64,000 bases of DNA from an uncultured Pseudothermotoga sp. (GTDB taxonomy: Bacteria; Thermotogota; Thermotogae; Thermotogales; DSM-5069): NCBI GenBank assembly GCA_937995655.1, contig CALKJI010000010.1:1-64000 (forward strand), in the 5' to 3' direction. This document shows positions 1 through 64,000 of the stretch, one piece after another (position 1 is the stretch's first letter; each line of letters begins with the position of its first letter). The notes below the pieces were generated by a model, which saw only the letters and a list, made by a program, of their open reading frames with translations, had not been told where the DNA came from and did not search any database. Made by a program: the position numbers and the translations under genes.

Positions 1-270
1 ATCTTTCTCCATTAGATCTTTGTATTCTCCAGTTTTTAGCGCATTTATGACAGCATTTCTCTCTGCAAAGGTTTTTATTTCTTTCTCAAGCCCCATTAGC
101 CATTCATCTACAATATCTGATGCTTTAACTGCAATTTCATATGCCATTTGTTCGACATTCGACGTAACTGTCTTACTGACCTGAAGATATGTGATGAAGG
201 CCACACCAGCAACGATTGCAATGATTGGTAATAAAATCAGTACCAGCATCTTTCCTCTTAAAGTCTTCAT
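1..270 (-). CDS. Methyl-accepting chemotaxis-like sensor protein, N-terminal fragment (runs off left edge)
   Basis: My reverse translation gives MKTLRGKMLVLILLPIIAIVAGVAFITYLQVSKTVTSNVEQMAYEIAVKASDIVDEWLMGLEKEIKTFAERNAV..., an N-terminal TM followed by a Cache-like sensor start; no stop to the edge. Confidence 0.6.
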   Translation of the reverse strand, partial: MKTLRGKMLVLILLPIIAIVAGVAFITYLQVSKTVTSNVEQMAYEIAVKASDIVDEWLMGLEKEIKTFAERNAVINALKTGEYKDLMEKD

Positions 271-532
271 AGATACCCTCCTTTTGATCGATCGACCAAC
301 CTTGGTTGACTAGGATCATTTTAGGTCGCGCATTTAAAAACTCAGCGTTATTTGTCATCATAGCATGTTATGCTTACATTATGACTATCGAATATTTACA
401 GATAGAAGTAAAATAATTAAATATAACTTTATGTAAAAATAAAAAAAGTGCGTTATTATTTAATACAGTGATTCTATGAATAAAAAGATTCTGGGAAATT
501 TTTACATGATCATGTCTATGAATTTTAGTCGG

Positions 533-2254
533 CTAGTTTTCTAATTTATCTTGATATTCTTGAAATCTTAGGCAAGATAGCTCATGCCTTTTTGCATAGT
601 ACATCGCTGAATCGGCGCTTCTTACGAGTTGATCTATACTCTCACCGTCGGTTGGGTATTCTGCTATACCTACGTTAACTGAGATGTGAAAACTTTTGTT
701 GAAAATTTCAACTGGTTCTTCGACCGATTTGATTATGCGGTGTGCAAAGTGTTCAGCTTCAGCCGCTGAACAGTCATAGAGAATAACGACAAATTCATCC
801 CCACCAAACCTTGAAACAAGGTCGCTACTCCTGATTATTTTTTCAAGTCTACTCCCTATTATTTTTAGTACCTCATCCCCAATTTGGTGGCCATGTTCAT
901 CGTTGATCTTCTTAAATTTGCGCAAGTCCATGAACAAGACACAGTTTTTTTTACCTTCTCTCTTTGCCAATGAGAGCATTCTTTCACTGAATTCTTCGAA
1001 CATCCTCCTGTTTGGAAGACCAGTGAGAGCATCATGAGTGGAGAGATATTGCATCAGTTCTTGTTGTTCCTTGAGTTGTTTTTCAAGATTTATTCTGTGC
1101 AAAACTATTGCAAGATGGTTTGCAAAAAGCCTTGCAAGTTCTATTGAGTTACCTCTGAAGGCATCTGCTTTTTCAAAGTTGTCCAAATTGAACAGGAGCA
1201 TGATCTGTGATTCTATCTTCACAGGTACTATGAGAGTAGATTTGATTTCATCTATCCTGCCATATTTTTTGAAGATCTGGAGTCTGTCCTGTGGCATATT
1301 TGATTCGTCGTATTGCTTCAAATCTCTTCTAATGAAGAATTCACCGGATGTCCACTGAGAAATCTCCTGAATGGTGAAAGAAACCTTTGAAAGTTCTTTC
1401 AGATCATACCCAGATGCCGCCACGTACTTGTACCTTTCATTTTCTTTCACAAGGACAGTACCACCTTGGGCACCAGGGATGATTTCTATTGCCTTTTCAA
1501 GGAGAGCTTGGTAAGGTTGTTCAATTTTGCCCTGAAGGTATTTTCCAGTTAAATCTAAAATGATTTCTAAAGCCTTTCTTTCTGTTTCCGTTTCTTTCCA
1601 CAACCTTCTTTCTACCGAGTATTTCGTCATGGTATTGTTCCATATGGAATAAAGTAAGACCGTGAGTGCTATCAAGGTTGCATTTAGAAGTGAGAATACA
1701 TCAAGGTTTGAAGATGTGCGCTCGTATTTTAAGCCAGGTACGAAATCTTTTCCTGTTTTACCAATTTTGATATTTCGGATGCCAAGAGAACGGAGTACTT
1801 CTTGAGGGTCTATAAGTGCCAGAACTACTCTATTCAAAACATACAGATTCAAATCTTCATTGTAAACATGGAATTTGATCGATAGACTTTCACCGAGCGG
1901 TTCTATTTCATAAAGTTTGTTGTTATGCTGATTTGCATCCAAGATTTTGAGCTCCTTGATTTCGAGAAATTCTTGCTGAATGTTCACAAAGAGTTTTTCT
2001 ATAGATTTTATATCATTCTGTAAAAACAACTTGAAGGTAGAATCGCGCTGAAAATACATAGCACTTACATATTTTGCTGTCTGTTCAACTTTCGTTAGGA
2101 AGGCTGTCTTTGCTAACTGGAGACTGTGTTCAAACTTTTGATGATTCAAAAGGGCAAATATACTGAGAATAGCGCAGAAAACAATGATGAACAATGAGAT
2201 CTGCCTTGTCATCGAAACACTCCCGTATGAAATTGATCGGGAGTAATATACCAC
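533..2254 (-). CDS. GAF-like plus GGDEF diguanylate cyclase, membrane anchored
   Basis: ORF 573 aa; SRFGGDEFVVILYD motif, RSSD inhibitory-site motif five residues upstream, THDALTGLPNRRMFEE start of GGDEF domain. Confidence 0.9.
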   Translation of the reverse strand: MVYYSRSISYGSVSMTRQISLFIIVFCAILSIFALLNHQKFEHSLQLAKTAFLTKVEQTAKYVSAMYFQRDSTFKLFLQNDIKSIEKLFVNIQQEFLEIKELKILDANQHNNKLYEIEPLGESLSIKFHVYNEDLNLYVLNRVVLALIDPQEVLRSLGIRNIKIGKTGKDFVPGLKYERTSSNLDVFSLLNATLIALTVLLYSIWNNTMTKYSVERRLWKETETERKALEIILDLTGKYLQGKIEQPYQALLEKAIEIIPGAQGGTVLVKENERYKYVAASGYDLKELSKVSFTIQEISQWTSGEFFIRRDLKQYDESNMPQDRLQIFKKYGRIDEIKSTLIVPVKIESQIMLLFNLDNFEKADAFRGNSIELARLFANHLAIVLHRINLEKQLKEQQELMQYLSTHDALTGLPNRRMFEEFSERMLSLAKREGKKNCVLFMDLRKFKKINDEHGHQIGDEVLKIIGSRLEKIIRSSDLVSRFGGDEFVVILYDCSAAEAEHFAHRIIKSVEEPVEIFNKSFHISVNVGIAEYPTDGESIDQLVRSADSAMYYAKRHELSCLRFQEYQDKLEN

Positions 2255-2329
2255 GTTTTATGAATATTGTTACACCTTGTCTGGTTTTTATTTTGCAATT
2301 GATTGGTATAAAATTAGAACTGAGGTGAT

Positions 2330-3241
2330 TTGATGAAAAACTTTGTTCTGGTGTTATTGTTTTTTACAGTCATTGCTTTTTCGCTAAATATTCTTATTCC
2401 AGCAGGCCCGACTGTTGTGAGTTTTGCCGCTTTGCTTGAAGGAAAGGTAAGTTCAGAGGTACCACTCAGAATTGATTTTTGGCGGACATTAGATCAAGTG
2501 AGTGCACAGATAGCTGCCAAGTCAGTTGATGTAGTGGTTCTACCAGTCTCCATTGGAACGACTTTCTATTTGAAAAAAATAGATTTGAGACTTGCTGCTG
2601 TAACCCTTTGGAGCGGCTTTTATTTAGTCGCAAGGGATGTCAAGATCAATTCTGTTGAAGATCTTAAAGGTCAAGAGATTTACACGCCTCAAGGGAGAGG
2701 TCAGACAGGTGATGTTCTCATAAGGTTTTTGATAGATAAATACAATCTTTCAAACACTTCGATAAAGTACGCAGTTCAAAACGAAATCGTTGCCCTCATG
2801 AGTGCTGGGAAGGTAAAGATTGCTGTTCTTCCAGAACCTTTTGTTACGCTTGCATTGAAAAATGCATCTGCGTCGATAGTTTTCGATCTACAACAAGTTT
2901 GGTCCGATTTAACAGGTAAGCCAGCTCGGATCCCAATTACAGGTGTTTTCGTAAGAGGAGAGTTGGTCCAAGAACCACAACAAATCATGAAAGCACTTGA
3001 TGCAATCAAAAAATCGATTGATTATGCCGTGCAGAACCCCGATGAGGTGTCGCAGCTTTCTGCAAAGTACCTTGGTGGTATGAGTCCACAAATCATAGCA
3101 GAGTCTTTGAAAAGATCAATCTACGAGTACCGATCTGCTAAAGAACAGAAAGAGAATATCTTGTATTACTTGAGCACAGTAAGCCAGATCGAGCCTGAGG
3201 CTGTTTCTGAGCTTCCAAATGATGATTTCTTCGCGTTCTAA
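2330..3241 (+). CDS. ABC transporter substrate-binding protein (NMT1/SsuA-like)
   Basis: Signal peptide; NitT/TauT-type SBP pattern; followed by permease and ATPase genes. Confidence 0.8.
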   Translation: MMKNFVLVLLFFTVIAFSLNILIPAGPTVVSFAALLEGKVSSEVPLRIDFWRTLDQVSAQIAAKSVDVVVLPVSIGTTFYLKKIDLRLAAVTLWSGFYLVARDVKINSVEDLKGQEIYTPQGRGQTGDVLIRFLIDKYNLSNTSIKYAVQNEIVALMSAGKVKIAVLPEPFVTLALKNASASIVFDLQQVWSDLTGKPARIPITGVFVRGELVQEPQQIMKALDAIKKSIDYAVQNPDEVSQLSAKYLGGMSPQIIAESLKRSIYEYRSAKEQKENILYYLSTVSQIEPEAVSELPNDDFFAF

Positions 3242-3980
3242 ATGGTTTTTGTTTGGAATAGTTTTCCTAATATGTCTTTGGTATACGGTATCTTTTCTTG
3301 TTGGATCTTCTTTAATATTTCCAAGTCCAAAGCTTGTCTTTGCCCAGATTTTGGAAGTTACAAAGACTGGGCAATTATTCCTTTATCTGTGGCAAACATT
3401 TTACAAAGCCTTCCTCGGATTGCTACTTGCTTTGTTAGTAGGCTTGTTCGTTGGTTTTATAATAGGTCTATCGCAAAAACTGTACGAATTGTTTCGACCG
3501 ATTCTAATGATTATTCGATCAGTCCCAATTGTTTCGTGGCTGAGTTCGGTGATACTTTTATGGGGCATAGGGTGGAAAGGCGTTGTCTTCATAGTCTTTA
3601 TGACTTTATTGCCTACAGTGATCTTCAATATCTCCGAAGGTGTGAAATCTGTTGATGTAAGGCTTCTTGAAATGGCAAAGATTTATTCAGTTCCAAGAAA
3701 GAGGATCTTTCAAAAGATATATCTTGGTTCTGTTCTGCCTTTTTTACTTTCAGCGATAAATGTCAGTATTGGCACGATGTGGAAGGCTGCTATTGTTTCA
3801 GAGTATCTCATTGGTGATAGTGGCCTTGGAGTTCAAATCTTTCAGTCGAAGTTCTACATAGATACTCCACGAGTTTTTGCTTTTACGCTCAGTGCGGTCA
3901 TATTTGGGTTAATATTTGAAATGATTTTTTCTTGGCTTTGGGAGAGATATTTTGGTGAAAAAGGTGATAGAGTTACTTGA
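3219..3980 (+). CDS. ABC transporter permease (SsuC/TauC-like)
   Basis: 253 aa, multi-TM, EMAKIYSVPRKRIFQKIYLGSVLPFLLSA permease loop; overlaps upstream SBP stop. Confidence 0.85.
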   Translation: MMISSRSKWFLFGIVFLICLWYTVSFLVGSSLIFPSPKLVFAQILEVTKTGQLFLYLWQTFYKAFLGLLLALLVGLFVGFIIGLSQKLYELFRPILMIIRSVPIVSWLSSVILLWGIGWKGVVFIVFMTLLPTVIFNISEGVKSVDVRLLEMAKIYSVPRKRIFQKIYLGSVLPFLLSAINVSIGTMWKAAIVSEYLIGDSGLGVQIFQSKFYIDTPRVFAFTLSAVIFGLIFEMIFSWLWERYFGEKGDRVT

Positions 3981-4644
3981 TCTTTGTAAAGATTTTGGTA
4001 AATTAAGAGTCTTGAAGAATATAAATCTTACTTTGTATGAAAGTCAGCCAGTAGCGATAGTTGGAAGATCGGGCTGTGGGAAAACGACCTTACTGAGAAT
4101 TATTGCGAACCTTGACAGTCCAACGGCTGGTGAGGTCAGTAGAAGTTTTGAAAATATAGGTTATGTTTTTCAAGAAGATCGTTTGATACCCTGGTGCAGT
4201 ATTTTAGAGAATTTATCGTTTGTTTGTGAAGAAATTGTTCAGGTGATCGATACGTTGAGATTAGTAGGTCTAGAGGAATTCAAAGATTATAAACCAAGAG
4301 AGTTGAGCGGTGGCATGAGGCAGCGTGTGAACCTGGCACGTGCTTTAGTAAAGAAACCTGATTTGTTGCTTCTTGATGAGCCATTCCAGAGTTTGGACGT
4401 TGTTACTAAGTCAAAATTGATAAGTGATATTCGGCGAATTTTGGAAGAACTCAAGACAACTTGTGTGATCGTGACACACGACATCAGGGAGGCTGCCTGT
4501 CTGGCTCAAAAGATATATGTTCTTGCGGGACGCCCTGCAACGATAGTCGGGCAGGTGGAGCTTGATAGAAAAATAAAGGATTTATTCGATCCTCAGATAC
4601 TCAAGATAGAAGAAAGGATCACCTCTTTACAGCAGGATTCTTGA
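3952..4644 (+). CDS. ABC transporter ATP-binding protein (SsuB/TauB-like)
   Basis: Walker A GRSGCGKTT, signature LSGGMRQR, Walker B LLLLDEPF. Confidence 0.9.
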   Translation: MVKKVIELLDLCKDFGKLRVLKNINLTLYESQPVAIVGRSGCGKTTLLRIIANLDSPTAGEVSRSFENIGYVFQEDRLIPWCSILENLSFVCEEIVQVIDTLRLVGLEEFKDYKPRELSGGMRQRVNLARALVKKPDLLLLDEPFQSLDVVTKSKLISDIRRILEELKTTCVIVTHDIREAACLAQKIYVLAGRPATIVGQVELDRKIKDLFDPQILKIEERITSLQQDS

Positions 4645-4766
4645 CCATTTATCGGGCGTCTTGCTCCATGAAGTGTATGGGAAAACTATTGGCTGTGCTA
4701 ATTATTCATTCTCCATTCTCGATTACTGACTTTGACAGTTGTATAATCATCGCTGGAGGCATTGGC

Positions 4767-6563
4767 TTGCTCAAGAATACTCAGAGTTATATGTTGCTTT
4801 TATCGATGTTGAGCATCTTAAAGATTCTCATATTCTATCTTACCGTGCCAGGCATCTTCAGAGTTTCGATGATTCTGGGCACGGTAGGGTGGGTTTTTCT
4901 ATTATTTTTTTTCTTCACATTCGTTGTTAAAGAATGGGGGTTTGGACTTTACTGCATTCTTTGCGCGGCTCTTTTTTCAGATTTTCTCTACTTTCAGAAT
5001 TTTGGAACACTGCCGTCTGTAAAGCATCTCATCATGTTGCCACAGGTAGGAAAGCTCGGAGCGAATATAAAATACTTCACCAACTTTTTCTCATTGTTGT
5101 TTCTCATTGATTTGATACCAGTCGGAATATTCGACAGAAAAAGATATCTATCTATGAAAAACACGATTCACAAAAGACCAAAATGGGTGTTTGTTACTAT
5201 AATACTCTGTTTAATTTTTGCCACTACTCCTCTTGTAGCTGAAGGGCTCAAACCAAGTCAGGTTTTTAATAGATATGGCCTTCCTGCGTACCATATATAT
5301 GATATTGCCAGTTTATTAACCAAGCCTAAAGAAGAAGCTTTGCCCCTCACACAAATAGATTCTCAAAAAACTACAAGGGCAAGGTACTGGGCGATTGGTG
5401 CAAATAAGAACATCATAGTTGTACAACTTGAGTCCTTTCAGAATTTCTTGATAAATATGAAATACAACGGTCAGGAAGTTACCCCAAACTTAAATAGATT
5501 GATTTATAAAGATTCTATTTATTTCAGCAATTACTACCAGCAGACGGGCGCAGGTAACACAGCCGATGCTGAGTTTGTCTCTCTGGTTTCACTGCATGTT
5601 CCTGGGGATGAAGTAGCTTACGAGAAATACGATGGCATAAATTTCTATGCCCTCCCCAGGATTCTAAAAGGCAAAGGTTTTCACACAATTGCCATGCATG
5701 GTAATGCCGGTTGGTTTTGGAATCGGGAAAAAATCTATCCGCGACTTGGTTTTGAAGAATTTGTAAGTTTGGAGGACTTTAAACAGGATTTGATCTTTGG
5801 CATGGGATTGAACGATCTTTCCTTTTTTGAGCAGGCTGTTGATATTTTAAAAGATTGCCCAAAACCATTCTTTTCTTTTTTAGTGACCCTCTCGAGTCAT
5901 ACACCTTTCATAATTCCAGATCAGTTCAAAAGCTTAGAGCTCTTGCCAGAAGATCAAAACACGATTTTTGGCAATTATCTTCAGGCTGTACATTATGCGG
6001 ACTATGCCCTTGGTAGATTCATCGAAAAACTGCGACAAGCAGGATTGTACGATGAGTCCATACTGATAATCTATGGTGATCACGCGGGATTATATCCCTT
6101 CAATAAAGAGGTCAAGAATGCTCTCAGTAGGTTTTTCGATTCAGATTATAGTTACAAAGACGCACTGAATATACCGTTGGTTCTTCATATACCGGGCTCA
6201 AAGGTCAAGGAAGAGATAAAAACAGTGGGCGGGCAAATAGATTTTTTGCCAACGGTACTCAATATAGTAGGCATACACGATGAAAGAGTGATCACATTCG
6301 GTAGAGACTTGACTAATTCAAGAAATGGTTTCGTGGCTCTGAGGTACCACCTGCCAGATGGGTCATTCATTGACGATAGGAGATACTTCGAAGTTTCGAG
6401 TGATGGTGTTATTCAAAAAAGCATTGGCTTTGATTTTGTTGAAGGTCATTTCTTGCCCTATTATGAATGCTTCGATGGTTATAAAATTGCTATCAAGCAA
6501 ATAGAAGGTTCCAAGCATGTACTCAATTCTTATGCAGAAAAGGTTGAAGTGTCATCAAAGTAA
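4767..6563 (+). CDS. LTA synthase family / sulfatase-domain membrane protein
   Basis: N-terminal TMs; QQTGAGNTADAEF catalytic-Thr motif; GDHAGLY. ORF is open from 4641, but GGAGG at 4755-4759 followed by TTG at 4767 is a better start. Confidence 0.8.
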   Translation: MLKNTQSYMLLLSMLSILKILIFYLTVPGIFRVSMILGTVGWVFLLFFFFTFVVKEWGFGLYCILCAALFSDFLYFQNFGTLPSVKHLIMLPQVGKLGANIKYFTNFFSLLFLIDLIPVGIFDRKRYLSMKNTIHKRPKWVFVTIILCLIFATTPLVAEGLKPSQVFNRYGLPAYHIYDIASLLTKPKEEALPLTQIDSQKTTRARYWAIGANKNIIVVQLESFQNFLINMKYNGQEVTPNLNRLIYKDSIYFSNYYQQTGAGNTADAEFVSLVSLHVPGDEVAYEKYDGINFYALPRILKGKGFHTIAMHGNAGWFWNREKIYPRLGFEEFVSLEDFKQDLIFGMGLNDLSFFEQAVDILKDCPKPFFSFLVTLSSHTPFIIPDQFKSLELLPEDQNTIFGNYLQAVHYADYALGRFIEKLRQAGLYDESILIIYGDHAGLYPFNKEVKNALSRFFDSDYSYKDALNIPLVLHIPGSKVKEEIKTVGGQIDFLPTVLNIVGIHDERVITFGRDLTNSRNGFVALRYHLPDGSFIDDRRYFEVSSDGVIQKSIGFDFVEGHFLPYYECFDGYKIAIKQIEGSKHVLNSYAEKVEVSSK

Positions 6564-6661
6564 CTTTTAAAAACAGATCTTCTTGATGGAGTTATCATGT
6601 CAAAACCTGGATTTAACATAGAAGAAAGACAAAAATTTGTAGAATATCCCTTGGTGTTGTA

Positions 6662-7883
6662 ATGAGTATACCTTTGGCGGTTATCTTAGTTGTGTTTGTT
6701 CTCATAGCCATCAGAAGAGTGGGAAAATTAACTTTCAAAATATGGCAGGTCATGACTGCTGCTGCTTTCTTTTTGATATTAACTAAACAGATCAGCCTTA
6801 AGGATGCTTTTTTATCAATAAATTTCGATGTAATCATCTTTCTAGTTGGTATGTTCATCATCGGTGAGGCCATGAGAGAAAGTGGTTATTTATACCATAT
6901 CTCTTATTTGATCTTCAAGAGGGCAAAAATCCTTCGAAGTTGCTCTTATTAGTCATCTTTGTCAGTGGATTTCTTTCTGCCCTATTGATGAATGACACAG
7001 TTGCTGTTGTGGGAACACCTTTAATGATCTATCTTGGTAAGAGACATAGAATAGACCCAAAGGTCTTGTTACTTGCCCTTGCCTTTGGTGTTACCATAGG
7101 TAGTGTGACAAGTCCCATTGGAAATCCTCAGAATCTTCTCATAGCTCTTGCAACCCATATGAAAGATCCATTTTTGGTCTTTGCAAAGTATTTGTTTGTT
7201 CCAACCGTTTTGAACCTTTTGCTGACGTATATCATTCTCAGGCTGTTTTACAAAAAGTCCTTCCAAAATGAGATCATCAAACATTCGAACGATATTGAAA
7301 TGGACGGAGGATTAACGCGTGTTTCGAGGATCTCTTTGTTCTTGCTCCTTATTTTGGTTGCCGTAAGAATAATTGGAGCCTTCTTCGGCCAGGAGATTTT
7401 GAGACTCAGTTACATCTCAATAATTGCTGCTTTGCCTATTGTCTTGCTTAGTGATAAGAGATTGAAGATCTTGAGAACTATGGACTGGGCCACAATTGTC
7501 TTTTTTGTTTCCATGTTCGTAACTATGCGGGCTGTATGGAACTGTGGGTTCTTCCAAAAATATGTTTCTTTTATAAATTTTTCAAGGATCCCCCAGATTC
7601 TTCTAACAAGTGTGGGTGTTAGCCAATTCATCTCAAATGTTCCCTTTGTTGTACTATTTTTGATTTTTTTAAAGGTGCGAATGACACCATTCTTTGTGCC
7701 CTTGCAGCAGGTAGCACCATAGCTGGTAACCTTACCATCTTGGGGGCTGCAAGTAACGTAATCATCGTTCAGAACGCCGAAAAAGAAGACATACACCTTA
7801 CATTCTTGGAATTTTTCAAGGTGGGATCTGTTATCACTTTTTTGAATATGCTTGTTTATTGGTTATATTTGAATCTTTTCTGA
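6662..7883 (+). pseudogene. ArsB/NhaD (SLC13-like) anion transporter, disrupted by two apparent -1 frameshifts
   Basis: ORFs 6662-6952 and 6940-7722, plus a third frame to TGA at 7881-7883 (GSTIAGNLTILGAASNVIIVQNAEKEDIHLTFLEFFKVGSVITFLNMLVYWLYLNLF), join into one ArsB-type protein if one base is added at A5 (6925-6929) and one at T7 (7664-7670). Confidence 0.8.
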
Positions 7884-7937
7884 TTTTTTAGCCCCGTAGG
7901 ATTTTATTTGATTGCCATAGTATAATTCACTCAGTGA

Positions 7938-8588
7938 GTGATCAATATGGACGAGAATCTTTTTTTTGAACCTTCAACGCTTTTCAGAGAATACATACTT
8001 TTGAAAACTATTCTTTCAGGTGGTTCCATCTCACAACAGCAGCTTGCGAAGATCGCTCAAATTGCACCTTCTATGGTGAATCGCTACCTTACTTTCTTTG
8101 AGCAGAAAGGGTACATAAGAAAGATCGGTCCCAACAGAAGGAGAATGTCTTACCAAATGACGCAAAACGGTATCTTCAGATTGCAGTATTTGTCAGTCTG
8201 CTACTTGAGACAGACTGCAAGGCTTTATTCGAGTTCTCGTCAAGTTTTCAGTGAAGTTCTCGATCAACTTTCAAGCTCGAAGTTCAAAAAGATCATTCTT
8301 TATGGCGCCGGCATAGTTGGTCAGACCTTGCTGGATATCCTTGTAAGCGAAAATATCGAGATTCTTTGTTTTGTGGACGACGATAGTTCTAAGCAAGGTA
8401 CAACCCTTAATGGTGTGAAGGTGATCGATCCAAGTATGTTAGACAAAACCTCTTATGACGCAGTTCTTGTGGCTTCATTTAGACACGCCGATGAGATAGC
8501 ACAGCGAGCCAGGTCACTGAGGATGAAAAACATCCTTGTTCTAAGAATTCAAACAAATGGTCGAGTCTTTCTGCAAAGAAGGGAGTGA
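7938..8588 (+). CDS. Winged-HTH regulator with C-terminal nucleotide-binding Rossmann-like domain
   Basis: N-term ISQQQLAKIAQIAPSMVNRYLTFFEQKGYIRK wHTH; C-term KKIILYGAGIVGQTLLDILVSENIEILCFVDDDSSKQGTTLNGVKVIDPSML resembles the CapD/PglD N-terminal fold. Confidence 0.75.
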   Translation: MINMDENLFFEPSTLFREYILLKTILSGGSISQQQLAKIAQIAPSMVNRYLTFFEQKGYIRKIGPNRRRMSYQMTQNGIFRLQYLSVCYLRQTARLYSSSRQVFSEVLDQLSSSKFKKIILYGAGIVGQTLLDILVSENIEILCFVDDDSSKQGTTLNGVKVIDPSMLDKTSYDAVLVASFRHADEIAQRARSLRMKNILVLRIQTNGRVFLQRRE

Positions 8589-9748
8589 GAGTTGTGAAGA
8601 TACCACTTTTTGATGTTACAAGACAGTACCACGAAATCAGAGAAGAAATACTCCACGCCGTTGATGAAGTTCTAAGATCGGGCAGGTACATCATGGGACC
8701 AAATGTGGAGGCCTTTGAAAAAGAAGTGGCAGCGTATTTAGGTGTGAAACATGCGATAGGTGTAGCAAATGGTTCTGATGCTCTTTATATAGCTGTCAAG
8801 GCTCTTGGAGTGTCATCGGGAGATTTTGTTATAACCACTGCCTTTACCTTTTTCGCAACAGCAAGTTGCATAACCAGAAATGGTGCCGTTCCTATCTTTG
8901 TAGATATAGATCCTAAGACTTTCAATATTGATCTTGATCAAGTTGAAGATTTATTGAAAAACCATCCACAGAGAGACAAAATCAAAGCCATAATACCAGT
9001 TCATCTATTTGGTAGAACTGTCGACCTGGAAAGGCTTGAAAAGATCAAAAATAATTTTGCAGTGAAAGTCATAGAAGATTGTGCCCAATCTGTAGGTTCT
9101 TACTGGATCTATTCAAATGGAAGGATCAAAAAGAGTGGTTCAGTAGGCGACCTTTCCACATTATCTTTTTTCCCAACCAAGAATCTTGGAGCTTGTGGAG
9201 ATGCTGGAATGATCTTGACAAATGATGACAACTTGGCTGATTTTTGCAAAATCTTCAGGGTCCATGGTGCAAGAAAAAAGTATTTCCATGAAATAGAGGG
9301 GGTGAACAGCAGACTTGACGAACTGCAAGGAGCTATTTTGAGGATCAAGCTCAAATATCTTGAACAATACCACGAGAAAAGAATAAAGATAGCATCGATC
9401 TACAATAAATTGTTTGATTCCCTCAAGCTGGATCTTTTGGAAACCCCGCAAGTTCATGACGATCTTAGGTGTATCTTTCATCAGTATGTGATCAAAGTGA
9501 AAAATGGCCACAGAGATTCTCTGAAAAACTATCTACACGATAAGGGGGTCGAGACGGCGATTTATTATCCACTTGGTTTACACAAACAAAAGTGCTTCGC
9601 ACATTTTGAATTTCAACCTCTTGAAAATACAGAACGTGCGTGTGAGGAAGTTCTTGCGTTGCCAATCTTTCCTGAATTGACTGAATCTGAAATAGAGTAT
9701 GTTGTGAAATGTATAGAGGAATATTTCAAGGAGGCGAGAAGATGCTGA
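8585..9748 (+). CDS. DegT/DnrJ/EryC1/StrS aminotransferase
   Basis: VANGSDALYIAVKALGV, VIEDCAQSVGSYW, LSFFPTKNLGACGDAG (PLP-lysine region). Confidence 0.92.
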   Translation: MRVVKIPLFDVTRQYHEIREEILHAVDEVLRSGRYIMGPNVEAFEKEVAAYLGVKHAIGVANGSDALYIAVKALGVSSGDFVITTAFTFFATASCITRNGAVPIFVDIDPKTFNIDLDQVEDLLKNHPQRDKIKAIIPVHLFGRTVDLERLEKIKNNFAVKVIEDCAQSVGSYWIYSNGRIKKSGSVGDLSTLSFFPTKNLGACGDAGMILTNDDNLADFCKIFRVHGARKKYFHEIEGVNSRLDELQGAILRIKLKYLEQYHEKRIKIASIYNKLFDSLKLDLLETPQVHDDLRCIFHQYVIKVKNGHRDSLKNYLHDKGVETAIYYPLGLHKQKCFAHFEFQPLENTERACEEVLALPIFPELTESEIEYVVKCIEEYFKEARRC

Positions 9749-11046
9749 AAGAAAAAATACTCAACAGATCGGCATTAGTTGGTGTGATTGGGCTTGGTTA
9801 TGTAGGTTTACCCCTTGCCGTTGAAAAGGCAAAGGCGGGTTTTAAAGTTGTAGGTTTTGATATTCAAAGAAGGCGTGTCGACATGGTAAATCAAGGGCAA
9901 AACTACATCGGTGACGTTGTCAGCGAAGATTTGCAAAGACTTGTCCGAGAAGGAAAACTCTTTGCGACGAATGATTTTGAAAGACTCAAAGAATGCGACG
10001 TTGTCGCGATCTGTGTTCCAACACCGCTTGATAAATTCAAACAACCCGATCTGACTTATATCGTGAATACATCAAAAGATATAGCCCAGAGACTTCACAA
10101 GGAAATGCTTGTGGTTTTGGAATCTACAACATATCCCGGTACAACAGAGGAAGTTGTCAAACCGATTTTGGAATCTACAGGTTTAAAGTGTGAAGAAGAT
10201 TTCTACCTTGCCTTCAGTCCGGAAAGGGTCGATCCAGGTAATCTTATTTACAAAACCAAAAACACACCGAAAGTGGTAGGAGGTGTCGGGGAAAAATCAG
10301 CGGAAGTTGCAAAATTGTTGTACGAGAGTGTACTTGAAGCTCCGGTTTTTTTGGTCTCTTCGCCAAAAGAAGCGGAGATGTCAAAAATCTTAGAAAACAC
10401 CTTCAGGATAGTCAACATAGCACTCATAAATGAAATGGCAATTTTGGCAGAAAAAATGAAGATAAATATTTGGGAAGTGATCGAAGCAGCTTCCACTAAA
10501 CCTTTTGGCTTCATGCCATTCTATCCAGGTCCTGGCGTTGGAGGACACTGTATACCCATCGATCCCTTCTACTTGACCTATAAGGCACGTGAGTATGATT
10601 ATCACACAAGACTCATTGAACTTGCGGGAGAGATAAATGATTACATGCCAGAATACGTAGTTCACAGAGCAATGCAACTTTTAAATGAGAGAAAGAAATG
10701 TATGAACGGTTCAAAAGTACTACTAGTAGGCATAGCATACAAAGGCGATATAGATGATGTCAGAGAATCACCTGCTTTGAAGGTACTGGAAAATCTTGAA
10801 AGGAATTTAGCAGATGTAATCGTTGTCGATCCCTATGTTGAGAAATTCAACTACAGAGGAAGAGAAAGAAAGACTGAAAAGTTGAGCAAAGAACTGTGCA
10901 ACTGGGCTGATATAACAATCATAACAACGGCACACAAGAATCGAGTTGACTATAATATGATTGTTGAGAACAGCCAGCTGGTATTCGATACGAAAAATGT
11001 TCTAAAGTCTTTTGGCATAAAAAATGAAAAGGTAGCAGTTCTTTGA
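9709..11046 (+). CDS. Nucleotide-sugar (UDP-N-acetyl-hexosamine) 6-dehydrogenase, WecC/WbpA-like; likely start ATG about 9742
   Basis: VIGLGYVGLPLAVEKAKAG, STTYPGTTEEVV, GPGVGGHCIPIDPFYL. Confidence 0.92.
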   Translation: MYRGIFQGGEKMLKEKILNRSALVGVIGLGYVGLPLAVEKAKAGFKVVGFDIQRRRVDMVNQGQNYIGDVVSEDLQRLVREGKLFATNDFERLKECDVVAICVPTPLDKFKQPDLTYIVNTSKDIAQRLHKEMLVVLESTTYPGTTEEVVKPILESTGLKCEEDFYLAFSPERVDPGNLIYKTKNTPKVVGGVGEKSAEVAKLLYESVLEAPVFLVSSPKEAEMSKILENTFRIVNIALINEMAILAEKMKINIWEVIEAASTKPFGFMPFYPGPGVGGHCIPIDPFYLTYKAREYDYHTRLIELAGEINDYMPEYVVHRAMQLLNERKKCMNGSKVLLVGIAYKGDIDDVRESPALKVLENLERNLADVIVVDPYVEKFNYRGRERKTEKLSKELCNWADITIITTAHKNRVDYNMIVENSQLVFDTKNVLKSFGIKNEKVAVL

Positions 11047-11070
11047 CGTACATTCAGTGGGGGTGATTCT

Positions 11071-13119
11071 GTGAGTTGGTTTGTTCTGGCTTTGACCACA
11101 GGAATTGGTTCCATCTGTCTTGCCCTTGGACTTTATGCTTATGTCTTGAGAAAAGATGCCGGCACAGAGAAGATGAAACAAATCGCTTCTGCCATCAAAG
11201 AAGGAGCGCTGGCGTATCTAAGAAGACAAAACCGAACGTTAGCAGTCTTCGTAGTGATAATGGCCATTATTATCGGTTTGGTAAGTGGTTTTCTCAAAAA
11301 TTCATCTATGGGATTGAGCATGGCTATTGCTTATGTGTTTGGTTCTATCTGTACCACAATTGCTGCTTATCTGGGGATGAGAGCAGCCATTGAGACCAAT
11401 GTAAGAGTAGCATCTTCGGCAAGAAAAGGTCTTAAGGCAGCCTTCCCGGTGGCTTTTTATGGTGGGGCAGTCATGGGAATGTTTGTAGTTGGGATATCAC
11501 TCCTTGGAATATCTCTTCTGTTTTTTATTTTCAAAGTTGGTTTCGGTTGGAGTGACTCAGATGCATCCACTGTGGTTTTAGGTTTTAGTTTTGGTGCAAG
11601 TGCACTTGCATTGTTTGCAAAGGCAGGTGGGGGTATATATACAAAGACGGCAGATATAAGCGCGGATCTTGTAGGTAAGGTTGAACTTGGAATACCAGAA
11701 GATGATCCAAGAAATCCAGCAGTTATAGCTGACAATGTGGGCGACAACGTTGGAGACGTGGCAGGAATGGGTGCAGATTTGACAGATTCATACATTGCGA
11801 GCGTGATAGCCGCTATGATAATAGGTTCAGAAACTGGCGGAGGAGTTTTCACAACCATGCCGATTTTGATTGCCGCAATGGGACTTTTTGCTTCAATGCT
11901 TGGACTCGTCTTTGTGACAAAAACTATTAAGAAGAGTCCAGGTAGAGCACTCAATATGGGAACCTTTTCTACTTGTTTTATTTTTGTATTCTTGCTGTTC
12001 CTCGTAACTAAGCTTTCAGGGCTCGACGGTTCAAGGTGGCTCGGAGTATTCCTACCAACGGTGGCGGGCCTGGGTGCGGGAATCGCCATAGGGCTGACCT
12101 CGGATTATTTCACCTCCATCGAGAAAAAACCTACAAAACAAGTTGCAGAGGCTTCGGTAACGGGGACTGCTATAAATATTTTGACAGGTTTTTCTTATGG
12201 CCTTGTGAGTATCGTTCCACCGATTCTGTGTATCTCTATTGCAACGATCGCTTCTTGGTATCTTGCAAAGGCTTTTGGTATAGATCCATTTTATGGTATT
12301 GCGAATGCCGCACTTGGTATGCTCTCGATCGTAGGTATGATTATCTCAGCCGATGCATACGGCCCAATATCTGACAACGCAAAGGGTGTGGCTGAACAAT
12401 CTGGGCTTGGTGAAGATGTGATCGCCGTTACAGACATGCTTGACGCGGCTGGGAATACGTCGAAAGCCATTACGAAAGGTTTTGCTATAGGCTCGGCGGC
12501 GTTAACGGTTTTAGCTTTGTTCGCAGCTTATACCCATTTGGTGGACATAAAGTCCCTGGAATTGATTTCTCCACAGGTTATAGCAGGTATTTTTATCGGT
12601 GCAATGATGCCACCACTTCTTTCGGCACTCCTTATCTTGGCTGTGGGTAGAAATTCCCAAAGAATGGTTGAAGAAATCAGAAGACAATTCAGAGAGATCC
12701 CTGGACTCATAGAAGGAACGAGCAAACCGGATTATGCAAAGTGTGTTGATATAGCAACGGCTGGTGCATTAAAGGAATTGATTCTGCCGGGTGTTCTGTC
12801 GATAGTAGCTCCGGCGTTGACTTTGATCTTTCTTGGCAAAGAGGCTTTGGCAGGCTTCCTCGCTGGCAGTATCGTAACTGGAATTATCTTCGCCTTGTTC
12901 ATGGCAAATGCAGGTGGTTCATGGGATAACGCAAAGAAATTCATAGAAGAAGGACACCATGGTGGAAAAGGTTCAGAAGCGCATAAAGCAGCAGTTGTTG
13001 GTGATACTGTCGGTGATCCATTCAAGGACACCGCTGGTCCTTCACTTAATACGATGATCACTGTTATGTCTCTTGTTGCAGAGGTTTTCGCACCTCTCAT
13101 ACTCTTGGTCATTAGCTGA
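11071..13119 (+). CDS. hppA: Membrane-bound ion-translocating pyrophosphatase
   Basis: DNVGDNVGDVAGMGADL, ADAYGPISDNAKGVAEQSGL, GDTVGDPFKDTAGPSLN motifs. Confidence 0.96.
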   Translation: MSWFVLALTTGIGSICLALGLYAYVLRKDAGTEKMKQIASAIKEGALAYLRRQNRTLAVFVVIMAIIIGLVSGFLKNSSMGLSMAIAYVFGSICTTIAAYLGMRAAIETNVRVASSARKGLKAAFPVAFYGGAVMGMFVVGISLLGISLLFFIFKVGFGWSDSDASTVVLGFSFGASALALFAKAGGGIYTKTADISADLVGKVELGIPEDDPRNPAVIADNVGDNVGDVAGMGADLTDSYIASVIAAMIIGSETGGGVFTTMPILIAAMGLFASMLGLVFVTKTIKKSPGRALNMGTFSTCFIFVFLLFLVTKLSGLDGSRWLGVFLPTVAGLGAGIAIGLTSDYFTSIEKKPTKQVAEASVTGTAINILTGFSYGLVSIVPPILCISIATIASWYLAKAFGIDPFYGIANAALGMLSIVGMIISADAYGPISDNAKGVAEQSGLGEDVIAVTDMLDAAGNTSKAITKGFAIGSAALTVLALFAAYTHLVDIKSLELISPQVIAGIFIGAMMPPLLSALLILAVGRNSQRMVEEIRRQFREIPGLIEGTSKPDYAKCVDIATAGALKELILPGVLSIVAPALTLIFLGKEALAGFLAGSIVTGIIFALFMANAGGSWDNAKKFIEEGHHGGKGSEAHKAAVVGDTVGDPFKDTAGPSLNTMITVMSLVAEVFAPLILLVIS

Positions 13120-13120
13120 T

Positions 13121-13143
13121 GGGACGGGCCATTTGCCCGTTCC
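13121..13143 (+). terminator. Intrinsic terminator-like hairpin after hppA
   Basis: GGGACGGGC-CATTT-GCCCGTTCC, 9 bp with one G.U, then TATTTCTC. Confidence 0.7.
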
Positions 13144-13216
13144 TATTTCTCTATCCCAGCGTGATTTCTATCACCTTCCAGTGATTAGAGTATAATTTTT
13201 TTTGGAGGAGTTCCTT

Positions 13217-14740
13217 TTGTTCTTGGATAATGTAACGCGATGTTTTGTGATGATTGATGAGATTCTAACTTCCTTTCAACCTGTGACCGAATATGGTAAG
13301 AATTTTTTTAAAGAACTTTGTCCTGTTATTAGGAATGAGAAGGAGTATCACGAACACTGGGAAAGGTTGCAAAGAGTACTGAAACTTGACAAGTCTATTG
13401 TTCAACAGATAAAACATCAACTTGCATCGTTGGGTTGTATCAAATATCAGGTTGAAAACGGTTTTGGTGGCATAGGTGATTTTGCAAAATTGAAAAGGTT
13501 TGTGTATCATACATTGAAACTCTCAGATTTAACAAAAGGTATCTGGGATCTGCCGGATTTAACAAATTTGTGGACCTTTCTCGCCGATTTGACTTCTGAA
13601 TCTTCCAGTTTTTATCTACAATCTAAGGAAATTCTTGATCTTCGAAAGAAATACCTCCACATTTCTGGACAGATAGAAGAAAAACTCAAGTATCTGAAAG
13701 AGGAGATAGAAAAAAGGTTCTCTATAAGATTACCTGGTGATGAGTTCACCTGTAACGAAGAACTTGGCGAGAGATTACTCAAAGAGAATTTGGTCGAGGT
13801 AGTCAGGAGGTCGAATGAAAAGTATCACCTCAGGATAAAATATACGCAACAAATTGTGGAACTATCAGAACAGTTGAAGATAGTGGAAGATCAAATGAAG
13901 GATGAAGAAGAATTTGTTCTAAAAAAACTTTCAGAGGAGGTCAATGACTTTTTAGATACACTCAGATTGTGTGAAAAATCTGTTCAACAGATAGATATTG
14001 ATCTGTGCAGGTATTATTTTTATAATGAATTAAACTGCTGCCAACCACAAATCTCTGATAATCTAGTGATAAAAAAAGGAAGATTTGTGCCTGTCGTTAA
14101 TTATTGTGAAAAAAACGGCTATACATATTATCCTGTGAATATCGATGCGTCTCAAGGTGTGACTGTACTGTACGGACCAAATATGGGTGGTAAAACGACT
14201 CTTCTTAGAACGGTGGGAAGTTTAGTTGTTCTTATGCACCTTGGCTTCCCCGTGCCTTGTGAGACTTTTTCTTCACCTATTTTTGAGTTTGTGAGGTATC
14301 TTTCTAAAGGTGAAGAATTGGGATTGAGCTCATTTGCAAAGGAAATCTCTTCCTTCGCGGAAGTTATTGAAACCAAAGGGAGAAAGTTGATCTTGATCGA
14401 TGAGTTTGGTTCAACTACCAATCCAGTTGAGGGCGAAGCGCTTGCTCTTGCTGCTGTTGAGTATCTTAACAAATGTGATGATTTTGTTTTCTTTACAACT
14501 CATTATCCAAAGGTTGTCAAACACGCATCAAATGTGTACATGTGTGGAAAATTGAAAGATCTTGATGAGCTTGATCCTCACAAGATGATAGACTACACTT
14601 TGGAAAAAGGAAAGTATCTTGGTCAGAACGTCGCAACAACTTTGGCAAAACGATTTGGCTTACCAAGTCAAATTGTAGAGGTTGCTCAAAGATTTTTGAA
14701 GAAGGAAGATCTCTGTGGAGAAGATCTACACGGTCAGTGA
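13217..14740 (+). CDS. MutS-family ATPase lacking the mismatch-recognition region
   Basis: Walker A GPNMGGKTTLLRTVG, Walker B LILIDEFGSTTNPVEG, C-terminal GLPSQIVEVAQRFL; GGAGG at 13204 then TTG at 13217 (ORF open from 13202). Confidence 0.8.
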   Translation: MFLDNVTRCFVMIDEILTSFQPVTEYGKNFFKELCPVIRNEKEYHEHWERLQRVLKLDKSIVQQIKHQLASLGCIKYQVENGFGGIGDFAKLKRFVYHTLKLSDLTKGIWDLPDLTNLWTFLADLTSESSSFYLQSKEILDLRKKYLHISGQIEEKLKYLKEEIEKRFSIRLPGDEFTCNEELGERLLKENLVEVVRRSNEKYHLRIKYTQQIVELSEQLKIVEDQMKDEEEFVLKKLSEEVNDFLDTLRLCEKSVQQIDIDLCRYYFYNELNCCQPQISDNLVIKKGRFVPVVNYCEKNGYTYYPVNIDASQGVTVLYGPNMGGKTTLLRTVGSLVVLMHLGFPVPCETFSSPIFEFVRYLSKGEELGLSSFAKEISSFAEVIETKGRKLILIDEFGSTTNPVEGEALALAAVEYLNKCDDFVFFTTHYPKVVKHASNVYMCGKLKDLDELDPHKMIDYTLEKGKYLGQNVATTLAKRFGLPSQIVEVAQRFLKKEDLCGEDLHGQ

Positions 14741-15905
14741 GGTCACATATTATATAGAAACCATCATAAACAATGATCCCTATCTCACCAATATACAGGT
14801 CGTTGGTGAAGTAGTTGATTGCAAAGAAAGAAATGGTCATCTGTTTTTCTCTTTGAAGGATGAATTCACGACAATAGGTTGTGTGTTTTTTGGAGGTGCT
14901 TTGAAAGGTGTCAATTTGGTAGATGGGCAGATAGCACAGGTTTATGGTGATGTTAGGCTTTATCCACCGAGAGGCATATACAGATTTCAATGTAAACAGG
15001 TGAAAATTCTTCCACAGCGTGGTTTACTTTTCATGAAAATGAAGGAAGTCTATGAAAAACTTGTGAAAGAGGGTATCTTTGAAAAGCCAAAGCGCCCCTT
15101 GCCAAGGTACCCAAGTAGGATAGGAGTTGTAACCTCAAGAAACTCAGCAGCTTATCAAGACATTATAAGAACAATCACAGAGAGATACCCCTGTGTCGAA
15201 ATATTCTTGTATCATACAGGGGTTCAGGGTGAAGATGCGAAAAGTTCTCTTCTGAAAGCGCTGAATGATGCAAATTCTGATGATCTTGACGTAGTCTTGA
15301 TTACCAGAGGGGGTGGGTCCAAAGATGACCTCTGGGTCTTCAATGATGAAGAAGTTGTCAGGGCTGTTTACAGAATGAGACACCCTGTCGTCTCGGGAAT
15401 TGGACACCAGATAGATACAGTGTTCATAGATCTTGTGGCTGATTACTCAGCACATACACCAACAGCTGCTGCACAGGCGGCTGTACCTGAAAGATCGCAT
15501 GTGATGAGTTATATACTCAGTTTGATACAGAGGGCGAACATTAACCTAAGGCAAAGATTGAAAACTATTTTGATCTCCCTTCAAAATATGCGAAAGGAGC
15601 TCTTGGGGTCCGTAGTGGATAAGATCTTGCAAGAATCAGATTCTTTAGAAATCACTGCAAAGAGGCTTAAGAATGCTATTCACAGACACCTGTTACTTTC
15701 TGAGAAAAGGTTGGAACTTCTAAAGGTCCGTTTGTTTTCCGTCAATCCAATCAATGTACTTCAAAGAGGATATGCAGTTGTTGAGAAAGACGGTCGATGG
15801 TTGAAAAGTTCGTCTTGTTTGAATAAATGGGATAAGTTGACTGTCCGATTTTCGGACGGTATTGTGAAGGTGATAGTTGATGAAAATCGATCAAATGATG
15901 AATGA
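14715..15905 (+). CDS. xseA: Exodeoxyribonuclease VII large subunit
   Basis: TVSEVTYYIETIINNDPYLTNIQVVGEV, RIGVVTSRNSAAYQDI, TRGGGSKDDLWVFNDE. Confidence 0.95.
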   Translation: MEKIYTVSEVTYYIETIINNDPYLTNIQVVGEVVDCKERNGHLFFSLKDEFTTIGCVFFGGALKGVNLVDGQIAQVYGDVRLYPPRGIYRFQCKQVKILPQRGLLFMKMKEVYEKLVKEGIFEKPKRPLPRYPSRIGVVTSRNSAAYQDIIRTITERYPCVEIFLYHTGVQGEDAKSSLLKALNDANSDDLDVVLITRGGGSKDDLWVFNDEEVVRAVYRMRHPVVSGIGHQIDTVFIDLVADYSAHTPTAAAQAAVPERSHVMSYILSLIQRANINLRQRLKTILISLQNMRKELLGSVVDKILQESDSLEITAKRLKNAIHRHLLLSEKRLELLKVRLFSVNPINVLQRGYAVVEKDGRWLKSSSCLNKWDKLTVRFSDGIVKVIVDENRSNDE

Positions 15906-16092
15906 ATTGGAAAAGATTGTTCAAAGACTTGAGCAAGAAGATTTATCATTTGACGAAGCTATAGATCTTTACAACAAAGGCATCGAGATATATAAGAAAC
16001 TGCTCCTTATGCTCAACGAAACCAAGACCCAAATTCAAGACGTTTATGCACAAACTCAGCAATTTATGGGGGGAGCGGACATTGAATCTTGA
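15877..16092 (+). CDS. xseB: Exodeoxyribonuclease VII small subunit
   Basis: MNELEKIVQRLEQEDLSFDEAIDLYNKGIEIYKKL; overlaps xseA. Confidence 0.9.
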   Translation: MMKIDQMMNELEKIVQRLEQEDLSFDEAIDLYNKGIEIYKKLLLMLNETKTQIQDVYAQTQQFMGGADIES

Positions 16093-17938
16093 TGATGTAG
16101 TTGGTGTGGATGTTGCAAAATTGAAGCACCTTTCTCAAGTTATAAGGAAAAGAATAATAGAAGTAGTATCTGTGAATGGAGGACATCTTTCTTCAAACCT
16201 TGGTGTGGTTGAACTTACCCTTGCCCTGTACAATGTTTTTGATCCAAGACAAGATATAGTTGTCTGGGACACATCTCATCAATCGTATACACACAAGTTG
16301 TTAACTGGAAGATGGGATGAATTTGTAACCCTCAGGCAGTTCGGTGGAATAAGTGGTTATACCTCGCTGAAGGAATCTCCCCTGGATAGATTTGGCGCCG
16401 GTCATGCAGGAACTTCCATTGCAGCTGCCCTTGGTATCGAAAAGGCTTTAAGAATAAAGAACCAACAGAAGAACGTTTTGGTAGTAATAGGAGACGGAGC
16501 GTTGACAAACGGTGAAGCATTGGAAAGCCTAAACCAGTTGAAGGCACTGGATTCCAAGCTAAAGATTATCTTGAACGACAATGGTATGTCCATCGGCCCA
16601 AATGTTGGAGCTCTCTCAGAAACCTTTGCAAAATTGAGGACAAGCCCTGCTTATGTGAAATTCAAGCAGCTTTTAAAGAAGGTACTTGAAGGGTCTGAGT
16701 TGGGAAAGAACTTTGAAGACGAACTAAAGAGAATTCGCGAGAGCATGAAACATTTTATCTCCGGTCCCGACTTTTTTGAATCCTTAGGTCTGAAACATAT
16801 AGGTCCCATTGATGGACACGATCTTGAATTGATGACGGCTGTCTTCAAAAGGATAAAGCATTATGAGTATCCAGTAGTTGTTCATGTGATTACCAGAAAA
16901 GGTAAAGGATATGAACCTGCGGAAAAGGACTCCGTGACCTTTCACAGTGCCCCGAAGTTTGATCCAGAATCAGGAGAACCCGTTAAGAAACAGGGGTATA
17001 TATCGTACAGCGAGGTTTTTGGTGAAACTCTGTTGAGACTGGCTCAAAAGGATGAGAGAATCTTTGCGATCACTGCTGCCATGCCGGATGGGACAGGTTT
17101 AAGACCTTTCTCACAAAAGCTACCTGATAGATTCGCTGATCTTGGTATAACCGAACAATCTTGTGTAACATTCGCTGCAGGACTGTCAGTTGCGGGCTTG
17201 AAGCCTTTTGTTGCGATCTATTCAACCTTCTTACAAAGGGCATACGATCAGATTGTTCATGATGTGGCATTACAAAATCTTGATGTTGTTTTTGCAATCG
17301 ATAGGGCAGGACTTGTTGGTGAAGACGGTCCAACTCATCACGGATTGTCAGACATAGCTTTGTTCAGAACTGTACCAAAGTCGGTACTCTTTACACCGGG
17401 TAACTCCCTTGATTTGGTATGCTTGTTGAGGACCATCGTCGAAAAAGATATGAAAGGTATAGTGGCAATCAGATACGTAAAGGATTCTGAAAAAGCGGAC
17501 TTTGAAGAACTTTGGAGTAGATCAAAAACAATAGATCCATTTAAATGGGAGGTCCTCAGAAAAGGGAATGGAAAGGTAGCCGTATTAGCGGTTGGAAACA
17601 TGATTAATCATCTTGAGAGACTGATTTCACTTGATCCTACAATTGTTTATGTTAGGTGTGTTAAACCTTTAGATGAAACAACGATGAACTTTCTCTTTGA
17701 AAGTCACGATTATTTTGTAACAATCGAAGAAGGTTTTCTCACAGGAGGTTTTGGAGAAAGTGTCGTTGCTTTTATGAATCAGCATGATATTAGAAAAGCT
17801 GTGTTGACACTTGGTGTATCGGAAGAGTTCGTACCCCACGGTTCTAGAGCAGAGCAACTTAAGCTCTGTAGACTTGACCCAGAAAGTATCTTTGAAGCTG
17901 TGGTATCATTTTTAAAAAGGGAGGTCTATGCATGGTAG
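16082..17938 (+). CDS. dxs: 1-deoxy-D-xylulose-5-phosphate synthase
   Basis: GDGALTNGEALESLN, DRAGLVGEDGPTHHG; TTG start at 16082 preferred over ORF edge 16046. Confidence 0.95.
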   Translation: MNLDDVVGVDVAKLKHLSQVIRKRIIEVVSVNGGHLSSNLGVVELTLALYNVFDPRQDIVVWDTSHQSYTHKLLTGRWDEFVTLRQFGGISGYTSLKESPLDRFGAGHAGTSIAAALGIEKALRIKNQQKNVLVVIGDGALTNGEALESLNQLKALDSKLKIILNDNGMSIGPNVGALSETFAKLRTSPAYVKFKQLLKKVLEGSELGKNFEDELKRIRESMKHFISGPDFFESLGLKHIGPIDGHDLELMTAVFKRIKHYEYPVVVHVITRKGKGYEPAEKDSVTFHSAPKFDPESGEPVKKQGYISYSEVFGETLLRLAQKDERIFAITAAMPDGTGLRPFSQKLPDRFADLGITEQSCVTFAAGLSVAGLKPFVAIYSTFLQRAYDQIVHDVALQNLDVVFAIDRAGLVGEDGPTHHGLSDIALFRTVPKSVLFTPGNSLDLVCLLRTIVEKDMKGIVAIRYVKDSEKADFEELWSRSKTIDPFKWEVLRKGNGKVAVLAVGNMINHLERLISLDPTIVYVRCVKPLDETTMNFLFESHDYFVTIEEGFLTGGFGESVVAFMNQHDIRKAVLTLGVSEEFVPHGSRAEQLKLCRLDPESIFEAVVSFLKREVYAW

Positions 17939-18264
17939 TAAAACTGGATTATGGAGAGTTGCAAGTAAGTTTGAAGGCATTGAAGAAGCTTGCTTATATC
18001 GCAACGGCACAGAGTTATGGACCCGTGAATATTGCTTCTGAGAGCTTCTTCGGGAAGCTCTTTGGTGAGAAAGAAGAAGAGAGGATCAAGGTCGAGGAAC
18101 TCGACACTGGCAAGGTGGTTGTAGATTTATACATAGAAGTCGAATACGGAGTAAAGGTAACCGAAGTTGCGAAAAACATAATAGAAAATGTCGTGCATGT
18201 TTTGAAAAATATAGGTGCCTGTGAAGATGTGGAAGTCAACGTGCATGTGACAGGGATCCGCTGA
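17932..18264 (+). CDS. Asp23/Gls24 family protein
   Basis: YGVKVTEVAKNIIENVVHVLKNIGACEDVEVNVHVTGI; located before DAK2-domain gene. Confidence 0.9.
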   Translation: MVVKLDYGELQVSLKALKKLAYIATAQSYGPVNIASESFFGKLFGEKEEERIKVEELDTGKVVVDLYIEVEYGVKVTEVAKNIIENVVHVLKNIGACEDVEVNVHVTGIR

Positions 18265-18277
18265 GGAGGTGCGGATC

Positions 18278-19891
18278 TTGGAAAAAGTTAATGGAAAATT
18301 CATGAAACTTGCCTTTCAGAAAGCAACAGAGCGGCTTGCAGTACATGTTGATGAGCTCAACGCACTGAATGTTTTTCCTGTGCCAGATGGTGATACTGGT
18401 TCTAATATGCTTGCAACAATGAAAGAAGGTTGCAAATACCTTGACCAACTTGGTAAGGATAAACATGATCTGGCTGCTGTGATGGAAGCAATCAGAAACG
18501 GTACGCTCATGGGTGCTCGCGGTAATTCAGGTGTGATATTGTCTCAGGTATTTCGAGGCTTTGCCATGTATTGTGAGAAGAAAAGAGCATTACAGCCAAA
18601 AGATGTTTTAAAGATGTTTTCGACAGCACGAAGTGTAGCATACAAAGCTGTTATGAAGCCTGTTGAGGGGACGATGCTCACAGTTTTGAGAAGAATAGAT
18701 GAAAGGATACAAGAAATAGACTCAGTCGGGACAATCGAAGAGGTTTTGGATTTGATCACAAAGGTGGCAGAAGAGACTGTAAAGGAAACTCCCAAACTGC
18801 TACCAGTGCTGAAAGAAGCAGGAGTCGTGGATGCTGGTGCCAAAGGATTGTATTACATATTGCAAGGATTTCGTTCTGTGGCTATGGGTGATGAAGAAAT
18901 AAATCTCGAAGTGGTGACTAGTCGGAACGGCGAAGTCACTGTGGAACTGCCGGTTGAGGAGCTCAGATACCAGTACTGTACCGAAGTAATGGTGAAGGGA
19001 GAAAATGATTTTCATACTGGAAAGGTTAATGAACTCAGGTTCTTTCTTGAAAACATAGGTGATTCAGCCGTTGTTGTTCACGATGGCGCGGTGTTAAAGA
19101 CTCACGTTCATACTAATAGCCCAGGTATTGTGATAGAAGAGATATTGAAGTATGGAGAAATATTGAAAGTGAAAATCGACAACATGAAAATGCAGCACGA
19201 ACACTTTGTTGAGCAGGTTGTGGAACAACCAAAGAAATATGGTTTTGTTGCTGTTTCACCGGGACATGGTATATCTGAAGTTTTGAGAAATCTTGGTGTA
19301 GACCAAATAGTTCGTGGTGGTCAGACGATGAATCCGAGTACAGCCGATCTGAAATTCGCCATAGACAAAGTGAAGGCTGAGATAATCTTTCTGTTTCCTA
19401 ACAATCCCAATATAATACTTGCTGCGAAACAAGCTGCTGAGAATACGAAAGACAAACAAGTGATAATAATACCCACTCAAACGGTCCAAGAGTGTATTTC
19501 AGCTATGATGGGCTTTGATCCTAACGAAGAACCAAAGAAATTGGAAGAGAAATTCATCCGGGCTGCGGAATACATCATTTCTTTATGCGTCACACGCGCT
19601 GTGAGAGATGCGAAACATAATGGAACTAAGATCAAGAAGGGTGAATACATGATTATGCGAGGTAAGAAGCTTGTGTCGCATGGACAATCTCTTAAACAAG
19701 CTATGACAAGAGCTTTGACGGCTCTTGATCTTCGTGGAAGAGAGATAGTGACTATCTTCACAGGCCAAGATGCTGTTGATGCTGAGATTGACGTTATCAA
19801 AGAAGCCATAGAAAGGGCAGTTGATCGAGTGCAGATCGATATTCATGAAGGTGGTCAACCACACTATCCCTATCTTTTGATGATTGAATAA
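18278..19891 (+). CDS. DAK2/DegV-associated kinase-like protein (FakA/YloV-like)
   Basis: LNVFPVPDGDTGSNMLATM, MGARGNSGVILSQVFRGF; TTG 18278 has an 8-nt spacing to GGAGG (ORF also open from GTG 18269). Confidence 0.9.
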   Translation: MEKVNGKFMKLAFQKATERLAVHVDELNALNVFPVPDGDTGSNMLATMKEGCKYLDQLGKDKHDLAAVMEAIRNGTLMGARGNSGVILSQVFRGFAMYCEKKRALQPKDVLKMFSTARSVAYKAVMKPVEGTMLTVLRRIDERIQEIDSVGTIEEVLDLITKVAEETVKETPKLLPVLKEAGVVDAGAKGLYYILQGFRSVAMGDEEINLEVVTSRNGEVTVELPVEELRYQYCTEVMVKGENDFHTGKVNELRFFLENIGDSAVVVHDGAVLKTHVHTNSPGIVIEEILKYGEILKVKIDNMKMQHEHFVEQVVEQPKKYGFVAVSPGHGISEVLRNLGVDQIVRGGQTMNPSTADLKFAIDKVKAEIIFLFPNNPNIILAAKQAAENTKDKQVIIIPTQTVQECISAMMGFDPNEEPKKLEEKFIRAAEYIISLCVTRAVRDAKHNGTKIKKGEYMIMRGKKLVSHGQSLKQAMTRALTALDLRGREIVTIFTGQDAVDAEIDVIKEAIERAVDRVQIDIHEGGQPHYPYLLMIE

Positions 19892-19914
19892 GGGGCAAGG
19901 CCCCTTATTCAATC
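19882..19914. terminator. Bidirectional intrinsic terminator between convergent genes
   Basis: GATTGAATAAGGGGC-AAG-GCCCCTTATTCAATC, perfect 15-bp arms containing both stop codons. Confidence 0.9.
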
Positions 19915-20946
19915 TGAAATCTTCATAACGACCTTTCCACATTCACCTTCCATCATCAAATCAAAACCTTTTTGCCATTCCTCAAAGGGGATAATGTGTG
20001 TCACTACCTTGGAAAGATCGACCTTTCCACTGCTTAGAAGTTGATCTGCTATTCTCCAAGTTTCAAAGATTTTACGCCCCGTTATACCATAGAGCTTTAT
20101 GCCCTTAAATGTTATGAGTTCGTCGATCGGAAGTTGTACTTTTGTACTGAATACACCCAAAATAGAAGCTGTTCCACCACGTGTAAGAGCCTTTAAACCT
20201 TGTTCGAGAGCGTCGGCATTACCAGACATTTCCAAAAGTACGTCAACACCATCACCATCGGTGATGCTCATTATGGTTTCATACAAATTTTCTTGGGTGG
20301 GATCTATAACTATGTCTGCACCGTTGCTCTTTGCAAGGTTTTTTCTGTATGGTTTGATCTCTGAAGCTATTATGAATGAGGCACCGGCGGCTCTTGCAAC
20401 CTGAACTGCCATTGCGCCGATGGGGCCTATACCAGTTATCAAAACGGTTTTACCTGTCAAATCTTCCACTAAGGCTGTATGAACAGCATTTCCAAAGGGT
20501 TCCATGACCGATGCAAAATCAGGTGAAATCTTTGGTGAAACCTTCCAGAGAATTGTTTGAGGTACTTTGGCATACTCGGCGAATGCCCCATCAATATCAA
20601 CACCCAGTATTTTCATGTTCTTGCATACGTGTCTTCTGTTGGTTTTACACTGATAACATTCTTGGCATGGAATATGTGTTTCTGCAGCGACAAAATCACC
20701 AACTCTAATTGTCTCGACTGCTTCTCCAACCTGTTCAACTATCCCTGCAAACTCATGACCTATTATCATAGGTGGTTTGATATGACTCTTTGCCCAGTCA
20801 TCCCATTTGTAGATATGGACATCTGAACCGCAGATGGAACTTCTCTTTACCTTCACAAGGACCTCTGTTGGTTTTAGATCAGTGGGTTTTTGAACATTTT
20901 CCATTGTCAAACCGGCCGCCATGTGTGTCTTTAAAATAGCTTTCAT
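19909..20946 (-). CDS. tdh: L-threonine 3-dehydrogenase (zinc alcohol dehydrogenase family)
   Basis: SICGSDVHIYKWDDWAKSHIKPPMIIGHEFAGIVEQVG; GHE zinc motif, VLITGIGPIGAMAVQVARAAGA. Confidence 0.9.
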   Translation of the reverse strand: MKAILKTHMAAGLTMENVQKPTDLKPTEVLVKVKRSSICGSDVHIYKWDDWAKSHIKPPMIIGHEFAGIVEQVGEAVETIRVGDFVAAETHIPCQECYQCKTNRRHVCKNMKILGVDIDGAFAEYAKVPQTILWKVSPKISPDFASVMEPFGNAVHTALVEDLTGKTVLITGIGPIGAMAVQVARAAGASFIIASEIKPYRKNLAKSNGADIVIDPTQENLYETIMSITDGDGVDVLLEMSGNADALEQGLKALTRGGTASILGVFSTKVQLPIDELITFKGIKLYGITGRKIFETWRIADQLLSSGKVDLSKVVTHIIPFEEWQKGFDLMMEGECGKVVMKISD

Positions 20947-21084
20947 TCTAATCCCTCCCTACTTCCAAGTAGAGCTTACATCAAAGGACTTTAAATTCAA
21001 AATTCGCCTCTAAATCAGTTAAAGTTTTCATGGGAAGATAAAAGTTGTAAAATACAAATGCAATGAATAAGGGAGGTGTGATAG

Positions 21085-22326
21085 ATGCCTTTGAGCAGAA
21101 TAACGAAGATACTTGACGGGGAGCTACAGCAACTAAAGGATGAAGGTCGTGCGAAAGGAAAGGAATTTATCGTAACAGATATCAAAAAGCCAGAGGGTGA
21201 AAAGGGACCGAGATTTTTCCTGAAGGGTTACGGAAACAAGGAATTCATAAGAATGAACTCTAATTCCTATCTTGGAATGTCTTTAAGAGAAGAAATAATA
21301 CAAATTGAAGAACAGACAGCCAGAAAGTATGGCGTTGGACCTGGTGCGGTGAGATTCATAAGTGGTACTTATTTGCCTCACAGAGAGCTCGAAAAGAAAC
21401 TCGCACAGTTTCATTCTAGAGAGGATGCTATGATATACAGTGCAGCATATGTAACGGTAATCGGTGTGATCTCTTCACTCACAAACTCTGAGACGATTAT
21501 TATAAGTGATGAACTAAATCACAACTGTATTATAAACGCTGTGAGACTTTCAAGACCAAAAGACAAGTTTGTTTACAAACACTTAGATATGAATGATCTT
21601 GAAGAAAAGATAAAAGACAGTGTCGGTAAAGCAAAAAGAGTTCTTGTGATTACAGATGGTGTTTTCAGTATGCGTGGAGATTACGCGCCTTTGGACAAAA
21701 TAGTTAACATTGCGACCAGTTATGATAAGTATTTCGAAGAAAACATAATCGTTATAGTAGATGATTCTCACGGTGTAGGTGCTTTTGGAGAGACAGGAAG
21801 AGGGACGGAAGAGGTAGTTGATACGCAGGTTGATCTTTTGATTGGAACTCTGGGGAAAGCTTTTGGTGTGAATGGTGGGTATGTCGTTTCAAATCAAACT
21901 ATGATCACATACCTCAGGGAGAAGGCCATTACATATATTTATTCAAATCCCATCACGCCTGCAGAGGCTTCATGTGCTCTTAAGGTTCTTCAAATCTTGG
22001 ATAGTGATGAGGGTAAAGAGAGATTAAAATATTTGAGGCAACTGACAAAAAGATTCAGAGAAGGCGTAATCAAACTTGGTTATGAGACTATCGTGAGTGA
22101 TCATCCCATCGTCCCATTGCTTGTAAGGGATACGAAAAAAACAGCTGACATGGTGCAGTACCTGATAGAGAATGGTATTCTTGCCACCGGTTTGAATTTT
22201 CCTATAGTTCCAAAGGGTGATGAAACGATAAGGTTCCAGATAAACGCGGATCATACAGTTTCTGATATCGATTATGTTCTAAAAGTGCTTGAAAATTATA
22301 AGAAAGCAAGGTGGGATATCCTTTAA
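21085..22326 (+). CDS. kbl: Glycine C-acetyltransferase / 2-amino-3-ketobutyrate CoA ligase
   Basis: NSYLGMS, VDDSHGVGAFGETGRG, GTLGKAFGVNGGYV; divergent from tdh. Confidence 0.88.
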   Translation: MPLSRITKILDGELQQLKDEGRAKGKEFIVTDIKKPEGEKGPRFFLKGYGNKEFIRMNSNSYLGMSLREEIIQIEEQTARKYGVGPGAVRFISGTYLPHRELEKKLAQFHSREDAMIYSAAYVTVIGVISSLTNSETIIISDELNHNCIINAVRLSRPKDKFVYKHLDMNDLEEKIKDSVGKAKRVLVITDGVFSMRGDYAPLDKIVNIATSYDKYFEENIIVIVDDSHGVGAFGETGRGTEEVVDTQVDLLIGTLGKAFGVNGGYVVSNQTMITYLREKAITYIYSNPITPAEASCALKVLQILDSDEGKERLKYLRQLTKRFREGVIKLGYETIVSDHPIVPLLVRDTKKTADMVQYLIENGILATGLNFPIVPKGDETIRFQINADHTVSDIDYVLKVLENYKKARWDIL

Positions 22327-22339
22327 TCTTTCTGTAAGT

Positions 22340-22368
22340 TTGACTCATTGTGTAACAAATTGTATAAT
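22340..22368 (+). promoter_or_regulatory. Sigma-70-type promoter for the Opp-type operon
   Basis: TTGACT, 17-nt spacer, TATAAT; 36 nt before the gene start. Confidence 0.75.
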
Positions 22369-22403
22369 CAAAATAGATTAATCCTCGAAGGGAGGTAGAG
22401 GAA

Positions 22404-24236
22404 ATGAAAAAGGTATTTGCAGTACTGATGCTCGTTGTTGCAGTTTTCGTCTTCGCACAAACTGTGAACTGGGCTTTCTTGCAAGAACCTATTTCGCTCA
22501 ATATTTGGGATTACCTTGGTCCAAACGCAACTGTGTGGACTGGGTATGTTATGGGGCCAAGAATTGCTGGACTGTACTCCTACTCAGATGTGAGATTTGA
22601 CTGGATCCCAGCACTTGCTGCAGATCTTCCCGATCTTGAACAGGTGGGAAACGAGTGGGTATACACCGTTAAGCTCAGAACAGATGTCACATGGTCAGAT
22701 GGAACAAAATTTTCTGCCGACGATGTTGTTTGGACCATGAACACAGTAAGAAAACTCATAGTCGACTATGGATTGGGTGGAAACTGGGCCAGCTATGTTG
22801 ACCCTGATTATTTTGTCAAAGCAGAAAAGATCGATGACTTCACAGTGAAAATTTACTTTAAAGAACCCAGTCTTGCAAAGGCAAACTTTGGTACACTTAT
22901 GATGCCTATTCTTCAGAAGAAATACTGGGAGCCAAAGGTTGAAGCGGCTCTTAAAACGGGTAACCCACTTCAGACTATTTACAACTACGATGTCTCCGAC
23001 GAACCAATTCTCGGTGCATTTTTGTTGAAAAAGTGGGAAAAGGGAGCTTTCATAGAAGTCAATGCCCGAAAGGATTACTTTGACACTGGTAGTGTGCTGA
23101 CTCTTTACAAGAATGGTGCGGTATCCATTAAGAATCCAAATACGGGATTTGAATGGTCTGGCTACGGTGAACCAAAGGGTGAAAAGCAATTGGAACTTGT
23201 CACAGGTCCCTATGTGGACAGCATAATCTACAGAATGTATCTGAACAGGGCTGCTGCTATTACAGCTTTAATCAATGGGGATGTTAGCTTCATATTCAAT
23301 CCTCTCGGTTTGCAGAAAGGTGAAGCAGATCAGCTTGCAAAAGTAGCGAATGTTAAATTGATAAGCAACTCTGTGAATGGTTTTAGGTATATGTGCTTCA
23401 ATATGAGAAGATTTCCAATGAATATCAAGGAATTCAGGCAAGCCATAGCTGCATTGATTGACCGTGAATTTCTCACTTCAAGGGTTCTTGGTGGCCAGGC
23501 ATTCCCACAGTATGGTGTCGTTCCCAGTGGAAATGTTTTCTGGTACAACCCCAATGTTGAAAAACTATCACCAGGCTATGGTATGAGTTCAGGAGACAGG
23601 AGAAAGCTCGCCATCGATTTACTGAAACAGGCAGGCTTCAAGTGGGTTGTCGAACCAAAGATTGAAGGTAATAACGTCGTTAGACAAGGTAGAGGCTTAA
23701 TAGCTCCTAACGGCCAAAGAATTGATCAAATAGAACTTCTTGCTCCAGGTGCAGGCTACGACCCAATGAGAGCAACGATCGCTTTGTACGTCGAAAGATG
23801 GGCAAATGAAATTGGTATACCCATAAAAGCCAACTTGGTAGACTTCAACTTGATCGTTCAGAGAGTCTTCGATGAACCTTTCAACTTTGACATTTACATG
23901 TTAGGTTGGAGCCTTGGATATTATCCAGATCATGTTGCGGACTTCTTCCACAGTAAGAGGGCTGGTGTTGGTGATTTCAACGCAGCTGGTTACAACAATC
24001 CAGAGTTTGACAAACTTGCCGACCAGTTCCTTGCCGCCTCCGACATCGATAAGGCAAGAGAACTATCTTTCAAACTTCAGGAAATTCTCGCACAAGATCT
24101 TCCTTATGTAGTGATCTTTGATACCCCAGTCACTGAAGCCTTCAGAACAGATCAGATTATATTCCCATACGAAAAGACGCTGTCTGGTTTACAATATGTG
24201 AACGGAGCACCGACGCTTGTCAAAGCGGCAAAATAG
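22404..24236 (+). CDS. ABC transporter substrate-binding protein, family 5 (oligopeptide/oligosaccharide)
   Basis: Signal peptide, WVYTVKLRTDVTWSDGTKFSADDVVWTMN. Confidence 0.92.
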   Translation: MKKVFAVLMLVVAVFVFAQTVNWAFLQEPISLNIWDYLGPNATVWTGYVMGPRIAGLYSYSDVRFDWIPALAADLPDLEQVGNEWVYTVKLRTDVTWSDGTKFSADDVVWTMNTVRKLIVDYGLGGNWASYVDPDYFVKAEKIDDFTVKIYFKEPSLAKANFGTLMMPILQKKYWEPKVEAALKTGNPLQTIYNYDVSDEPILGAFLLKKWEKGAFIEVNARKDYFDTGSVLTLYKNGAVSIKNPNTGFEWSGYGEPKGEKQLELVTGPYVDSIIYRMYLNRAAAITALINGDVSFIFNPLGLQKGEADQLAKVANVKLISNSVNGFRYMCFNMRRFPMNIKEFRQAIAALIDREFLTSRVLGGQAFPQYGVVPSGNVFWYNPNVEKLSPGYGMSSGDRRKLAIDLLKQAGFKWVVEPKIEGNNVVRQGRGLIAPNGQRIDQIELLAPGAGYDPMRATIALYVERWANEIGIPIKANLVDFNLIVQRVFDEPFNFDIYMLGWSLGYYPDHVADFFHSKRAGVGDFNAAGYNNPEFDKLADQFLAASDIDKARELSFKLQEILAQDLPYVVIFDTPVTEAFRTDQIIFPYEKTLSGLQYVNGAPTLVKAAK

Positions 24237-24262
24237 TTGTACTATAAAATTTATATATCCCG

Positions 24263-24280
24263 CCGCCCCGTATGGGGCGG
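24263..24280 (+). other. Intercistronic stem-loop between SBP and permease genes
   Basis: CCGCCCC-GTAT-GGGGCGG perfect 7-bp stem. Confidence 0.7.
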
Positions 24281-24311
24281 TTGGATTTTGTAACCTGAGA
24301 GGAGGTAAAAG

Positions 24312-25463
24312 GTGCTCAGATTTCTCAGCAAGAGAGTGGTCCAAATTGTCATACTTTTGTTCATCTACGTGACGATTGTCTTTTGGCTTATGGAAGCCCT
24401 ACCTGGAAGTTTTCTGGATAAATACCTCATGAACCCAAAAATCACTCCAGAGATAAGAGAGAACTTGAAACGCCAGTTTGGTTTCGACAAACCTGTTCTG
24501 ACCAGATACCTGTACTATATGAAGAATTTCTTGGTCTTAGATCTGGGAGTTTCATTCTCCTATTTTCCAAAGAAAGTAACCTCCATAATCTTTGAAAGAC
24601 TCCCCAGGACCGTTTTTCTTTTCGTAACATCAACCTTGGTTTCATACGCCTTTGGATACACCCTCGGTAAGAGATCTGCATGGAGGAGAGGTAAGGTAAT
24701 CGACCAAGTGACAACCTTCACAGGAATTGTTTTTTGGACGATCTTCTTACCACTGCTTGCCATATTCAATATTTGGTTGTTCGGTGTTATTTTGGGAATA
24801 CTTCCTCTGAACCAGTTCATAGATCCGAATCTGTGGAGAAATGTTTCTTTTTCAGCCCAGGATCTTTTTTTAAAACTTCTGCTCAATGCGTTCATCTTTT
24901 TGATTGTCTTCCTAACTATTATGATCATTTCTCGTAGACTCAAAACAATAAATGCCAAGAGAATTTTACTTTATGTTTCTTTGATCGGTACGATTATTAT
25001 CTCGATTTCGATCTGGATTCTCTCAGGCAGAGCAATTTACGCCTGGGATATTATAAAACACATGGTTTTACCAGTGTTCACCTTGACACTGTACTCTTTT
25101 GCTGGGAGTATGCTTGTGATGCGCGACACGATGCTTGATGTCATTAGGGAGGACTATATAACCACTGCAAAGGCAAAGGGGTTGCCAGACAAAGTAGTTA
25201 GGGATAAGCATGCCGCGAGAAATGCTTTGTTGCCACTTATGACTAATTTTGTGATAAGTCTAGGCTTCACAATAAGTGGAGGAATAATAACCGAGACCAT
25301 GTTTTCCTGGCCTGGCCTTGGGAGAGCGTACCTGGAAGCACTCAGTCAGCAGGATACACCCCTACTGATTGGTCTTCTTGTCTTCACGGGTGTCTTTGTT
25401 CTGATAGCCCACCTTGTCGCTGACATACTCTATGCCTTTTTGGATCCCAGAATAAGATATTGA
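24312..25463 (+). CDS. ABC transporter permease (OppB-like)
   Basis: KRVVQIVILLFIYVTIVFWLMEALPGSF; ...EDYITTAKAKGLPDKVV. Confidence 0.92.
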   Translation: MLRFLSKRVVQIVILLFIYVTIVFWLMEALPGSFLDKYLMNPKITPEIRENLKRQFGFDKPVLTRYLYYMKNFLVLDLGVSFSYFPKKVTSIIFERLPRTVFLFVTSTLVSYAFGYTLGKRSAWRRGKVIDQVTTFTGIVFWTIFLPLLAIFNIWLFGVILGILPLNQFIDPNLWRNVSFSAQDLFLKLLLNAFIFLIVFLTIMIISRRLKTINAKRILLYVSLIGTIIISISIWILSGRAIYAWDIIKHMVLPVFTLTLYSFAGSMLVMRDTMLDVIREDYITTAKAKGLPDKVVRDKHAARNALLPLMTNFVISLGFTISGGIITETMFSWPGLGRAYLEALSQQDTPLLIGLLVFTGVFVLIAHLVADILYAFLDPRIRY

Positions 25464-25464
25464 G

Positions 25465-26454
25465 GTGAGCAAGATGGTTGAAGCGATTATAAAAGAACCT
25501 TTGTGGAAGATTCGTCTCAAACTATGGGCAAGATCCTTCAAAACAGGATGGGAACTGTTTCGAGAAAAAAAGTTAGCCCTTTTCGGACTCAGTGTCATAA
25601 TATTTTTTGCGATCTTCGGTCTAGTCTACCCTCTTTATCCATCCATAATGAGAGCCGTGTTTTGGAAAGATGATCCCTTCGGTTATCAAACATTTGCACC
25701 GTATGATCCAATAATAGGTTTTGATCCTCACATAATGAATCACCCTTCACCGCCATCCTTGAGGCATCCGCTTGGCACAGATCCACTTGGAAGGGACATT
25801 TTGTCTATGATCATGTACAGTACACCCCGTGAATTTATTCTCGGTATCACCGCCGCTTTGATAACGGTCGTCATAGGTACTATAATCGGTGCCAGCTGTG
25901 CCTATTATGGTGGTGTGATAGATACATTTTTCATGAGACTCGCCGATATAGTCATGCTATTTCCAAGTCTTGCATTACTCATGGTCCTGAGTGCTTTCAT
26001 AGATCTGACACTCTTTAGATTGGCTCTCATCATAGGTATGCTATCTGGTTTTGGTTCAATCACTCTGGTACTGAAAGCACAGGCCCTGACCATAAAAGTT
26101 AGGCCGTTCATCGAAGCTGCAAAATCTACAGGTGCAAGTGATGCTTACATAATATTTAGGCATATCATTCCCAATATACTTCCTTTGTCCTTTTTGTATA
26201 TGATGCTCAATGTAACCGGCGCAATTTTCACCGAGGCCACCCTTTCATTCCTTGGACTTGCAAACATTAGAATGAGTTGGGGTGTTATCATTCAAATGGC
26301 TGAGTCATCGGGTTATTTAATGGGAGCAAGCATAGGTACTTACTGGTGGTTATGGCTTCCGGCGGGTGCATGTATAACGTTGTTGTGTTCTGCCTTCTAT
26401 TTCCTTGGCAGAGGATTAGAAGAGATCGTGAACCCAAGGCTCAGAAAGAGGTGA
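25465..26454 (+). CDS. ABC transporter permease (OppC-like)
   Basis: HPLGTDPLGRDILSMIMYSTPREF; EAAKSTGASDAYIIFRHIIPNI. Confidence 0.92.
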   Translation: MSKMVEAIIKEPLWKIRLKLWARSFKTGWELFREKKLALFGLSVIIFFAIFGLVYPLYPSIMRAVFWKDDPFGYQTFAPYDPIIGFDPHIMNHPSPPSLRHPLGTDPLGRDILSMIMYSTPREFILGITAALITVVIGTIIGASCAYYGGVIDTFFMRLADIVMLFPSLALLMVLSAFIDLTLFRLALIIGMLSGFGSITLVLKAQALTIKVRPFIEAAKSTGASDAYIIFRHIIPNILPLSFLYMMLNVTGAIFTEATLSFLGLANIRMSWGVIIQMAESSGYLMGASIGTYWWLWLPAGACITLLCSAFYFLGRGLEEIVNPRLRKR

Positions 26455-26458
26455 TGAA

Positions 26459-27457
26459 ATGCTGCTCTCGGTAAGAGATTTAAGAATGCACTACAAAACA
26501 AAGATGGGATATGTTAAAGCCGTAGATGGAATAAATTTCGATCTTGATTCTGGTGAAAGTTTAGGAATAGTTGGTGAATCCGGATGCGGTAAGACTTCTA
26601 TCTCGATGACAATCTTGAGACTATTGCCAGATAATGCAGAATTCAAAAGTGGAAGCGTTTTCTTCGACATGGGGAACGGCCCTGTGGATCTTGTTAAGCT
26701 GGACGAATCGCAGATGAGAGAGTATAGGTGGCGCGGTATATCGATGATTTTTCAAGCTGCTATGAATTCACTTAACCCGGTTTATAGAGTGGGAGATCAA
26801 ATAATCGAAGCAATACAAAATCATTTTCCGCAGGTTCCTGTGGACAAGGCACGTGAGAAGGTTGCTGAACTCTTTGAACTGGTTGGGCTTGATCCATCCA
26901 GAATGGATCAGTACCCTCATCAGTACAGTGGTGGAATGAAGCAAAGAGCAGTCATTGCCATGGCTTTGGCTTGTGATCCAAGGGTTATCATTGCTGACGA
27001 GCCAACAACTGCACTTGATGTCATTGTTCAGGACAGGATACTCAAAGAGATAAGAAAGATTCAAAAGAAACTTAATATGGCTATGATATACATATCTCAC
27101 GACATCGCTGTCATAGCAGAGGTCAGTGATAAGATAGCGGTTATGTATGCGGGGAAATTCGCTGAACTTGCAGATTCAGTGACAATTTTCAAAAAACCTA
27201 TGCATCCTTACACTTATGGCTTGATGCACGCCTTCCCGAGTACCGTTGGTGAAAAAACCGATCTTGTTACCATACCAGGTGAACCCCCAAATTTACTCAA
27301 TCCTCCAAAGGGTTGTCGATTCGCTCCAAGGTGTCCCAAGGCAGATGAACTGTGTATGAATGAGGAACCACGGTACATTGAAGTAGAAAAGGGTCATTTT
27401 GTAGCATGCCATCATCCTGTGAAATCTGGAGAGGTGGTGCAGTTCTATGAACAATGA
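26459..27457 (+). CDS. ABC transporter ATP-binding protein (OppD-like)
   Basis: GESGCGKTS, YSGGMKQR, IIADEPTTALDV, C-terminal GCRFAPRCPKA. Confidence 0.94.
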   Translation: MLLSVRDLRMHYKTKMGYVKAVDGINFDLDSGESLGIVGESGCGKTSISMTILRLLPDNAEFKSGSVFFDMGNGPVDLVKLDESQMREYRWRGISMIFQAAMNSLNPVYRVGDQIIEAIQNHFPQVPVDKAREKVAELFELVGLDPSRMDQYPHQYSGGMKQRAVIAMALACDPRVIIADEPTTALDVIVQDRILKEIRKIQKKLNMAMIYISHDIAVIAEVSDKIAVMYAGKFAELADSVTIFKKPMHPYTYGLMHAFPSTVGEKTDLVTIPGEPPNLLNPPKGCRFAPRCPKADELCMNEEPRYIEVEKGHFVACHHPVKSGEVVQFYEQ

Positions 27458-28616
27458 GACGGTGTTAAAAATAGAGAATCTGAAAAAGCTGTTTCCGGCT
27501 GAAAGACGCATCTTCACCAGAACTAAGTATTTTGTTCATGCTGTGGATGATATCTCCATTGAAATAAAGAGGAAAGAATCACTCGCCTTAGTGGGAGAAT
27601 CCGGTTGTGGAAAGACTACAACAGGTAAGGTTCTTGTAGGTCTTGAAGAACCAACTGAGGGAAGGATTATCATTGAACAAGAGGACGTAACACCCCTTCT
27701 GTATGAAAATGAGTCTTCTGCGAAACGTTATGTGTTAGAAAATTATGTTGAAAGGTTCTCAAAGATGACAGACGAGCAATTGAAGAACTTAAAGGGTATA
27801 GACGGTATATATGCCGAGAGGTATTTGAAACTTTCCAAAGATGAAACAAAATTCATCTCTGAGCTTCTTGAAAATCGTAGGGTCAGAGTTTGGCAGCTTC
27901 GCAAACGTGTACAAATGATATTCCAAGATCCGTACGAATCACTCAATCCCAGAATGACAATCTTTGACATAGTCTCTGAGCCTCTCAATATTCATGAAAT
28001 AGGTAATTTGAAAGAGCGTGAGGATAAGGTCGCACAAATACTGATAGATGTGGGTTTAACTCCACCAGAGACTTTCATGTTCAGATTTCCTCATGAACTG
28101 TCAGGCGGGCAGAGACAAAGAGTTGCTATAGCGCGCGCGTTGATCCTCAATCCATCTTTTGTAGTGGCGGATGAACCTACCTCGATGCTCGATGTTTCCA
28201 TAAGAACCGGTGTGATGAAATTGATGATGAGACTTGCCGATGAACATAACATGAGTTACTTGTATATAACACACGATCTTGCCGTCGCAAGGTATATGAG
28301 TAACAGTATAGCGGTTATGTACCTGGGTAAGATAGTTGAGACAGGACCAACCGAAGAAGTCTTACAGAATCCACTCCATCCCTATACTAAAGCTCTATTG
28401 GCAGCAGTACCTATTCCTGATCCAGAGCAAAGAAGAGGTGAACCGAACATAAAGGGAAGTGTTCCTAAACCCATAAACCCGCCGAAACGTTGTAGATTCT
28501 TCGACAGGTGCCCATACGCAGTTGAATACTGCGAGAAAAACGATCATCCAAATCTAGTGGAGGTTTTACCGGGTCACAAGGTCGCTTGTTATGTTGTCGC
28601 TGGTGAAGCAAAATAA
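27447..28616 (+). CDS. ABC transporter ATP-binding protein (OppF-like) with internal insertion
   Basis: GESGCGKTTTGK, LSGGQRQR, VVADEPTSMLDV, C-terminal RCRFFDRCPYA. Confidence 0.93.
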   Translation: MNNETVLKIENLKKLFPAERRIFTRTKYFVHAVDDISIEIKRKESLALVGESGCGKTTTGKVLVGLEEPTEGRIIIEQEDVTPLLYENESSAKRYVLENYVERFSKMTDEQLKNLKGIDGIYAERYLKLSKDETKFISELLENRRVRVWQLRKRVQMIFQDPYESLNPRMTIFDIVSEPLNIHEIGNLKEREDKVAQILIDVGLTPPETFMFRFPHELSGGQRQRVAIARALILNPSFVVADEPTSMLDVSIRTGVMKLMMRLADEHNMSYLYITHDLAVARYMSNSIAVMYLGKIVETGPTEEVLQNPLHPYTKALLAAVPIPDPEQRRGEPNIKGSVPKPINPPKRCRFFDRCPYAVEYCEKNDHPNLVEVLPGHKVACYVVAGEAK

Positions 28617-29022
28617 AAAGATAAAACTGTTATTGTTTTCTTGCGTAGTCCTGGCAGTATTGAACTATACTGCCGGGGTCTTTGTTTATCGCACTTACAT
28701 CCAAAAACTCTCCCAGGCGTCGGTTGGTTGCCAAATATTCTTAGTGGATGGATCTTTCAAGGGAGAAGTAAGTATAAGATCTCCCAAAGGTCTGACGATT
28801 ATTCCCATAGATTATCAGATTTATTTTTATGATAAACGAGGCAATACACTACAGCTCATAGCCGATTCGTTGGACGGTCAGCTCCATGCAACCTTTGATA
28901 CACCTGTGAGAGAGAAAATTTTGTCTACACAATGGCATGTGGAAGGATATTCGAATGTCAAAATCAAATGGCTCTGGCTCACAATGAATTTGACCATGCC
29001 AATAGAGGTGGTGGTCAAATGA
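28591..29022 (+). CDS. Hypothetical protein with N-terminal membrane anchor
   Basis: 143 aa; single N-terminal TM; overlaps oppF-like end; family not recognised. Confidence 0.6.
   Translation: MLSLVKQNKKIKLLLFSCVVLAVLNYTAGVFVYRTYIQKLSQASVGCQIFLVDGSFKGEVSIRSPKGLTIIPIDYQIYFYDKRGNTLQLIADSLDGQLHATFDTPVREKILSTQWHVEGYSNVKIKWLWLTMNLTMPIEVVVK
28650..28677 (+). other. Terminator-like hairpin just after the oppF-like stop, inside the next ORF
   Basis: CCTGGCAGTAT-TGAACT-ATACTGCCGGG, 11-bp stem with one G.U, then TCTTTGTTT. Confidence 0.6.
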
Positions 29023-29378
29023 GAAAGATCATTTTGTTTTTCATTTTGATGAGTTTTATCTATCATGCCGTTGTTTTTGAATTGATTCTTGGAAGGTTTT
29101 CACCATTACCTTCTTACATACTCTGGGTGATCGTTGGTGTAATTTCTTGGGTTCTTGGCCTGTCTGTACAGTCTTTTTCCAGAACTTTGTTCATCATAAT
29201 AGGTTCTTTCATTGTAGCTGGAATCGTCAGTTACTTTCTTATGAGTTATTACATCAAAGAAAGTGTAACTGACTTGGTTCAGATGGTCACTCTGAAGATG
29301 ATATCGATCTCTCTTCTAACTATCTTTGTGCTCAGTAGTGTCTGTGCTCTCTTTGGTTACATGTTCAGATCTAGATAA
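29019..29378 (+). CDS. Hypothetical membrane protein
   Basis: ATG 29019 after GGTGG; MRKIILFFILMSFIYHAVVFELIL..., about four TMs (ORF open from 28932). Confidence 0.6.
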   Translation: MRKIILFFILMSFIYHAVVFELILGRFSPLPSYILWVIVGVISWVLGLSVQSFSRTLFIIIGSFIVAGIVSYFLMSYYIKESVTDLVQMVTLKMISISLLTIFVLSSVCALFGYMFRSR

Positions 29379-29924
29379 TAAAAGAAGACCCGCTGAGTTG
29401 TTCATTATATGACTGATTATTCCACAGAAAAGACTTTGTGTGTTCATCACAGAATAGGCAAATATGTACCCCACGATAAATCTGTAAACGAAGTTGAAAA
29501 GCGATAATCTCTCCATCTTGCTGATAGCATTCACCAGATGAATACAAGAGAAGATTAGTGCGTTTAGGAAAATGTTCGGTAAAAAAGATAGTATCACACC
29601 TCTAAAGATGATTTCTTCTGAGATCGGAAGCAAGATGCCAATGAGAATAATCTCAGTGGATGATATCTTTTTGTAAAACCTGATTTGTTCTGCGCCAAGA
29701 AAACGACCTAAGAAAACCATTAGAGCAAAGGCAAAAAGAAAAGGTACAAACCCTTTGAACTGAACCTTGAATGTGTAAGGTACTCTTAGAAAGATAAAGA
29801 GGATGATTGAATAAGAAAGTTGACAGAGGGTGACGAATAATAGCTTGTTCCCTCTGAGCAACTTTGAAAGATTTTGCAGTATCAGCATTCCAGACAGAAT
29901 TATCAGGATAATTAATAATACCAA
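29316..29924 (-). CDS. CPBP family intramembrane metalloprotease (CAAX protease-like)
   Basis: SEEIIFRGVILSFL, FSCIHLVNA, GIISHIMNN motifs. Confidence 0.85.
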   Translation of the reverse strand: MVLLIILIILSGMLILQNLSKLLRGNKLLFVTLCQLSYSIILFIFLRVPYTFKVQFKGFVPFLFAFALMVFLGRFLGAEQIRFYKKISSTEIILIGILLPISEEIIFRGVILSFLPNIFLNALIFSCIHLVNAISKMERLSLFNFVYRFIVGYIFAYSVMNTQSLFCGIISHIMNNSAGLLLLSRSEHVTKESTDTTEHKDS

Positions 29925-29935
29925 AGTTGGACCTC

Positions 29936-31726
29936 CTACCTTGATACCCTTTCCAAGAGATTTTTAAGATATGAGTTACAGACACCACAGCCGTGGCATT
30001 GATTCCATCGACAATCTGAAGTTGTTATGGCTTGCAGAGCCTTATGGTATTCTTGTATCAGAAAATTCTTACTCACGCCCACATCGATGTGGTCCCATGA
30101 AAGATCTTCATCGATCTTTCTTTCTCCCAGATAATGGCTCAAATCGATCTGTGATTTTTCCATGGCGTCCTTCCATAGATTAAAATTGAAAACATTTTCC
30201 CAGTTATCAAATAGCGAACCACTTTCGAATGCCTTCAAAACAACCTCAAAGACCTTTCTGTCACCTCTTGAGAGCAGACCTTCAATCAAACTCATATATG
30301 GATCGTGAAAGTTGATGTTTGCAATATCTTTGGCTTGCAAAATGATTTTCTGTGCGTGAGTCAAATAATCGATAGGTCTTTGTTCGCAAAATTGAAAGGG
30401 TGTGTGTGCTTTTGGAATGAAATTTGCCACTGAAAGGACGATCTTTTTGAATCCTACCTTGCGAGCAACTCTTGCCATCTGTAAAATTCCAATGAGGTCT
30501 TCATCGGTCTCTGTAGGCAAACCAACCATAAAATAGAGTTTTACTCTGTTCCACCCAGCCCTTTTCGCCGCCTCGAGGGTATTGATGTAATCTTCTTCTG
30601 TCACATTCTTGTTTATAACATTTCTGAGTCTTTGAGTACCGGCCTCTGGTGCAAATGTTAAACCCGTTCTACGTATTGTACTCACCGCCTCGGCAATAGA
30701 CAAGCCAAAGCTGTCCAGACGTGTCGAGGGTATGGATAGCGAGACTCCAAGACTCGCAGTTTTTTCTCTGAGGTTCTGTAAAATCTTGTCTATTGTACTA
30801 TGATCGGCTGTAGACAAAGACAGAAGGGCAAGTTCTTCGTAACCAGTACATAAAAGTGATGAAATTGATTCATCGAGTATATTTTCAGAGTATTTTTCTC
30901 GAACGGGTCTGTATATGATTCCGGCTTGACAAAATCTGCATCCTCTGGTACAACCACGCATGACTTCTATCACTATTCTGTCATGAATCAGTTGGCTGTT
31001 CGGTATTATTCTTTGATCGGGTACCTTAACATTGTTTAGATCTCTTGTAATCCTTCGTTTTATCTTCTTTGGAGCCCAATCGGAGATTGGCTTAGGTGGT
31101 GTAGTTGGTTGATAAAATATTGGTACGTAGATCCCTTCTATTTGAGAAAGAGCCCTCAGCCTCTGCTCTCTTTTCATTCCTTTTGTTTCCATTAAACTAC
31201 CTACTATTTCGAGAATGACTTCTTCTCCATCGCCTATGACAAATGCATCAAAGACCTCCGCAAGGACTTCGGGGTTTGTCGCACAAGGACCTCCGGCAAT
31301 GACTAACGGATCATCATCTGTACGCTGATGGGAATAGATCGGTATCCCGGCAAGATCAAGCGCACAGAGGACATTTGTATAGGAGAGTTCATACTGAAGA
31401 GAGATGCCGATCAAATCGAGTTTTTTCAAAGGGGTTTTTGATTCCAGCGTGAAAAGTTCGATCTTTTTTTGCTTCATCAATTTCATCATATCTTTCCACG
31501 GTAGGAAGACTCTTTCAGCCCACACTTGTGGTAAATTGTTCAGTACATGGTAGATGATCAATAGACCAAGATTTGACATTCCCACTTCGTAAAGATCTGG
31601 GAAGATTAGGCCAACTCTGATCTTTACTTGTGATGGATCTTTGACAACTTGATTGAGTTCTCCACCGATGTATCTGGAAGGTTTTTCCACTTTGTCAAGA
31701 TTTTCGTTTAGAAACTGTAAGATCAT
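29936..31726 (-). CDS. TIGR03960-type B12-binding-like radical SAM protein
   Basis: RYIGGELNQVVKDPSQVKIRVGLIFPDLYEVGMSNLG; EVMRGCTRGCRFCQAGIIYRPVRE radical SAM Cys motif. Confidence 0.9.
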   Translation of the reverse strand: MILQFLNENLDKVEKPSRYIGGELNQVVKDPSQVKIRVGLIFPDLYEVGMSNLGLLIIYHVLNNLPQVWAERVFLPWKDMMKLMKQKKIELFTLESKTPLKKLDLIGISLQYELSYTNVLCALDLAGIPIYSHQRTDDDPLVIAGGPCATNPEVLAEVFDAFVIGDGEEVILEIVGSLMETKGMKREQRLRALSQIEGIYVPIFYQPTTPPKPISDWAPKKIKRRITRDLNNVKVPDQRIIPNSQLIHDRIVIEVMRGCTRGCRFCQAGIIYRPVREKYSENILDESISSLLCTGYEELALLSLSTADHSTIDKILQNLREKTASLGVSLSIPSTRLDSFGLSIAEAVSTIRRTGLTFAPEAGTQRLRNVINKNVTEEDYINTLEAAKRAGWNRVKLYFMVGLPTETDEDLIGILQMARVARKVGFKKIVLSVANFIPKAHTPFQFCEQRPIDYLTHAQKIILQAKDIANINFHDPYMSLIEGLLSRGDRKVFEVVLKAFESGSLFDNWENVFNFNLWKDAMEKSQIDLSHYLGERKIDEDLSWDHIDVGVSKNFLIQEYHKALQAITTSDCRWNQCHGCGVCNSYLKNLLERVSR

Positions 31727-33381
31727 TTTGCTTTCTCCTCTAAAAGAAATTCAAAAATCTTTCTTGCCATTGGTGCAGCTGCTTCTCCTCCACCACCCGC
31801 ATTTTCAAGCATGACCAGTACAATGAACTTTGGAGAGTTAACAGGTGAGAATGCAGCAAACCAAGAATGCGATCTTTCACCTTTTCTTCCAGTTTCAGCA
31901 GTACCTGTCTTGCCTGCAACATCGATACGAAAGCCCTTGAATGACTGATAGGCGGTTCCTTCTTCAGCTGGATTACCATTCGATTTGACCACTTCTCTTA
32001 ATGAATCTTTCAGGAAGCTGAGGGTGCTTTGTTTCAAGGAGATCTTGTACAGGATCTTTTTCTCATATTCGAAGATTTTTCTGCCTTGTTGGTTTTTGAT
32101 GTGGTCTAAAAGATGAGGACTATAACAAGTTCCATCGTTTGCAATAGCATTGAAGAAGGTTAGAACTTCTATCGGAGTGAGGGTGATGAAACTTTGCCCT
32201 ATTCCACAGAGTATCGTGTCACCTGGATACCAAGACTCTTTGTAGACATTATATTTCCAGTTTGGATCTGGATATAGTCCCTTACGCTCGCCTGGTAGAT
32301 CTATTCCAGTCAATTGGTCGATCATGAAAAGATTCGCGTACTGCTTCATTCTCTCGATGCCGAGTTCTAAGGCCAGATTGTAGAAAAACACATTACACGA
32401 GACCTTAAGGGCTTTCTTCAAGTCAGTTACACCGTGACCAGATACATACCAATCTCGGTACAATCCCAAAGGTCGACCAGAACTTCCAATGTACTCGAAG
32501 TAGCCTTTACAATCGATGGTTCTTTTCAGGTCGGTTTCTCCTTCAAGGTATGCAATAGCATAGAGTGGTTTCAAAATAGACCCAGGTGGATAGGATGCAC
32601 CAATGGCTCTGTTCAGAAGCGGACTTTTGGGATCGTTTGAAATCTCCAACCATTGTCTTTTGTCGATGCTGAGAAAGATGTTTGGATCAAAACTTGGATA
32701 AGAAGCCATAGCGAGGATCGAACCTTCCCCTGCTGACTGAATGATGATAGTACCGGCATGATTGGAAGTGCTCAAAAGCTTTTGAACATACTCTTGGAGT
32801 TTTGAGTCTATCGTTAATACAACATCGTTGCCCGCGATCGGTACTGCCTGCAGGAACCTCCCAGTAATTCCACCTGTTACCGAAATACTTACCAGTTCAT
32901 AACCGTCTTGACCTTTTAAATATGAGTTGTATTGTTTCTCTATTCCTGAGATTCCATTTCTATCGGCAGAAATATATCCAACAACATGTGGCGCCAAGCT
33001 ACTATAACGTCTCATGTATCTTCTAAAAACGAGAACTCCTGATCTTTCAAGTCTTATTGCTTCGGCCTCGGTGACTTGCACCTCTTCACCCAGTATTAAC
33101 CTCAACTTTCTTTCTTGGCCCAGTATGTCACCAACCTTTTCAACATCCATAGAACCCGTTGATCTTGCTACAAGGATTTCTTCATCCCAAGCGAGTACTA
33201 CACCGTCTTTTGTCAATATTCTGCCTCGAGGCGCATCGATTCTCCTTACATACACTTTCAGTGATTCCACATAATCAAGATGTGACTTGTGCTGAACAAC
33301 TTGAAGAATGAATGCTCTGATCAGCAGAACACAGAAAGGAACTGTCATCATGATATAAACAACCACTTTAAGCCTCTTCAA
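31723..33381 (-). CDS. mrdA: Penicillin-binding protein 2 (peptidoglycan transpeptidase)
   Basis: PPGSILKPLYA (SxxK), SCN, AGKTGTAE. Confidence 0.92.
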   Translation of the reverse strand: MKRLKVVVYIMMTVPFCVLLIRAFILQVVQHKSHLDYVESLKVYVRRIDAPRGRILTKDGVVLAWDEEILVARSTGSMDVEKVGDILGQERKLRLILGEEVQVTEAEAIRLERSGVLVFRRYMRRYSSLAPHVVGYISADRNGISGIEKQYNSYLKGQDGYELVSISVTGGITGRFLQAVPIAGNDVVLTIDSKLQEYVQKLLSTSNHAGTIIIQSAGEGSILAMASYPSFDPNIFLSIDKRQWLEISNDPKSPLLNRAIGASYPPGSILKPLYAIAYLEGETDLKRTIDCKGYFEYIGSSGRPLGLYRDWYVSGHGVTDLKKALKVSCNVFFYNLALELGIERMKQYANLFMIDQLTGIDLPGERKGLYPDPNWKYNVYKESWYPGDTILCGIGQSFITLTPIEVLTFFNAIANDGTCYSPHLLDHIKNQQGRKIFEYEKKILYKISLKQSTLSFLKDSLREVVKSNGNPAEEGTAYQSFKGFRIDVAGKTGTAETGRKGERSHSWFAAFSPVNSPKFIVLVMLENAGGGGEAAAPMARKIFEFLLEEKAK

Positions 33382-33772
33382 TTTTGATCCTCCAAGTTAA
33401 GAGCGACAGAATCATCATAATCACTGACATAACCCAGAAAGAACCTTCAACAATCAGTAGAGCGGAAACAGTTATATTGTAGAGTAAAAAAGGAAAAAAT
33501 GGCTTTATAAAATACTCCCTTGTTACAACAAAAACGACATAGGCTGCAAAAATCAACAGGTGTACAAAGCTGATGCTGCCAAAGCACAGTGCAGAATGAA
33601 TTATTAAGACAGACATAACTCTCAAAATGCTTAAAGTTCCTGAGAATTTGAGGTACTCAACAGCAAGATAAGGTATGAGCAAAGAAAACAAATCAAAATA
33701 AGCACCATCAATTGATAGAACCACTATACCAAAGATGTATATCCCAATTTTCCGCCAAAGGGTATTATTCAC
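33368..33772 (-). CDS. MreD-like membrane protein
   Basis: 134 aa multi-TM directly upstream of and overlapping the PBP2 gene. Confidence 0.5.
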   Translation of the reverse strand: MNNTLWRKIGIYIFGIVVLSIDGAYFDLFSLLIPYLAVEYLKFSGTLSILRVMSVLIIHSALCFGSISFVHLLIFAAYVVFVVTREYFIKPFFPFLLYNITVSALLIVEGSFWVMSVIMMILSLLTWRIKIEEA

Positions 33773-33798
33773 TTCAATTCACCTGTTTAGATTATATT

Positions 33799-34776
33799 TC
33801 AATATTCTTGTTCAGGATCGACAAGGTTGATTATTTCACCGGTTTTTAAAAACTTTTCTAATATATTAAATGTTTCGTTCATGAGCCCAATACTTCCCTG
33901 TTCTGTATAGCCCCCAACATGGGGTGAAAAGACAACGTTTTTAAGTGTGTTGAATGGGTATCGACTCGGCAATGTAGCCTCATCGTGGCTTTTGGGATAT
34001 ATATACCAAGTGTCTATAGCAGCGCCTGCAAGAGTTTTATCTTTGACGACTTCAAAAAGCGCTTTTTCATCAATTATTTCTCCCCTGGATACATTTATTA
34101 AGTATTTTCCTTTCATTCTGTGCAATCTTTGGGCGTCAAAGAGGTTTTTGGTTTCTTTGGTCAAAGGAAGGGTTAAAAAGATGACATCGCTAATTTGAAT
34201 TGCCCAATCTAAGTCTGAGGTTATCTTTGAATGCTCTTTGGGAGCCGATCTTTTGACACCTATGATTTCACAGTTGAAAGGTTGAAGCAGTTTGGAAAGT
34301 TCCTCACCTATATGCCCCATTCCTACGATGCAAACCCTTCTATTTCTGAGTGAGTGCCAGTGATCTTCCTCGGGTGAGCCAACCGAATAACCATGCCAAA
34401 CACCGTGTCTAAGATCGTGATCGAATTCGACAATTCTTCCAAGGAGTGACAGTGCTAAAGCCAAAGCTCTTTCGGCAACAACAGATGCGTTGGCGTGACA
34501 GTTACTAACCATTATTTTTCTTTTTCTTATTGTCTCCCAATCGAGTGCGTTCACACCTGCCATGGGTACAATTATGAGCTTGAGATTTGAAGATTCAATT
34601 TCTTCTTTAGAAAGTCTTCCTGTAACAATGACATCGGCGTCTTTTATGAACGAACGAGGTGAAGAATTTGAAAAGTAACCTTCAAAACGAACATTTTCAT
34701 AACGGTTTTTCAATTCTTCTATTTTCGTCAACCATTTGTCGTTAGTCCTGTTCAAAAAGAGCACTAACAAGTTCAT
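33799..34776 (-). CDS. D-isomer specific 2-hydroxyacid dehydrogenase
   Basis: VCIVGMGHIGEELSKLL, LINVSRGEIIDEKAL, SPHVGGYT; internal ATG about 34776 preferred over 34809. Confidence 0.88.
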   Translation of the reverse strand: MNLLVLFLNRTNDKWLTKIEELKNRYENVRFEGYFSNSSPRSFIKDADVIVTGRLSKEEIESSNLKLIIVPMAGVNALDWETIRKRKIMVSNCHANASVVAERALALALSLLGRIVEFDHDLRHGVWHGYSVGSPEEDHWHSLRNRRVCIVGMGHIGEELSKLLQPFNCEIIGVKRSAPKEHSKITSDLDWAIQISDVIFLTLPLTKETKNLFDAQRLHRMKGKYLINVSRGEIIDEKALFEVVKDKTLAGAAIDTWYIYPKSHDEATLPSRYPFNTLKNVVFSPHVGGYTEQGSIGLMNETFNILEKFLKTGEIINLVDPEQEY

Positions 34777-34783
34777 CAACCTC

Positions 34784-35629
34784 CTAATAAAGGTGTAGAA
34801 CCATCTCAAGCTGCGTCAAAACCTTTTCAAACCCATTTTCAATAGCAGCTTTGTACAATGGATCATCCTCGGGAACATTTGCAATTGAACATATATTCTT
34901 GTTTTCAACATCACATACGTAGTTGACAGCTTCTCCAAGTAATGGAATGTATGATTCTTTGTTCCTCGTTGGCGCACAATCAACAATGAATGCATTTGCC
35001 TGAGTAGAACCCCAAACGACATATCCTTGATCTTTTGGCAAATTTGTCCTTGCCATTTTGTACCTGCTACTTGCCAGTAGCAAAGTTGCCGGTTCACGTT
35101 GCCAGTTAGGGTGTCTTGAGAGATTAATCATTGCCTCAACAGCAGACTGGTGTATCCATCTTGGATCGGCTTTGAAAAAAGTAACTTTTTTAACGGGTGT
35201 TGGATTTTCCTTTATTAAAGAAAAAAGTCTTCTGCTGGTTCTGAAACCGTTTTTTTCATAAAATCGAATTGCCCTCGCCTCAGTTTCTAGAACTTCTAAT
35301 ACCACGGTCTCAGCTTTCTTCCACCTGAGCGCTTCAAGAGCATGTTCCAATATTCTGTAGGCAAGACCACTGCCCCGTTCTTCCTTTATAACTCCCATCG
35401 AATCTATTCTTCCTTTGTTTTTTCTCAAACAACATACGATGAATCCAACTGGTTTGTCATTCTTGAGAAACACGAAAGAATCAGCAAGGGAAACAGAGTT
35501 CTCACGAGCGTCGAGATTGAAACTCAGAGTATCCCAGTTGATCGGTATAGGGTAATCACTGAAGACTTCGTTGACAAGGTCAAGAAATCGTACAACAGGA
35601 AACTCCGCCAGCAACTTGACGGATTCCAT
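34784..35629 (-). CDS. GNAT family N-acetyltransferase
   Basis: VIKEERGSGLAYRILEHALEAL acetyl-CoA loop, FYEKNGFRTSRR. Confidence 0.8.
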   Translation of the reverse strand: MESVKLLAEFPVVRFLDLVNEVFSDYPIPINWDTLSFNLDARENSVSLADSFVFLKNDKPVGFIVCCLRKNKGRIDSMGVIKEERGSGLAYRILEHALEALRWKKAETVVLEVLETEARAIRFYEKNGFRTSRRLFSLIKENPTPVKKVTFFKADPRWIHQSAVEAMINLSRHPNWQREPATLLLASSRYKMARTNLPKDQGYVVWGSTQANAFIVDCAPTRNKESYIPLLGEAVNYVCDVENKNICSIANVPEDDPLYKAAIENGFEKVLTQLEMVLHLY

Positions 35630-35643
35630 TTGACCACCACCTA

Positions 35644-36054
35644 TCAGATAGAGATGTTTAGATGATTATCTTTATCTTGCTTCGGCATATTGCTTGCAGA
35701 TTTCATTGCTATTCTCCAGGCATCTAATAATTCTTCAAAATAACCCAAAACTTCATCTATTTTTTGTACATCCTTCTTTACTGTGGCTTCTATCAAGGTT
35801 CTGTACATATAACTGTACAGTGATCTCAACCCTTTGGCAATCTCGCCGCCCTTTTCAATGTCAAGTGAGATGTTCAGTTCTGTGACTATGTCTTGGGTTC
35901 TCTTTATCTTTTCATTTGTAGTGATGTAATCATTTTTGTTCAAGGCGTCCTTTGCGTCTTTGAGAAGCTCCACGGCTTTCTCGTACATCATTTCAATCAA
36001 TTTTGCGGGGCTGGCTGTTTTTACTGCATTTTCTATGTAGTAATTCTTCATCAT
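35644..36054 (-). CDS. fliS: Flagellar export chaperone FliS
   Basis: YYIENAVKTASPAKLIEMMYEKAVELL; LDIEKGGEIAKGLRSLYSYMYRTLIEA. Confidence 0.92.
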   Translation of the reverse strand: MMKNYYIENAVKTASPAKLIEMMYEKAVELLKDAKDALNKNDYITTNEKIKRTQDIVTELNISLDIEKGGEIAKGLRSLYSYMYRTLIEATVKKDVQKIDEVLGYFEELLDAWRIAMKSASNMPKQDKDNHLNISI

Positions 36055-36632
36055 TATGAATGCACCTCCCTTATCTTAGAGAGTGCCAATTCGAAAAAAT
36101 CTTGATAGGATCTCATTACCAGGGGAAGATCATTTTCAACAGAGTTTGCTATCTCTGAGATATCTTGACTTTCGAGCGCACCAAGAAACTTTCTCAGTCT
36201 AACGAGTATGCTCGATGTATCAATGCCGGGTAACTCTATTATCCTGTAGATACTCTGCCTCAGAGTATCAAGCGCCGATATACTTTCTGAAAGGCTTTCT
36301 ATATCTTTGAAAGATTTTGATTGACCTGATCTGAGTGAGTTCGCAACACTTGGTAGCAACTCTATAGTGGTTTTTATATAGTCTATGACACCCGGTAAGA
36401 TTTCGCCAAGGTACTCGATTGGTGTGACAAATTCCATAATAATCTCTGTGTTTTCTTCAAGTAGAGACTCTCTCAGCTCGGAAACCCTCTGGGCTGGGAC
36501 TTGAATGTTGTTGATTCTCAAAGATTTGAGCACCTTATCCTTTGGGCATATTTGATCGTATAATCTGCCGAAGGTTACAAAATCTTTCACCTGAAAATTC
36601 ATTCGATCTCCATTCAGTACCACTGTGATCAT
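36054..36632 (-). CDS. Hypothetical protein with beta-grasp-like N-terminus, next to fliS
   Basis: 192 aa; MITVVLNGDRMNFQVKDFVTFGRLYD... then helical C-terminus. Confidence 0.6.
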   Translation of the reverse strand: MITVVLNGDRMNFQVKDFVTFGRLYDQICPKDKVLKSLRINNIQVPAQRVSELRESLLEENTEIIMEFVTPIEYLGEILPGVIDYIKTTIELLPSVANSLRSGQSKSFKDIESLSESISALDTLRQSIYRIIELPGIDTSSILVRLRKFLGALESQDISEIANSVENDLPLVMRSYQDFFELALSKIREVHS

Positions 36633-37172
36633 TCAAATCACTCCCTTTTCCCTTGCTAGGAAAAGCAAAGACAAGGTCTTAGCATCAATGATTTCACCAT
36701 TCAAGCACTTATTTAGAACTTCTTGTGGCCTTAGTATCTCTACCTTTAACAGTTCGTCCTGGTCGAGATTCTGGACGGTTTTTATGAGGTCCATGGCTAC
36801 GTACAAGTAGATTTTCTCGTTAGAGAAGCCTGGTGTTGTAAAAATATATCCTATGTATTCAATTCTCTGGGCTTTGTATCCAGTCTCTTCTTCGAGTTCT
36901 CTTAGAGCGCATTCCTTTGGTGATTCATTCTCATCGAGCTTACCAGCTGGAACTTCGAGGAGCTCAACACCGACAGGATATCTGAATTGTTTTACCAATA
37001 TAAGATCTCCATTCGCTAAAATAGGTAACACTGCCACAGCACCGGGGTGAAAGACTACCTCTCGAGTTGATTTGTTCCCATTTTGTAAAAGAACTTGGTC
37101 AATTTTGACTGTTAAAATCTTACCTTTGAAGATTTGCTGGCTCTCTAATAATTTTTCGGCCAAAATACTCAC
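36633..37172 (-). CDS. nudF: NUDIX hydrolase, ADP-ribose pyrophosphatase-like
   Basis: GKLDENESPKECALRELEEETGY Nudix box. Confidence 0.88.
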   Translation of the reverse strand: MSILAEKLLESQQIFKGKILTVKIDQVLLQNGNKSTREVVFHPGAVAVLPILANGDLILVKQFRYPVGVELLEVPAGKLDENESPKECALRELEEETGYKAQRIEYIGYIFTTPGFSNEKIYLYVAMDLIKTVQNLDQDELLKVEILRPQEVLNKCLNGEIIDAKTLSLLFLAREKGVI

Positions 37173-40100
37173 TCCTTGATAGTTACGCTTTCTATTTCAA
37201 CAGGCACGATGTTCGAAATTCCATCTACCATTGTGACTCCATGAAGGAGATCGGCACATTCCATAACAACTTTGTTGTGTGTTATTACTATGAACTGTGC
37301 CTTTGTTGAACCATCTTCCAACAGCTTTTTGAATCTTTCTGCATTGAACTCGTCCAGAGAAGCATCGATTTCGTCAAGAACGTAGAATGGACTTGGCTTG
37401 ACTTCAAGCAACGCGAAAAGTAAAGCTATACCAACGAGTGCCTTTTCTCCACCCGAAAGTAGCTGGAGTTTCTGGATTCTCCTGCCGGGTTTCTTGACAG
37501 ATATTTCCACACCTGCCTCGAGAATATCTTTACCGGGTTCGAGTTTTATTTCTCCCTCGCCCCCGGCAAAGAGCAAGGAAATGAAGTGATTGAACTTCGT
37601 GTTCACCTGTTCGTACACATCAAGTAATCTGTTTCTTGCTTCTTCATCTGTTCGCCTTATGAGATCCTTTATCTTTTCTCTTGCTTCTTCTAGGTCCTTT
37701 TTCTGGATCATAAGATCGTTGTACTTGCTTTCAGCTTGGTTATACTCATCTATTGCGAGCAAGTCGACGGGCCCGAGGTACTTTATCTTATTTTGTAGAT
37801 CTTCAAGTTCGATTCTAAGTGATTCCAATCTTTCTGATTCGAGCTCTTCTATCTGAAGGGCTGTTTGTTCGTCTATTTCACCAAGAAATCGTTGTATCTT
37901 GCTTTGAACCTCTTGAATAGATAATTCAAGGTGGTGCAGATACTCTCTGGACTTTTCACGCTCATCCTTTATGATTTGCATACTCTTTTCCAGTTCATTC
38001 AACTGCGAAAGTTTTTGGTCTTTATCACTCCTTTGCATTCTCATTGTTTCAAAGAGATTATCTGTCTCTTTCTTGATAGTTTCCAGTTCACGCTGATTCT
38101 CGAGTAGTATATTCTTCAAACGATCGATTTCCTTTTCCATCTCCTCTAATTGAATTACAAGTTGGGACGACTCTTCATCTAACTTTTGCTTCTGATCCCT
38201 GAGTCTGGTCAACTCTGATTCGTAATGTAATTTTCGCTCCAAGAGACTGGTGACCTCGGCTTTCAGTTGAGAATAATGTGTAGATATCTCCTCGAGCACT
38301 TGTTTTTCACTGGCCAGTTGTTCATCGAAATCTCTCAACTCAGATTCATAAGCCAGGATTTTTTGAGAAAGTTGCTCAAGTTCAGAGAGAATCTTTTCGC
38401 GTCTGATTTGCATTCCTTCAGATTTCATCATGTAATTTTTCTTTAATTGTTCCAATGAATTGATCTCTTTGGAGAGCTCTTCGACGGTTTTACCCAGTTC
38501 TTCAATCATCCTCTTTGTTGAGCTGCCCTCAGCGATGACATCTGTGAGTTCTCTTTCAACTAATCTTTCTTGATTGTTTAATGTCTTAACTTCTTGATCG
38601 ATCTGAGAAAGTTTCTGATGATGTAATTTTTCTACGGAAGATAGTTCTAATCTCTGATTTGCTATCTCACTGAGTCTTAACTTTCTTCTGACAAGTGAAT
38701 CGGTTCTTTCGACCTCAACTTCACCACCTGTTATAGACCCATGTTGACCAATTATCTCGCCATTCAGTGTTGCCATCCGGCATCTGATTTTGTAGCGTTT
38801 CTTAATTTCGACGGCATCCTCAAGTGTTTTGACTATGATATCGTTACCGAACAGATACCCCGGAAGAGTCATGAACTGTTGATTTACTCGAACTATCTGC
38901 GCCGCGTATCCAACGAAACCTGGGTGTTTTTCAATCTCTCTCATACCGCCGAAATGAGATTCTATCAGATCAAGTGGTAGGAAGGTGACACGTCCCACCT
39001 TTTCGGTGTTCAACCATTCGATGACCTTCTTGGCAGTGTTGGCGCTATCAACAACCACATGCTGAACGGCACCACCCAAAAGAACTTCTATAGCTTTAGC
39101 GTATTCAGATGGAAAGCTGATCAAATTGCCAACCACATCGTAGACTCCTGCGAATTCTCCTTCTGTTTTCTTAGCAAAAATAGCTCTGACCGATCTTGTA
39201 TAACCTTCGTAGGTTTGTATTCTGTACTTTATCTTTGCCTCTTCTTCATCAAGATTTCTGAGTGAACGCTTGATGTTGTCAAGCTGTTCAAAGGTTGCTC
39301 TCTTCTCGCTTGAAAGTTCTGAGAGTCTTTCTCTGACGGATTGTAATTCTTTCGCGAGTGCAGCCTCTTTATCACCCGCTGTTTTAAGTTTTTCCAGCAA
39401 TGCGGAGAGTTCCTCTTGAAGACCAGAAAGTCTTTTCGTCTTAAGATCGATCTGTGAATCTATCATTGATGTACGCTTCGATAGATCCTCAAGACCTTCT
39501 TCGATCTTTGAAAGTTCGTTCTCCAGAGTCAGTTTTTCTTTATTTGCAAGGTCACTTTTCTCTTTCAAAGCGAGCAATTGTTTCTCCTTCTCTGAGTATC
39601 TTGAGATAAGTTCATTTCTGTTTTCTTCAACCTTGGCTAACTGGTTTTCTTTGGAAGCAATTTCATCTATCAATGCCTTAAAAATAAGATTGAGTTCCTC
39701 GCTTCTCTTATCAATTATCGTGATTTGCTCTTTGACTGAATCAAGGCGCGTTGTCATCTCGACAAATTTTGTTTCCCTCTCGTTCAATCTTCTTGTGTAC
39801 ACCTCTCTGAGTTCCATTAAAGTGGTTTGGCGTTTCTTGTAATCTTCTAAAAGATTCGTAAAGCTCTCTATCTCCTTGTCAACATCTGCAAACTCTCGCT
39901 TCAGAGTCGACCAACTTGTTTCTACATTCAAAAGTTGTTTTTGAAGATCTTTTATCTTTTCCAGAGTTTGGTGATGCTGCTCCTGAAGATGGCTCAATCT
40001 CTTCAGTTCTTTCTTGAGTACATTGCCATAGTACAGTTTTTTAACATGTTCGAGTCTTGATGAATATTCCTGGTAACGTTCAGCCCTCTTAGCTTTGAGA

Positions 40101-40717
40101 TATAATGATTTTCTTTGCCTGTCCAGTTCGTAGAGTAAATCTTGTAAGCGTGTCAAGTTGGCATTCACAACTTCAAGTCTATTTAATGATTCCTTTTTTC
40201 TTTCACGGTAAAGAAACGTTTCGGCGGCTTCTTCGAGTAACAACCTCAACTCTTCAGCGGAGGCATTCACAATTCTTTCAATTTGTCCTTGACCGGCTAT
40301 AGAGTAAAATTCCTTACCTACGCCTGTGCCAACGAATTTCTCGTGTATGTCTTTCAACCTGACCGTTTCACCGTTCATCATGTACAAATTCTTTCCATCG
40401 TTTGTGAGCATTCGTGAAACGACGATCTTATCGTTACCATTTTCAAAGGTGATTTCTACGTAGGCGCTCGAAGCGGCCGGCACAGCCCCCGACCCTGCAA
40501 AGATAACATCATATTTTTCATCTGCTCTGAGTTGCTTCATGGATTGTTCACCGAAGACCCATCTTATTGCATCCACTATATTCGATTTTCCTCCCCCGTT
40601 TGGTCCAACGATAGCGGTGACTCTGTCTGCGAAGGTTAGTCTCGTTGGCTTGGCGAAGGATTTGAAACCGTGCAGGGTCATGCTCACAAGTTTCATACCC
40701 GCCCCCCTGCCTTTCAT
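37169..40717 (-). CDS. smc: Chromosome segregation protein SMC
   Basis: GPNGGGKSNIVDAIRWVFGEQS; central hinge; LLSGGEKALVGIALLFALLEVKPSPFYVLDEIDASLDE. Confidence 0.96.
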   Translation of the reverse strand: MKGRGAGMKLVSMTLHGFKSFAKPTRLTFADRVTAIVGPNGGGKSNIVDAIRWVFGEQSMKQLRADEKYDVIFAGSGAVPAASSAYVEITFENGNDKIVVSRMLTNDGKNLYMMNGETVRLKDIHEKFVGTGVGKEFYSIAGQGQIERIVNASAEELRLLLEEAAETFLYRERKKESLNRLEVVNANLTRLQDLLYELDRQRKSLYLKAKRAERYQEYSSRLEHVKKLYYGNVLKKELKRLSHLQEQHHQTLEKIKDLQKQLLNVETSWSTLKREFADVDKEIESFTNLLEDYKKRQTTLMELREVYTRRLNERETKFVEMTTRLDSVKEQITIIDKRSEELNLIFKALIDEIASKENQLAKVEENRNELISRYSEKEKQLLALKEKSDLANKEKLTLENELSKIEEGLEDLSKRTSMIDSQIDLKTKRLSGLQEELSALLEKLKTAGDKEAALAKELQSVRERLSELSSEKRATFEQLDNIKRSLRNLDEEEAKIKYRIQTYEGYTRSVRAIFAKKTEGEFAGVYDVVGNLISFPSEYAKAIEVLLGGAVQHVVVDSANTAKKVIEWLNTEKVGRVTFLPLDLIESHFGGMREIEKHPGFVGYAAQIVRVNQQFMTLPGYLFGNDIIVKTLEDAVEIKKRYKIRCRMATLNGEIIGQHGSITGGEVEVERTDSLVRRKLRLSEIANQRLELSSVEKLHHQKLSQIDQEVKTLNNQERLVERELTDVIAEGSSTKRMIEELGKTVEELSKEINSLEQLKKNYMMKSEGMQIRREKILSELEQLSQKILAYESELRDFDEQLASEKQVLEEISTHYSQLKAEVTSLLERKLHYESELTRLRDQKQKLDEESSQLVIQLEEMEKEIDRLKNILLENQRELETIKKETDNLFETMRMQRSDKDQKLSQLNELEKSMQIIKDEREKSREYLHHLELSIQEVQSKIQRFLGEIDEQTALQIEELESERLESLRIELEDLQNKIKYLGPVDLLAIDEYNQAESKYNDLMIQKKDLEEAREKIKDLIRRTDEEARNRLLDVYEQVNTKFNHFISLLFAGGEGEIKLEPGKDILEAGVEISVKKPGRRIQKLQLLSGGEKALVGIALLFALLEVKPSPFYVLDEIDASLDEFNAERFKKLLEDGSTKAQFIVITHNKVVMECADLLHGVTMVDGISNIVPVEIESVTIKE

Positions 40718-41841
40718 GACTTAAAGACCATTTCACCGGAAACGAAGGTTGCAAGAATATTTAGATTTTCATCCAGTGCGACAAGATCTGCCAAGCTACC
40801 TGGTACGATCCTACCTAAGTCAAGGTTGCTTGATCTTGCAGCCGAATATGTAGCCATCATTATAGCATTTCTCGCGTTGATATTCAATTTGAAAACTATA
40901 TTTCTGACTGCTTCATCCAATGTTAAAGTGCTCCCCGCAAGGCTTTGATCTTGCTTAGTTCTTGCAACTTTGTTCTGGACAACAACTTGAAGTTCACCTA
41001 ACCAATACTCTCCATCTTCAAGACCGGTGGCCGCTATGGAATCTGTTACCAGAACAGATCTATAGGGCCCTTTGATATTCATGATCATCATGACCGTAGT
41101 GGGGTGAAGGTGAATCATGTCAGATATAATTTCGCAGAAGACTCGCTTGTCAGTGAGAACAGCACCAACGACACCAGGTTCTCTGTGTGAGAAGGTTCTC
41201 ATGGCGTTGAAAACATGTGTTGCCCTCGTACATCCATTTTCTATTGCAAAAACAGCTTGATCGTATGTTGCATCTGTATGTGCGATCGTTGGTATGATTT
41301 TCTTTTTCTTGAGAAAGTCTATGACCTTTCCAGAGTCTTCCAATTCTGGTGCGATGGCAAATATTCTTACGACATCACCAAATCTTTCAACAAAACGTGA
41401 TAATTCATCAAGGTCTGGCCTTTTCAAGAGATCTTCTTTGTGGGCACCCTTCCTACTTGGATTCAGATAAGGCCCCTCAATATACATGCCAGCCACCCTG
41501 GCACCTTCAGGTTTTAGATTCATAAACTTTTTAACTGTTTCAGCCACCCGCGATATTTTTTCAAAGGTGTCAGATACCGTCGTGGGTAGAAAGGTTGTCA
41601 CACCGTGTTTTGCATAGAAAATGGAGAGCTTCTGAAAATCATCGACCGTTGCGCTCATAATGTCTATCCCGACTGCACCATGGGTATGGCTGTCTATAAA
41701 ACCAGGTGTGATTATGGGAAAATGAAAATCACAGTGAACTCTACATTTTTCAATCTCCTCAACAACGCCGTTTTCTATTCTCAAACACATATCTTGATAT
41801 ATCCTCACTGGTGTGAAAAGCTTTCCGAATCTTATTCTCAT
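40714..41841 (-). CDS. nagA: N-acetylglucosamine-6-phosphate deacetylase
   Basis: PGFIDSHTHGAVGIDIM, YIEGPYLNPSRKGAH, ATHVFNAMRTFSHREPGVVG. Confidence 0.93.
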   Translation of the reverse strand: MRIRFGKLFTPVRIYQDMCLRIENGVVEEIEKCRVHCDFHFPIITPGFIDSHTHGAVGIDIMSATVDDFQKLSIFYAKHGVTTFLPTTVSDTFEKISRVAETVKKFMNLKPEGARVAGMYIEGPYLNPSRKGAHKEDLLKRPDLDELSRFVERFGDVVRIFAIAPELEDSGKVIDFLKKKKIIPTIAHTDATYDQAVFAIENGCTRATHVFNAMRTFSHREPGVVGAVLTDKRVFCEIISDMIHLHPTTVMMIMNIKGPYRSVLVTDSIAATGLEDGEYWLGELQVVVQNKVARTKQDQSLAGSTLTLDEAVRNIVFKLNINARNAIMMATYSAARSSNLDLGRIVPGSLADLVALDENLNILATFVSGEMVFKS

Positions 41842-44651
41842 TGAATCAACCCCTGTACACTGTTTATCAGATCGATAACGCTTTTTATAACAGGTATCAT
41901 ATCCACAACACTCATCAAAGGGTTATCAGGCACAAAGATTACGTCACCTGGTGAAAGATTTGGATTATTTGTGGCTGGCCTACCTTTCAAAGTACCTGAT
42001 AAATCACACAATATGGGCTCACCCGTTGGACCACCTTTAAAGACATAGACCTTTGATGTTACAGCCCTTGTAGTGAAACCACCACATTTCATTACTGCGT
42101 CAAGAACCGTAGAGTACTGGTCTATCTTTACAACTCCTGGCCTCGAGACCTGTCCGAGGACATAGACGACGTTCGCTTCAATGGGTGGTACATATACTAT
42201 ATCTCCCGATCTTACAATTATACTGTTCAGCATCAATGGGTTTGACATATCGATCGATTTGCTATCATTCCCTCTCTTGAGAACTATCTGATTATATGAA
42301 CCCCAACCACTGATGCCACCTGCCAGAGACACAACTTCGAGTAATGTTAACTCTCTGTCTCCAACGTAATAACCGCCTGGTTTGCTGACCATGCCTAAGA
42401 CGTAGACATAATTTTTGAGGTCTTTTTCAAATATTAAGAAGGCACCGTCGACAAGTTCAAGATCTTTCTTACCAAGTTGGAGATCTTTGATCAGCACAGT
42501 CGTTGCTTCGCCTGTTGGAAAGATTACTTGAACAAACTGTGTTTCAGCAGTTAGACTCACCTTTCCCAATATATTTGATAATTTAAATGCTTCACCCTGG
42601 GAAAGTTCTATTTTTTTGTTCAAGACGGCGTCTCCAAAGGTAAAGACATAGTGTGGGGTCTTTTCAGTTACGTATATGAAATCACCATCCTTGAGAACGA
42701 ATTGAATGTCTTTCGACTGGACTTCTTTTGCACTGAACAGATATCTTTCACCAGATGAATATACGATCACTTGATCTGATACAAATAACTGATCTGCATC
42801 GGTGATCAATCCTCCACACCTTGCTATTGCCTTTTTGAGTGTTGCTTCTTCGTTCACTTCGAAGACAACTTGGCCTGGTATTCTCACCTTACCGAGTATG
42901 GTTACTTTGATTGGTTTTTTGATGGTTATCTTGTAGATCTCTCCTGAGTTCAAGTGAATGTCCTGATCAAACTGAATCGTTCTTTCCTGATCATTTTCAA
43001 TTTTTGTGATGTTTTCTATATAAGAGGTCTGAAGATTCACTTTCGATAAAGCTCTTGTTAGGGTGAACTCTTCATCTGTACTGAAAGAGACAAATGCTGA
43101 CAGGTCTCCAACAAAATAGACATACCTGCCTTGCCTTGGTATAAAGATGATTGTGCTTTCGTTTTCGAGGTCTGTGTCGACAGCTGAATTGATCACATCT
43201 TCTATTTTGTACTGTGTAGTTTTCTGTTGTTGTACCAACCGGACAGATTCAAATGTTCTGTTATCTACTTGACCTATCTTTTTAATGATCGTCGAAAGTT
43301 TCCTTGGTTCTTCTGGTTCAAGAGTCATTTTTCCAGAAACTGAAAGGTTTCCAACAACATACACGTAAAAATCTTCGTACTCTACCCTGATGAGGTCTCC
43401 TGTTGTCAAATCGAAATCCTTGTTCTTTAGATCCTTTGGAGAGATTTCAAACACCTGGGTACCTCGGTAAACCTTTATTGTTCCTCCCTTTTCAACTTGA
43501 TCAGAGACGTAACCGCCAACTTTGGGTAACAGGATGCTCATCTTCATTTGTTCCTCTGGCTGAAAATCAACCCTGCCTGGATTCCGCACCTTGCCAATGA
43601 CATGTACAAATCTTTCGGGCTTTTTCAAAACATTAACATAACTACCCATCGATAAGGGAACGTCGTCATCGCTGAGTAAAATCGTTGGTAGGTACTCTTT
43701 TTGATCACCATTTTGAGTAACGAGAATCTTATCAACATACTTGATCTCATTAGCCACTCCGCCTGCTTTTGCTATCAACCTTTTTAGTGTGAGTGGTTCA
43801 TCTTTCAAAAAATCATATACACCAGGTTTAGCCACAAGACCAACAATATATGCATACCTTTGTTCGATCTTCGGTACATAGATTTGATCTCCGGGGTTGA
43901 GTTCAATATCAGATACCTTACCGGTCAAGATCTGCTCCAAATTTATTATTTGAACCATACCACTCCTTGTTAAGTAAACATTTTGAGGATCGCCGACGTC
44001 TGTGACAATTCCACCCGCCAAGGAGATTGCAGCAGTCAGTGTGATACCTTTTGTATAGGAGAAGGATGATGGATTTCTAACAGCCCCAAGGATTTTGATA
44101 TGTCCAAGTAGACTTTTCTGGGGTATGTAGATCATGTCATTTTCATGTACAAGAACGTCGGTGTCTAACTTGCCCTCATAAAAAGGTAAAAGGTCAACCA
44201 GAAAACTTTCCCTACCACGTATGATTCTTATGTTTTCTAAATCTATCACTTCAATACCCTGTCTTCCATTTTTTTCACCCACGATAGATATTATCTGGCT
44301 TAATGTAGTTGGTTTTATACCTATGTCTATTCTTGTATTCACTATACCTTGTACATAAACATATCTTGGTGCATAGGACAACAAAGAAACACTCACAACA
44401 GGATTTGGTATGAGCTTTCTCATTTTTTCATTGACGATTTTTTCAAGTTCACTCAGTGTCATTCCTTCTACCTTTATTCTTCCAATACCCACATAGGAGA
44501 TGAATCCATCGCTGTCAACTATACAGTCTCTGGTCATCTCTGCGTATCCGAAAACCTCGATTCTGAGAGTATCGCCGACCCTTAACGTATAGTTGGCAAA
44601 GATTAAACTTACCAGTGAAAGCAAGATTATCAGCGAAGCGATTTTTCTCAT
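41838..44651 (-). CDS. Polysaccharide export-like protein with about ten SLBB-like units
   Basis: Signal peptide, YTLRVGDTLRIEVFGY export domain, then repeated (Y/V)xYVxGxVxxPG units; 937 aa. Confidence 0.88.
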   Translation of the reverse strand: MRKIASLIILLSLVSLIFANYTLRVGDTLRIEVFGYAEMTRDCIVDSDGFISYVGIGRIKVEGMTLSELEKIVNEKMRKLIPNPVVSVSLLSYAPRYVYVQGIVNTRIDIGIKPTTLSQIISIVGEKNGRQGIEVIDLENIRIIRGRESFLVDLLPFYEGKLDTDVLVHENDMIYIPQKSLLGHIKILGAVRNPSSFSYTKGITLTAAISLAGGIVTDVGDPQNVYLTRSGMVQIINLEQILTGKVSDIELNPGDQIYVPKIEQRYAYIVGLVAKPGVYDFLKDEPLTLKRLIAKAGGVANEIKYVDKILVTQNGDQKEYLPTILLSDDDVPLSMGSYVNVLKKPERFVHVIGKVRNPGRVDFQPEEQMKMSILLPKVGGYVSDQVEKGGTIKVYRGTQVFEISPKDLKNKDFDLTTGDLIRVEYEDFYVYVVGNLSVSGKMTLEPEEPRKLSTIIKKIGQVDNRTFESVRLVQQQKTTQYKIEDVINSAVDTDLENESTIIFIPRQGRYVYFVGDLSAFVSFSTDEEFTLTRALSKVNLQTSYIENITKIENDQERTIQFDQDIHLNSGEIYKITIKKPIKVTILGKVRIPGQVVFEVNEEATLKKAIARCGGLITDADQLFVSDQVIVYSSGERYLFSAKEVQSKDIQFVLKDGDFIYVTEKTPHYVFTFGDAVLNKKIELSQGEAFKLSNILGKVSLTAETQFVQVIFPTGEATTVLIKDLQLGKKDLELVDGAFLIFEKDLKNYVYVLGMVSKPGGYYVGDRELTLLEVVSLAGGISGWGSYNQIVLKRGNDSKSIDMSNPLMLNSIIVRSGDIVYVPPIEANVVYVLGQVSRPGVVKIDQYSTVLDAVMKCGGFTTRAVTSKVYVFKGGPTGEPILCDLSGTLKGRPATNNPNLSPGDVIFVPDNPLMSVVDMIPVIKSVIDLINSVQGLIQ

Positions 44652-44742
44652 CTTATCACCTCGTCTTTTTTCTATCCCCTTTTATAATAACACTCAACAA
44701 GAAAATATGGTAATATTTAAAAAAGCACTGCGGAGGTGAGTT

Positions 44743-46671
44743 TTGATGTCCTTCAAAGTAAAAATAAAGAATGGTGAGGAATTTGTTTTTCATCAACCAG
44801 TTTATGTTTCTGAACTTTCGAAGGAGTTGTCTAAAGGTGCCATCGCTGCCCTTTTCAACGATCAATTGATTGACCTTAGATCAAAGATCGGTGAAGACGG
44901 TGAGGTTGAATTCATAAAGATTGATCACGAACTTGCCCCTCAGGTTTACAGACATACTCTTTCACATGTCATGGCCCAGGCCGTGATGAAAATATATGGC
45001 AAAGACAATGTCCGGCTTGGTATTGGACCAACAATTGAAAATGGATTTTATTATGATTTTGAGATTCTCAACGGAAAGATTACAGAAGAAGATCTGCCAA
45101 GAATAGAAGAGGAGATGAGGAAGATTGTAGATCAGGACATCGAGATCGAGAGAATCGAAATGAACAAAGATGAGGCAATTTCTTTGATGAAGGAGAAAGG
45201 ACAAATTTATAAGATAGAACTCTTAGAGGATCTTAAAGAAGATAAGGTCACTCTTTTCAAACAAGGGGATTTTATAGATCTCTGTAGAGGCCCTCATTTA
45301 CCATCAACTGGAATCGTCAGGCATTTTAAGCTGCTTTCCATCTCGGGTGCCTATTGGAGAGGCGACGAAAAAAGATCGATGCTTCAAAGGATTTACGGTA
45401 CAGCATTCGCCAATAGAGATGAATTGGAGAAATATTTGAACTTTTTAGAAGAAGCTAAGAAAAGAGATCACAGAAAACTTGGCCCGGCGCTTGGTATTTT
45501 CTTCATCGATTTTGATGTTGCTGCTGGAATGCCGATATTTATGCCCAATGGAGCTACGATCCTTCAGGAACTTATGCATTTTTCAAGACAACTGCATCGA
45601 GAATTTGGCTATGAAGAAGTCATGACTCCACTTGTCATGAGTGAAAAACTTTGGAGGATGTCTGGTCACTGGGATCATTATAAAGAAAACATGTATTTCA
45701 CAAGTAAAGAAGATCAACAGTTTGCCATCAAACCTATGAACTGTCCGGGGCACATCTTGATATACAAGAACAGAACAGTGTCCTACAAGGACTTGCCACT
45801 GAGATTTTTCGAGTTTGGTAGAGTACATAGATACGAGAGAAGCGGTGTACTACACGGATTGTTCAGGGTCAGGAGTTTTACTCAAGATGATGCCCATATA
45901 TTCTGTCGAACAGATCAGATAGAACAAGAAATAGCTGGTGTCATAAACTTCGTTCACAGAATCTATTCACCCTTTGGTTTTGAGTACACAGCGGAGCTGA
46001 GTACGATGCCTGAGAATCACATGGGAGATGTTGAGACATGGCAAAAGGCTACTGAGGCTTTGAGAAGCGCAATGGATTCCGTTGGTTTGAAATATGTTGT
46101 CAAAGAAGGTGAAGGTGCGTTTTATGGTCCCAAGATAGATTTCCATATTAGAGATTCTATAGGTCGTACGTGGCAATGTGCCACTATACAGCTTGATTTT
46201 CTGATGCCTCAGAGATTTGAACTTGTTTACACAGATTACAATGGAGGTTATCGCCAACCTGTTATGATACACAGAGCAATCTATGGTAGTCTCGAGCGAT
46301 TCTTGGGCATATTGATCGAACACTATGCTGGTGCATTTCCTACATGGTTGGCACCCGTTCAGGTAATGGTCATACCGATCTCTGATAGGCATCATTCATA
46401 TGCCCAGAGTGTTAAGGATATCTTAGTTCAGAATGGTATTAGAGGACAAGTTGATCTCAGACGGGAGACACTTGGCTATAAAATAAGAGATGCCCAATCT
46501 ATGAAAATTCCTTATATGTTTATCGTTGGTGACAAAGAACAAACGACAAATACAGTGTCTGTAAGAACCAGAAGGGGTAATGAATTTGCCACAAAACCTA
46601 TAGACCATGTTGTTGGCATAGTTCTAAAGGAAATAAGGACCCGTTCATTGAAAAATTTAATGGAGGAGTGA
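44743..46671 (+). CDS. thrS: Threonyl-tRNA synthetase
   Basis: [46 protein letters not shown]-terminal anticodon domain. Confidence 0.97.
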
Positions 46672-46673
46672 AA

Positions 46674-47540
46674 GTGACGCTAGAGGTTGTTGGTAAGGTC
46701 GATGATAGGATAGTAGACTTTTTTAAGAAGATGGAACAGGTTGAGGAGAGCGATTCTTCTCAACTTGTCTTGTCAGATTCCTTTGAACAATCCAGATCTT
46801 TGCAACTAGTTTTTAAAGAGGATACCGCCCAGCTATACGATCAAGGTAAACTGATCGCTTCATTCAAGTGGGCAAGTGAGTATTACCAAGCCATTTGGGC
46901 TTTTGCAAAAGCCTACTCTGACAGAGATGGCATGAGATCAGCGCTGACTAGTACAAAATGGGCACGGCGAGTTGTGAGTGGCATTCTCCAAGCAATGGTA
47001 GTACTCATGGAGGTGGAAGATAAAACTGGCTTCAGCCACTCTCAAAGGGTCACAAAACTCGCAGAAAAGTTAGGTTTGAAACTTGGTTTTTCTCAAAAAG
47101 AACTGCAACTTTTAGTTGAAGCCAGTATGTTGCACGATGTTGGGAAGATAGGTATCGAACAGTTGATGATGTATACACCCACAAGGATTAGATTTCTTGA
47201 AGATATGCCAAGGGATCACACAGTCATGGGATCTATATATCTGTCAACTATTGAATTCCTTTGGGATCTTGTGCCAGCAGTGAGGTCCCATCATGAAAGA
47301 TGGGATGGCAAAGGCTACCCTGACGGATTGAAGGGAGAAGAGATTCCTCTTCTTGCGAGAATAATAGCCATTTGCGATTACTATGATGAATTAACCCATT
47401 TTGTTACCTCTGAATGGGGCATCGGTCCCAAGAAAAAGGATGAGGCTTTGAAAATGGTACAGGATCAAAGTGAAAAGATGTTCGATCCAAGGCTGGTGGA
47501 ACTTTTTGTAAAGATTGTGGAATCAGACCAAGGTATCTAG
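46674..47540 (+). CDS. HD-GYP domain protein
   Basis: FSHSQRVTKLAEKLG, LHDVGKIGIEQL, HHERWDGKGYPDGLKGEEIPLLARIIAICDYYDEL. Confidence 0.92.
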   Translation: MTLEVVGKVDDRIVDFFKKMEQVEESDSSQLVLSDSFEQSRSLQLVFKEDTAQLYDQGKLIASFKWASEYYQAIWAFAKAYSDRDGMRSALTSTKWARRVVSGILQAMVVLMEVEDKTGFSHSQRVTKLAEKLGLKLGFSQKELQLLVEASMLHDVGKIGIEQLMMYTPTRIRFLEDMPRDHTVMGSIYLSTIEFLWDLVPAVRSHHERWDGKGYPDGLKGEEIPLLARIIAICDYYDELTHFVTSEWGIGPKKKDEALKMVQDQSEKMFDPRLVELFVKIVESDQGI

Positions 47541-48005
47541 AAATATTCCAAGAGGCATTAAAAGGTCTCTCAGTAACTGTGCAGGCATATTCAAGATCAT
47601 TTTCAACAGAGCAAGCTGTTGTTCTAATCTTTCTCTTTCTTCTTCACTTAATGCTGAACTCAGTTTGGCTTCGAGCTTTTGAATTTGATCTTGAATCTGA
47701 TTTTTGTAACTACTGTCAACACTTTTTTGTGCACCTTGTTCTGAAGGATAATATATCCAAGCCGTAGTTTTACCAGCTATTGCCGCAAGGAAAGATCCGC
47801 GTTTTCTTAAATCGAGTGTTATTCCCCCTTGAATAATCACTCCGCCATTTCTTTCAGCTTCTCTCTTGAAGGCAAGCCAGTTACTTATTTCTTGAGAAAG
47901 CACACGCAAAATACTTCGGCTTGCTGGAGCCGAATGAGACAATCCCGGTTCACCAGGATCGAGTCTGTAGCCCAAAATTGGATTCAGTAAACCTTCAACT
48001 GCCAT
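47523..48005 (-). CDS. Hypothetical protein with coiled-coil segment
   Basis: 160 aa; ends antisense to the last codons of the HD-GYP gene; family not recognised. Confidence 0.55.
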   Translation of the reverse strand: MAVEGLLNPILGYRLDPGEPGLSHSAPASRSILRVLSQEISNWLAFKREAERNGGVIIQGGITLDLRKRGSFLAAIAGKTTAWIYYPSEQGAQKSVDSSYKNQIQDQIQKLEAKLSSALSEEERERLEQQLALLKMILNMPAQLLRDLLMPLGIFLDTLV

Positions 48006-48008
48006 AAA

Positions 48009-48599
48009 CTATGCCCTCTTTGACAGTTTTTTCAATGCCTCCTTCACTATTTGCTCTGTACTCATTTTTTCTCTGTGCACAGACCTTGCTACATCCATCG
48101 ATTCACTCTTTGAAAAACCAAGCGCTACAAGCACTTCGACTGCTTCAAATAGTTCCGATGAATAAGTGCTTTTGATTTCGAAATCCTCGTTTTTCAATTC
48201 TGCTACCAATCTTTCTGCCGTCTTTCTTCCAATTCCTTGGACCTGAGAAAGTCTTTCTACATTTTGACTGATGATCAAGTGCACAAATTCCTCTGGCTCT
48301 AAGGACCCAACTATTTTTAAGGCGGTCTTTGGGCCAACCTTGGATACCTTCAGGATTTTTTCAAAGACTATTAATTTTTCTTTTGTCGAAAAACCGTATA
48401 GCACAACTTCATTTTGATTTAACTCAAGATGAGTGTGAAGTTCAATCTCATTCCCTGAAACAGCCTTTTCGATGGTTGAGATATCGCAAAGAACCCGTAT
48501 GATGAAATCCCCAATTTGTAATAGTAAGCCGTTTGACTCCTTGGCATGTACTTTTCCTCTTACAGCTACGAGCAAGTTCATCATCTCACGATGGACCAT
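48009..48599 (-). CDS. ruvA: Holliday junction branch migration protein RuvA
   Basis: VRGKVHAKESNGLLLQIGDFIIRV; GPKTALKIVGSLEPEEF; QGIGRKTAERLVAELK. Confidence 0.9.
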   Translation of the reverse strand: MVHREMMNLLVAVRGKVHAKESNGLLLQIGDFIIRVLCDISTIEKAVSGNEIELHTHLELNQNEVVLYGFSTKEKLIVFEKILKVSKVGPKTALKIVGSLEPEEFVHLIISQNVERLSQVQGIGRKTAERLVAELKNEDFEIKSTYSSELFEAVEVLVALGFSKSESMDVARSVHREKMSTEQIVKEALKKLSKRA

Positions 48600-49903
48600 T
48601 CGGGCTCAAGACGACCATCGGTTATATAGTCTCTCAAGTATCCTACCAAGTAGAGCGATCCTGTTATCAATATCGTCTCGTATCCTTCTTGCTTTAGATT
48701 TTCGTAAGCTTTTATTGGATCGATTTGGAAATCCACGTTCTGGTTGAACTCTTTTGCTATCTCGAAGGTTTCCTGTGGATTTTGTGCCCTGTGTGAAAAT
48801 GGTCTGGTCACCACTATTTTATCAAAGAACGGCGCAATTTGTGACAAGACACCTCTTTTGTCTTTGTCATCAACAATACCAATTACTGCAGCCAGCTTTT
48901 CATTAGAAAGATAATCGGTAATAGCTTTCTTTAGTACCCTTGCGGCTGGTAGGTTATGTGCCCCGTCGAAGATCACCCTCGGTCTGTTGCCAAAAACCTC
49001 GAATCTGCCCGGCATCTTTGTTTTTTCTAAGGCACTTCTGACAGCGTTCTCATTTACCTGCAGGTTCATTCTTTCGGCAAAGATAAGAAAGGCTTGAAGT
49101 GCAACAGAGGCGTTCAAAAATTGATGTTCACCATTTAAAGTAATCTTAAGGTCCTTGAATTCTCTCTCCCCATGGAAATCGAAATGATTATCACAGAGGC
49201 ATAATTTTGTGTTGTCGTAGAAGAAGTCTTTCTCAAAGATATTTATGCTGCTCTTGTTTAGATCACATATTTTCTCAATTACACTCAGTGGCTCTCTCTT
49301 TTTTTCACCGCAAACAACAGGTACTCCCTGTTTTACTATGCCTGCTTTCTCAAAGGCAATCTTTTCGAGAGTATCACCGAGAATATGCATGTGGTCATAG
49401 TCTACTGTCACTATAACGCTCACTTGTGGTATCAAGACATTTGTTGCATCAAATCTTCCTCCAAGTCCGACTTCAATCGATGCAGCTTGAACCTTCATTT
49501 TTCTGTAAACGGAAAAAGCCATCGCAGTAGTGAACTCAAAAAAGCTCGGCCTGGATTGTTCTCCTTGTTGATCCATCTGCAGAGCCATTTCCTGAACCTC
49601 ATCGAAGGCATTTAACATTATTTGCTCAGGTACAAGTTGTTCATCTACCAATATTCTTTCTCTAAAGGTCGACAGATGTGGGGAATAATAACTACCAGTT
49701 TTCAAACCATGTTCTATGAACAGCCAACTCAGAAAACGTGTCACAGAACCTTTGCCATTTGTACCTGTTACGTGAACACTGTGAAACGTATTCTGTGGCT
49801 CTCCAAGCATTTTGCATAATTGCTTGATTCTCTCCAAGCCCAACGTGATTTTTCCTGAAGGCCTTTCGTTGTAAAGATATTCGAGCATTTGAAGATAGGT
49901 CAT
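48581..49903 (-). CDS. folC: Folylpolyglutamate/dihydrofolate synthase
   Basis: VTGTNGKGSVTRFLSWLF; SIEVGLGGRFDATNVL; VIFDGAHNLPAARVL. Confidence 0.93.
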   Translation of the reverse strand: MTYLQMLEYLYNERPSGKITLGLERIKQLCKMLGEPQNTFHSVHVTGTNGKGSVTRFLSWLFIEHGLKTGSYYSPHLSTFRERILVDEQLVPEQIMLNAFDEVQEMALQMDQQGEQSRPSFFEFTTAMAFSVYRKMKVQAASIEVGLGGRFDATNVLIPQVSVIVTVDYDHMHILGDTLEKIAFEKAGIVKQGVPVVCGEKKREPLSVIEKICDLNKSSINIFEKDFFYDNTKLCLCDNHFDFHGEREFKDLKITLNGEHQFLNASVALQAFLIFAERMNLQVNENAVRSALEKTKMPGRFEVFGNRPRVIFDGAHNLPAARVLKKAITDYLSNEKLAAVIGIVDDKDKRGVLSQIAPFFDKIVVTRPFSHRAQNPQETFEIAKEFNQNVDFQIDPIKAYENLKQEGYETILITGSLYLVGYLRDYITDGRLEPEWSIVR

Positions 49904-52488
49904 TTCAGATCACCCAGTATCCTTTGAAGAATCTTCAACCGTGATTCTGTTTGGGAAAGTTTTTGACGTGTTTCTTCGATTACGTCCTGAAGTGCATGCG
50001 ACATGAATTTCTCATCAGAAAGTTTCTTCATATACCATTCTCTTTCGCTGAGAAGTTTTTCGATATTTTTTTCAACTCTACCGATCTCTTTATGAACATC
50101 GACACCTGTTATGTCTACATATACATGAAGTGCTTCGTTCACGAATGCTGTTGCGCTGTTTAATGGTTTCTTCTCAACGTATTCGACTCTTTGGATATTT
50201 GCAAGGTGGCATATTAAGAATTCTTCTTCTTTAGACAAATTCTTTCCAAGAATATACAGAACTACATTTTGCTTTGATGCCATGTCAAGTTCTGCACGTA
50301 CATTTCTTATACCTTTGACGATTTGCATCACTCTTTCAAAGGTCTTTTCGGCCGAATTGTCGATAAAGATATTTTCCACTTCTGGCCAAGGTACGATCGT
50401 GATAGATCCTGTTGCAACAGGAAGGTTTTGCCACAGTTCCTCTGCCAAAAACGGCATGAATGGATGTAACAACCTCAGACTTGAGTCTAATACTTTTACC
50501 AGAATGTTCTGAGTTGTAGTCCTGCCTTCACCATTCAGTCTTGGTTTTGCCGATTCTATATACCAGTCACAGAATTCATTCCAGAAGAACTCATAAATAG
50601 ACTTCGCAGCGACGTTGAATTCATAATTTTCAAGTGCCTCAGTGACTACCATGATGGTTTTTTGCAACCTTGAAAGGATCCATTTGTCGGCGAGTGACAG
50701 TTCATCTAAGGACTTCTTTTCGTAGCCATCGAGATTAATGAGTGCAAATCTGGTGGCATTCCATATCTTGTTAGCGAACTTTCTGTATGTGTCAAAGTAT
50801 CTCTCGTCGAGTTTTATGTCGCTACCCTGAGCTGCAAGGATTGCCAAAGTGAACCTCACTGGATCTGTACCGTATTTTGCAGACATGTCTAATGGGTCTA
50901 TACCATTTCCAAGGGATTTACTCATTTTTCTTCCATATTTGTCTCGTATCAGCTGGTGTATATAGACATCTGTAAATGGTTTCTCCTTCATGAATTGGTA
51001 TCCCATGACTATCATCCTTGCAACCCAGAAGAAAATTATGTCAAAACCGGTCACAAGGACGGATGTAGGATAATACTTTTCAAGATCCTTTGTTTTTTCG
51101 GGCCATCCAAGGGTTGAGAATGGCCAAAGTGCTGATGAAAACCATGTATCCAAAACATCTTCATCCTGTCTTATAGACTTGGAATGACACTTGGGGCATT
51201 CCTCAACGTCGAATTCTGACACGATAATTTCTCCACAGTTATCACAATACCAGACCGGTATTCTGTGCCCCCACCAGAGCTGTCTGCTTATGCACCAATC
51301 ACGTACGTTGTACATCCAATGCAAGTAAACCTTCTTCCATCTTTCCGGCACAAAACGAACCTGACCTGTTTCTACTGCTTCAATTGCTTTTTGAGCTAAG
51401 GGTTTCATGCTCACAAACCACTGATCCATGACCCTTGGTTCAATCTCTCGATCACATCTATAACAATGACCAACAGCATGATCGATATCTTCAACTTTGA
51501 TCAAATACCCTAAGTCTTCAAGATCCTTGACGATGATCTCCCTCGCTTTGTAGCGATCGAGTCCTCTGTATTTTTCACCTTTTTCATTTATTCTCGCTTC
51601 GTCATCGAATATATCGACGAATGGCAGATCGTGCCTTTTAGCAACTTCGAAATCGTTTGGATCGTGAGAAGGTGTTATCTTAACAGCTCCGGTACCAAAC
51701 TGTAAATCAACATAATCATCGGCTATCAATGGTATTTCTCTGTTAACCAGTGGCAAGATAACTTTTCTACCGATCATGTTTTTGTAACGCTCATCTTTGG
51801 GGTTGACAGCAACAGCTGTATCCCCTAGCATTGTTTCTGGTCTTGTCGTTGCTACAACGATATAGCCATCACCATCGAGAAATGGGTATTTGACATAATA
51901 TAACTTTGCCTTTTTTTCCTCGTGTTCAACCTCTTCATCTGATAAAACTGTCTTACACCTAGGGCACCAGTTCACCATGTACTTGCCTTTGTAGATCAAT
52001 CCCTGTTTGTAAAGTTCAACAAATACTTTTCTAACTGCTCTGGAAAGTCCTTCATCTAAGGTGAATCTTTCTCTAGTCCAGTCAACTGATGCACCAAGCG
52101 TTTCTATCTGCTGACGTATTTCAGACCTGTATTTTTGAGCCCATTGCCAAACTACCTCAAGGAACTTCTCCCTCCCGAGTTCTTCACGCTTGATACCTTG
52201 ACCTTCCAAGTACCTCTCAACAGCGTTTTGTGTAGCAATACCCGCGTGATCTTCACCAGGAAGCCATAGCGTGTCAAATCCCCGCATTCTTTTGTAACGT
52301 GTTAAGATATCTTGCAGGGTTATATTCAGGGCGTGTCCCATATGAATGCGCCCTGTTATGTTTGGAGGCGGTATGACGATCACAAATGGCTCACCACTAC
52401 CTTTTGGTATAAAATATCCCTTCTCCAACCATTTTTCATACCATTTTTTCTCTATTTGTTCTGGCACATATCTAGTTCCAAGATCCAT
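49900..52488 (-). CDS. valS: Valyl-tRNA synthetase
   Basis: PPPNITGRIHMGHALNITLQD; KYGRKMSKSLGNGIDPLDM. Confidence 0.97.
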   Translation of the reverse strand: MDLGTRYVPEQIEKKWYEKWLEKGYFIPKGSGEPFVIVIPPPNITGRIHMGHALNITLQDILTRYKRMRGFDTLWLPGEDHAGIATQNAVERYLEGQGIKREELGREKFLEVVWQWAQKYRSEIRQQIETLGASVDWTRERFTLDEGLSRAVRKVFVELYKQGLIYKGKYMVNWCPRCKTVLSDEEVEHEEKKAKLYYVKYPFLDGDGYIVVATTRPETMLGDTAVAVNPKDERYKNMIGRKVILPLVNREIPLIADDYVDLQFGTGAVKITPSHDPNDFEVAKRHDLPFVDIFDDEARINEKGEKYRGLDRYKAREIIVKDLEDLGYLIKVEDIDHAVGHCYRCDREIEPRVMDQWFVSMKPLAQKAIEAVETGQVRFVPERWKKVYLHWMYNVRDWCISRQLWWGHRIPVWYCDNCGEIIVSEFDVEECPKCHSKSIRQDEDVLDTWFSSALWPFSTLGWPEKTKDLEKYYPTSVLVTGFDIIFFWVARMIVMGYQFMKEKPFTDVYIHQLIRDKYGRKMSKSLGNGIDPLDMSAKYGTDPVRFTLAILAAQGSDIKLDERYFDTYRKFANKIWNATRFALINLDGYEKKSLDELSLADKWILSRLQKTIMVVTEALENYEFNVAAKSIYEFFWNEFCDWYIESAKPRLNGEGRTTTQNILVKVLDSSLRLLHPFMPFLAEELWQNLPVATGSITIVPWPEVENIFIDNSAEKTFERVMQIVKGIRNVRAELDMASKQNVVLYILGKNLSKEEEFLICHLANIQRVEYVEKKPLNSATAFVNEALHVYVDITGVDVHKEIGRVEKNIEKLLSEREWYMKKLSDEKFMSHALQDVIEETRQKLSQTESRLKILQRILGDLK

Positions 52489-52539
52489 CCCTACACCTCC
52501 AATAGATCTTATGCCATGATTTTAACAAAAAATGGACGA

Positions 52540-52911
52540 CTAATCAACGAATATACGGACTGTTGTTCCGTCGGAGCTAGTGATATTTATGATATCGCCA
52601 TCCATCTGGGACAGACTTTTCATGGCTTCATCGAGCTGGTTTGACAGGAAGTTCAAGTCGACATTTGGAAGTTTTTCTTGAAGAACAGGTAAAGAGAGTT
52701 TGAGCATCTGTGCCAATCCAACCGGGATTTTCACGTCTACCTTGTCTCCATCGTTACTTCTGACTTGAATGTAGAACATTCTTTTCTTCTCGGTTGACGA
52801 TTGTTTAGGTTCGGAGAAAAAGCCCATCGTTTCAAGAAGTTCAAGTGCTTGTTCTGGGGTAAGTTTTCGATCCTTCACCAAGTTCATAATCCTAAAAAGC
52901 TCATCTCTCAT
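52540..52911 (-). CDS. SHOCT-like domain protein
   Basis: MRDELFRIMNLVKDRKLTPEQALELLETM; C-terminal MDGDIINITSSDGTTVRIFVD. Confidence 0.7.
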   Translation of the reverse strand: MRDELFRIMNLVKDRKLTPEQALELLETMGFFSEPKQSSTEKKRMFYIQVRSNDGDKVDVKIPVGLAQMLKLSLPVLQEKLPNVDLNFLSNQLDEAMKSLSQMDGDIINITSSDGTTVRIFVD

Positions 52912-53279
52912 GATCTAACCTCCTTCTCACCTTTGATAAGGGATATAGCGGTTGAAAAATCGATTTGGTTGGTTTCGAGTTTTTCCAAGATGATCGAATA
53001 GTTGGTTTCTTCAGTTGAATAATAACCAAGGTTTCTCAGGACTCTACTGAAATATGAGTGAACTGTAGGGTAAGAAACGCCCAATTTCTCTGCAACCTTT
53101 GTGAGATTTCCTCTGTTCTTCAAATACGTTCTAAGAAATTGTAAGTCTTCTTGTGAAAGGTTGTTGAATTCATTTGGCACAAAGTTCCCTTCGATTTTTG
53201 TATTGCAGTTTTTGCACCTGTATGAAGTTATTATCACTTCGCCGTTGCAAACTGGACATCTTGAAAAAAACGGATTCAT
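52908..53279 (-). CDS. DUF2089-type zinc-ribbon/HTH protein
   Basis: CPVCNGEVIITSYRCKNCNTKIEG; LTKVAEKLGVSYPTVHSYFSRVLRNLGY. Confidence 0.85.
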   Translation of the reverse strand: MNPFFSRCPVCNGEVIITSYRCKNCNTKIEGNFVPNEFNNLSQEDLQFLRTYLKNRGNLTKVAEKLGVSYPTVHSYFSRVLRNLGYYSTEETNYSIILEKLETNQIDFSTAISLIKGEKEVRS

Positions 53280-53288
53280 TATTCCACC

Positions 53289-53804
53289 TCACACAATACC
53301 TATTCGAACCATCGTACCCTTGCTCTCAACAGTTATGAAGTCGCCAGAAAAACTCATTAATTCATCAATACAAGCTACAAAAACTTCTTGAATGATACTG
53401 AGGTATTTTTCGTCCACTGGAACCTTATCCTTGAAGAATTTTGAGAAAAAGGGTGAAAGTGATTTTAAAAAAGGTTTTAATACGATGACGGCTGAAAAGG
53501 GTATAGCAACTCTCACATGTGTAGAATCGTTATTATCATCGACAAGGATCAGAAATTTTTTTCCCAAAGGCGGGGTTATAAGATCTTGGATCCATTTGAG
53601 ATCTTCTGAGTCCAGTTTATCTCCCAATCTATCCTTTATGGTTTCTCTGAGTTGCCTTGTCCTTTTGATACTTCTGGCGTAATGTGAAAATATTTCAAAG
53701 ATTATATAAACTCCAAACGCAATGAATATGACTCCAAAGAAAATTTTCGCTCCAAAGAAGATTAGACAAATACCTGCCAAAACAAGGACTAATGCTAGGT
53801 ACAT
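53289..53804 (-). CDS. Membrane protein with C-terminal domain shared with the 52540-52911 gene
   Basis: Two N-terminal TMs; C-terminal FSGDFITVESKGTMVRIGIV matches MDGDIINITSSDGTTVRIFVD. Confidence 0.7.
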   Translation of the reverse strand: MYLALVLVLAGICLIFFGAKIFFGVIFIAFGVYIIFEIFSHYARSIKRTRQLRETIKDRLGDKLDSEDLKWIQDLITPPLGKKFLILVDDNNDSTHVRVAIPFSAVIVLKPFLKSLSPFFSKFFKDKVPVDEKYLSIIQEVFVACIDELMSFSGDFITVESKGTMVRIGIV

Positions 53805-53986
53805 TCACTCACCTCCAAAAAATGAAAGGTACACTTTATATTTTATCAAGTTTTATCTTACAATAATTGAAAATAGGGAATCTATGTCGTCGATAATGTA
53901 ATCATAAAGTTTCAATATCTTAACTTAGTAGATGATACAATATCAAAAGCGTGAAATCTATAGAAGCACTTGAAAAATGTGAAAAA

Positions 53987-54017
53987 GGCTCCATTTGTTT
54001 GGGGAGCTACATTTTTT
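53987..54017 (+). promoter_or_regulatory. Leader hairpin upstream of rplU (terminator/attenuator-like)
   Basis: GGCTCC ... GGAGCT stem with one G.U, followed by ACATTTTTT. Confidence 0.55.
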
Positions 54018-54042
54018 AGTGCATGTTGCCAAGGAGGTGAAT

Positions 54043-54366
54043 GTGTTGTACGCCATCATTGAAACAGGAGGAAAGCAGTACAGAGTGGCCGAGGGAGACA
54101 CGATAGCAGTCGAGAAACTGCCACAGCAACAGGGTGAACAAGTTGTCTTTGAGCGAGTATTACACCTTTCGACAGATTCAGGTGCAAAGGTGGGAAGACC
54201 GTACTTACAAGGTTGCACAGTCGTTGGTACTGTGATGGCTCATGAAAAGGCTAAGAAGGTGACGATCGTAAAGTACAAATCTCGAAAGAACTATCGACGT
54301 GAACGTGGTCATAGGCAGTGGTTCACGTTGGTAAAGATCGAGAAAATACGAACTGGTGAGGCGTAG
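54043..54366 (+). CDS. rplU: 50S ribosomal protein L21
   Basis: YAIIETGGKQYRVAEGDTIAVEKL; AGGAGG at 54032-54037 then GTG/TTG at 54043/54046. Confidence 0.95.
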   Translation: MLYAIIETGGKQYRVAEGDTIAVEKLPQQQGEQVVFERVLHLSTDSGAKVGRPYLQGCTVVGTVMAHEKAKKVTIVKYKSRKNYRRERGHRQWFTLVKIEKIRTGEA

Positions 54367-54701
54367 TGATAAAGATAACGTTTTACAGGTTGTCTGAGCA
54401 CTATGTTTCTTTTACAGCTAATGGACATAGTCGTTTTGACGTTAAGGGTAAGGATATAGTGTGTGCCGCCGTCAGTTCTTTGGTTCAACATACAGGTAGA
54501 ATTCTTCATGATCGTTGTAATGCAGTTACGAAAAAAGGTAACGGAAGATTCGAAGTATCGTTGAAAGAGCATAGTGACTTGTCTGACCTTTTGATAGATG
54601 AATTGTACCGAAGTCTGTGTGACTTACAAGAACAGTTTCCTGAGAACCTTTCTGTGGAGGTGAAAGGAGATGCGAATCGATATACAAATGTTTGCTCATA
54701 G
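54366..54701 (+). CDS. prp: Ribosomal-processing cysteine protease Prp (YsxB family)
   Basis: [26 protein letters not shown] with conserved His and Cys; between L21 and L27. Confidence 0.92.
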
Positions 54702-54939
54702 GAAAAGTGGTAGCGTTAATGGCCGAGATAGCCGTCCCAAGTACCTAGGTGTGAAAGTAGGAGACGGTCAGAGGGTCCTGGTAGGCAACATCATAGTGAG
54801 ACAGAGAGGGACGAAGATACATTCCGGTAAAAACGTGGCTTGTGGTAAAGATTTTACTCTTTATGCGCTCAAAGAAGGTATCGTGAAATTCTACGTGAGA
54901 AACAACAGAAAGTTTGTTGATGTTATACCCCAAGAGTGA
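54670..54939 (+). CDS. rpmA: 50S ribosomal protein L27 with N-terminal extension
   Basis: [29 protein letters not shown]. Confidence 0.96.
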
Positions 54940-54951
54940 GGAGGAATAAAA

Positions 54952-55395
54952 ATGGCGCGTCCGTTTCCAATACAAAAGACGACAGTTAAGAGAGATCTTG
55001 GAAAAAAGTGGTATCTTGTTGACGCTTCTGGAAAGGTGCTTGGTAGGCTTGCAACTCAGATTGCAAAGTATCTCATGGGGAAAAACGAACCAACTTTCTT
55101 TCCTGGAGTCGACACGGGTAATTATGTTGTCGTCATAAACGCAGAAAAGGTTGTTCTGACTGGTGACAAGCTTGAAAAGAAGATATATTATCGTTACTCT
55201 GGTTATCCCGGAGGTTTAAAAGAAAACAATGCGAAACAACTTCTTGAGAAACATCCAGAAAGGTTACTATACCTTGCTGTAAAAAGAATGCTTCCTAAGG
55301 CTGCACTCGGTGATAAGTATTTGAAAAGGCTCAAAGTCTATGCTGGGAATGAACACCCGCATGAAGCACAGAATCCTCAGCCTTTGGAACTCTGA
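54952..55395 (+). CDS. rplM: 50S ribosomal protein L13
   Basis: [30 protein letters not shown]. Confidence 0.96.
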
Positions 55396-55406
55396 TGGGA
55401 GGGTGA

Positions 55407-55814
55407 ATGATGGAACAGAAAGTAGTCTATAATGGTTTAGGTAGGAGAAAAACTTCTGTAGCGAGAGTTTATCTCTTCCCTGGTCAGGGTAAGATTACGA
55501 TAAATGATAAAATTTTCAATTCTGCGGAAGAATATTTCAAAGATCAAGTAAGAGCGAGACAAGCTTTCGAGCCATTGCTAATCACAGATATGAACGACAA
55601 ATTCGATGTTTTTGTGAGGGTTGAGGGTGGAGGTCTCTCCGGTCAGGCTGGTGCTGTGAGATTGGCACTTGCTCGTGCTCTTGTAAAGATCAATCCTGAT
55701 TTGAGAGCTCCCCTAAAGGCAAAAGGCTTGTTGACAAGAGATCCACGCATGGTTGAAAGAAAGAAGTACGGTTTGAAAAAGGCTCGAAGGGCTCCACAGT
55801 ATTCGAAACGCTAA
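55407..55814 (+). CDS. rpsI: 30S ribosomal protein S9
   Basis: GRRKTSVARVYLFPGQGKITIN; C-terminal KKARRAPQYSKR. Confidence 0.97.
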   Translation: MMEQKVVYNGLGRRKTSVARVYLFPGQGKITINDKIFNSAEEYFKDQVRARQAFEPLLITDMNDKFDVFVRVEGGGLSGQAGAVRLALARALVKINPDLRAPLKAKGLLTRDPRMVERKKYGLKKARRAPQYSKR

Positions 55815-55820
55815 TCTTTC

Positions 55821-55842
55821 GGGGTGTCAGATATGACGCCCC
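55821..55842 (+). terminator. Terminator-like hairpin after rpsI
   Basis: GGGGTGTC-AGATAT-GACGCCCC, 8 bp with one G.U; T7 run follows after about 12 nt. Confidence 0.6.
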
Positions 55843-55972
55843 TTGTGCTGAACTTTTTTTCTGTAAATCAGTCAAAAATATTCGGTATTAAGATCCCGCA
55901 AATTGCTACCTTTCTGTCCGACGGGAGGAAGGATTTCTGACGACTTCTTTCTTGGCGCATTAGACTTTCACG

Positions 55973-57655
55973 ATGACGAGTAAGGAAATCATTGAAAAAA
56001 TCAAGCGTGAGATCGATATAGTTGAGGTTATCTCACGGTATGTTTCATTGCAAAAAGTTGGTTCAAGTTATAGGGGTTTGTGTCCATTTCATAGTGAGAA
56101 GACACCTTCTTTCCATGTCAGTCCCACTCTAAAGTTATACCATTGCTTTGGTTGTGGAGCTTCCGGTGATGTCATAAAATTCATTCAAGAGATCGAGCAC
56201 ATCTCTTTTCAGGAAGCTTTACACAAACTTGGACAGATGGTCAACATAGAAGTGAATCTCGATACGAAGCAATCGGCTAAAGAAAAATATATCGATTTTC
56301 TGAGTAAACTTCATGTTGAATACAAAAAGCAACTAAGACAGAACCAAAAGGCTATGAAATATCTTCTCGATCGTGGTTTCAAGGAAGATGAAATAGATCA
56401 TTTTGAATTTGGTTATTGTCCTATAGGATCAAAGTTGGTTTTGCAAACTGCAGCAAAGATTTCTATTCCAGTTTCAAAGGTTCTCCAGTACGGTGTTGTA
56501 AAGACCGTTGCACGAGAATATCTTGATCTTTTTGAAGGCAGGATAGTGATTCCCATAAGAGACGAATTTGGAAGAATCATAGCCTTCGGCGGAAGATCGA
56601 TAGATAATCGTGAGCCAAAGTATCTCAATTCACCAGAGACAAATTATTTTTCAAAGCGCTCAACACTTTTTCTAATGGACAGAGCAAAGAAGGCAATAAG
56701 GAGTGTTAATTTTGCAGTCATTACGGAAGGATACTTTGATGCAATGGCATTCCACAGGGCTGGAGTCACGAATGCAGTGGCGGTCCTGGGTACAAATCTT
56801 TCTAAAGAACATTTAACCAAGCTTGGGACTCTAACTAAGAACGTGATACTCTGTTTCGATGCCGATGAAGCAGGACAGAGGGCAACGTTGAAGTCTCTAA
56901 AAACATTGATAGACATGTCTTTCGACGTAGCTGTCGCCCTGTTCTCAGAAAAGGATCCAGATGAAGTTTTTAGGACTGAAGGTGCAGAGATTCTGAAAAA
57001 TATATTGAAAAAGGCTGTATCCTTTGAAGAATACATAGTCGACTTTTATTCAAAATCCTTTGATCTTTCATCTGCTGCCGGTTCTGAGAGATTTTTGGAT
57101 CAATTCAAAACATGGGTACAATCTTTGCTGAGCACTCAAAGAATTCAAAGATATGAGAATCTACTGAGTATGATCTCAGCAAAAGTGAAACTTTCAACGA
57201 CTCAACTTGCAAATTATTACAGAGGAGCAGGCTTCCAGAAAGAACAGAGTGTAAAAACAAATCTCCCAAATGATGAGGACTATGTGGTATATCTTTACAT
57301 AACTCAAGAGGACCTAAGGAATGAGCTGTCCAAGATAGATAGATCTGTCATGAGTGATAAGGCAAGAAGAACTCTTGAGATATTTGAGAAAGGTGTTGAT
57401 ATATCTGAACAAGATGAAGAGACAAGAAAATATGTCTTTGATTTAATGTCAAGAATACCCCCGGGGGATTCATTGAAAATGCTCGAAGACATAAAAAAGC
57501 GCTTTGCAAGAAAAATAATTGAAAAGCGTTTGTCACAGATAGACGGTAAACTTGCCAATTGCAAGAATGATGAAGAACGAGCCTTGTTGTTAAAAGAAAG
57601 GTTGAAGTTGGTTTCTTCTATGAGGACGATCGGAGGTGAACAGAGTGAAACGTGA
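55973..57655 (+). CDS. dnaG: DNA primase
   Basis: [26 protein letters not shown] zinc finger; [18 protein letters not shown] toprim. Confidence 0.96.
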
Positions 57656-58823
57656 GGAAATGAAAGAGGAAGTTGAAGAAAAGGTTGAGCAAAAACAGGT
57701 CATCACAAGTGAAGAGATAGAAAAGAGGATAAAATCCCTCATAAAAACCGGTAAGAAAAAGGGATTTATTACTTATGATGATATAGACAAAGCTTTTCCA
57801 CCCGATTATGAGGGTTTTGACACCTCTTTGATAGAACGAATATACGAGGAACTTGAAAAAAACAAAATCAATATTCAGGACAGCGAACCTGAATCTTTAG
57901 AAGATTTGGATGAGAGCACCATAGAATCTGAAATTCCAAGTGTCTTGGAAGAAGGTCCTGAGGTCTATGATAATGTTGCTTTGAAAGATCCTATAAAAAT
58001 GTACCTGCGCGAGATCGGGAAGATACCCCTTTTGACTCCTTCACAGGAGCGCGAGCTTGCAAGACGTGCACAAGTTGGTAACGAAAGGGCCAAAAGAAAA
58101 CTTGTTGAGTCGAACCTTCGGTTGGTTGTGAGTATAGCTAAAAGATATATAGGGCGCGGACTACCTTTCTTGGATTTGATTCAGGAAGGAAATATAGGTC
58201 TGTTGAAAGCCGTAGAGAAGTTTGACTGGAGGAAAGGATACAAGTTCAGCACCTATGCTACGTGGTGGATCAGGCAAGCCATCACACGTGCCATAGCAGA
58301 TCAAGCTAGGACTATAAGGATACCGGTTCATATGGTTGAGACCATCAATAAACTCAACCGAGTGACAAGAGAGTACTATCAAAAGCACGGTGAACAACCC
58401 TCACTCGATGAGCTAGCCAAACTCATGGACAGACCCGTTGACAAGATCGAGGAGATACTTCAGGCATCTAAGGAAACAGTTTCTTTGGAAGCACCCGTTG
58501 GCGAAGATGAAGATTCAACTGTTGGAGATTTTGTAGCCGATGAAAATATTGCATCTCCGAAAAAAGAAGCCATGAGGATGCTCATGCGTGAAGAACTTGA
58601 AAAGGTTTTGAAGACTCTTAATCCCAGAGAAGCGATGGTTCTAAAGATGAGATATGGATTACTTGACGGGAAGGCAAAGACTTTGGAAGAAGTTGGTCAG
58701 TATTTCAATGTCACAAGGGAAAGAATCAGACAGATAGAGGTTAAAGCTTTAAGGAAGCTCAGACATCCTTCGAGAAGTAAGTATTTGAAATCTCTCTTCT
58801 CCCTGCTCGATCAACAGGGATGA
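57636..58823 (+). CDS. rpoD: Primary sigma factor RpoD/SigA
   Basis: [74 protein letters not shown]. Confidence 0.97.
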
Positions 58824-58835
58824 GGTAAAATAACG

Positions 58836-59810
58836 ATGAGAGGTGGTGTGAAACTGGCATCAAAGACTATTGAGGTTCCCGACAATGTTGATATGGTAGT
58901 TGTTTTGGGTCAATATGATAACAGACTGAGATTTTTGAGAAAAAAGTTCTCTGTGAACATAGATATATCAGACAAGAGAATCACAGTGATCGGTAGTGAT
59001 GAGTCTATAGTTGAGACAGTGGAAAACATAATCTCTCAGGTTGTTACCGCTGCCAAAAAGGGTTATGTTATGGACTGGAGTGAGTTTGAATCCTTAGTTG
59101 ATTTTTACTCTTCCTGGGATAGGTCTCCAACACAGAGTTCGCAAGAAACCATTTTGTCAGGCAGGATAAGGCCCAAGACCAGAGGTCAGGCTGAATATGT
59201 CGATGCCATGAGAAAATTTGACGTAGTATTTTCAATAGGGCCCGCAGGAACTGGTAAAACATATCTGGCTGTAGCCATGGCTTTGGACTATCTCAAATCA
59301 GGAATTGTCCAAAGAATCATACTCACAAGACCTGCCGTTGAGGCAGGTGAACGGCTTGGTTTTTTACCCGGTGATCTTGTTGAAAAGGTTGATCCTTATC
59401 TGAGGCCAATTTACGATGCTATAATGGATATGATGCCTGCAGAAAAATTCTATACTTACAGGCAGAAGGGAATCATTGAGATTGCACCGCTGGCATTCAT
59501 GCGTGGAAGGACATTGAACAACTGTTTTGTCATACTCGATGAGGCTCAAAATGCAACTCACCAGCAAATGAAGATGTTTTTGACAAGAATTGGTTTCAAC
59601 TCTAAGGCTGTCATAACAGGAGATGTGACTCAGATAGATATTGATAGGGGCAATTCAGGATTGATAGAGTGTGAGAATATTCTTAAAGGCATAGAAGGTA
59701 TAAGGTTTGTTTATCTATCTGAATCTGATGTTGTGAGACATCCTGTTGTGAAAGAGATCATCAAGGCATACGAAAGTTATGAAAGGAATAAACATGAAAA
59801 AGGTAACTAA
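58836..59810 (+). CDS. phoH: PhoH family ATPase
   Basis: GPAGTGKTYLAVAMAL, LTRPAVEAGERLGFLPGDL, FVILDEAQNAT. Confidence 0.94.
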   Translation: MRGGVKLASKTIEVPDNVDMVVVLGQYDNRLRFLRKKFSVNIDISDKRITVIGSDESIVETVENIISQVVTAAKKGYVMDWSEFESLVDFYSSWDRSPTQSSQETILSGRIRPKTRGQAEYVDAMRKFDVVFSIGPAGTGKTYLAVAMALDYLKSGIVQRIILTRPAVEAGERLGFLPGDLVEKVDPYLRPIYDAIMDMMPAEKFYTYRQKGIIEIAPLAFMRGRTLNNCFVILDEAQNATHQQMKMFLTRIGFNSKAVITGDVTQIDIDRGNSGLIECENILKGIEGIRFVYLSESDVVRHPVVKEIIKAYESYERNKHEKGN

Positions 59811-61239
59811 TTTCTTTTTGTTGAATTGGCTCGACTTTGTCGTTGTACTTCTATGCTTCTTCTTGATTGAATTACCTCGATTACCAAATTTACTCATCTT
59901 GGTGAACGGTTGTATAGTTTCTTTAGTTTTGTGGTTTGTAATTGTTAAACCACAGATCAGTGAAAAGCCCTTTTCATTGCACAGATCGTACTCTATTTTG
60001 TTCTACTTCATCATATTGGTTGGTGTCTTTTTATCAAGAATCTTGGTGAGACAATTTGGTTCATATTCATCACCATTTTTCATTCCAATCACATTGATAG
60101 CTCTGCTTTATAGCAAAGGAGTAGCTGTGGCAGCATCGGTTTACTTAGCCGTTGTTTTTTCCACGGCTTTTGGTTTTAATAGCTTGGGATATACTTTGAT
60201 GTTAACTACTTGTTTGATTACAGCAGTGGCAAGTTCCAAAATAGAGAAACGCATGCAAGTTGCAAGATCTGCTCTTATTGTTGCCATCTTTTCAGTATTT
60301 TTTTATCTACTGCATGTCAAAATGCAAGGAATAAAACCTGATTATTTGCAAATCATGATCGCCTTTGCTACACCCTTCATTTCTTCAGTCATCTGCATAG
60401 GTGTAATTCCTTTCATAGAATATGCAAGTATGATATATTCCAACATCGACCTCATAGAACTTGGTAATTTGAATAATCCACTTTTGAAGACACTTTCCTT
60501 GAGGGCTCCCGGCACTTATTATCATTCCTCTATGGTGGCGAACCTTGCTGAAGCCGCAGCACAAAGAATAGGAGCGAATGCTGTCTTGGCAAGAACAGCA
60601 TCGTATTTTCACGATGTAGGTAAAGCGAAAAGACCGTACTTCTACACTGAGAATATCTTTCAAGAAAATCCTCACGATGAGCTCAGTCCAAAGTTGAGTC
60701 ATCTTGTTATCCAAGACCATGTCAAATCAGGCTTGGAAATGGCAAAAAGAAATAGATTGCCATTGCTGGTTCAAGACGTAATTCCACAGCACCATGGCAC
60801 GCGTGTACAGAAGTATTTTTACCACAAATCAAAAGAGCTTGGAGAAGATCTGAGTGAGAATGAATTTCGTTATCCGGGTCCTAAACCTCAGTTCAAAGAG
60901 GCAGGTATAATAATGTTGGCAGATGCCGTTGAAGCAGCCGCAAGGAGTTTAAAAAGCCCTTCGGCAGGGCGTGTCCAAACAATGGTGGAAGAAATAATAT
61001 CAGGGATTTACAACGAAAGAGAACTTGATGAATCTGGATTGAACTTGAAGGAATTGGAGGCTATTGCTGAGGAGTTCACTAAGGTGTTGCTTAATATGTT
61101 TAAAAGTCGAATAGAGTATCCAAAGGAAGAAATAAAGAAGGTGATAAGCCTTGTCCAAAATTCAGATAATCAACCGTACAAGAAATCCGATAAACAAAAC
61201 ACTAGTCAAGAAAGTGATAGACAAAGTTCTAAGGAATGA
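59779..61239 (+). CDS. 7TM-HD family phosphohydrolase (PgpH/YqfF-like), short form
   Basis: Multiple TMs then YYHSSMVANLAEAAAQRIG, SYFHDVGK, QHHGT, MLADAVEAAARSL. Confidence 0.9.
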   Translation: MKGINMKKVTNFFLLNWLDFVVVLLCFFLIELPRLPNLLILVNGCIVSLVLWFVIVKPQISEKPFSLHRSYSILFYFIILVGVFLSRILVRQFGSYSSPFFIPITLIALLYSKGVAVAASVYLAVVFSTAFGFNSLGYTLMLTTCLITAVASSKIEKRMQVARSALIVAIFSVFFYLLHVKMQGIKPDYLQIMIAFATPFISSVICIGVIPFIEYASMIYSNIDLIELGNLNNPLLKTLSLRAPGTYYHSSMVANLAEAAAQRIGANAVLARTASYFHDVGKAKRPYFYTENIFQENPHDELSPKLSHLVIQDHVKSGLEMAKRNRLPLLVQDVIPQHHGTRVQKYFYHKSKELGEDLSENEFRYPGPKPQFKEAGIIMLADAVEAAARSLKSPSAGRVQTMVEEIISGIYNERELDESGLNLKELEAIAEEFTKVLLNMFKSRIEYPKEEIKKVISLVQNSDNQPYKKSDKQNTSQESDRQSSKE

Positions 61240-61573
61240 ATTAGGCAAGGTGAAGGTCAATTTGGTTTTCATCGGAGAAAAGAGGATTAGAGACCTAAAC
61301 AGAACCTACAGAGGTATCGACTCACCAACTGATGTACTCACCTTTGTTTACAAAGATCAAGATTTGTTTGGAGAGATTTTCATCTGCCCAAGGCAAATAG
61401 AAAAAAATGCAGTTAAGTACAGACAATCTTATCTAACTGAGCTGATCAGGGTTTTGATCCATTCCTGTCTCCATCTAAGCGGTTATGACCACGAACTAAG
61501 TAGTGAAAAATCAAAGGAATTGTTCATCAAGCAAGAAAAGTATCTTGAGGAGGTTGAAGGGTATGATCGTTAA
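61151..61573 (+). CDS. ybeY: Endoribonuclease YbeY
   Basis: YRGIDSPTDVLTF; HSCLHLSGYDHE zinc motif. Confidence 0.94.
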   Translation: MSKIQIINRTRNPINKTLVKKVIDKVLRNELGKVKVNLVFIGEKRIRDLNRTYRGIDSPTDVLTFVYKDQDLFGEIFICPRQIEKNAVKYRQSYLTELIRVLIHSCLHLSGYDHELSSEKSKELFIKQEKYLEEVEGYDR

Positions 61574-62792
61574 GCCATTCATGGCACTAAGACCTAAGAA
61601 GGAATTTGCTGAGAAAGTCGCCGTAAAACCATACGATGTGATAAGTTCTTACGATGCAAAAAAGGTTTTGCAGCATAACCCATACTCATTCTATAAGGTC
61701 ACAAAGCCAGAAGTAAATTTCGATGAGCCGATTGAACCAAGTTCAGAACAAGCACTGGAGGCGGCAAGGAAGAATCTCCAATGGTATATTGATTCTGGGA
61801 TCTTTTTTCAGGACCGCGAATCTTTTTATGTATACAAACAGGTTGCAAAAGATCACACTCAGATCGGATTGGTTGGGACTTTTTCAGTTGACGAATATCT
61901 CTCAAATCGAATAAAGAAACATGAACTGACCAGAAAAGACAAAGAGGATGAAAGGGCAAAACATATATACTACTTGAAAGCCCAGACCGGGCCAGTCTTC
62001 TTGATGTATCGTTCCTCTGATGAGATAGATAGTTTTATAGAAGGTCTCGCCCAAGGTGAAGCTGAATATGACTTTGTTGATGAAGACGGTGTTAGACAAA
62101 TTGTCTATGTGGTACAGGAAAAAGCAATGATTGAAAAGATAAAGGAACTATTCAGTAAAGTAGATAGCTTCTACATAGCAGACGGCCATCATCGTGCTGC
62201 TTCTGCTGTGAGAGTTGCACAGATTCTCAGGCAAGATAACAAGGAGAACACGGGAGAGTACAATTTCTTCCTGGCGGTCCTCTTTCCGCACAAGCACCTA
62301 CGTATATATGATTACAACCGAGTTGTTAAAGACTTGAATGGCATGGATGAAAAAGAATTCTTATCAAAGGTTGGAGAGGTTTTTGATATCTCTATCTCTG
62401 TCGAAGGTGCCTACAGACCAAAGATGAAGCACGAGTTTGGGATGTATTTGCGCGGGACTTGGTACAAAGTTGTGCTGAAAAAATCATTTATGGATCATTC
62501 TGATCCTATCAAATCCTTGGATGTATCTATATTACAGGAACATATTTTAGATCCGATTCTTGGCATAAAGGATCCAAGGACTGATAAGAGGATAGATTTC
62601 ATCGGTGGCATCCATGGTCTGAAGGCCTTACAGGATTATGTCGATCAAAAAGGTTGGGCAGTGGCCTTTTCATTGTTCCCAACGTCGATAGAAGATTTGA
62701 TGAAAGTATCAGATTCTGGTAAGATAATGCCCCCGAAATCAACTTGGTTTGAACCAAAATTGAAAAGTGGACTTTTTGTTCACTTAATTTGA
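61563..62792 (+). CDS. DUF1015 family protein
   Basis: MIVKPFMALRPKKEFAEKVAVKPYDVIS; YIADGHHRAASA; ATG 61563 follows GAGG (ORF open from 61503). Confidence 0.9.
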   Translation: MIVKPFMALRPKKEFAEKVAVKPYDVISSYDAKKVLQHNPYSFYKVTKPEVNFDEPIEPSSEQALEAARKNLQWYIDSGIFFQDRESFYVYKQVAKDHTQIGLVGTFSVDEYLSNRIKKHELTRKDKEDERAKHIYYLKAQTGPVFLMYRSSDEIDSFIEGLAQGEAEYDFVDEDGVRQIVYVVQEKAMIEKIKELFSKVDSFYIADGHHRAASAVRVAQILRQDNKENTGEYNFFLAVLFPHKHLRIYDYNRVVKDLNGMDEKEFLSKVGEVFDISISVEGAYRPKMKHEFGMYLRGTWYKVVLKKSFMDHSDPIKSLDVSILQEHILDPILGIKDPRTDKRIDFIGGIHGLKALQDYVDQKGWAVAFSLFPTSIEDLMKVSDSGKIMPPKSTWFEPKLKSGLFVHLI

Positions 62793-62855
62793 AGATTCGT
62801 AGAAAATTCGAACGTATTTTGAAAATATGGGGTCCTATTTGAAGGAGGTGAGACT

Positions 62856-63545
62856 GTGTTCTTTTACGATCCGACTTTCATAATTCTTATACCAGCCCTG
62901 TTACTGGCTGTATGGGCTCAGGTCAAGGTCAGTACTGCTTTCTCTGAGTATTCAAAGGTGAGATCTGTCAATGGTTTCACGGGTAGTCAACTTGCCATGA
63001 GATTGCTTGATAATGCCGGTATTTACGACGTACGTGTTGAATCGGTGCCAGGGCATTTGACAGATCATTACGATCCAAGAACGAAGGTTGTGAGACTTTC
63101 CGCTTCAACCTATGCAAGCTCTTCTGTGGCCGCCCTTGGTGTTGTAGCTCACGAAATCGGCCATGCAATTCAACATGCAGAGAAAAACCCCGCTCTTGTT
63201 TTCAGAACGATCCTTGCACCCGTTGCAAGCCTTGGATCATCACTTGCTTGGATTCTGTTCGTCATGGGACTGATTTTTGCACTGCCCGCTCTATGGCAGT
63301 TTGGAATTGTACTTTTTGCTCTGGCTGTCATATTCAGTTTGGTCACACTACCCGTGGAGTACGATGCAAGCAGAAAGGCAATCAAGTTGCTCAGGGAAAA
63401 CATTATGATGTCTGAAGAAGAGCTCAAAGGCGTCAAGAAAGTTCTAAGTGCTGCTGCCTTGACCTATGTTGCAGCAACTGCCATGTCTGTTTTGCAGCTT
63501 TTAAGAATGCTTCTGATAGCCGGTGCTTTTGGTAGAAGAGACTAA
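62856..63545 (+). CDS. Zinc metallopeptidase (YugP family)
   Basis: VVAHEIGHAIQHAEKNPALVFR HExxH; C-terminal TMs; GGAGG before GTG start. Confidence 0.92.
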   Translation: MFFYDPTFIILIPALLLAVWAQVKVSTAFSEYSKVRSVNGFTGSQLAMRLLDNAGIYDVRVESVPGHLTDHYDPRTKVVRLSASTYASSSVAALGVVAHEIGHAIQHAEKNPALVFRTILAPVASLGSSLAWILFVMGLIFALPALWQFGIVLFALAVIFSLVTLPVEYDASRKAIKLLRENIMMSEEELKGVKKVLSAAALTYVAATAMSVLQLLRMLLIAGAFGRRD

Positions 63546-63568
63546 AATGGAGCCGTGGGGGGCTGTTC

Positions 63569-64000
63569 TTGAAAAAAGTAACGATCAAAGATATCGCTGA
63601 TATCGCAGGTGTGTCTATTTCAACGGTATCTCGTGTTTTGAACGGAAAGGGAAATGTTGATTTAGAACTTAAGGAAAAGGTTCTGCAAGTGATAAAAGAT
63701 ACTGGTTTCCAGCCGAGCAGTTTTGCTCGCTCCTTCAGAAAAAAATCAGTACAGATCGATATCCTATTGAATGAATGGAAGGAACAGTATCTTCGAGTAT
63801 TACGTGGATTGATTGAAAGTTTGTGCTCTGAACAACTTTCGATGAATCTCAAAACAGATTTGAATAACCTTGGTGATTTTGTCGTTGCCATTGGCGAAGA
63901 ATTTGACCCCAAAATAAATGCTTCCATGATCATTGGACAGGAATCGTCATCTTGTTCAGTTGTTTTCGATTATTTTTCAACGACAGAGTCCATAGTTAGG
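63569..64000 (+). CDS. LacI family transcriptional regulator, N-terminal part (runs off right edge)
   Basis: TTG start after GGGGGG; my translation KKVTIKDIADIAGVSISTVSRVLNGKGNVDLELKEKVLQVIKDTGFQPSSFARSF; open to 64000. Confidence 0.9.
   Translation, partial: MKKVTIKDIADIAGVSISTVSRVLNGKGNVDLELKEKVLQVIKDTGFQPSSFARSFRKKSVQIDILLNEWKEQYLRVLRGLIESLCSEQLSMNLKTDLNNLGDFVVAIGEEFDPKINASMIIGQESSSCSVVFDYFSTTESIVR

Follow-up and report, generated by a model that had tools for sequence, protein, structure and literature searches.

The locus described here raises the question of which signal a DUF2089 regulator answers to, and what two small proteins encoded on either side of it contribute to that answer. 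Three genes, A, B and C, make up one minus-strand operon at positions 52540-53804 of the window, i.e. the whole 64,000-nucleotide stretch of uncultured Pseudothermotoga sp. DNA that was analysed. Gene A (53289..53804, minus strand), the first gene of the operon and conserved beside C, encodes a membrane-anchored protein of 171 aa; gene B (52908..53279, minus strand) a DUF2089 zinc-ribbon/HTH regulator of 123 aa; and gene C (52540..52911, minus strand) a soluble 123-aa protein consisting of a SHOCT-like segment and a domain shared with A. The operon was taken from the ORF list and the coordinates of all three ORFs were confirmed on the minus strand; the ORF calls are mechanical and some start positions are uncertain. 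A gap of 9 nt separates A from B, and B and C overlap by 4 nt (52908-52911, ATGA). The cassette is flanked by a divergent rplU preceding A and a co-directional valS after C, and the rplU-valS interval contains only these three genes. A defence-system library compared with the cassette gave nothing relevant.

Gene B scored 52.6 bits against the Pfam model Zn_ribbon_DUF2089 (PF22747; cut-off 27.6) and 67.4 bits against DUF2089-HTH (PF09862; cut-off 33.4), with the zinc ribbon (CPVC...CKNC) at residues 8-38 (53166..53258, minus strand) and the helix-turn-helix at residues 41-86 (53022..53159, minus strand). Both the ORF coordinates and the Pfam matches agree with the initial annotation, which had placed a DUF2089 zinc-ribbon/HTH gene in the middle with a 4-nt overlap with the third gene. 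A SHOCT-like tail of DUF2089 proteins is described in PMC11237479, and the C-terminal tail of B (SIILEKLETNQIDFSTAISLIKG; 52929..52997, minus strand) gave a modest hhalign match to the N-terminus of C (probability 64, score 21.7 vs a shuffled maximum of 17.9); PF22746 is absent among the 25 Pfam families listed for B. In C, residues 2-29 (52825..52908, minus strand) correspond to a SHOCT-like helical pair of the LiaX/YvlB N-terminal type, which scored 28.3 bits against SHOCT-like_DUF2089-C (PF22746; cut-off 27), and this model was matched by 12/12 members of the C alignment A2. The LiaX model NF038025 was matched by 6/13 members of the C family with a best E of 4e-6, under the model cut-off, and the match of the C protein of the window covers the N-terminal 40 residues only (15.7 bits vs a cut-off of 350), i.e. 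it is not a full-length match.

The remaining part of C, residues 42-123 (52543..52788, minus strand), and residues 81-171 of A (53289..53564, minus strand) represent the two copies of the shared domain. A two-sequence BLASTP between A and C is not significant (E=0.23), and profiles were therefore needed for the comparison. Using hhalign, the A domain matched the C domain with probability 97.5, E=6e-12 and score 63.2, while 400 column-shuffled C profiles against A gave a mean of 11.1 (sd 2.3) with a maximum of 21.4; a control with the profile reversed scored 18.7. A larger comparison of 18 A domains with 65 C domains from many phyla gave probability 98 and E=1.3e-13. Whole-genome searches with C-trained profiles recovered the A proteins over the domain columns (E 2e-6 to 4e-4). 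In the opposite direction, a scan of 390 genomes with the A-domain profile recovered A from 18 genomes and, in 4 of these, the partner C as well; its only other matches were both spurious, one containing internal stops and the other lying in a 76-aa frame. The separate AlphaFold2 models of A and C, both of low confidence (58 and 67, respectively), have the order strand-strand-helices-strand-strand in common; for the C domain the elements are E45-51, E57-63, H64-80, H86-99, E105-111 and E117-122 (pLDDT about 67), and the shared domain is thus modelled as beta-beta-alpha-beta-beta. Convergence, in which short strands and amphipathic helices would make unrelated sequences look alike, fits the pairwise BLASTP value, but it is very improbable given profile scores far beyond the column-shuffled controls, reciprocal genome-wide profile searches that each retrieve the partner, and the similar order of secondary-structure elements in the two models. 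Judged by these profile-profile alignments, the homology of the two C-termini, as first noted for the first and third genes in the initial annotation, holds. No model in Pfam or NCBIfam covers the domain. The A model being too poor for the purpose, the fold search was done with the C model (PDB and BFVD); this and a PDB sequence search gave nothing convincing, and no solved structure matches.

Residues 1-45 of A (53670..53804, minus strand) are predicted to form a two-helix membrane hairpin running into a positive stretch, as hydropathy, charge and the AlphaFold2 model indicate: hydropathy exceeds 2 across residues 1-40, the net charge at residues 41-60, right behind the hairpin, is +4, and the model places helices at H2-17 and H21-60 with low confidence. 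There is no significant Pfam match to A, and a LiaI/LiaF-type membrane segment matched one A member only, at E 5.8. According to the positive-inside rule, a positively charged flank of a membrane segment marks the cytosolic side, and the strongly positive stretch after the hairpin therefore suggests that the domain copy of A is on the cytosolic side. A signal sequence is absent from C, which is likewise predicted to reside in the cytosol. The earlier view of one domain present as a membrane copy and a soluble copy is supported. Its designation as a ligand-binding domain is not, since the fold and sequence searches revealed no ligand-bearing relative, structural or otherwise. Because the positive-inside pattern and the missing signal sequence put both copies in the cytosol, a role in interaction appears more likely than the sensing of a ligand in the envelope.

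The profile search located the 18 A-bearing genomes in two Thermotogota families, and in 13 of them B is present between A and C: four genomes of the same genus as that of the window, two further genera of its family, and seven genomes of one genus in another Thermotogota family carry A-B-C. The conserved clustering anticipated in the initial annotation was found, with A beside C in 18/18 genomes and DUF2089 adjoining most C loci elsewhere. In genus g3 (five species, L120-L124) there is no DUF2089 gene between A and C, the rplU-valS position is unchanged, and C comes directly after A, the two ORFs as called overlapping by up to 10 nt or lying up to 16 nt apart. Since the five g3 genomes constitute one group inside the family in a tree based on A and C, the data are most simply understood as a single loss of B, in g3. 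This genus provides a clean natural deletion of the DUF2089 gene with both neighbours retained, and its genomes also retain a Toastrack-type DUF2089. Members of other Thermotogota families have the orders DUF2089-C-Toastrack (L051, L131, L132 and L135) or DUF2089-Toastrack...C (L042 and L079).

Phylogenetically, B belongs to a separate cassette-type DUF2089 clade (support 99/98) that includes one solitary member, L041, and the Toastrack-linked DUF2089 proteins of the same family form another clade (support 100/99). Both kinds are present in the genome of the window, where at the second locus (G000:C5, L002) DUF2089 is followed by a small membrane protein and then by a DUF4097/Toastrack protein ending in a SHOCT-like segment, an arrangement of the published type. 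Its regulator, a paralogue in the other clade, has a SHOCT-like tail, as B probably does, and as in the cassette the partner carries a SHOCT-like segment; here, however, that partner is a Toastrack protein and the segment is C-terminal. The solitary L041 (G053:C218) lacks A and C and overlaps a FliJ-like ORF, which suggests recruitment of a cassette-type DUF2089 into another operon. In one family of the order (L054-L066), DUF2089 is followed by SHOCT-like and bactofilin-type proteins; the Bactofilin Pfam match in L054 (L054:3230-4132:-) scored 33.4 bits (cut-off 27.9), and the polymer-forming bactofilin is a third kind of DUF2089 partner domain, occupying the slot of Toastrack. DUF2089 family proteins of 89-98 aa have also been annotated beside small membrane proteins in leaderless bacteriocin clusters (PMC7332713, PMC10707071), and these may be membrane-damage regulators as well.

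Outside Thermotogota the C profile matched in 52 genomes, and in 33 of the 39 loci read from other phyla a DUF2089 gene is present on the same strand near the C-type gene. DUF2089 and C are directly adjacent in e.g. L163, L169, L194 and L196; a Toastrack-like protein intervenes in L164, L171 and L180 (DUF2089-Toastrack-like-(membrane protein)-C); and L178 has a second soluble copy (DUF2089-C-C'). In L177 and L189 the gene directly after DUF2089 encodes a single protein with LiaF-TM, SHOCT-like and shared domains (Pfam models above cut-off), and the alignment of the A profile with the LiaF-TM fusion protein covers the hairpin and continues into the first part of the domain (E=2.6e-8). Only in A and in these two fusions is the shared domain confirmed to carry a membrane hairpin. 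The Bacillota survey comprised two plasmid lineages (L148 and L149), which have the order DUF2089 - C - small protein; the small protein on the Paraclostridium plasmid is a stand-alone copy of the domain that resembles A more closely than C (score 34.7 vs a shuffled maximum of 18.6), and the 93-aa protein downstream in Niallia, considered as a further copy, was by itself not above the shuffled profiles. A plasmid search with the C protein of the window as query gave no match. DUF2089 regulators range from Thermotogota to Bacillota, and in several phyla the shared domain is found beside them in soluble, stand-alone and membrane-anchored forms. The 143-aa membrane proteins of L164, L171 and L180 and the small membrane proteins of L186, L187 and L193 resemble A by eye, but hhalign gave no support for either group as A homologues. 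The latter (L186:3393-3632:-, L187:2741-3001:+ and L193:2785-3045:+) are of 79-86 aa and lie between DUF2089 and C, and their strand-like ending recalls the end of the shared domain, the profiles being thin. The SHOCT-like segment that B and C probably have in common, the loss of B with A and C kept, and the spread of C outside Thermotogota are additions to the initial annotation.

The association of DUF2089 with Toastrack in a PSP-like context has been published (Ravi et al. 2024, PMC11237479), and that article proposes that Toastrack assembles signalling complexes below the membrane and that SHOCT-like domains anchor proteins to the inner membrane face. Toastrack-type domains are described, in PMC11237479 and PMC12791056, as the core of the membrane protein LiaF and of the SHOCT-headed LiaX/YvlB, and in the model of PMC10269926 a LiaX-LiaF complex keeps the pathway off. 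The cassette resembles the DUF2089-Toastrack neighbourhood of PMC11237479, for which a role in a membrane-linked stress response is proposed, in having a zinc ribbon-HTH regulator with a probable SHOCT-like tail, a SHOCT-like-headed partner and a membrane partner. It differs in having neither DUF4097, DUF2807 nor LiaF_C, and instead an alpha/beta domain common to the membrane and soluble proteins. Pfam gave no Toastrack (DUF4097) match to A, B or C, and because this defining domain was looked for and is absent, the cassette is, on its domain content, not a member of the Toastrack operons; the main text of PMC11237479 contains neither a Toastrack-free form with this second domain nor Thermotogota. 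As in the Lia system (LiaF, LiaG and LiaX with LiaFSR), one domain type is common to a membrane protein and a SHOCT/LiaX-headed protein that presumably cooperate upstream of a transcription factor, whereas the shared domain of the cassette is not Toastrack, all its parts are much smaller, and its output is a one-gene DUF2089 regulator with the LiaRS two-component system absent from the operon. With the PSP-like operons YvlABCD and lmo2484-2487 it has in common the YvlB/LiaX-type N-terminus and the association with membrane stress, but it has no PspC, holin-like or Toastrack protein. The cassette looks like a slimmed-down relative of membrane-stress operons in which Toastrack has been swapped for another domain.

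We consider it about an even chance (probability roughly 0.5) that A-B-C constitutes a Toastrack-free, Lia/PSP-like sub-membrane switch that responds to the state of the membrane, with C as adaptor between A and B. C has both halves of a possible bridge because it has one module in common with A (strong match) and one with the tail of B (modest match). An adaptor role of C is the simplest mechanism that accounts for all of these features. The two-helix anchor of A would present its domain at the cytosolic face, the domain of the soluble C would pair with that of A, and the SHOCT-like helices of C would pair with the SHOCT-like tail of B. At a resting membrane A would recruit C, and via C also B, to the membrane, or hold B in one state; on disturbance the A-C contact would be altered, B would be freed or activated, and it would then act on the promoter of the cassette itself. 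The homologies, the conservation of the gene sets, the swapping of domains and the anchored fusion are observations, whereas the cytosolic placement, the pairing of A with C and of C with B, the signal from the membrane and the autoregulation are predictions. In favour of such a switch, A and C are never apart, also after the loss of B in one genus, and the LiaF-TM fusions join the membrane hairpin, the SHOCT-like segment and the shared domain after DUF2089. Against it stand the low AlphaFold2 confidence, the lack of a matching solved structure, the modest SHOCT match between B and C, the restriction of the confirmed hairpin to A and the two fusions, and the dispensability of B in five species, which implies that some A-C function is independent of their own B; the Toastrack-type DUF2089 remaining in g3 could substitute for B. 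The proposal of an envelope-stress sensor in the initial annotation fared unevenly: stress finds backing in the company that DUF2089 keeps (Toastrack/DUF4097 neighbours, LiaF-type segments and LiaX-type N-termini, each belonging to membrane-stress systems already known or proposed), so that the cassette may be linked to envelope or membrane stress, only by association, but two copies that both look cytosolic make the sensing of an envelope ligand less likely.

The retention of A and C without B, with C directly after A and B lost once, also fits a different arrangement in which the functional unit consists of A and C alone, as a hetero-oligomer at the membrane that is structural or protective in role. 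B would then do no more than set their dose, in response to some other cue such as zinc or redox state perceived via the ribbon. A and C are indeed the co-varying pair, and DUF2089 also adjoins unrelated genes such as the FliJ-like ORF after L041 and the leaderless bacteriocin genes. We nevertheless regard this as rather unlikely, as the SHOCT-like segment of C resembles that of DUF2089 proteins and C adjoins DUF2089 in most phyla, suggesting more than control of dose. Still less probable is that A and C both bind a small molecule or lipid through the shared domain, one at the membrane and the other in solution, with C competing with A: the presence of the domain twice within the operon, the second soluble copy in L178 and the stand-alone copy in L149 would suit this, but there is no fold match to any ligand-binding family, polar or charged residues form no conserved motif suggestive of a pocket, and the few invariant C positions across phyla (M1, L25 and P63) look structural.

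Upstream of A, a candidate -35/spacer element, ACTTGATAAAATATAAA (53835..53851, minus strand), is conserved in both Thermotogota families, its counterpart in the distant family f9 being ACTTGACAAAATATAAA; as an operator it is a possible lead only. At ≤1 mismatch there is no second match to ACTTGATAAAATATAAA in the genome. An operator palindrome was looked for upstream of A and not found, the conserved element being promoter-like only. The promoters of Toastrack-type DUF2089 genes (L043, L045, L049, L087 and L088) have, by eye, a conserved palindrome-like stretch of the AACTAAAATATTTTTAGTT type around -10, and this is a candidate DUF2089 operator.

With three genes in about 1.3 kb, and both partners from one domain family, the cassette is near the smallest DUF2089 form, and it makes the question of what DUF2089 responds to directly testable with three small thermophile proteins. 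In addition, the cassette delineates a widespread domain absent from Pfam and NCBIfam, and suggests that another domain can take the place of Toastrack in membrane-stress systems. It is possible, at somewhat less than even odds, that this alpha/beta interaction domain without a family name acts as an alternative to Toastrack, and that its soluble copy, as an adaptor, links the membrane copy with a one-component regulator through the pairing of like domains; if true, this would represent a second, structurally independent route to a Lia-type membrane sensor.
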